Shown here: in pieces, positions 1 through 29,827 of the stretch | Position numbering within the stretch: the first letter of the stretch is position 1 | How the letters are laid out: every line of letters starts with the position of its first letter | Virus record (IMG/VR): IMGVR_UViG_3300002835_000784 | Coordinates: 1-29,827 of that record | DNA length: 29,827 nucleotides | Source of the DNA: a virus | Direction: 5' to 3' (one strand) | Position numbers and translations under genes: made by a program | The notes under the pieces: generated by a model | What the model was told of the DNA's origin: nothing | Seen by the model: the letters and a program-made list of their open reading frames with translations, nothing else | Databases searched by the model: none

Positions 1-288
1 GTGGCCGTTGGTTTGTTTGCTGGCCAAGAAGACCAGGGTCAATTTTCAGTGGCCATTGGCGGCGGTGCTGGTCAACAAACACAGGGTGAAGAATCAGTGG
101 CCATTGGTGCAGGTGCTGGATCAACTGTTCAAGGCAATGCCGCAGTGGCCATTGGCGGCGGTGCGGGGGCAGCCAATCAACGCATCAATTCGGTGGCTAT
201 TGGAGCCAGTGCTGGAGCAGGCACACAAGGTCAGTATGCCGTGGCCATTGGAGCAAGTGCTGGTTATACAAACCAAGGCAATAATTCA
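1..288 (+). repeat. Six tandem 48-bp repeats (YadA-like head repeats)
   Basis: Six in-register 48-bp units start at 1, 49, 97, 145, 193 and 241. Each begins GTGGCC or GTGGCT and encodes 16 residues with the core VA(I/V)GxxAG followed by a QG-containing loop. The units diverge in the loop but keep the core. The array probably continues upstream of the window. Confidence 0.85.
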
Positions 289-3200
289 ATCATATTGAAT
301 GCCACCGGCGCCAACTTGGATCAAACCACCGCTAACACATTCACTGTGGCTCCAGTTAGAAATGATGTGGCCAACACAGCCCAGGTCATGTTCTACAATA
401 CCACCAGCAAAGAAATCACATATGGCAATACCATAAGTGTTGCTGGCAACATCACAAGCGGTAATTTAAATTCACCTACGCTGAACAACAGTGGCAACGT
501 AAGTGTTGTAGCTGGTGGAAACACCTGGACCTTTGGCACGAACGGCAACTTAACAGTACCAGGACCAATTAGCGGATTAGGATTTTCTAAACTAGACTTT
601 ACTACTTACGGAGCCAACTCCGCATATCTAACAACTACTGCTGATGATACTACCGCGTTGTTTATGGGGGCGGTAACTGCTGAGTTATATGCTAATACGG
701 ATGTTAGCATTAGGGCCAATACTGGAGGAACATCGCAAAACTGGATATTTGGCCAAGATGGCGCATTGACTGCACCAGGAAACCTAAATGGTGTTAATGT
801 TAATACAGGCATAGTGTCAGCCACGGGCAATGTCAATAGTGGTAATGTAAACACAGCAAAAGTAGCCAGCACTGGTGGCATCACTATCGCCAGCGGTGGA
901 TCCAGTGACATCACTCTTAATGCAGCCGGTAACATCAACGCTGACAGCAACTACATCAACAATCTTCTTGATCCTATGCAGAATCAAGATGCGGCTACCA
1001 AGATCTATGTTGATAACTTGGTGGCTACGGGACTTACTTATCACGAGCAGGTATTTGTATCTACCACGGCCAACTTGGCCACAACCACAGGTGGTACCAT
1101 CACCTACGCACAGCCCAACGGAGCTGGCAACGGCATAGGTGCCACCATCACCACCACTGGTTCGTTCAATCTCATTGACACGGCCAACGTGCAGACCATT
1201 GGTACCAGGATCCTGGTCAAGAACGAAGGCAATGCTGTGCTCAACGGTGTGTATACTTGGAGCAACGCAACAGCGATCACGCGAAGCACGGATGCTGACG
1301 AATACGGCACCGACAGTGCCCATGCCTTGAGTCTGAACTCCTACTTCTTCACTGAATCTGGCAATGTGAACAAAGGCTCGGCCTACGTGGTTGCTGAGCC
1401 GCAAGGTACCATTACGTTTGGCACCAGCAACATCGTGTTTGACTTGTTCAGCACCAGCCAGGTCTACTCGGCCAACACACAAGCTGGTATCAGCCTTGTA
1501 GGCACTGTATTTTCCGCCAAGGTGGACAACAACACTACAGCGTTTGACGGCGGTGGCAATATTTCAGTCAAGGCAGGTGCTAATCTTACAACACCAAATA
1601 TTGGTGCTGCCACTGGTACAAGTTTGTCTGTAACTGGCAATGTCACAGCAGGCAATTTTAACACTGTTGGTGCAATTAGTGCAAGTGGCAATATATTATC
1701 CAGTAATGTTTTTGCAACTGGTACTGTATCTGGTAACATTGTAACTGGCAATAGTGTCAGCGCATCAGGTAATGTTACAGGAGCAAATATCAATACCAAT
1801 GGGTTGATATCTGCTGCGGGTAATGTAATAAGTGGAAATGTATCTACAGGTAATATAGTTGCTGCCAATGTTAACACAGGTTACTTGTTGGTAAACACCA
1901 GTGCTGGAGCGAATATCACTGGTGGTAATTTAATCTTGACAGAAGTAACTGGAGCAGGCGGTGCTGTATCAGCCCAAGGAAACATTTCTGGTGCTAATCT
2001 TAATGCAACTAATATTAGTTTAACTGGCAACGTTCTAAGTAATTTAAGAGTAAATGGTAATGTTAATGTTTCTGGCGTAGTAGATATTGCCAACAGCCTA
2101 ACTGCTGACAGTTTGTTGGTTGACACTGTAGGTGGCATCACTGCTAACTCAGGCAACATCACTATCAACCAAATCACAGGCCAAGGTGGTTATCTAAACG
2201 CAGTTGGTGCTAATTTATCAGCAAATATTGTTGCTGGAAATGTAAACACCGGCAACATTAGCCTAACTGGCAACGTTTTAAGCGATCTCAATGTTAACGG
2301 GAATGTAGACATTGCCGGCACAGTTGGAGTTGCTAACAGCTTTACAGCAGACAGCATTTTGGTTGACACCGCGGGCGGTATTACAGCCAATGGTGGTAAC
2401 ATTGTTATTAATCAAATCACAGGCCAAGGTGGTTATCTAAACGCACTTGGTGCTAATTTATCAGCAAATGTTATTGCAGGTAATGTAAACACGGGTAATA
2501 TTAGTTTAACAGGGAATGTTTTAAGCAATCTCAATGTCAATGGGAACGCAAGCATCACTGGCATACTTGATGTTGCCAACAGTATAACAGCAGACAGTAT
2601 TTTAGTTGACACCATAGGTGGAATCACAGCCAATGGCGGCAACATCAATATAAATCAAATCACTGGGCAAGGCGGTAATCTTAACGCAGTTGGCATTTCT
2701 GTGTCAGGAAACATTTCTGGCAACAACATAACGCTGGGCAATAACTTATCAACAACTGGTAATATCACAGCTGGTTATTTTATTGGCGACGGAAGTCAAC
2801 TTACAAATGTGTCAATAGCAGCTGGTTCTGCAATTGAAAATGGCAACAGTAATGTAAGAGTTGCTGCCAACGGTAATGTCAGTGTTGGAACATATGGCAC
2901 GATTCCTGCGGTGTTTGCCAATACTGGTTTATACGCCACTGGTTTAATTTCTGCTACAGGCAATGTTGATGTTGGTTCAACGCTGAATGTGACTAGCAAT
3001 GCTGCGATTACAGGCAACATTTCTGGCGGCAATATTTCAGCCTCAGGTAATATCTCAGGTACCTACTTTTTAGGCAACGGATCATTGCTTTCTGGTATTA
3101 TTACTTCAGTTGCAAACATCAATAACGGCACTAGTAATTTACGAATTGATACCGCTGGTGGTAATATTCAGGCCAATGTTGCAGGTACTGCAAACATATT

Positions 3201-5427
3201 CACAATAAACGCAAGCGGAATTCAAACCTCTGGAAATGCGTCTGCAAATAATTTATCAATTAGCAACGTTACAAACATTGGCGTCTTAAGCGTATCTGGA
3301 AATATTACTGCAAATGGTGTTGTCACAGTTGATGGCAATGTTACAGCAGCCAATTTGATCAGTAACGGCACTGTATCAGCACAGGGCAATGTAATTGGTG
3401 GGAACATCAACACCGCAGGCGTAGTTTCAGCAACAGGCAACGTTGTGTCAGTGGCCAATGTCAGTGGTGGAAATATTCTGTCAAGTTTGTTGATAAGCGC
3501 AGCAGGAAATGTTACTGGTGCAAACATTACTTCAAATGGGGCAGTGATTGCACTGGGCAACGTCACCGGCGGCAATGTTAATTCTGATGGTAGAGTAAGC
3601 GCAGCTGGAAATATTGTAACCACAGCCAATGTCACTGGTGGAAATTTATTAACTTCTGGCGTGTTAAACCTTACTGGAGGCACACCTTATAATACTGCAA
3701 CACTCAGTGGCGGTAACATCATACTCAACAACGGTGCCGGTGATACTCCTGGTTTGCATTTCTATCAAGGCAACAACGACAACTTTGGTATTGATGTAGA
3801 AGCAGGCACCTTACGATTTGTTAAGAATCTTGATGAAGCGGGTGGGTCAGCGGTAGGTAGAGTTGACTCCAATGGCAACATAATTGCAGTTGGGCAACTT
3901 CAAGGAGCCAGTGCCAGTGTGTCAGGTAATGTCACAGGTGGAAACATAATCACTGGTGGATTTATCTCTGCAACTGGAAATATAACTGGCAACTACTTCT
4001 TTGGTAATGGTAGTCAACTGTCTGGCATCATTACTTCAGTAGCCAACATCAATAACGGTACCAGTAATATTAGAATTGAAACTTCTGGCGGAAATATTCA
4101 AGCCAATGTTGGTGGCACAGCCAATGTTTGGACCTTGGCCAGCACAGGCGAATACGTCAGTGGTGAGATCAGTGCATCAGGCAATATCACTGGCAACTTC
4201 TTCTTTGGTAATGGTAGTCAGTTATCAGGTATTATTACTTCTGTTGCCAATATCAACAATGGCAACAGCAATGTAAGAATTGACTCCTCCGGAGGCAATG
4301 TTGCAGCCAATGTAGGCGGAACTGCCAATGTTCTAGTTTTGGCAAACACTGGTGCTTTTGTCACTGGGGTGGTAAGCGCATCTGGTAACATTACAGGCAA
4401 CTTCTTTATAGGCAATGGATCGCAGCTTACAGGCATAGCCAACGCTTCATCTGTTTATTCGGTGATCAGTTTACAGGGCAATGTTGCAGGCAATTCTGCT
4501 GGTAATGTAACTATTAACGCAGGCAATGTCAGTGGTACACTGATTCCAAGAGCAGGCAATGGCATAGGCATGGTTGGAAATGCCACAACCGGTGTTATTA
4601 CCATTAGTGTTTTGGATAGTCTAAATGATGGCATTTTCTGGGCTGGCAATAACAGTGCTGGATTGGTCAGTGACTCAATAGATGCACCAAATGTTGATAA
4701 CGGATTGGTCACTGATTCTACTATTTCCAATAGTTATGATTTAGGCCCTTTAGAATACGGTACCAGCTCAATTATATCTGCTAATTTAATACCTGATAAT
4801 CCGTTTGTTTATACACTAGGCAACACTAGTTTTCCTTTCTTGTCGCTCAGCGTTGCTGACATTAATTCAACTGGAAACATAACTACCACTAAAAATGTTT
4901 CAGCAACAGGCAACATCACAGCCGCATTTTTCTCTGGCGATGGCTCTGCACTGAGCAATGTAAGCGGTTCTAACATTAGATCTGGTAATTCAAATGTGTC
5001 AGTGACCGCTGCCAATGGCAATATTGCATTGTCTGTTACAGGAAATTCTAATGCAGTGGTATTCGCACCAGGTTTAACCACATTCAAAGGTAACTTGGTA
5101 CCGGATGCCTCAAATATTTACTCATTGGGTTCAAGCACTCTGCGCTGGACCAATTTGTGGATCTCCGGCAACACCATAACTCTAGGCAATATTGTACTAA
5201 ACGATGACAACGCCACAGATTTCAGTGTGTACACCAGCAACGGAACTACTCCAGCTAATGTCAAGGCTCAGTTCATAAACACTTTAGCATATGGATATAA
5301 CAGTGCCAATTTAAGTGCATCAGGTAATGTCAGCAACGCATTCAACGCTTTAAGCAGCGGTCCTATAACTATTAACAGTGAGGTAACCATCACGGTAAAT
5401 AGTGGCGCTTTTTGGACGATTGTATGA
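1..5427 (+). CDS. Giant repetitive tail fibre / adhesin, 5'-truncated
   Basis: Over 1800 residues are visible and the protein is open at the window start. The GTG at base 1 is the Val of a repeat unit, so the real start lies upstream. Order of parts: six 16-residue repeats with a VAIGxxAG core (residues 1-96), like the head repeats of YadA-type trimeric adhesins; a fibre segment with WTFG/WIFG..G.LT.PG motifs (about 175-265); a KIYVDNLV...GVYTW module (about 330-480) common in phage fibres; then a long stretch of GN(I/V)..(S/T)GN units, including three 81-residue and two 68-residue tandem repeats; and a C-terminal block with an IYSLGS..LRWTNLW motif near residue 1705, ending in a short TITVNSG tail. 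I infer a long trimeric beta-structured fibre that contacts the host surface. Its stop overlaps the next start (ATGA). The exact fibre type (long tail fibre or other) cannot be told. Confidence 0.85.
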   Translation: MAVGLFAGQEDQGQFSVAIGGGAGQQTQGEESVAIGAGAGSTVQGNAAVAIGGGAGAANQRINSVAIGASAGAGTQGQYAVAIGASAGYTNQGNNSIILNATGANLDQTTANTFTVAPVRNDVANTAQVMFYNTTSKEITYGNTISVAGNITSGNLNSPTLNNSGNVSVVAGGNTWTFGTNGNLTVPGPISGLGFSKLDFTTYGANSAYLTTTADDTTALFMGAVTAELYANTDVSIRANTGGTSQNWIFGQDGALTAPGNLNGVNVNTGIVSATGNVNSGNVNTAKVASTGGITIASGGSSDITLNAAGNINADSNYINNLLDPMQNQDAATKIYVDNLVATGLTYHEQVFVSTTANLATTTGGTITYAQPNGAGNGIGATITTTGSFNLIDTANVQTIGTRILVKNEGNAVLNGVYTWSNATAITRSTDADEYGTDSAHALSLNSYFFTESGNVNKGSAYVVAEPQGTITFGTSNIVFDLFSTSQVYSANTQAGISLVGTVFSAKVDNNTTAFDGGGNISVKAGANLTTPNIGAATGTSLSVTGNVTAGNFNTVGAISASGNILSSNVFATGTVSGNIVTGNSVSASGNVTGANINTNGLISAAGNVISGNVSTGNIVAANVNTGYLLVNTSAGANITGGNLILTEVTGAGGAVSAQGNISGANLNATNISLTGNVLSNLRVNGNVNVSGVVDIANSLTADSLLVDTVGGITANSGNITINQITGQGGYLNAVGANLSANIVAGNVNTGNISLTGNVLSDLNVNGNVDIAGTVGVANSFTADSILVDTAGGITANGGNIVINQITGQGGYLNALGANLSANVIAGNVNTGNISLTGNVLSNLNVNGNASITGILDVANSITADSILVDTIGGITANGGNININQITGQGGNLNAVGISVSGNISGNNITLGNNLSTTGNITAGYFIGDGSQLTNVSIAAGSAIENGNSNVRVAANGNVSVGTYGTIPAVFANTGLYATGLISATGNVDVGSTLNVTSNAAITGNISGGNISASGNISGTYFLGNGSLLSGIITSVANINNGTSNLRIDTAGGNIQANVAGTANIFTINASGIQTSGNASANNLSISNVTNIGVLSVSGNITANGVVTVDGNVTAANLISNGTVSAQGNVIGGNINTAGVVSATGNVVSVANVSGGNILSSLLISAAGNVTGANITSNGAVIALGNVTGGNVNSDGRVSAAGNIVTTANVTGGNLLTSGVLNLTGGTPYNTATLSGGNIILNNGAGDTPGLHFYQGNNDNFGIDVEAGTLRFVKNLDEAGGSAVGRVDSNGNIIAVGQLQGASASVSGNVTGGNIITGGFISATGNITGNYFFGNGSQLSGIITSVANINNGTSNIRIETSGGNIQANVGGTANVWTLASTGEYVSGEISASGNITGNFFFGNGSQLSGIITSVANINNGNSNVRIDSSGGNVAANVGGTANVLVLANTGAFVTGVVSASGNITGNFFIGNGSQLTGIANASSVYSVISLQGNVAGNSAGNVTINAGNVSGTLIPRAGNGIGMVGNATTGVITISVLDSLNDGIFWAGNNSAGLVSDSIDAPNVDNGLVTDSTISNSYDLGPLEYGTSSIISANLIPDNPFVYTLGNTSFPFLSLSVADINSTGNITTTKNVSATGNITAAFFSGDGSALSNVSGSNIRSGNSNVSVTAANGNIALSVTGNSNAVVFAPGLTTFKGNLVPDASNIYSLGSSTLRWTNLWISGNTITLGNIVLNDDNATDFSVYTSNGTTPANVKAQFINTLAYGYNSANLSASGNVSNAFNALSSGPITINSEVTITVNSGAFWTIV
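2011..2739 (+). repeat. Three tandem 243-bp repeats inside the giant fibre
   Basis: Units start at 2011, 2254 and 2497, exactly 243 bp apart, and each encodes 81 residues. Every copy carries SLTGNVLS.L.VNGN, then (V/A)NS.TADS.LVDT.GGITAN and INQITGQGG. The third copy diverges after its QITGQGG motif. They look like recent in-frame duplications within the fibre shaft. Confidence 0.85.
3994..4401 (+). repeat. Two tandem 204-bp repeats inside the giant fibre
   Basis: Two 68-residue units start at 3994 and 4198. They share FFGNGSQLSGIITSVANINN, then SN(I/V)RI, GGTANV and a closing SASGNITGN. A partial third start is at 4402, and a more diverged relative with the same GNGS.LSGIITSVANINN motif lies at 3064. 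Confidence 0.8.
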
Positions 5428-6986
5428 CCACGACACTAATAGTAAACTCAATTTCTTCAATTTCTTCTTACACATCAACCTTTCAACCAATTGTAGCCAC
5501 AGGCGGTAACGTTTCCAACGTTTCAATCAATGGTATATCCTATAGAATTCACACCTTTACTTCTAACGGAAATTTGGTTGTAACATCTGCCAACAGCAGC
5601 GGTACAGTAGATTATCTAGTGGTGGCCGGCGGCGGAGGTGGTGGCATGGACATGGGTGGTGGTGGCGGTGGTGGTGGCGTACTAGCAGGAACTACCAATT
5701 TAATACGAGGTACCTATACTATCACAGTGGGCGCAGGGGGTTGGGGTGCACCAGGGGGAAGTCAATTTAGAGGTGATGGAGTAGGTCCACAACCAGGCGC
5801 TCATCAATTTACAATTCCTGCTACCAACGGTGGTAACAGTATTTTTTCTGGACCTAATCTAAGCAACGCTAATGCCATAATGGCTGGTGGTGGTGGTTTT
5901 GGTGGTAGCAGTTATTATCCTTATACTCCTGGTGCGATAGGTTCTGATGGGGGTAGTGGTGGTGGTGCCAGTGCATATTCAGATGGTAGCACTAGATCAG
6001 GTGGAAATGGCATAGCCGGGCAAGGCTATCGTGGCGGCAATGGCGGCGGTCAATACTACGGTGGCGGTGGCGGTGGAGCAGGCGGCCCAGGTATCAGTAG
6101 TGGGGAAACCGGAAGAAATGCAACTGGTGGGCCTGGTATTAGAAATGACATTTTAGGCAATGTATTTTATTGGGGCGGTGGCGGAGGTGGTGCTGCTTAC
6201 AGCTATGGGTTTGGCGGTGATGGAGGTATTGGCGGCGGTGGCGGTGGTGCAGTTGGCGTAACATTTGGTGGCGCAGGTTTTAATAATGGCAATGCAGGCG
6301 GCGGTGGCAGTCCAGGATCGCAAACCAACACTCGTGGAGGCAATGCTGGCCCAAACACTGGTGGAGGTGGAGGCGGCGGTTCTCACTACAATGCCACTAA
6401 CCCTGGAGGAAACGGTGGATCTGGTATAGTGATTATTAGATATCCACTGGTAGATACTTCAATGAGCGTTACTGGCACAAGTGCAACTGCTTTTGCATCG
6501 CCCGGATCTGTGATACAAACTGTGTATAGAAGAACCGATGCAAGATTAACCTATACGTCTTCAACGTCAGATGGAACGCCCATCGGTGAACTTGGTTTGA
6601 CTATTACACCAAAAAAATCTAATAGTTTATTAGTCATGAAATGGATGATAAACGGAGAATTACATCAAGATAACACATTTGTAATTTGGACTGATAATGG
6701 ACTTATAGGCCAACCTGGTTTTCAAGGTTTTAACAATACGCAAAATAATCAGGTACAAAATGGTATTATGAGTGGTCGTTACGATCAAGATGAAAGTTCC
6801 ACAATGAGCAACTGGTTTTTGTTTTTTACAGCACCTTCAAATGATACCACAACACGCACTTATTATCCAGCCGTGCGCGGCACGTCGACATATACTTTCG
6901 CTTTGAATAGAACTATAGGAAGCTTAGGACAAGATGCTTATGAAAATGGTGTATCAGCAGGATATATCATGGAGATTGCACAATGA
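5424..6986 (+). CDS. Glycine-rich tail fibre adhesin
   Basis: 520 residues. I start at the ATG at 5424, which forms an ATGA overlap with the upstream stop; a TTG four codons earlier is possible but less likely. A short N-terminal beta region leads into DYLVVAGGGGGG. A glycine-rich domain of about 270 residues (roughly 66-332) follows, with many G4-G8 runs and the phrase YTITVGAGG, as in Gly-rich domains of phage fibres. The last 160 residues form a separate module (MxW..NGE..DN...; ALNRT.G..GQ..YE) that recurs as the two following genes. I infer a host-recognition tip protein. Poly-glycine sandwich folds are known from the gp38-type adhesin of phage S16, but homology to that protein is not shown here. 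Confidence 0.8.
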   Translation: MTTTLIVNSISSISSYTSTFQPIVATGGNVSNVSINGISYRIHTFTSNGNLVVTSANSSGTVDYLVVAGGGGGGMDMGGGGGGGGVLAGTTNLIRGTYTITVGAGGWGAPGGSQFRGDGVGPQPGAHQFTIPATNGGNSIFSGPNLSNANAIMAGGGGFGGSSYYPYTPGAIGSDGGSGGGASAYSDGSTRSGGNGIAGQGYRGGNGGGQYYGGGGGGAGGPGISSGETGRNATGGPGIRNDILGNVFYWGGGGGGAAYSYGFGGDGGIGGGGGGAVGVTFGGAGFNNGNAGGGGSPGSQTNTRGGNAGPNTGGGGGGGSHYNATNPGGNGGSGIVIIRYPLVDTSMSVTGTSATAFASPGSVIQTVYRRTDARLTYTSSTSDGTPIGELGLTITPKKSNSLLVMKWMINGELHQDNTFVIWTDNGLIGQPGFQGFNNTQNNQVQNGIMSGRYDQDESSTMSNWFLFFTAPSNDTTTRTYYPAVRGTSTYTFALNRTIGSLGQDAYENGVSAGYIMEIAQ

Positions 6987-7561
6987 GCACAGTGCTGGTT
7001 AGTAACATTGATGCAAGTTCTTTTACAAATGGCGTGGTTGATTTTTCGCCTAGGCTCACATATCCTGGCACCATTATTCAAACTAGAACTCTAAGAGTTG
7101 ATACTAGAACAACCTATAGTTCTCTTGACACTGGCAATGGCACAACAGTGGCGGTGCTAGGCATAAGTATCACTCCAATTTATGCGTCAAGCCGACTAAT
7201 TGTACAGTGGATGATAAACGGCGAATGTAATAATGATAATGGATTTTTAATACATAGAGACGGTGCTTTAATTACAACTACCGGTGAGGAAGGTTATAAT
7301 AATCAAGGTGGTAATGTTAGATGGAGTTGTTATACACCAGGGTATTATGACAGAAATGATGATTCTACTGGTATTAATTGGAACATATTTTACTCTTGTG
7401 CAGCAGGATCAACCACAGCGAGAACCTATGCTCCAGCAGTGAGAGCCACAGGCTCTGGTTCTCACACATTTGCTCTAAATAGAACGTTAGGCGATGGTAC
7501 ACAAAATTATTATGAAAGTATGGTGAGCTTTGCTTTAATTCACGAGGTATGTAATCAATGA
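6983..7561 (+). CDS. Small tail-fibre tip-like protein, paralogue 1
   Basis: 192 residues, starting inside the previous stop (ATGA). The short N-terminus MSTVLVSNID resembles those of the next two genes. The body matches the C-terminal module of the glycine-rich adhesin upstream: IIQTRTLRVDTRTTY, QWMINGE...DNGF, ARTYAPAVR and ALNRTLG...Q.YYE. It therefore looks like a free-standing copy of a fibre tip domain with its own anchoring N-terminus. No catalytic motif is visible. Function in adsorption is inferred from location and from the fused copy. Confidence 0.75.
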   Translation: MSTVLVSNIDASSFTNGVVDFSPRLTYPGTIIQTRTLRVDTRTTYSSLDTGNGTTVAVLGISITPIYASSRLIVQWMINGECNNDNGFLIHRDGALITTTGEEGYNNQGGNVRWSCYTPGYYDRNDDSTGINWNIFYSCAAGSTTARTYAPAVRATGSGSHTFALNRTLGDGTQNYYESMVSFALIHEVCNQ

Positions 7562-8130
7562 GTACTTTGACTGTAGGAAATATCCGAACAACTGGCAATG
7601 CAGTAACGCCTGTTGGCGGAACCAGCTTAAGATATTCTGGGCAAGTTGTTCAGGTATTCACTATTAGAACTGATGAAAGAACTGCTTATTATTCTTCTAA
7701 CTCTGGCAATGGAACCACAATCAGTGAACTTAATTTAACTATCACACCTAAATTTAGTTCCAGTCTAATAGTCATGGAATGGATGATGAATTGTGAAGTT
7801 CATCATGACAATGTTATATTGATACATCAAAACGGAAATTTAATTACCACCGCTGGTTATGAAGGTTATAATCGCGGAGCAGGTAACCAAAGATGGAGTG
7901 GATACGCTTCAGGATTTTATGATGCAAACGAAGCCAGCACCATGGTTAATTTTTATTTGTTATATTCTATTCCGGCCATAAATCTTAATCAAAGAACTTA
8001 CGCTCCTGCAGTTCGCTCTTCTAGTGGGTCAAATTATGTGTTTACATTAAATAAAACGTTAGACAGTCAAGGTCAGGATGTTTATGAAAACACCGTTAGC
8101 ACTGGAATGATAATGGAAATACAACAATGA
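7558..8130 (+). CDS. Small tail-fibre tip-like protein, paralogue 2
   Basis: 190 residues, again an ATGA overlap with the gene before. N-terminus MSTLTVGNIRTTG. The body carries the same landmarks as its neighbour: VVQVFTIRTDERTAYYSS, EWMMN.EVHHDN, QRTYAPAVR and LNKTLDSQGQDVYE. It is closer to the tip of the glycine-rich adhesin in its GQD(A/V)YEN ending than paralogue 1 is. Role inferred as a receptor-binding or fibre-tip subunit. Confidence 0.75.
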   Translation: MSTLTVGNIRTTGNAVTPVGGTSLRYSGQVVQVFTIRTDERTAYYSSNSGNGTTISELNLTITPKFSSSLIVMEWMMNCEVHHDNVILIHQNGNLITTAGYEGYNRGAGNQRWSGYASGFYDANEASTMVNFYLLYSIPAINLNQRTYAPAVRSSSGSNYVFTLNKTLDSQGQDVYENTVSTGMIMEIQQ

Positions 8131-8684
8131 GTACACTACTAGTCAACAATTTGCAAAGCAATCAGGCCAACGGCGTCATCACTGTGAGTTCTGGCAATGT
8201 GGTTTATAGCCCTGGTAGCATAATACAAGTACAAAGCACTACTCTGGTTAATACTTTTTCGGCTGCACCTAACGGTACCTGGACTGACGTCACAGGCATG
8301 TCTGTTACAATTACTCCTAGAACAACAAACAGTAGAGTTTTGATCATAGTCTCTGCAGTTATTGGTGGCAGCGGAACAACAGCAAAAGCCCGTTTATTGC
8401 GTAATATACCTAGTGCAAACACAGTTATTGCCAATGGTACTGCCTCTGGTAGTAGACAAAGCAGTATGTTTGGTTCTTTTAATACCGTTGATGGCAACCA
8501 GGATGTGCCAGCTACGTCAAATTTTTTAGACAGTCCAGGTAGCACCAGTCCAATTACCTATAAACTGCAGATTAATAATGATAATACTGTCACAGTGTAC
8601 CTCAATAGGTCTCCTTCTGATTTAGACAGTGCAACAGGAGGAAGGTATATATCCACAATCACTGCATTTGAAGTTGCACAATAA
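8127..8684 (+). CDS. Small tail-fibre-like protein, diverged member of the tandem family
   Basis: 185 residues with an ATGA overlap at 8127. It keeps the N-terminal type (MSTLLVNNLQ), the SIIQVQ entry strand and the T(I/V)TITPR..NS(R/L) motif seen in the previous three proteins. The middle and C-terminus differ: a KARLLRN motif and a YLNRSPSD ending replace W..NGE and ALNRT. I take it as a distant paralogue or same-fold tip. No enzymatic motif is seen. Confidence 0.7.
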   Translation: MSTLLVNNLQSNQANGVITVSSGNVVYSPGSIIQVQSTTLVNTFSAAPNGTWTDVTGMSVTITPRTTNSRVLIIVSAVIGGSGTTAKARLLRNIPSANTVIANGTASGSRQSSMFGSFNTVDGNQDVPATSNFLDSPGSTSPITYKLQINNDNTVTVYLNRSPSDLDSATGGRYISTITAFEVAQ

Positions 8685-8708
8685 TATTAGATTGTAAAAG
8701 GAATAAAA

Positions 8709-9278
8709 ATGAGCGTAGTTAGAGTAGATCAAATTACCAATACCAGTAACACTTATCAGATCAACACCAACAGCATCAAGTTTGCTCATGCAACCATGTA
8801 CTATGCAGTGAACGATGCAGCCGGCAGTTTGACAATATCCAGCACCGGCAACGGTACTCAAATGCTGTTTAACAATCTTGGTCCAAGTTTAAACATAACT
8901 GCAAACACTCAAACATCCACTTGGACACACACCCATACTGGCAACTATGTTATTAATTGTCAATACCGTCAGGCCAGCGGTGGTGATCTTTGGACTGTGT
9001 TTGGTGTAACCAAAGCTGGAAATAGCACAGCCGTGGGGGTCAGTGCTAGAACCGGATCAGGAGATACTAACACAGCATGGAACTATTATGTGACCTACAC
9101 AGTGGACAGCACATCTGCCACATATCAACTTCAACATTGGTCCACTTCCGGTAAAACTGTGAGTTCTGATTTCAGCGGTGGCAATCCCGGTTGGACTAAC
9201 TATGCATCACTTTGCGGCAACACCACAGGTGATATTGGTCGTATGGTAAATTATTTTATTTACAGATTAGGAGATTAA
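8709..9278 (+). CDS. Tail-fibre-like protein of unknown fold
   Basis: 189 residues preceded by an AAAGGA ribosome-binding site. The N-terminus MSVVRVDQITNTSNT resembles the ST(V/L)xVxN(I/L) entry of the three genes upstream, suggesting a shared docking strand. The rest is beta-rich and Thr/Ser/Asn-rich and does not match the W..NGE family. It may be an alternative tip protein in the same cassette. No residue identifies a reaction. Confidence 0.65.
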   Translation: MSVVRVDQITNTSNTYQINTNSIKFAHATMYYAVNDAAGSLTISSTGNGTQMLFNNLGPSLNITANTQTSTWTHTHTGNYVINCQYRQASGGDLWTVFGVTKAGNSTAVGVSARTGSGDTNTAWNYYVTYTVDSTSATYQLQHWSTSGKTVSSDFSGGNPGWTNYASLCGNTTGDIGRMVNYFIYRLGD

Positions 9279-9279
9279 A

Positions 9280-9603
9280 ATGGGGTATGATTTAGCGTCA
9301 GCATTGGTTAGTTTGCGCCCTGGATCATCTTGGAGCTTGAACGGCGATGACTATTCAGGATTGAACTGGCAAGATCCCAACAACGCACCTCCCACAGAGA
9401 TAGAATGCAAGGCTGAAATGGCAAGACTTCGTGCCAAGCATGATTCTGTGCAGTACGCTAGGGACAGAGCCAGAGCCTATCCTAGCATACAACAGCAACT
9501 TGACACGCTGTTTCATCAAGGGTATGAGGGATGGCACGCCAGTATTTTGGAGATTAAAAACCAATTTCCTAAACCAGATCAAAACGCGGATTCCAACACC
9601 TAG
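9280..9603 (+). CDS. Small tail-fibre assembly-type protein (XkdW-like)
   Basis: 107 residues; ATG one base after the previous stop, with AGGAGAT as ribosome-binding site. The N-terminal half (LRPGSSWSLNGDDY..LNW) and the C-terminal phrase AYPSIQQQLDTLFHQG...W...I..IK..FPK match a small family found next to tail-fibre genes in many phages (XkdW/DUF-type). By position it probably helps fibre folding or attachment, but no biochemical role is shown. The Ala/Arg-rich central helix is the only other visible feature. Confidence 0.65.
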   Translation: MGYDLASALVSLRPGSSWSLNGDDYSGLNWQDPNNAPPTEIECKAEMARLRAKHDSVQYARDRARAYPSIQQQLDTLFHQGYEGWHASILEIKNQFPKPDQNADSNT

Positions 9604-9626
9604 CAGCATTTTTCGCTGATCAAAAT

Positions 9627-9634
9627 TATAAATA
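9627..9634 (+). promoter_or_regulatory. T4-type late promoter box TATAAATA
   Basis: An exact TATAAATA in a 49-bp gap, 18 bp upstream of the next ATG, with AAGGA between them. This matches the T4 late promoter -10 consensus read by the sigma-like factor gp55. It should start the short fibre gene independently of the cassette upstream. Confidence 0.75.
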
Positions 9635-9652
9635 CAACAAGGAACATACTAT

Positions 9653-10354
9653 ATGGCTATTCAAGTACAATTAAGACGCGGAACAACTTCGCAAAACAAC
9701 TCATTTACTGGAGCTGTTGGTGAAGTCACTGTGGACACTGATCTTGATACTTTGCGTGTACATGATGGAAGCACTGCGGGGGGATTTTCAATAATTAATA
9801 CGTCTGCTACTCAGACCATGAGTAACAAGACGCTGACTTCGCCAACTGTTTCTGGAACTATTACAATCACAGGCAACGCGGCTATAGCGATTGCCAATGG
9901 CGGCGCTAATGCCACTGGCAATATAGGCAGTGCAACTTCGTATTTTAATCGTGTGTTTGCTACTTCAACCTCTGCTTTGTATTCTGACTTAGCAGAAATG
10001 TATGAAGCAGACGCCTACTACGAGCCAGGTACTGTGGTTAGTTTTGGCGGAGAAAAGCAAATTACAAAAAGTTTGGTTGTAAATGACAAGCGTGTAGCTG
10101 GTGTGGTCAGTACAAATCCAAGTTATCTTATGAATTCAGCCTGTCCTGGAGATTTTGCTACGCCAGTGGGATTGACTGGACTTGTGCCCACAAAGGTAGT
10201 TGGCAATATTCGCAAAGGCGACATGGTGGTAAGCAATGGTGATGGCACAGCTAGAGCAGAAGAAAATCCACAAGTAGGCAGTGTTATAGGCAAGTCACTG
10301 GAAGATTTTAACGGGACCAGCGGAATCATCAATATAGTAATTGGTAGATTCTAA
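9653..10354 (+). CDS. Short tail fibre with C-terminal processing/chaperone-like domain
   Basis: 233 residues. Residues 1-44 are the common phage fibre start IQVQLRRGTT...GAVGEVTVDTDLDTLRVHDG, and a GN-type repeat stretch follows. From about residue 110 (YSDLAEMYEADAYYEPGTVV...VAGVVSTNPSYLMNS) it carries a module common at fibre C-termini, loosely like the Peptidase_G2 intramolecular-chaperone group. I cannot place a cleavage residue. It has its own late promoter. Its last 60 bp overlap the 3' end of the opposing Nudix gene, so no terminator separates the two. Confidence 0.75.
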   Translation: MAIQVQLRRGTTSQNNSFTGAVGEVTVDTDLDTLRVHDGSTAGGFSIINTSATQTMSNKTLTSPTVSGTITITGNAAIAIANGGANATGNIGSATSYFNRVFATSTSALYSDLAEMYEADAYYEPGTVVSFGGEKQITKSLVVNDKRVAGVVSTNPSYLMNSACPGDFATPVGLTGLVPTKVVGNIRKGDMVVSNGDGTARAEENPQVGSVIGKSLEDFNGTSGIINIVIGRF

Positions 10355-10777
10355 TCTCTTTTCAAGTAAGTTAATTTTGGACTGTATGGCGTCAATGTTC
10401 ACGGTGTTCCACAGTCCAGGATGTAAAGGCCTAGGCCAAGTTCCAGACTCAATCCAAGCGTAACCACAGTGTTCTTGATTTAATTTTGGAGTAAACTCTC
10501 TGTCTACCTGACAGAAAAAAGTGTGATATGCAAATTGTTGATCAGTGCTTGTAAATTTTTCAATTGGCAAGAATTTAGCATTCACAAAATCCAACCCTAG
10601 TTCTTCTTTACACTCACGGTGAATAGCGTCTAGTAAACTTTCGTTGAATTCTACTTTCCCACCTGCTAATCCCCAGGAACCGGGGTGTTTGGTGTCATTG
10701 CGTATTAGATAAAGATATCTATGTGTGCTAATTGAATAAAACCAAACTCCTACTGCGTTTAAAGAGTTAGACTCCAT
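10295..10777 (-). CDS. Nudix hydrolase
   Basis: 160 residues. The Nudix box is complete at residues 40-62: G40 x5 E46 x7 R54-E55-C-x-E58-E59-x-G61-L62, the metal and diphosphate binding site. The family hydrolyses nucleoside diphosphates linked to another group; the substrate here is unknown (nucleotide clean-up, ADP-ribose-type compounds or RNA caps are options). The start is an ATG with AGGCGG upstream, lying inside the 3' end of gp15 (19-bp overlap), so it is the last gene of the gp14-gp15 operon. The C-terminal 20 residues are encoded opposite the short fibre gene. Confidence 0.9.
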   Translation of the reverse strand: MESNSLNAVGVWFYSISTHRYLYLIRNDTKHPGSWGLAGGKVEFNESLLDAIHRECKEELGLDFVNAKFLPIEKFTSTDQQFAYHTFFCQVDREFTPKLNQEHCGYAWIESGTWPRPLHPGLWNTVNIDAIQSKINLLEKRLESTNYYIDDSAGPVKIFQ

Positions 10778-12198
10778 GAGCCGCCTTTATAAAGTCCATC
10801 ATAGCTTTTAACCCATTGTCCAGGATCTGCTACAAATCCATCTTCGATCAAAGGTGGAATCCATTTGTATTGAATGCCAGTGACCATGTTTGTAACGTAT
10901 TGTGGTTCAAGCATTTGCTCGCTGTTAAAAACCACTATCCAACGTGAACCATTGTATTCTATGATATCATTGGCCTTGGCAATCAATGGTTGTCCTTGTA
11001 GCCCTTGCCACCCTGTTGGATTTGCGGTGTTGTTTACATTTCCTGTGTCTTCGGTCAGCAGATATCTTTGACCCAATAAACTAGAGTCTAGTCCGTCGCC
11101 AGGACCACTTAGCAAAGGATTGATTATGGCTGTGATTGGTTCAAGAGTGTTGGCTGGCGCTGTGTCTGGATCAACTTGAAATAGCAAAAATCTTTCATCT
11201 GCTGGATTAACAGTGACAAACCCAATAATCTCAGTATCAGGATTCCATGGATTGTCCAAACTTATATAACTTATTCCTGGGCGCAGCAATCCGTACATGT
11301 TAATCACAGCTGGCCAAGTAGTTTGATCAGCCACAGGTGAATTGGGTGGTTCCAAACTAGTGATTGGTTCGCTGATCACATCAGCTGGTTGTAAAATTTG
11401 TAGTTGACCGTTGAGCAAAAACACTTGGTAGTTAAATGGCGTGAATTTTTGTCTTGTTCCTAGCAGTAGATCATTGTTGGTTATTGCGTTGATTAAATCT
11501 CCAGTGCCATCATAAACTGATGCAATGATTCTTTCCACAACACCAAGTTTTTTAATCTTTGCTGGCGAACTTATCCAAATTGGTAAACTGAATTTAAGTG
11601 TACAGATATCAATGGGATTTTCTGATCCAACTGGTATGGTACGCGAGCTCCAGGACACATCATCAAGATAGCACACGCTTAGGCTAGTCCAGTCAATATA
11701 GTTTTCACTGCTTTGTATTTCTAAACTAGGGTTGAACAGTGTAAGTATCTGTTCAAGCAATTGCATCTTTTGATTGGTGTTGCTGGTCCAGATGTCAAGA
11801 TTCAAAGACAGTTTGTAAGGCACTGGCATTAGTCTTTCCACAGTGAAAGCATTGCCCTGGGTTACTTCATAGGTATTGGTCTCAACATCGTAGTAACGTT
11901 GACGCACATTAATACGATCAACAAAGTATGGTTCTTGAACTCTTTCTCTGTCATATGTCAATGCACCAACGTAATATGTCATAAGTGGGGTGCTTGGCAT
12001 CTGGTTCGCAGAGTTCTGTTGAATTATGGTTTGCGCCTGGCGCGATGCGTCGCCATATCTAATTGGTACTCTAACCAGTGTGTCTTCAGTTACATTGCCT
12101 GCTTCATCACGACCGTACTCGACTTGGAAGTTGCTCAACATTCTAGTAAATTGCAACAAAAACCTACGTATCTGTGAATCATAAAAAAACTGTTGCAA
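10759..12198 (-). CDS. 15: Tail sheath stabiliser / tail completion protein gp15, with long C-terminal extension
   Basis: 479 residues, against about 270 for T4 gp15. The N-terminus FFYDSQIRRF..QF..MLSNFQV followed by VRVPIRYGD matches T4 gp15 (MFGYFYNSSFRR... IRVPITYAS). Later PYKLSLNLDIWTSN..QK.QLLEQIL..FNP corresponds to the T4 EL.IFT....QIVEQILPYF region. gp15 caps the sheath and tube at the neck. The start is TTG: GGAGG lies 7 bases upstream, inside the end of gp14, and the length from this TTG to the FY..S motif equals that in T4. Residues beyond about 250 are an extension absent from T4; residues 376-425 contain a G.RYLL...L.EYNGSRW motif of surface-module type. Confidence 0.85.
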   Translation of the reverse strand: MQQFFYDSQIRRFLLQFTRMLSNFQVEYGRDEAGNVTEDTLVRVPIRYGDASRQAQTIIQQNSANQMPSTPLMTYYVGALTYDRERVQEPYFVDRINVRQRYYDVETNTYEVTQGNAFTVERLMPVPYKLSLNLDIWTSNTNQKMQLLEQILTLFNPSLEIQSSENYIDWTSLSVCYLDDVSWSSRTIPVGSENPIDICTLKFSLPIWISSPAKIKKLGVVERIIASVYDGTGDLINAITNNDLLLGTRQKFTPFNYQVFLLNGQLQILQPADVISEPITSLEPPNSPVADQTTWPAVINMYGLLRPGISYISLDNPWNPDTEIIGFVTVNPADERFLLFQVDPDTAPANTLEPITAIINPLLSGPGDGLDSSLLGQRYLLTEDTGNVNNTANPTGWQGLQGQPLIAKANDIIEYNGSRWIVVFNSEQMLEPQYVTNMVTGIQYKWIPPLIEDGFVADPGQWVKSYDGLYKGGSWSLTL

Positions 12199-12200
12199 AA

Positions 12201-13538
12201 TTAACCTCCGTTATCAGCTTTTGGTTTCAAAGCTTGACTTAGGCTTTGACGTTGTGGTATAGGACCTCGGTCGTTGGTTTGAGTAACATTTGTGTTGTTA
12301 ACAAAGCTTGAACGCAATGTTTGATTTTCTGGTCCAGGTGTTAGTTGTGTGCGTACCACTTCTTCAATCTTTGTCCATCTTGCACCGTCATATCTAAACA
12401 GTCTATGAGGAAAGTAATCTAATCTTAGTGCATAATCTCCAAGAGTGGGATTTGGTGGAAAACTTATGCCAGGTGTAACCGGCAAGCCATTAGGGGCTAT
12501 ACCGTCGCCGGTTAGGTATCCTGTGGTATAACCATCACTGGTTGGAGTAAGTTGATCCTGTGTGTTGCTTAAAGTTCTACTGGCATCACTGAAGGTATAA
12601 TCCGCTGTGTATTCAGAAGGATCTGCTGGTGAACCATTTGGGTTGGTTGGCAGTATGTAAAACTTTACTGTGTCATATCCGCTCTTGGGAACTTCGTATT
12701 CTGCTTGTATCAAAATTGCATCATTGATTTCTAAATCTTTTGGTCTTGTGGTAGTTAAATCAGCAGCAGTCAGCGGAGTATATGGACGCCAATATTCTGT
12801 GTTGGTGTATTCTGTTCCACCAGGTACATTTTTTATAGCAATATAGTAACCGCCCTCTTGATTTACAATGCTACCAAATGGATAGTAATTTCCCGGATCC
12901 CAGTCTGTGTCTTTGACAAATGGCTTATTCAAAATGTCTTGAAACTCTTGGGCATTGACCATGGGTGTGGCTTTCACACGCCATAGATGCGGCAACCATG
13001 TTTGACTAAAACCTTCACTAGCGTAGTTAGCGTCTTGAATCACGTAATATCTGGGCAAGGCCTCTGGGATATTTTGATTCAAGGGATGATAGTCTTTGAG
13101 ATTAGGAACTTCTAAAACGTCACCTGACATCAACTTGCGTTGAAAAGTGTCAATCATGTCATTGTAGTGAAACGTTATAAACAAAGTATCATTGTTTAAA
13201 AACAGCCCAAATTGTGTTAAATCAAAATCAATGTCTTGATGCTTGTACACACCGCGCATAACGTAAACATCAGGATCGTACTTTCGATCTCGGTTTTCAA
13301 GCAGCAGTAGATCCTCTATAAACAAAGGATTACTTTGATTGTATTTTGGCAGTGTGGCATCAAAATTAGGGCCAATTCCGCTGTCATCTTCTTGACTGTC
13401 ATCGGGGTAGGTTTTTGGGCCAAGATACTTGTGTACAAAGATATCCAGCCCACCCACTGTGTACATTTCGCGGATAGAACGATCTAAGAACTGGTAGTCC
13501 CAGGTTCGATTTGGGCGATAAAGGGATAATCTTGGCAT
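12201..13538 (-). CDS. 14: Neck protein gp14
   Basis: 445 residues from the ATG at 13538 (MPRLSLYRP). An in-frame ATG at 13574 lies upstream of the late box and is less likely. The signature is LFIEDLLLLENRDRKYDPDV followed by a PRYYVIQDANYASEGFSQTW stretch, the conserved core of T4-like gp14, which with gp13 forms the head-tail neck. It is longer than T4 gp14 (about 256 aa). The C-terminal 100 residues add low-complexity sequence and a GDY..R.D..P..L(F)RYDG.RW motif at about 367-388. It heads the minus-strand operon gp14-gp15-Nudix, and is unusual in facing away from gp13. Confidence 0.85.
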   Translation of the reverse strand: MPRLSLYRPNRTWDYQFLDRSIREMYTVGGLDIFVHKYLGPKTYPDDSQEDDSGIGPNFDATLPKYNQSNPLFIEDLLLLENRDRKYDPDVYVMRGVYKHQDIDFDLTQFGLFLNNDTLFITFHYNDMIDTFQRKLMSGDVLEVPNLKDYHPLNQNIPEALPRYYVIQDANYASEGFSQTWLPHLWRVKATPMVNAQEFQDILNKPFVKDTDWDPGNYYPFGSIVNQEGGYYIAIKNVPGGTEYTNTEYWRPYTPLTAADLTTTRPKDLEINDAILIQAEYEVPKSGYDTVKFYILPTNPNGSPADPSEYTADYTFSDASRTLSNTQDQLTPTSDGYTTGYLTGDGIAPNGLPVTPGISFPPNPTLGDYALRLDYFPHRLFRYDGARWTKIEEVVRTQLTPGPENQTLRSSFVNNTNVTQTNDRGPIPQRQSLSQALKPKADNGG

Positions 13539-13545
13539 AATGCTA

Positions 13546-13553
13546 TATTTATG
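13546..13553 (-). promoter_or_regulatory. Late promoter box CATAAATA for gp14-gp15-Nudix
   Basis: On the minus strand the box reads CATAAATA and ends 7 bases before the gp14 ATG at 13538. By T4 geometry, transcription would begin about at the start codon, leaving almost no leader and no room for a Shine-Dalgarno. It lies back to back with the sigma70 promoter of the 13628 gene. Confidence 0.7.
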
Positions 13554-13558
13554 GGCAG

Positions 13559-13587
13559 TTGACCAAATATTCACAACCTGTTATAAT
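13559..13587 (+). promoter_or_regulatory. Sigma70-type promoter TTGACC-N17-TATAAT
   Basis: The -35 hexamer TTGACC is at 13559-13564 and the -10 hexamer TATAAT at 13582-13587, 17 bp apart (11 of 12 consensus positions). Predicted start is near 13594, giving a leader of about 33 bases that includes AAGGAG before the ATG at 13628. This is a host-polymerase type signal and suggests early or middle expression of the gene behind it. A second TATAAT at 13605 has no matching -35. Confidence 0.75.
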
Positions 13588-13627
13588 ACAGGCAATACAG
13601 TAATTATAATTACTACAAGGAGACAGT

Positions 13628-14758
13628 ATGAAACAAGCAGCGATCAAATTGTTAAACCCGCGTAGCCCGGATACAAAATACACAGGCAACGAGCCAACTT
13701 GGGCAGTTCAACCGTTAGAAGATCGGTTGTCCAAGTTAACTTATGCATTCAACTGGTATCATTACTTCTACAGCAAAAAAGATGCCAAGGACATGATCAT
13801 AAGTTACCTTGACAGACATGACAGGGCCAAGGACGCTAAAAAAATTAGGTCTCTCAGCGACAGTCAAATTGTGCCCACAGTGGGTTGGTTATGCCGCATG
13901 GTGGATCTAGGTCTTGTGCTAACCGCCAGCGAGCAGAAAAAACTAGACTCTATGTTGGACACATTTTTGCATTACAAACAACCAGTGGTTGAAAGTGTTG
14001 AAGAACCAGAATCCGCAGCCAAACCCAACATTCAAGACCGACTACGTGAGCGAGTGGTTGAGTGTGCAGGTGAACTAGATGGGTTGTTTGATGATTTTAT
14101 TGGTGCCGGAGCCAAGCTTGGTGCTGATTTCAAACCCGTGTCAGTTTTGCGTAGTATGAACATAGCGCCGCAACTGATTGGATATATCAAAGATATCTGG
14201 CAACGTAGATTATCAGAATTTGATGATGTTGTTGCTGGCAAGGATGCTGATCTTGTGGCAGGATACAGTCATCTTTCTAAAATACAATTGCGTAATTGTG
14301 TAAAGTTCTGTGAACTTGTTTTAGCTGATTGTGGTAGTTATATCCAACTTAAAAAAGTTGAAAGAAAACCACGCAAAGTTAAACCTGTCACTCCTGAAAA
14401 GCGAGCTGCTAAGTTTAAGATTTGTACAGAGTTTGCAGAACTATCTTTAAAATCTTTGCCAGCAAGTCAACTTGTGGACAAAACAGAAGCTTGGTTGTAT
14501 GATACAAAAAAGCGCAAGATCATACACCTGGTTGCTGATGAGTACGCTAAAACTTTTAGCATCAAAAACAACACAGTGGTTGGATATAGCCTAGCTGAAA
14601 CTCAACAAAAAACCCTGCGTAAACCAGCAGAACAGTTAAAAGCAGTGATCAACGGTGGGAAACCAGCTGCCAGAAAAACCTACAAAGATATCAAGGCCAC
14701 AGAAACAGCATGGAACGGCAGGGGTTCTGAAAATCTTGTGATTTTAAGAGCCTGGTAA
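13628..14758 (+). CDS. Conserved phage protein of unknown function behind an early-type promoter
   Basis: 376 residues, with AAGGAG ribosome-binding site. I do not recognise a characterised function. The N-terminal part (LTYAFNWYHYFYSKKDAKDMIISYLDRHDR) resembles a type of protein common in marine T4-like phages. The middle is helical and acidic (about residues 120-165), the C-terminal 130 residues are Lys/Arg-rich with a KVERKPRKVKP stretch, and the protein ends ILRAW. No signal peptide, membrane segment or catalytic motif is visible. The sigma70 promoter and its place between oppositely oriented neck genes suggest an early gene inserted into the structural block. A nucleic-acid-related role is possible from the basic C-terminus but not shown. 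Confidence 0.75.
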   Translation: MKQAAIKLLNPRSPDTKYTGNEPTWAVQPLEDRLSKLTYAFNWYHYFYSKKDAKDMIISYLDRHDRAKDAKKIRSLSDSQIVPTVGWLCRMVDLGLVLTASEQKKLDSMLDTFLHYKQPVVESVEEPESAAKPNIQDRLRERVVECAGELDGLFDDFIGAGAKLGADFKPVSVLRSMNIAPQLIGYIKDIWQRRLSEFDDVVAGKDADLVAGYSHLSKIQLRNCVKFCELVLADCGSYIQLKKVERKPRKVKPVTPEKRAAKFKICTEFAELSLKSLPASQLVDKTEAWLYDTKKRKIIHLVADEYAKTFSIKNNTVVGYSLAETQQKTLRKPAEQLKAVINGGKPAARKTYKDIKATETAWNGRGSENLVILRAW

Positions 14759-14764
14759 AGCTCT

Positions 14765-14790
14765 TCCGGACAATAAATATTATATCCGGA
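14765..14790. repeat. TCCGGA inverted repeat flanking the gp13 late box
   Basis: TCCGGA occurs at 14765-14770 and again at 14785-14790, with AATAAATA between. The two arms can pair as a 6-bp stem with a 14-nt loop. The right arm overlaps the gp13 ribosome-binding site (CCGGAG). Confidence 0.5.
14772..14779 (+). promoter_or_regulatory. Late promoter box AATAAATA for gp13
   Basis: AATAAATA in the 38-bp gap, followed by CCGGAG as ribosome-binding site and the ATG 17 bp downstream. It matches the ATAAATA core seen at the other late genes of this window. Confidence 0.7.
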
Positions 14791-14796
14791 GCCACT

Positions 14797-15579
14797 ATGT
14801 CTACTGAAAATCAACAAAGCGATCAAACATCGTTACAGTTGCTGAAACAAAATCTAATAGATTATGTTAGATTCAATCTGGGCGATCAAATGATTGATAT
14901 TGAACTTGACCCAGAACACTACGAAACTGCGTATCAACGCTCATTAGGGGTATATCGTCAACGAGCTAACAACGCCTACGAAGAAAGCTACAGTTTTTTT
15001 CAACTCATACAAGACGTTGATATCTATACCTTGCCACAAGAAGTAATCAGCGTTAGACAACTGTTTAGACGCCAGTTTGGTTTGGCCACTGGTCCCTTTG
15101 CCAGCAACTTTGATCCCTTTAGTCAAGCACAGATGCAGGTGTATTTGTTGAACTTTAATCAAAGTGGTGGATTGGCTACCTATGATTTTTACACACAATA
15201 TGTAGAATTGGCTGCTAGAATGTTTGGTGGCTATTTGAACTACACGTTTAACCCAGTAACTAAAAAACTTCAGATCATACGAGATCCCAAGGGCAGTGGC
15301 GAAGATGTTTTGATTTGGAGCTACAATCTAAAACCAGAAATCAATTTGCTCAGCGATTATCAAATCAGCCAATGGATTAGAGATTATATGTTGGCAGCAT
15401 CTAGAATGATGCTTGGCGAAGCAAGGGAGAAATTTGCTCAATATGCTGGTCCACAGGGCGGAGCCACACTCAACGGTCAAGCTTTGAAAACTCAGGCGCA
15501 GGCTGAAATGGACAAGTGTATTGAAGATCTCAAAATGTATGTAGATGCAAGTCAACCGCTGACTTGGGTAATAGGCTAA
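14797..15579 (+). CDS. 13: Neck protein gp13
   Basis: 260 residues (T4 gp13 is 309). The N-terminal helical region (LIDYVRFNLGDQMIDIELD...Y..AY.RSLGVYRQRANNAYEES) and the later YFNP-like LNYTFNPVTKKLQIIRDP with WIRDYMLAASRMMLGEAREKF follow the gp13 pattern in T4-like phages. With gp14 it forms the neck that seals packaged heads and joins the tail. It has its own late promoter and faces the opposite way to gp14. Confidence 0.8.
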   Translation: MSTENQQSDQTSLQLLKQNLIDYVRFNLGDQMIDIELDPEHYETAYQRSLGVYRQRANNAYEESYSFFQLIQDVDIYTLPQEVISVRQLFRRQFGLATGPFASNFDPFSQAQMQVYLLNFNQSGGLATYDFYTQYVELAARMFGGYLNYTFNPVTKKLQIIRDPKGSGEDVLIWSYNLKPEINLLSDYQISQWIRDYMLAASRMMLGEAREKFAQYAGPQGGATLNGQALKTQAQAEMDKCIEDLKMYVDASQPLTWVIG

Positions 15580-15608
15580 TTGACATCACAGTTTAGTCCT
15601 GCTATAAT
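15580..15608 (+). promoter_or_regulatory. Consensus sigma70 promoter TTGACA-N17-TATAAT
   Basis: A perfect -35 (15580-15585) and a perfect -10 (15603-15608) are separated by 17 bp in the 34-bp gap after gp13. The last base of the gp13 stop codon is one base before the -35. The predicted transcription start, 15614-15615, falls on the ATG of the exonuclease gene, which has no Shine-Dalgarno, so the transcript may be leaderless. Confidence 0.8.
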
Positions 15609-15613
15609 CTAGC

Positions 15614-16132
15614 ATGGACGTAATGATTGACATTGAAGGTTTGGCCACTGGCCCTGATGCTACTATTTTAACCATAGCAGCTCAGTGTTTTGATCCGTTC
15701 TCTAGAGGGTATTATCGTCAACAATACTATGCTCGTGTCACACTGGAAAGTCAAGAACACAGAGCAATAGAGCAGGGTACCATTGATTGGTGGGCAACTC
15801 AAACTCAAGCACAAATTGAAGCATTTAATCCAGAAAACAGGATTCCCTTACAGCAAGCTCTTCAGGAATTACACAAACTTTGCTGGCAATGCAATCGCGT
15901 GTGGATGAACGGTCCTACCTACGATGCTAATATCCTAGAGCACGCCTACAAAAGCTATAACATGCCCTTGCCTTGGCAGTACTTTAAGATACGTGATGCT
16001 CGTACAGTGTACGGATTGGTTCCCGGTCTAAACAAGTACCCAGCGAGTCACCATGCGCTAGAAGACTGTCGTCGACAAATTGATTTGTTGCACGACGCTT
16101 TAGAATACCTAAAAATCAAAGAACTTGTATGA
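15614..16132 (+). CDS. DEDDh 3'-5' exonuclease (Rv2179c/DexA-like)
   Basis: 172 residues. The catalytic acids are visible: D6 and E8 in MIDIEG, D104 in GPTYDANIL, and H146...D151 in HHALEDCR, giving the DEDDh set. TIDWW at 57-60 is also typical of the group that includes T4 DexA (TIEWW) and the Rv2179c-like 3'-5' exoribonucleases. It removes nucleotides from 3' ends; DNA or RNA preference cannot be read from sequence. The stop overlaps the start of the kinase gene (ATGA), so the two are co-translated from the sigma70 promoter. M4 is an alternative start. Confidence 0.85.
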   Translation: MDVMIDIEGLATGPDATILTIAAQCFDPFSRGYYRQQYYARVTLESQEHRAIEQGTIDWWATQTQAQIEAFNPENRIPLQQALQELHKLCWQCNRVWMNGPTYDANILEHAYKSYNMPLPWQYFKIRDARTVYGLVPGLNKYPASHHALEDCRRQIDLLHDALEYLKIKELV

Positions 16133-16677
16133 TCTTACCTAAACTACTGATTATTGGCCATGCTCGACATGGCAAAGACACTGTGTGTGAAATCCTGTGT
16201 GAAGAATTTGACTATTCTTTTAGATCAAGCTCTGATTTTTGTGCAGAAAAATTTATCTATGATGAATTGAAGTCAAAGTATGGGTACACAAGTTACAAAC
16301 AGTGCTTTGAGGACAGGCACAATCATAGATCAAAATGGTACGACATGATTCATGAATATTGTCGCGATGACTTTGCAAAACTGGGTAGGGAAATTTTTGC
16401 AGAAAACACAATATACTGCGGGCTCAGAAACAAAAGTGAATTTCATGCCATGCGTAACACTGGTGTTTTTGACTATGCAATTTGGGTTGACAGAAGCGAT
16501 CATCTACCCCAAGAAGCTCGATCCAGTATGAATTTAGAAATTTGGATGGCAGACTATGTTATTGACAACAATGGCACACTTGATGATCTAAGACGTAATA
16601 CTGTAGAGCTTATGAAATGCTTGTTAACTACACGTCCGGCTCCAAATCACCCCTACGCCACGTTAAATCAGATCTAG
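16129..16677 (+). CDS. Deoxynucleoside monophosphate kinase-like P-loop protein (gp1-like)
   Basis: 182 residues (T4 gp1 is 241). The P-loop is GHARHGKDT at residues 10-18. The next part, EEFDYSFRSSSDFCAEKFIYDELKSKYGY, and the later LR..SEF.A....FDYAIWVDRS agree with the phage dNMP kinase fold, which feeds DNA synthesis by making dNDPs. It overlaps the exonuclease by ATGA. The last 50 bp overlap the 3' end of the HNH-like gene on the other strand. A general nucleotide kinase of other specificity is possible. Confidence 0.75.
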   Translation: MILPKLLIIGHARHGKDTVCEILCEEFDYSFRSSSDFCAEKFIYDELKSKYGYTSYKQCFEDRHNHRSKWYDMIHEYCRDDFAKLGREIFAENTIYCGLRNKSEFHAMRNTGVFDYAIWVDRSDHLPQEARSSMNLEIWMADYVIDNNGTLDDLRRNTVELMKCLLTTRPAPNHPYATLNQI

Positions 16678-16975
16678 TGACTACTTCAATGCAGTTGCGG
16701 CACACTGATCGCAAATTGCTTAATTCTGCGTTGTTTAGATTTCCGTCCATGTGATATACCACAGTTTGGCTTGTGTATCTGGCCTTGAAATTGCACAGGT
16801 CGCAGTGCAATTTTTTTTGATATCCCCGTAAAGACCATCGTGGCACTGGTGGTTTAATGTTTTTGTTACGTCTTAGGCAGTGTTCACATTTGGTTCGGAA
16901 ATGAGCTATTTCGTCGCGATAGTAGTTAATAGCCCGCGGGCGTTGCTTGCATACTGGACACAAAGGACGTTTCAT
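16628..16975 (-). CDS. Small HNH / endonuclease VII-like zinc protein
   Basis: 115 residues with four CxxC pairs: C6-C9, C30-C33, C58-C61 and C92-C95. The second half has the HNH-type arrangement YHMDGNLNN...NLRSVCRNC (H75, D77, N79, N87), as in endonuclease VII-like and HNH proteins of marine T4-like phages. It could process DNA junctions or branches at packaging, but nicking or structural zinc-binding roles are equally possible. It lies alone on the minus strand between the kinase and gp18. Confidence 0.75.
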   Translation of the reverse strand: MKRPLCPVCKQRPRAINYYRDEIAHFRTKCEHCLRRNKNIKPPVPRWSLRGYQKKLHCDLCNFKARYTSQTVVYHMDGNLNNAELSNLRSVCRNCIEVVTRSDLTWRRGDLEPDV

Positions 16976-16980
16976 TTCTT

Positions 16981-16988
16981 TATTTAAA
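16981..16988 (-). promoter_or_regulatory. Weak late-type box TTTAAATA for the HNH gene
   Basis: Reads TTTAAATA on the minus strand, seven of eight matches to TATAAATA, ending 5 bases before the ATG at 16975. No Shine-Dalgarno is visible in between. The box is less certain than the ATAAATA sites. Confidence 0.4.
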
Positions 16989-16994
16989 CACGAA

Positions 16995-17006
16995 CCTTTG
17001 CAAAGG
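16995..17006. promoter_or_regulatory. Perfect 12-bp palindrome CCTTTGCAAAGG
   Basis: A perfect dyad in the 96-bp divergent gap between the HNH gene and gp18, between the two late-type boxes. It has the shape of a dimeric operator or a very short hairpin; no T-run follows directly, so it is not a standard terminator. Confidence 0.35.
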
Positions 17007-17037
17007 GAGGCGTAACAACGGATTTTTTTGGCAATCC

Positions 17038-17045
17038 CATAAATA
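17038..17045 (+). promoter_or_regulatory. Late promoter box CATAAATA for gp18
   Basis: CATAAATA, 26 bp before the sheath ATG, with AAAGGA as ribosome-binding site. This is a normal late-promoter and leader arrangement and probably also serves the tube genes. Confidence 0.75.
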
Positions 17046-17071
17046 TTGTTAACTTTTTAAAGGATTGTCAA

Positions 17072-20000
17072 ATGGCATTACTAACATCACCGGGCGTATC
17101 AGTAACAGTTATTGATGAAAGTAATTACTTACCTTCAGCAGTAAACAGTGTTCCTTTTATTCTTGTAGCTTCAGCTCAGAACAAAGCTAACCCTCAGGGT
17201 GTAACAGCAGTTGGCACACTCAAGGCCAATGCTAACAAACTTTACACAGTTACCAGTCAACGCGAGCTAGTGAATTTGTTTGGTGTGCCGTTTTTCTATA
17301 AAACCACTACTGGCACACCAATCAACGGTTATGAACTCAATGAATATGGTTTGCTGGCTGCGTACAGTGCGTTGGGATTGACTAATCGTGTGTACGTTCA
17401 ACGTGTTGATATCAATTTAACAGAATTATCTGCTAGCCTTAACCGACCAGTTGGTGCTCCGGCTGATGGTACTTATTGGCTGAACACATCTGACAGTCAG
17501 TGGGGTGTGTTCCAGTGGAATGGCACCACAAACGTGTTCACATTGCAAACACCGTTGGTTATAACTTCAACTCTACAGATTGAATCTGCACCTAGTACAG
17601 TGCCCCTGCAGAGTGTGGGCAGCATTGGTGATTATGCAGTTAACGCAACAAATGTAAACAATCCAGTTTACTACAAAAACAGTGTAAATGAATGGGTACT
17701 AGTCGGCAGCGACGCATGGAAGTTGAGCTGGCCAACCGTGCAAGGCACACAGGCTCCAACATCAATTACCCCCGGACAAGTTTTAAGTATCAACGGAACT
17801 GCATTTACTATTCCAGGAGCTCCAGACAACACCATTGATAATTTGGTAACTCAAATCAATGCTGCAAGTATTGCAGGCGTGATAGCTCAGAATGTTGGTG
17901 GTAGATTCACAATCTATGCTGACAGCGATGCTACCAGCGATGGTTCCACAGCTGAAGGTGGTATTGTCACAATTGAAAACGTGTCTGGTACACCACTAAC
18001 CACACTTGGTATTGTTGAAAGAAGTTATTATACTCCTGCTTTACAAATCAGTCCTAACTACAATGTGCCTCAGTGGCGCACTACCAGTAATTTCCCTCGT
18101 CCAACCGGTAGTATCTGGTTCAAGAGCACCCAAACCAACAATGGTGCATTGTTGATAGTTGAAAAATATAATAGTACTCTAGGAACTTTTGTTACTCAGG
18201 CATGTCCAGTGTATGCCAGTGATCAGGCTGCAAACTATGCCCTAGATGCCAGCGGTGGTGGCAAAAACATTCCAATTGGATCTACATACGCACAGTACGA
18301 CGTAGATGGCAACAACACATACACTGTTCAATTATTAGAAAGAAACGCCAGCGGGGCAATGAATGCCACTGGTGATGTGGTTAACCCTGTGTTTATTACC
18401 AACACTGTGTTTACAATCAGCGCAAGTGGCAGTGGCTCAGCTAACCTGACTACTCCTGTGTCAGCTACTTTGCTAGGTACGACCGCTGCTGATTTTGTGT
18501 CAGCGGTTAGTGCTGCAAATGTAACTTATGTAAGTGCAACTGTTGATAGCAATGGCAGAGTTGTAATGAGTCATAGCCAAGGTGGTGTGATTGTTGTAAA
18601 CAGCACCGTTGGTGACCCAATTGCAGCAGCTGGTCTTGATGACTCCGCACAGGCTAGACCAAACCCAGATGGCGGATATATTCTAAGCAATTGGATACAA
18701 TTAGACTATCAAGCTTCTGCAAGCGCACCAAGCTTGGATCCAGCAGATGGACGTCTATGGTACTACAGTGATGCCACAGTTGCAGATATCATGATTAAAG
18801 GCAACAGTGGTTGGCAAGGTTATCAAACTGTGACCAATGATGTGCGTGGGTTTAACTTATCGTTGACCAATGCCACAGGACCAATCTTTAGCGCATCGGC
18901 ACCAACCACACAAACAGATGCAGCCGAAAGTCCATTGGTATACGGTGATCTGTGGATTGACACCAGCGACCTAGAAAATTATCCATTATTGTATCGCTGG
19001 GAAAACGTCGAAGGATTGGATGGTTGGGTTCAACTTGATACCGCAGATCAAACCACAGAAAATGGTGTGTTGTTTGCAGATGCTCGTTGGGCGCCAAATG
19101 GCAGCACCGACCCGATTACAGATCCTTATCCGACTATTGAAAGTTTATTGGTAAGCGATTACCTTGATCCTGATGCGCCTGATTCGGAACTGTATCCTGA
19201 AGGCATACTGTTGTTTAACACACGTAGAAGTGGCTTTAATGTTAAGAGCTTCCAAAGCAATTACTTTACCACAGCTCGCTTCCCGGATACCAATCCATTG
19301 CCAACAGTTACCAGCACCTGGTTAACTGCCAGCGGTAATCGTAATGATGGTAGCATGTATGCAGGTAGACAGGCACAAAGACAATTAATTGTTGCTGCAT
19401 TGAAATCAGGTGTTGATTCAAGTGTTACTGTTCGTGAAGAACAATACGAATTTAACCTTGTTTCCTGCCCACAGTATCCTGAACTATTAACTAATCTAGT
19501 GAATCTAAACAATGATAGAAACAACACAGGATTCGTTATCAGCGATACTCCACTGAGACTGGCTCCAGATGGTACTACGCTTACAAATTGGGCCACTAAC
19601 AACGGTGGCGATGGTCCAGGCACCGGACTAGTCACAGGCGATGGCTTGCTGACCGGTGATAGATATGCCGCAGCATTCTATCCAAGTTGCCAAACCACAG
19701 ACCTAAGCGGTAGCACAGTGGTACAGCCTCCAAGTCACATGATGATACGCACGTTTATCTACAATGATAATATTGCTTATCCATGGTTTGCACCAGCCGG
19801 TACCAAACGTGGCGTGGTTGATAATGCCAATGCAATTGGTTATGTAAATGCACAAACAGGCGAGTTTATCACTATTGGTGTGAATCAGGGCATTAGAGAT
19901 GTACTATACGAAAATCACGTAAACCCAATTACATTTGTTCCGGGTGTGGGCATAACCAACTTTGGTAATAAAACCACATTTGGTGATACAACTGCATTGG

Positions 20001-20341
20001 ATCGTATCAATGTTGCAAGATTGATAGCTTACATGCGTGGCAGATTAGAAGTCATTGGCAAGACTTATCTATTTGAACCAAATGATCAAATCACACGTAA
20101 TGATATCAAGTTAAACATTGAAAACTTGTGTATTGACCTAGTGGCCAAACGTGGTCTGTATGATTTCTACGTTCAATGTGACACACAGAACAATACCCCT
20201 GCACGTATAGATGCCAATGAGCTATGGGTTGACATTGCGATTGAACCAGTGAAAGCAGTTGAATTTATCTATATTCCGCTGCGTATCAAGAATACAGGTG
20301 AAATACAGTCTGGCAACGTAACCAGTTCACAGACAGTTTAA
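17072..20341 (+). CDS. 18: Contractile tail sheath protein gp18
   Basis: 1089 residues, much longer than T4 gp18 (659). The N-terminus MALLTSPGVSVTVIDESNY and the YGLLAAYSALGLTNRVYVQRV stretch near residue 100 are sheath hallmarks. The C-terminus (about 975-1080: DRINVARLIAYMRGRLE, AKRGLYDFYVQCD, ELWVDIAIEPVKAVEFIYIP) is the conserved sheath C-terminal domain that connects subunits. The extra length lies between about 125 and 700, where five short GDxW/DGxW type modules occur (near 130, 186, 346, 559 and 625). These probably sit on the outer face of the tail. The protein contracts to drive the tube through the host envelope. Confidence 0.95.
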   Translation: MALLTSPGVSVTVIDESNYLPSAVNSVPFILVASAQNKANPQGVTAVGTLKANANKLYTVTSQRELVNLFGVPFFYKTTTGTPINGYELNEYGLLAAYSALGLTNRVYVQRVDINLTELSASLNRPVGAPADGTYWLNTSDSQWGVFQWNGTTNVFTLQTPLVITSTLQIESAPSTVPLQSVGSIGDYAVNATNVNNPVYYKNSVNEWVLVGSDAWKLSWPTVQGTQAPTSITPGQVLSINGTAFTIPGAPDNTIDNLVTQINAASIAGVIAQNVGGRFTIYADSDATSDGSTAEGGIVTIENVSGTPLTTLGIVERSYYTPALQISPNYNVPQWRTTSNFPRPTGSIWFKSTQTNNGALLIVEKYNSTLGTFVTQACPVYASDQAANYALDASGGGKNIPIGSTYAQYDVDGNNTYTVQLLERNASGAMNATGDVVNPVFITNTVFTISASGSGSANLTTPVSATLLGTTAADFVSAVSAANVTYVSATVDSNGRVVMSHSQGGVIVVNSTVGDPIAAAGLDDSAQARPNPDGGYILSNWIQLDYQASASAPSLDPADGRLWYYSDATVADIMIKGNSGWQGYQTVTNDVRGFNLSLTNATGPIFSASAPTTQTDAAESPLVYGDLWIDTSDLENYPLLYRWENVEGLDGWVQLDTADQTTENGVLFADARWAPNGSTDPITDPYPTIESLLVSDYLDPDAPDSELYPEGILLFNTRRSGFNVKSFQSNYFTTARFPDTNPLPTVTSTWLTASGNRNDGSMYAGRQAQRQLIVAALKSGVDSSVTVREEQYEFNLVSCPQYPELLTNLVNLNNDRNNTGFVISDTPLRLAPDGTTLTNWATNNGGDGPGTGLVTGDGLLTGDRYAAAFYPSCQTTDLSGSTVVQPPSHMMIRTFIYNDNIAYPWFAPAGTKRGVVDNANAIGYVNAQTGEFITIGVNQGIRDVLYENHVNPITFVPGVGITNFGNKTTFGDTTALDRINVARLIAYMRGRLEVIGKTYLFEPNDQITRNDIKLNIENLCIDLVAKRGLYDFYVQCDTQNNTPARIDANELWVDIAIEPVKAVEFIYIPLRIKNTGEIQSGNVTSSQTV

Positions 20342-20368
20342 TGGGTCTGAATGGTGATCTTGATACCA

Positions 20369-20376
20369 GGTAAATA
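20369..20376 (+). promoter_or_regulatory. Weak late-type box GGTAAATA before gp19
   Basis: GGTAAATA in the 53-bp gap between gp18 and gp19, followed by AGGAGA and the ATG at 20395. It lacks the ATA before AATA found in the other late boxes, so it may be only a weak promoter or none. Confidence 0.35.
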
Positions 20377-20394
20377 AAGATATAGGAGAATACA

Positions 20395-21024
20395 ATGGCT
20401 GTAGCATCGTTGACAAAACTTACAGTACCTTTAGCAAGTGACCAAAGTGCTAGCACACAAGGTCTTTTAATGCCAAAACTCAAATATCGCTATCGTGTGA
20501 TATTTGAAGGTTTTGGAGTTGCAAATGGTCCTAGTAGAACTGAGCTTACTAAACAAGTAGTCAGTGCAGGTAGACCTAATTTGAGCTTTGAACAAATTAA
20601 CTTACCTATCTATAACAGTACAATTAAACTGGCTGGCAAACACACATGGCAGCAGTTGGAAATCGTGCTCCGTGATGATGCTGCTGGTAATGTAAGTAAG
20701 CTCACCGGCGAACAGTTGCAGAAGCAATTAGACTTCATGGAGCAGGCCAGTGCGGCTGCTGGTATTGATTACAAATACACAACACGTATTGACGTGCTTG
20801 ACGGCGGTAATGGAACAGCAACACCAGTGGTATTGGAAACATGGGAACTATATGGTTGTTACCTTAAGTCAGTGAACTGGGGTGACATGAACTATGGTAC
20901 CAACGAAGCAATGACCATAACACTTACAACTGAATACGATAATGCTGTACAGTACAGAGATGGCAGTGTGACTGGCGTTGGTGAAGCTATTGCTCGTGTG
21001 GTTGGTTCAACAGCTACAGGCTAA
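20395..21024 (+). CDS. 19: Tail tube protein gp19
   Basis: 209 residues, somewhat longer than T4 gp19 (163). It has the gp19 layout: KYRYRVIFEGFGV near residue 30, RPNLSFEQINLPIYNSTIKLAGKHTWQQLEIVLRDD spanning about 60-100, and WELYGCYLKSVNWGDMNYG followed by MTITLTTEYDNA near the C-terminus. It forms the inner tube inside the sheath. Good ribosome-binding site (AGGAG). It sits directly behind gp18 as in T4. Confidence 0.92.
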   Translation: MAVASLTKLTVPLASDQSASTQGLLMPKLKYRYRVIFEGFGVANGPSRTELTKQVVSAGRPNLSFEQINLPIYNSTIKLAGKHTWQQLEIVLRDDAAGNVSKLTGEQLQKQLDFMEQASAAAGIDYKYTTRIDVLDGGNGTATPVVLETWELYGCYLKSVNWGDMNYGTNEAMTITLTTEYDNAVQYRDGSVTGVGEAIARVVGSTATG

Positions 21025-21027
21025 TAA

Positions 21028-22140
21028 ATGGCTTCATGGGGGCAAGATTTTCTCAAGGGCTTTTTTGGTTCTGATGGTCTAAGAGATTATACCCATGCTT
21101 CTAAGACATTTAGAACCAATGGCTACGGGTTAAGCCCACGTTTTAAGTTTTTATATCACGTGGCGTTCACGCTTAACCAAGCGATTCCAAAACTAAATGA
21201 CATAATTCCGTTAGATGATCAAAAGGCTTATAGCCTTTTGGTCAAAAACGTGACCATGCCAAGTTTTGATATCACTGTCAGTGAACAAAATCAATACAAT
21301 CGCAAACGTTACACTCAAAACAAAATAAACTACGGGCAGGTTGATGTAACGTTTCATGATGATACCAATAATATAATTAGAACTCTTTGGTATAACTATT
21401 ACACCTATTACTTCAAAGACCCAAGTCAACCCTACGACAATTTGTCAACATCACAAGGAACCAATGGCACATCTAGTATCATTTCAAATGGCAGCACTTA
21501 CAATGCCTCAGATATCTACAGTCCTTATCGTAATGGCAATGACTGGGGCTACATAGGCGAAAGTTACACTGATGGTTTCAGTCAAATTAATTCTTCTGGT
21601 AAACCAAGATTCATTAGAGATATACGTATTACTACCATGAGTCAGCACTCAACCGCTACTTATGTGTTGATCAATCCTATTATCACAAAATTCAATCAAA
21701 GTAATCATGCCTATTCAGAAGGCGGTGGAACCATGGATGCCACTATGAGTATTAAATATGAAACTGTGAAATTTCAACAAGGTGCAGTTGGTCGTATTCA
21801 ACCAGGCGGAGATAATAATATCTTTGGTTTTGCTGATCCTGCAAGGTACGATACACGTAGAAGTCCTTTGAATGCAGGCGGTACTGCAACAGTGCTAGGT
21901 CAAGGTGGTTTGTTAGACACAGGTATAGGTATTATGCAAGATCTTGAAAGTAAAAACATTGTTGGTGCTATTCAAAAAGCTGGTGCTTCATTTAACACAT
22001 TTAGAAATCAAAACCTTGGGCAGATAGCTAGAGACGAGGCTATTCAAGATGCAAAACGTGCAGTCACAAATGCCAATAATGTCCAATATGTGGCTAATCG
22101 TGTAAACGGCGTGTTCTTCCCAACTCCAAAGACAAGATAA
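21028..22140 (+). CDS. Second tube-like protein (gp19 family; possible tube-initiator/junction protein)
   Basis: 370 residues, starting 3 bases after gp19. Several gp19-type features are present: SPRFKFLYHVAFTLN near 35, TMPSFDITVSEQNQYNRKRYTQNKINYGQVDVTFHDD around 90-125, and INPIITKFNQSNHAYSEGG.. MSIKYETVKF around 225-260. An insertion separates these, and the C-terminus (about 300-370) is helical. Marine T4-like phages often carry such a second tube-like protein. By analogy with gp54/gp48 it could form the tube end at the baseplate or neck; which end is unknown. Confidence 0.7.
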   Translation: MASWGQDFLKGFFGSDGLRDYTHASKTFRTNGYGLSPRFKFLYHVAFTLNQAIPKLNDIIPLDDQKAYSLLVKNVTMPSFDITVSEQNQYNRKRYTQNKINYGQVDVTFHDDTNNIIRTLWYNYYTYYFKDPSQPYDNLSTSQGTNGTSSIISNGSTYNASDIYSPYRNGNDWGYIGESYTDGFSQINSSGKPRFIRDIRITTMSQHSTATYVLINPIITKFNQSNHAYSEGGGTMDATMSIKYETVKFQQGAVGRIQPGGDNNIFGFADPARYDTRRSPLNAGGTATVLGQGGLLDTGIGIMQDLESKNIVGAIQKAGASFNTFRNQNLGQIARDEAIQDAKRAVTNANNVQYVANRVNGVFFPTPKTR

Positions 22141-22141
22141 C

Positions 22142-22501
22142 ATGGGCTCAGTCAATAACACTAACACAAGTTTAGATTTAAACGTTAGAATCTTTGATCA
22201 ATTCTACAAGTATGATTTTGCTGTGCCGGCCAATGAGTACGATCAAATCTACAGTTTCTTTGCAAGCAAATTTGAAAGCGAACAAGCAGCTCTCTACTTT
22301 GCCACTAGTTTATTTCAAATCAGTGTCACAACAGATATACCTGTGCAAGAACTTTTTCAAGGGCTGATTGATCAAGGATCGTTTGAACTATCTTTGACCA
22401 TGGCTTATTATATCAATGGAATAAGAAGCAGATCTACCTTGCTTGGTGTTAACCAAGTAACAAAACCTAATTTTTATGCGGCTAGAAATGTTATTCAATG
22501 A
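22142..22501 (+). CDS. Conserved unknown between tube and gp4
   Basis: 119 residues, starting one base after the previous stop and overlapping gp4 by ATGA. No known domain is recognised. The sequence is mostly helical with an aromatic patch (DQFYKYDFAVPANEYDQIYSFFASKF) and a C-terminal AYYINGIRSRSTLLG segment. Tight coupling on both sides suggests a virion-assembly role, possibly a small structural or chaperone-like protein. No membrane segment or catalytic motif is visible. Confidence 0.65.
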   Translation: MGSVNNTNTSLDLNVRIFDQFYKYDFAVPANEYDQIYSFFASKFESEQAALYFATSLFQISVTTDIPVQELFQGLIDQGSFELSLTMAYYINGIRSRSTLLGVNQVTKPNFYAARNVIQ

Positions 22502-22932
22502 AAAAGTTTGCCCAGGGCATTTACAGTGTCAAAAATTCTGACAAATACGTAGGTAAAAATCCTCCTAGATTTAGAAGTTCATGGGAATGGGCATTCATGA
22601 ACTTCTGTGACAACAATGATCATATTTTGCAATGGGCCAGTGAAGCCATTTCTATTCCCTATAGACATCCTCTTACTGGTAAGCAAACAGTGTACGTACC
22701 AGACTTTTTCATAACCTATCGTGGTAGAGATAACATGGTACACGCTGAACTGATAGAAATCAAACCAAAAAAACAAAGCCTGGTTGAAAGCAAGGCAACC
22801 AGTAGAGACCGAGCTGTGGTAGCTGTGAACTATGCCAAGTGGGACGCAGCCACCAAATGGGCAAGGCGCAATGGTTGTATGTTTAGAGTTATCACCGAAG
22901 ATCAAATATTTCATCAGGGCGGCAAAAAATAG
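22498..22932 (+). CDS. 4: Head completion protein gp4 (TnsA-like nuclease fold)
   Basis: 144 residues, matching T4 gp4 (150) along its length: SVKNSDKYVGKNPPRFRSSWEW here against PKNISKYRGDPKKITYRSNWEK in T4. The nuclease-like residues are kept: E30 in SSWEW, D69 in VPDFF and E87-x-K89 in IEIKPK. gp4 is needed to finish filled heads before tails attach; the TnsA-type residues suggest it trims or binds the packaged DNA end. Overlaps the gene before by ATGA. Confidence 0.88.
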   Translation: MKKFAQGIYSVKNSDKYVGKNPPRFRSSWEWAFMNFCDNNDHILQWASEAISIPYRHPLTGKQTVYVPDFFITYRGRDNMVHAELIEIKPKKQSLVESKATSRDRAVVAVNYAKWDAATKWARRNGCMFRVITEDQIFHQGGKK

Positions 22933-22947
22933 TGCTTTCCAAAAACC

Positions 22948-22955
22948 AATAAATA
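22948..22955 (+). promoter_or_regulatory. Late promoter box AATAAATA before the gp16-like gene
   Basis: AATAAATA ends 4 bases before the ATG at 22960 and no Shine-Dalgarno is seen. The predicted transcription start falls on the start codon itself. The box, the start choice, or both deserve checking. Confidence 0.6.
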
Positions 22956-22959
22956 TGGT

Positions 22960-23427
22960 ATGACCAGAAAATTAGAAGACCTTTTTGATCTACCCCGTGA
23001 CATGGTTGATGAGCCAATGGCAGTTCCTGCTCCCAACGAAATCAGTATTGAAACCTTGGAAAACATAGACAAAATAGAAGCAGCATTGCCTCAAGTACGC
23101 GGCTTAGATGCCAGCGACAACGAAATGGACGAGCTAGCCAGCATGGCCACAGAAAGCTACAAAGATTTGATCAATCTTGGCATGAATGTTGAAGCAAGAT
23201 ACAGCAGTGAAATCCTGGCTGTGGCCAGCAACATGCTTGGGCATGCTATCACCGCCAAAACAGCAAAACTAAACAAAAAATTAAAGATGGTAGATTTACA
23301 AATGAAAAAACTAGCCCTGGACCGACGCAGCGATACCGGGGTCGCTACTACCACAGCGGAAGGAGTTGTTATAGATCGTAATGATTTACTACGCCGCGTG
23401 TTGGACAACTCTAGCAAAAAAGAATAA
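22960..23427 (+). CDS. Small terminase subunit-like protein (gp16-like)
   Basis: 155 residues (T4 gp16 is 164). The N-terminal LEDLFDLP resembles the LLDISDLP of T4 gp16. The central helical part (about residues 60-120: SYKDLINLGMNVEARYSSEI, LGHAITAKTAKLNKKLKMVD) parallels the T4 pattern of two long helices with an R-x-x-E-V-x-A turn. That region oligomerises and stimulates the large terminase at packaging. gp17 is not next to it, as it would be in T4. A scaffold-type coiled coil is the main alternative. M15 is a possible alternative start. The stop codon lies inside the next late box. Confidence 0.6.
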   Translation: MTRKLEDLFDLPRDMVDEPMAVPAPNEISIETLENIDKIEAALPQVRGLDASDNEMDELASMATESYKDLINLGMNVEARYSSEILAVASNMLGHAITAKTAKLNKKLKMVDLQMKKLALDRRSDTGVATTTAEGVVIDRNDLLRRVLDNSSKKE

Positions 23428-23430
23428 ATA
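23423..23430 (+). promoter_or_regulatory. Late promoter box AATAAATA overlapping the gp16-like stop codon
   Basis: AATAAATA contains the TAA stop of the gene upstream (23425-23427). TAGGA follows as ribosome-binding site and the ATG lies 18 bp downstream. It opens the block of leader-bearing virion genes. Confidence 0.7.
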
Positions 23431-23448
23431 TTACATAGGATCTTAACA

Positions 23449-24048
23449 ATGAAACTTTTTCGTGATTATCTAGCCGAAAGTCAAAAAACATACAACTACC
23501 GCATCAAAATTGCGGGTGATGTTTCTCCAGAGTTCATGCGCGGACTCAAGGAAAAAATGGCGCAGTTTGAACCAGTGAAAATTGGCGAGTTAAAGTCAAC
23601 GCCAGTTCAAAAAGTTCCAACTGATTTTCCTAATTTTGAAAACGAGCGCATCAACTTTTTTGACGTTGAATTTCGCTATCCAGCTATTCATCCACAAATT
23701 ACCAACATGGCTCAAATGTTAGGACTAGATCCTAATAGATTGATCATGCACACAATTGGTTATGATCTGGGCATGGATGAAGAAATGGAAGGCATCAAAG
23801 AAAAGAATCAAAATCTGTTGGCAGACACTGACTATCCAAGCCCAGACAAGCAACAAAAAGCATTGTCAAAAGACTATGCTGCTGACAGCCATGATCATGA
23901 AGTGGTTAGAAATCGTTGGAAATCTAATTTTAAAGTGGCGGGGGGAAAAACAAAACCTGCCGAAACCACAAATGATCTTCCAATGGGTGACAAAAGTCCA
24001 ATTGGTGGTACAAACAAGATACCATCTGTAAAATCAAATGCGAGATAA
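23449..24048 (+). CDS. Candidate head-internal protein with CTS-like leader
   Basis: 199 residues, no recognised enzymatic domain. The start MKLFRDYLAES closely resembles the capsid-targeting leader of T4 internal protein III (MKTYQEFIAEA). In T4 the prohead protease gp21 cuts after a (L/I)-x-E; here L8-A-E10 fits. The next part (about 15-85) looks like a small alpha/beta domain (YRIKIAGDVSPEFM..LKEKM, INFFDVEFRYPAIHPQI), followed by a disordered acidic and Lys-rich tail from about residue 115. Late promoter directly upstream. I infer packaging inside the head; its activity is unknown. Confidence 0.65.
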   Translation: MKLFRDYLAESQKTYNYRIKIAGDVSPEFMRGLKEKMAQFEPVKIGELKSTPVQKVPTDFPNFENERINFFDVEFRYPAIHPQITNMAQMLGLDPNRLIMHTIGYDLGMDEEMEGIKEKNQNLLADTDYPSPDKQQKALSKDYAADSHDHEVVRNRWKSNFKVAGGKTKPAETTNDLPMGDKSPIGGTNKIPSVKSNAR

Positions 24049-24052
24049 TACC

Positions 24053-26194
24053 ATGAATCAGAATTCAAACATGTATGAAATACTTGGCAAGCTAAACAGC
24101 ATTTCTGCACCGCAGACAAAGTCAGAGCCAAAACAAAATCTCCAGGAGTCTGTGCAAACTGCACAATCACAATCTCCTTATGATAGATTGAGTGAAAAAT
24201 ATCAACGTTATGTTGACCGTGTGTCTTCAGGAGAGCAACTCAATGAAAAGTACATGGGCTTTAAAAAATTAGAAAAGTCACTGGCCGACAGAGGCGATGT
24301 AAAAGATCCAGCAGCGGTGGCGGCCAGCATTGGTCGCAAAAAATATGGTAAAGAAAAATTTCAAAAAGCAGCGGCCGCTGGTAAAAAAATGGGCGAAGGG
24401 GTAGTAGCTCAAGGTTCTATTAAATCAACAGACAGTGGTACAGAATACAAAGCCGAACCAGGTCATCGTGTCAAAGCCACAATTCAACCACCTGGTTCAC
24501 CTAATGCAGGCAAAACAGATGTTGAGTTTGTAAAAGCCAAGCCGCAAGGACAAGCAGCACAACCTGCTGACAAACAAGAAAAGCCTGTGGATGAAAGCGG
24601 ATTACAAGCTTACTTAGGTAAAAAGAAATATGGTGCAGCAGGCATGAAGGCACTGCAACAAGCCGGCCGCGACGGTGCCAGCAAAGAAAAAATGGCCAAG
24701 ATCCGTGCTCGTCATGACAAGATGGACGAAGCAGATGTAGAAGAAGGAAACTTTTTTGCACACAATGTGTTAAAGGCCAAGGCAGCAAACAAAAAGAAAG
24801 CTGATCTAGACGGTGACGGTGATTTAGAAAACGTAAGAGAGGCCAGCAAGCCAGATTACATTGATCTTGACAAAGACGGTAACAAAAAAGAAACAATGAA
24901 AAAAGCAGCGGCTGATAAAAAACGTCATGCCATGGACGAAGGTTGGGACGATATGATTAAAGATGTAGAGCGTCGTCGTACATCTCCCAAGGTTGGCAGC
25001 AGCTATCAAGGACACAAAGGCGAAATTACAAAAACAGCTTCAGGTGTTCGTCATACACGTCGTTATGATCCAGAAACAGGTGAAACTGGCGGCGGTGAAG
25101 AACCAGCAGAAAAGCGCGGTCGTGGCCGTCCAAAGAAAGGCGACGGTCCTAGACAAGAAAGAGTAACAGCAAAAAGTCGCAAAACAGACAGAACTGCACA
25201 TGGACAAACTGGTTTTAAAGCAGGCAACAAACGCAGTAAAGAAGTTGAAGAAGCCATGGAGACACTGCGTCGCTGCGGTTACAATGTAGACAAACTAGAA
25301 GAAAAAGCAGTGAGCACAGCGCAACAAAAATTCATGGGTATGGCACATGCTATGCAAAAAGGCGAGAAGATTCCTGGCGCCAGCAAGGAATTGAAAAAAG
25401 TAGCCAAGACCATGAAAAAAGGCGACGTTGAAGACTTTGCCAAGACCAAGCACAAGGGTTTACCAAAGCACGTTAAACAAGGCAAACCTGTTGATGAAGA
25501 AATGACCGATGTACTACAGGCAGAAAAACCATATCGTGATCCCAAAAGTGGTAAGATGGTAACACCACCAAAGGGTGCTACACAGCCGCCAGCTGATAGT
25601 AAGTTTGCACCCGGTGATCCAAGAAATGCTAAACCTGCTAAACCAGCAAAGAAAGAGCAATCAGTTAAAGAAACTGACACAAATCCAACTGATGCCGCTA
25701 GTAATAACTCCAAAGGTGGTATGACATTTGGCAAAGGAATCTATGATAGCTTTAATCGTGCCATTGAAGACATGATTGCTGAATCATCACAGCTTAATGA
25801 AAGCATTAGCATAAACACCAGTATCAATTCTGAAGGCAACAGAAACATCACTATCAATGCAACCGACGAAGATGCTGACAAGCTAGCACACATACTTAAA
25901 CTAGCAGGTTTATCGTCACAGCAAGACGATCACAGTGAATCATGTCCTAGTTGCGGCATGGGCGGTTGTGGTTGCGATCATATTGACGAAGCTGATGTAG
26001 AAGTTAGCAACAATGCGCCAGATTACCCAGAAAACATGGGACAAGAAGATGACACAGAGTTCATGACTCAAACCATTAGTGGTGGACTGAACAAGCCCAA
26101 ACGTGATCAAACCACGTTGCCACACATTGCAGTTAAGTCAGTTCAGAGTGAAGGCATTGAACGTAGTCTGTGGAACTTGTACAAAAAGGTTTAA
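24053..26194 (+). CDS. Large Lys/Glu-rich virion protein with AT-hook and Asp-rich loops; possible scaffold or polyprotein
   Basis: 713 residues from the ATG at 24053, 4 bases after the previous stop; an ATG at 24038 and one at 24071 are alternatives, and none has a clear ribosome-binding site. I recognise no family function. Visible features: two (I/L)G(R/K)KKYG segments (about 93-100 and 188-195); two DxDxDG loops (D251-D257 and D271-E280), like EF-hand or dockerin calcium loops; an AT-hook RGRP core at 357-360 in a Lys/Arg-rich stretch; an NITINATDEDADKLAHILKLAG segment near 600; a CPSCGMGGCGC cluster (C631, C634, C639, C641); and the end LWNLYKKV. Ten hydrophobic-x-E-(A/S/G) sites resemble prohead-protease sites. 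Likely disordered, DNA-associated and head-internal; a scaffold precursor is the main guess. Confidence 0.7.
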   Translation: MNQNSNMYEILGKLNSISAPQTKSEPKQNLQESVQTAQSQSPYDRLSEKYQRYVDRVSSGEQLNEKYMGFKKLEKSLADRGDVKDPAAVAASIGRKKYGKEKFQKAAAAGKKMGEGVVAQGSIKSTDSGTEYKAEPGHRVKATIQPPGSPNAGKTDVEFVKAKPQGQAAQPADKQEKPVDESGLQAYLGKKKYGAAGMKALQQAGRDGASKEKMAKIRARHDKMDEADVEEGNFFAHNVLKAKAANKKKADLDGDGDLENVREASKPDYIDLDKDGNKKETMKKAAADKKRHAMDEGWDDMIKDVERRRTSPKVGSSYQGHKGEITKTASGVRHTRRYDPETGETGGGEEPAEKRGRGRPKKGDGPRQERVTAKSRKTDRTAHGQTGFKAGNKRSKEVEEAMETLRRCGYNVDKLEEKAVSTAQQKFMGMAHAMQKGEKIPGASKELKKVAKTMKKGDVEDFAKTKHKGLPKHVKQGKPVDEEMTDVLQAEKPYRDPKSGKMVTPPKGATQPPADSKFAPGDPRNAKPAKPAKKEQSVKETDTNPTDAASNNSKGGMTFGKGIYDSFNRAIEDMIAESSQLNESISINTSINSEGNRNITINATDEDADKLAHILKLAGLSSQQDDHSESCPSCGMGGCGCDHIDEADVEVSNNAPDYPENMGQEDDTEFMTQTISGGLNKPKRDQTTLPHIAVKSVQSEGIERSLWNLYKKV

Positions 26195-26197
26195 CCA

Positions 26198-28333
26198 ATG
26201 AAAACATTTAGAGATTATTTAAATCAAATTGATAGCACAGCAGGACCCAAAGAAGGTGACGCATTGGATCTAGTGCTCAACGAAGAACTGGTTGTGGAAA
26301 CCGATATAGTTGATCGTGATGGAAACAATGTTTTCATTGGCATGGACAGAATGTCTTATCAAATGCTGGAAGAAGCAGGCATGCTTGAACAAACAGCACC
26401 TGCGACATGGAAGCAAATTTATGATCTTAACAAAGCCACAATTGGTGCTGACCCTAATAAAATTAAGCCAGGACAAGTTTTACAACTACCAGGCGGTGGC
26501 AGTTACACTGTGAAAAAAGGCGATAATCTAACCAAAATTGCACAAGGCGGTGCAGCAGCACCAGCGGCAGCGACAGCGGCTGAACCCGCAGCAGCACCAG
26601 CTGCAACAGCACCAAAAGCCACAGATGCTGCGTCACTAAAAGCGGCACAAGATGCCGCTGCTGGTACAGCAACAGCACCGGCAACAGCAACAGCAGCAGC
26701 ACCAGCTGCCGCAGATGGTACCACACAAGATATTGAAAGATTAAAAAACCTTGCAGGAGCCGATGCCGGCGATCAGCAAACCAGCAACTATACTGGTCAG
26801 GTGCAAAAATCGCCTGAACCGGCACCTGCTGCATCTGCAGATACACTTGGTCAAAGACAACCAGGTGGCCAAGGAAGTTATGCAGCCTCCGCTACAGGTG
26901 CCGAGGGCACTGCTCAGGGGCAAGCTGCTCAACCAGCAGCACCAGCAGCACCAGCAGCCACCGGAACCGCCAATCCATGGACGGGCACAGACCCTGCCAA
27001 GGCAGCAGCATGGGACAAGCTTAGTCCAGAAGATCAAAAGTGGATTGGCAAAGCAGATCCAACTGACAAATTTATTTTAGCTCGTGCTCCTAGCAAAGGA
27101 GGCTTCCTAGGATCAATTGGGCTAGGGAAAAAATCCGCAGGACCTACTGGAAATGTCAACAATCAAACTAGTGGATATGCACAAGCAGGTCAAGCAGCTC
27201 AACCTGACTCAGGTCCAGGTCAAACCTATGCAGTGTCTACACCAGACGTAGGACAACCTGAACCTTTAAAAGAAGCCGCAACTCAAGATGAAAACATGCT
27301 GTTTGAAGAATTCAACCGTATGTTAGAGTTAGCTGGGCTAGAATCAAAAAAAAAAGATATAGCTGAACAAGGTGGGTTGGCCAAAGCTGTTGGAGCTGTA
27401 AAATCAGCTTTCAAAGGCACACCTAACCCTCCAGCTGCTGCCACACCTGCACCTTCATCAAGTACCATCATAAATCCAGCCACAAACCAACCTTTTAGCA
27501 CTGCCGCGACGCAAACTGCCAAAGCAGGTGTAGCTGATATGCCATCTGGATTGCCAGCTGAGTATACAAATGTATGGAATAGATTAACTGATGCACAAAA
27601 ACAAGCGGTTGAACTTGAGGGCATCAAAAACCCTGGCGATCCTGGCGAGGCCATGACCAAGGTCTTGAACAATATACTTGAAAAAAATGTTGAACTTGCT
27701 ACAGTGGCACAACAAGCGGAAATTCAACAGGCCAGAGAACTGGCAAAAGGTCCAGTAAAGAAATACATACAGACAAATCCCTTGAAAACGATCACTGCTA
27801 TTGGAGGAACTGGGGCCGGTTTGTATTTTGCCAACAAGCACTACGAAAAAACACAAGCCGACATTAGATCTTTAGCACAAGAAATTTCACAAAAACTCAA
27901 ACAAAACTACACAGCCGAAGAAGTAAGAGATTGGATAGTTAATAACAAAATTGCAGATCTAGAAACCGCTGATCAAGCCACGCGACAAGCCATGGAGATA
28001 TTAAAAAAGGTCCAACCCTTGAAACCCTATGCACCACCTGCGCCCGCACCTAACCCAGCACCTAAACCAATGGAACTTACCCCGCAACAAAAACGCGAAA
28101 TGGGAGCGCAAGATGCACCGCCCAGCACAGTAAAAGAAAATCTAAGATATTTCACTCGTAATCCCAATGATGGGCAGATTGTGGAAGTATTTTTAAACAG
28201 TGCCTTGAATCGTGGCAGTGCCAACAATGTTGATCAACGACACACAGGCGGGTTACAAAGAAATGGTCAAGACACCTGGCGCTTAGACGCTTGGAGTGAA
28301 AAACCAATAAGTAAATTAGTGAAAGGTATATAA
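26198..28333 (+). CDS. LysM-containing virion protein with CTS-like leader
   Basis: 711 residues. Leader MKTFRDYLNQ, with a possible gp21-type site at L27-N-E29. Residues 71-98 (WKQIYDLNKATIGADPNKIKPGQVLQLP) are the second half of a LysM domain and residues 103-116 (YTVKKGDNLTKIAQ) the first half, so the halves are in swapped order. LysM binds peptidoglycan glycans. About 117-260 is Ala/Pro/Gln/Thr-rich linker. An A10 tract encodes K384-K386, and a second folded part follows from about 445, with a short hydrophobic stretch at 531-545 and a conserved-looking C-terminus (QDTWRLDAWSEKP). Role inferred as an injected or wall-contacting internal protein; no lytic active site is visible. Confidence 0.7.
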   Translation: MKTFRDYLNQIDSTAGPKEGDALDLVLNEELVVETDIVDRDGNNVFIGMDRMSYQMLEEAGMLEQTAPATWKQIYDLNKATIGADPNKIKPGQVLQLPGGGSYTVKKGDNLTKIAQGGAAAPAAATAAEPAAAPAATAPKATDAASLKAAQDAAAGTATAPATATAAAPAAADGTTQDIERLKNLAGADAGDQQTSNYTGQVQKSPEPAPAASADTLGQRQPGGQGSYAASATGAEGTAQGQAAQPAAPAAPAATGTANPWTGTDPAKAAAWDKLSPEDQKWIGKADPTDKFILARAPSKGGFLGSIGLGKKSAGPTGNVNNQTSGYAQAGQAAQPDSGPGQTYAVSTPDVGQPEPLKEAATQDENMLFEEFNRMLELAGLESKKKDIAEQGGLAKAVGAVKSAFKGTPNPPAAATPAPSSSTIINPATNQPFSTAATQTAKAGVADMPSGLPAEYTNVWNRLTDAQKQAVELEGIKNPGDPGEAMTKVLNNILEKNVELATVAQQAEIQQARELAKGPVKKYIQTNPLKTITAIGGTGAGLYFANKHYEKTQADIRSLAQEISQKLKQNYTAEEVRDWIVNNKIADLETADQATRQAMEILKKVQPLKPYAPPAPAPNPAPKPMELTPQQKREMGAQDAPPSTVKENLRYFTRNPNDGQIVEVFLNSALNRGSANNVDQRHTGGLQRNGQDTWRLDAWSEKPISKLVKGI

Positions 28334-28335
28334 TA

Positions 28336-28647
28336 ATGGCAAGTCAAGCAAACGTTTATTCCGGTGCAGTGGCTAATGTAAACTGGAAAACAGACAAGGT
28401 ACGTATTAACACAGGTGTCAACAGTGTTACTTTTCAGGTCAATGTAGCCAACATTGCCAATGCTGGTGTTACAGCTAACACTATCTACAGCAACGCCATA
28501 GTTATTCCAGCTAACAGCAAATACGATGCATTTGTAGGTGTTGGTAATTTTGTAACCATAGAAGGCGGCAATGCTACAATTCAGGAACTTGGAACAGCAA
28601 GCTCAGGCACTGAAAGCGTGATGTCGTTGAACAATTACATAGCATGA
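28336..28647 (+). CDS. Small beta-rich structural-type protein
   Basis: 103 residues, no recognised family. The sequence is Val/Asn/Thr-rich with strand-like blocks (DKVRINTGVNSVTFQVNVAN, NAIVIPANSKYDAFVGVGNF, VTIEGGNATIQELG). It lacks the CTS-like leader of its neighbours. It could be a head decoration or fibre-related subunit; this is a guess from composition and place. Confidence 0.6.
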   Translation: MASQANVYSGAVANVNWKTDKVRINTGVNSVTFQVNVANIANAGVTANTIYSNAIVIPANSKYDAFVGVGNFVTIEGGNATIQELGTASSGTESVMSLNNYIA

Positions 28648-28648
28648 C

Positions 28649-29017
28649 ATGAGAGCATTTGAAATCATTACCGAGAGGCGGGCTAAAATTACGCAGAGGC
28701 AGCAACAAGCCACTCGCGGGCTAAACAAATTTTGGGATCCAACTCGCACTGACAGCGATTACACTTTGAATCGTGTGATGATGGCAGCAGCAGCCACAGA
28801 TGGTACTTTTGTGCCTAAAATGGATGATCATAGCTGGGCTGGCAACGATAGAACAGCACATCCATATACAAAACAAGAGCAAGAAATTATGAAAAAAGCC
28901 TATCAAGCTGCTGGGGCAGACTACAAAGATCTAAATCATGGTAACATGAACAGTGAAGAAGTGGATTCAGTGAACACCACTAGTCCTGTCAAGGCATTCA
29001 AGGGCTACACCAGATGA
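28649..29017 (+). CDS. Small candidate internal protein with CTS-like leader and FKGY tail (A)
   Basis: 122 residues, starting one base after the previous stop. Leader MRAFEIITER with a possible (I)-T-E cleavage site at residue 9. The body is helical (FWDPTRTDSDYTLNRVMMAAAATDG, then QEIMKKAYQAAGADYKDL), and the end is TSPVKAFKGYTR. The same kind of leader and the same C-terminal signature return in the gene two places downstream. Overlaps the next gene by ATGA. Function unknown. Confidence 0.65.
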   Translation: MRAFEIITERRAKITQRQQQATRGLNKFWDPTRTDSDYTLNRVMMAAAATDGTFVPKMDDHSWAGNDRTAHPYTKQEQEIMKKAYQAAGADYKDLNHGNMNSEEVDSVNTTSPVKAFKGYTR

Positions 29018-29352
29018 GATTTAGAGAAATCGTGCGCGAATATGATGCAGCCGCGGCAGCAAATCAAATGCAACAGGCGTTTGATAAAACTAGATTACGA
29101 CAACAGTTTTACGGGCGTACTCCGGCTGACCTAAAAGGTGATCCTGAAGAAATAGGCGACACCTGGGATGATTACAAGCAGCATATAAAAACTTTTGGGC
29201 AAAGACCCAAGACCAAACCACAACCTGCTGAACCTGAAAACACACAGGCAGTGCCATTGGATGTTGAAAAATTAAAAAAACCCAAAATGGATTTCAAACA
29301 AAAATATCCTGATCCATGGGATACTGAACCAAACGTAGACACAGTTGGATAA
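29014..29352 (+). CDS. Small candidate internal protein with CTS-like leader
   Basis: 112 residues, ATGA overlap with the gene before. Starts MRFREIVREYD, a weaker fit to the leader type (V-R-E at 7-9). The remainder is charged and Pro/Lys-rich (DTWDDYKQHIKTFGQRP, KPKMDFKQKYPDPWD), and probably disordered. No FKGY ending. Function unknown. Confidence 0.6.
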   Translation: MRFREIVREYDAAAAANQMQQAFDKTRLRQQFYGRTPADLKGDPEEIGDTWDDYKQHIKTFGQRPKTKPQPAEPENTQAVPLDVEKLKKPKMDFKQKYPDPWDTEPNVDTVG

Positions 29353-29354
29353 TC

Positions 29355-29738
29355 ATGCGAGCCCGAGAATTTATCACTGAACAAAGAATGAAGCTGTCGC
29401 AAGACATTGCTGGTCCTCTGCGTCATACATTTATATTACCAGGCATACGCAACAACGATGCATACCGTGCGTTGAGATTTAGTATAGCTTTGGCAAGAGC
29501 AAGAGCAGACGTAGCTGGTTATTCCAAAGACTGGGATCCTTTTGAAGAAGAAAGTGCGTTTGGACAAAACACTTTGATTCTTGGATTCAACGATTCAGTT
29601 GATGAAGTCATAGACCAAGCATTGGCCATGACTAATACCCCTGGTGGCAAAGAACTAATTGGCAGTAAAAACAGTGTAGAACCGCCAGAGGTACAAAAAA
29701 CAAGTCCGGTCCGGGCTTTTAAAGGTTATCCAAGGTAG
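29355..29738 (+). CDS. Small candidate internal protein with CTS-like leader and FKGY tail (B)
   Basis: 127 residues. Leader MRAREFITEQ with a possible I-T-E site at 7-9. The body (NNDAYRALRFSIALARARAD, FGQNTLILGFNDSVDEVIDQ) is compact and alpha/beta-like and not similar to protein A, yet the C-terminus TSPVRAFKGYPR is nearly the same. Starts 2 bases after the previous stop. Function unknown. Confidence 0.65.
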   Translation: MRAREFITEQRMKLSQDIAGPLRHTFILPGIRNNDAYRALRFSIALARARADVAGYSKDWDPFEEESAFGQNTLILGFNDSVDEVIDQALAMTNTPGGKELIGSKNSVEPPEVQKTSPVRAFKGYPR

Positions 29739-29742
29739 AAAA

Positions 29743-29827
29743 ATGGCAAATCCACCACCACCATATGACAACATCACCGGCATCAGTCGTGCCGTGATGA
29801 AAGACAACGCACAAGAAACTGTTGGCG
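29743..29827 (+). CDS. Start of a structural or fibre-like protein, cut by the window end
   Basis: Only the first 28 residues are visible (MANPPPPYDNITGISRAVMK...). The MANPPPPY..ITGISR start resembles the N-termini of structural or fibre-like proteins of marine T4-like phages as I remember them. Start at the ATG 4 bases after the previous stop. Confidence in the function is low. Confidence 0.45.
   Translation, partial: MANPPPPYDNITGISRAVMKDNAQETVG

Follow-up and report, generated by a model that had tools for sequence, protein, structure and literature searches.

The window analysed here, a complete IMG/VR virus record of 29,827 bases, is presumably a genome fragment of an uncultured giant T4-like phage; a megablast search of the window against phages gave no match. 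As listed in Table 1, its right end carries five genes, named here by their start positions, whose products begin with similar short leaders; these open reading frames and N-termini are as the first-pass annotation had given them. The leader genes lie beside tail and neck genes, so that a location of their products in the tail or neck is also conceivable. A gp15-like sheath stabiliser is encoded between the gp4-like protein 22498 and the leader genes. The gp4-like protein has hundreds of relatives in IMG/VR, several phage records annotate it as a head completion protein, and the jumbo phages PA5oct, Phosso, GAP32 and SCTP-2 are among its best cultured matches. Since the record ends shortly past the last leader gene, the leader cluster may continue beyond it.

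Table 1. Features of the window, and leader-bearing (tagged) proteins with Pfam matches in other records (G and L numbers).
Feature	Position	Strand	Remarks
Tail sheath gene	17072		Domain match
Tail-tube-position proteins	20395, 21028		By position
gp4-like head completion/closure protein	22498..22932	+	phrog_218, E 1e-39; upstream of leader cluster
199-aa leader-bearing protein	23449..24048	+	Ferredoxin-like body; disordered C-tail with KSPI
Leader MKLFRDYLAE, 10 residues	23449..23478	+	Conserved in homologues
718-aa protein without leader	24038..26194	+	DUF3008 domain; 13 candidate gp21 sites
711-aa leader-bearing protein	26198..28333	+	Partial LysM; Ala/Pro-rich linkers
Leader MKTFRDYLNQ, 10 residues	26198..26227	+	Q in place of E at cut position
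122-aa leader-bearing protein	28649..29017	+	Paralogue of 29355; C-tail TSPVKAFKGYTR
Leader MRAFEIITE, 9 residues	28649..28675	+	Conserved in body homologues
112-aa leader-bearing orphan protein	29014..29352	+	No body homologue in the fetched loci
Leader MRFREIVRE, 9 residues	29014..29040	+	hhalign to 28649/29355 family: residues 1-11 only
127-aa leader-bearing protein	29355..29738	+	Paralogue of 28649; C-tail TSPVRAFKGYPR
Leader MRAREFITE, 9 residues	29355..29381	+	Conserved in body homologues
ADPrib_exo_Tox	L285:6643-7242		Pfam match, tagged body
Zeta_toxin/AAA	L344		Pfam match, tagged body
GNAT	G001, G002		Pfam match, tagged bodies
Glyco_hydro_19	L207		Pfam match, tagged body
M23 plus LysM	L309		Pfam match, tagged body
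CTP_transf_like	L320		Pfam match, tagged body
DnaJ	L364		Pfam match, tagged body

The search pattern for the leaders was M[KR]x(1-3)[DE][YFILVW][LIVM]x[EQ], and residues 2 to 14 were shuffled within each protein as a null model. The pattern matches 5 of the 28 called genes of the window compared with 0.011 expected, and no shuffle reached five. The common N-terminus is therefore real and far above chance, and the over-representation on which the first-pass annotation depended is borne out. Four long relatives (G001, G002, G003 and G006) have 20 matches among 1,140 genes, compared with 0.44 expected; these are scattered, some of them far from this locus, and the single match in G003 is not significant by itself. 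In the related loci, the pattern is found at the start of 148 of the 2,155 called genes (a number of these being duplicated between loci), compared with 8 of 11,000 internal methionines of the fetched loci. As a control, the 236 ORFs of T4 were searched, from which the pattern picks only IPII and IPIII; a looser pattern adds gp24, Alt and Inh, the last annotated as a gp21 inhibitor. Since the strict pattern misses T4 IPI and many homologues of 23449, these counts are lower bounds.

A single ten-residue formula had been proposed for all five leaders. It describes 23449 and 26198, which carry the form MKxFxxYLxE, but not 28649, 29014 and 29355, which carry a nine-residue form, MRAxEF[ILV]xE (M-R-x-x-E-[FI]-[IV]-x-E in the window). 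When the leader proteins were aligned across related phages, as the first-pass annotation had proposed, the leader was kept on most homologues of 23449 and 28649 and on those of 29355. For 23449, 77 of 85 distinct homologues are leader-positive, all of them with F, Y or L at position 4 and Y at position 7. Under a start-codon filter that required an aromatic or aliphatic residue at position 7, an aliphatic one at 8 and E or Q at 10, and left position 4 free, K2, Y7, L8 and E10 are invariant in these 77 and F4 is found in 71, with positions 3, 5, 6 and 9 variable. The near-invariant positions 4, 7, 8 and 10 are those mapped by mutagenesis of T4 IPIII, where targeting depends mainly on residues 4 and 7 and processing on residues 8 and 10 (PMC9026906). 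The nine-residue form is found on 40 of 41 distinct body homologues of 28649 and the leader on 38 of 38 of 29355, with start codons chosen to allow a leader. In both sets, the column entropy is 0 at E9 and then 2.4 to 3.3 bits at residue 10 (3.3 bits for 28649), as it should be for a conserved unit that ends at this glutamate.

Leaders placed exactly at the start codons of genes that adjoin structural genes might also look alike because of a nucleic-acid feature, such as a translation start, a promoter or an RNA element. However, conserved leader residues are encoded by several synonymous codons in the 23449 family, where L8 uses six, and synonymous codons are mixed in the family of 28649 and 29355 as well; this indicates that the constraint acts on the protein. 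The T4-type late promoter TATAAATA is likewise not enriched in the window (34 occurrences compared with 36 expected, one mismatch allowed), and we give an explanation at the nucleic-acid level practically no weight. The E9 boundary and the synonymous codons together suggest that selection acts on a short peptide and not on the DNA or the body.

The bodies had been described as unrelated, which holds for 29014 and for 23449 compared with 28649 and 29355, but not for the latter two, which are 30% identical over their full length (E 1e-9) and have the C-terminus TSPV[KR]AFKGY[PT]R in common. The window therefore contains four body types and not five. Since 28649 and 29355 are true paralogues and their family forms tandem copies in relatives, the leaders could have been inherited by duplication within one protein family, with no need of a sorting function. 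This is very unlikely, since 29014 has only residues 1 to 11 in common with the 28649/29355 family, the 23449 family has no meaningful similarity to it, conservation in the paralogues ends after the final E, and the tag occurs on at least 62 body clusters (see below).

For 23449, the PHROG search returned phrog_14802 (E 5e-6), a virion structural protein of the head and packaging category. The AF2 model of 23449 shows a body of ferredoxin-like topology, for which Foldseek gave weak S6-like matches, and the leader as a short separate helix (pLDDT 66). For the body of 26198, there was only a weak local match, to one leader-bearing family (31% identity, E 6e-4), and tblastn against phages returned LysM matches only. 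In the AF2 model of 29355, residues 1 to 10 lie outside the fold (pLDDT 53); the fold search with this model had one uncharacterised phage protein as its sole match, and a tblastn search of phages with 29355 and two relatives as queries gave no match. No body homologue of 29014 was present among the fetched loci, and neither Pfam nor PHROG matched it. None of the Pfam or PHROG matches of the window proteins named the IPI, IPII or IPIII families.

As for the leader ends, four of the five in the window terminate in a gp21-type site (LAE, ITE, VRE and ITE, with V for L/I in one). The leader of 26198 ends in LNQ and not in [LI]xE; because of the Q at the cut site, this protein may be targeted and is predicted to stay uncut at the leader. 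Other leader-bearing proteins grouped with it (the ARYWSCRAW cluster) have E at the cut position. E10 is also lost in distant homologues of 23449, namely MKPYIQYLLD in G002 and MKSFRDYYDA in PA5oct, suggesting that cutting may not be universal in this family. Such substitutions would fit a leader that is not cut and that docks its carriers onto the core, portal or neck, the carriers remaining as structural head or neck components; in T4 IPIII, Asp at position 10 allows targeting and blocks processing (PMC9026906), and in the 23449 family conservation runs on past the leader site without a break. Nevertheless, the final E is invariant in the 77 leader-positive homologues of 23449 (the filter required E or Q), as it is among the leader-positive proteins of both the 28649 and the 29355 set. 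In addition, K/R-[YHF]-L-x-E-[NSA], the same type of site as in the leaders, stands directly before the mature-like part of the major capsid protein in four relatives and in PA5oct. Permanent docking is accordingly improbable, although less so than duplication.

Cleavage would require a protease, and the gp21 protease is not on the 29.8-kb record. The first-pass annotation had suggested checking for a homologue outside the window; of the related records searched, 20 of 36 contain the S77 protease PF03420 (gp21), made up of 8 of the 16 first searched, PA5oct included, and 12 of 20 from the blind scan described below. It is encoded by each of the nine records longer than 180 kb that were searched, PA5oct among them, and the 177-kb G004 and several shorter records searched gave no match; above about 140 kb, whether a record has the protease is partly confounded with its coming from a large T4-like phage. 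The gene order portal, gp67-like, gp68-like, gp21, gp22, gp23 is found in G001, G003 and G006, and G002 has the part from gp68-like to gp23 in reverse orientation. Candidate gp21 sites, defined as [LIVMFY]xE with a small residue after the E, are also frequent in 24038, which has 13 of them where shuffles give 4.6 (p about 0.0002). Genes that follow homologues of 23449 average 1.9 times the shuffled count, compared with 1.18 times for unrelated control proteins. Judged by these sites, 24038 is probably a prohead core protein cut at many positions.

Virion data were available for PA5oct. Its counterpart of 23449, EST35_0202, is annotated as detected by ESI-MS/MS in the virion; given this detection and its wide conservation, 23449 may be a structural protein. 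The protein at the gp67 position of PA5oct, EST35_0150, starts with MKINDIITE and is annotated with ESI-MS/MS as well. Overall, a blind leader profile score did not tell virion-detected PA5oct proteins apart from the rest (rank test p 0.6); a Fisher test gave p 0.03 at one threshold and was not significant at others, and the top two matches are virion-detected. The support from this comparison is at best weak.

A C-terminal [TKR]SP[VIM] tail was also observed, with eight matches compared with 1.5 expected in five genomes (1,542 proteins). All eight come from families of the 23449 type or of the 28649/29355 type. A comparable ending, VN-[TK]-[KR]-[ST]P, is seen on several gp68-like core proteins. 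Because few independent families have the tail, it is a lead and not a result.

To cover bodies of any kind, IMG/VR was scanned blind with back-translated DNA patterns of both leaders, which hold no body information. The 225 matches analysed, which are among the matches listed, include some chance ones, for example L330, a Gp13-like major capsid protein, and L350, a small zinc-ribbon-like protein as judged from its sequence; both were rejected as genuine leader carriers. Start-like positions with ORFs of at least 60 aa account for 203 of the 225 matches listed (90%, compared with 30% in the scrambled control), and these fall into at least 62 body clusters. Tight ORF starts make up 76% (nine-residue form) and 80% (ten-residue form) of the matches listed, compared with 10% for a scrambled pattern; in all, the scrambled nine- and ten-residue patterns gave 83 and 14 stretches, respectively. 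Three body families (DUF6267, metalloprotease-like and DUF6321-like) carry either form, so that the two look interchangeable; the second of these appears to be a metalloprotease because of an HExxH stretch in a related G001 protein. This swapping on the same bodies suggests that the nine- and ten-residue forms are equivalent. Of the 30 blind-scan proteins searched against Pfam, the majority gave no match.

Taken together, we consider the leaders to be T4-type capsid-targeting propeptides, combining targeting with cleavage, at a probability of about 0.8. The capsid-targeting tag put forward in the first-pass annotation thus holds up at the sequence level, through the IPIII determinants, the E9 boundary, the many bodies and the head cassette, except that 26198 does not have the cut-site E. 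During prohead assembly, the leader, in either of two interchangeable forms (the ten-residue IP-type and the nine-residue MRAxEF), would make its protein dock on the scaffold core. Cleavage by the S77 prohead protease, the gp21 homologue, would follow, directly after the E that closes [LIV]-x-E, and would free the body inside the DNA-filled head; bodies of small size could then exit together with the DNA. We infer docking, cutting, head location and ejection; import into the head is well supported by the sequence patterns, and injection would be a further step that we infer. The idea of a set of injected effectors is more tentative for the window proteins, of which 23449 may be structural; for the others, a role as ejected effectors has slightly less than an even chance. 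The effector part is nevertheless plausible given the effector-like tagged bodies in relatives (ADP-ribosyltransferase-type, GNAT and zeta-toxin-like kinase).

The closest known system is that of T4 IPI, IPII and IPIII, where, as here, a short N-terminal peptide with determinants at residues 4, 7, 8 and 10 is found on different bodies and ends in [LI]xE, together with an S77 protease and a 20-67-68-21-22-23 cassette, found here in the long relatives. Unlike the T4 internal proteins, the present set adds the nine-residue form, which, aligned on the final E, has counterparts of positions 7, 8 and 10 and lacks the aromatic residue at T4 position 4. It also extends over many more protein families, some with the C-terminal SPV tail, and its carriers are jumbo, mostly uncultured phages. 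T4 gp24 (MAKINELLRE) and Alt (MELITELFDE) are head proteins with similarly short leaders; the propeptides of gp24, Alt and the internal proteins are removed by gp21 (PMC5694885). The MRINDII/MKINEII variants of the nine-residue form resemble gp24, whereas the bodies and the spacing of gp24 and Alt differ from those found here. In the phiKZ-type jumbo phage SPN3US, many ejection or inner body proteins are located inside the head and processed by the prohead protease (PMC5694885), but several of their propeptides exceed 100 residues, unlike the T4-like leaders of 9 to 10 residues described here.

The T4 capsid-targeting kind of leader is itself known; what is new is the nine-residue spelling and the wide range of cargo. 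More tentatively, and at somewhat under even odds, the leaders may constitute a portable head-import code, with two spellings and a [TKR]SP[VIM] tail on some cargo, that loads a large, fast-changing set of enzymes for co-delivery with the DNA; these would include ADP-ribosyltransferase-type proteins, acetyltransferases, kinases, cell-wall hydrolases and chaperone-like proteins. In T4, Alt is a packaged ADP-ribosyltransferase. Of the T4 internal proteins, IPI is an inhibitor of a host restriction system, and IPIII works within the cytoplasm of the host and permits the infection of some strains (PMC9391042). PA5oct and Atu_ph07 are cultured phages in which the leader idea is directly testable; besides the proteins named above, PA5oct has EST35_0238 with the leader (M/V)KIKDILVE, and Atu_ph07 has a protein with MKTLQDYLTE, which probably starts upstream of its annotated start codon. 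If it is true, a ten-residue motif would list, from sequence, candidate head-internal and possibly injected proteins of uncultured T4-like phages, and such lists would be candidate anti-defence and takeover proteins comparable with T4 IPI and IPIII (PMC9391042).

The leaderless product of the gene between 23449 and 26198 carries 13 candidate sites for the prohead protease gp21, versus 4.6 expected, and it is likely a core protein cut at multiple positions. The C-terminal tail [TK]SP[VI] may possibly act as a second sorting tag. This tail is common to the ferredoxin-like 23449 family and the 28649/29355 paralogues, and a looser version was observed in the gp68-like core proteins of relatives.

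In Agrobacterium phage Atu_ph07 (L195:8001-8120), a possible start of the 23449 homologue, MKTLQDYLTE, lies 29 codons upstream of the annotated start; the leader of this homologue has probably been cut off by the existing annotation. The bodies behind the leaders of the run in the related phage genome G001 include a double GNAT and a protein with a weak likeness to RegB. Judging by their motifs, the G002 and L207 products, from related phages, might be head cargo that is exported after entry.

Features in the window and in related phage loci
Location	Strand	Feature	Context
10295-10777	-	NUDIX hydrolase	amid tail genes
15614-16132	+	Rv2179c-like 3'-5' exoribonuclease	amid tail genes
16129-16677	+	dNMP kinase, weak match	amid tail genes
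23989-24048		C-terminal tail [TK]SP[VI]	23449 family
24038-26194		718-aa protein, DUF3008	
28970-29017, 29691-29738		C-terminal tails [TK]SP[VI]	28649/29355 family
G001:C1:266855-270148		run of four adjacent genes, each with an MRxxEF leader	bodies differing
G002:C1:297068-297964		leader, then twin-arginine-like RRGFLKG	no gap
L207:2992-3609		leader, then twin-arginine-like RRGFLGA	no gap; Glyco_hydro_19 domain
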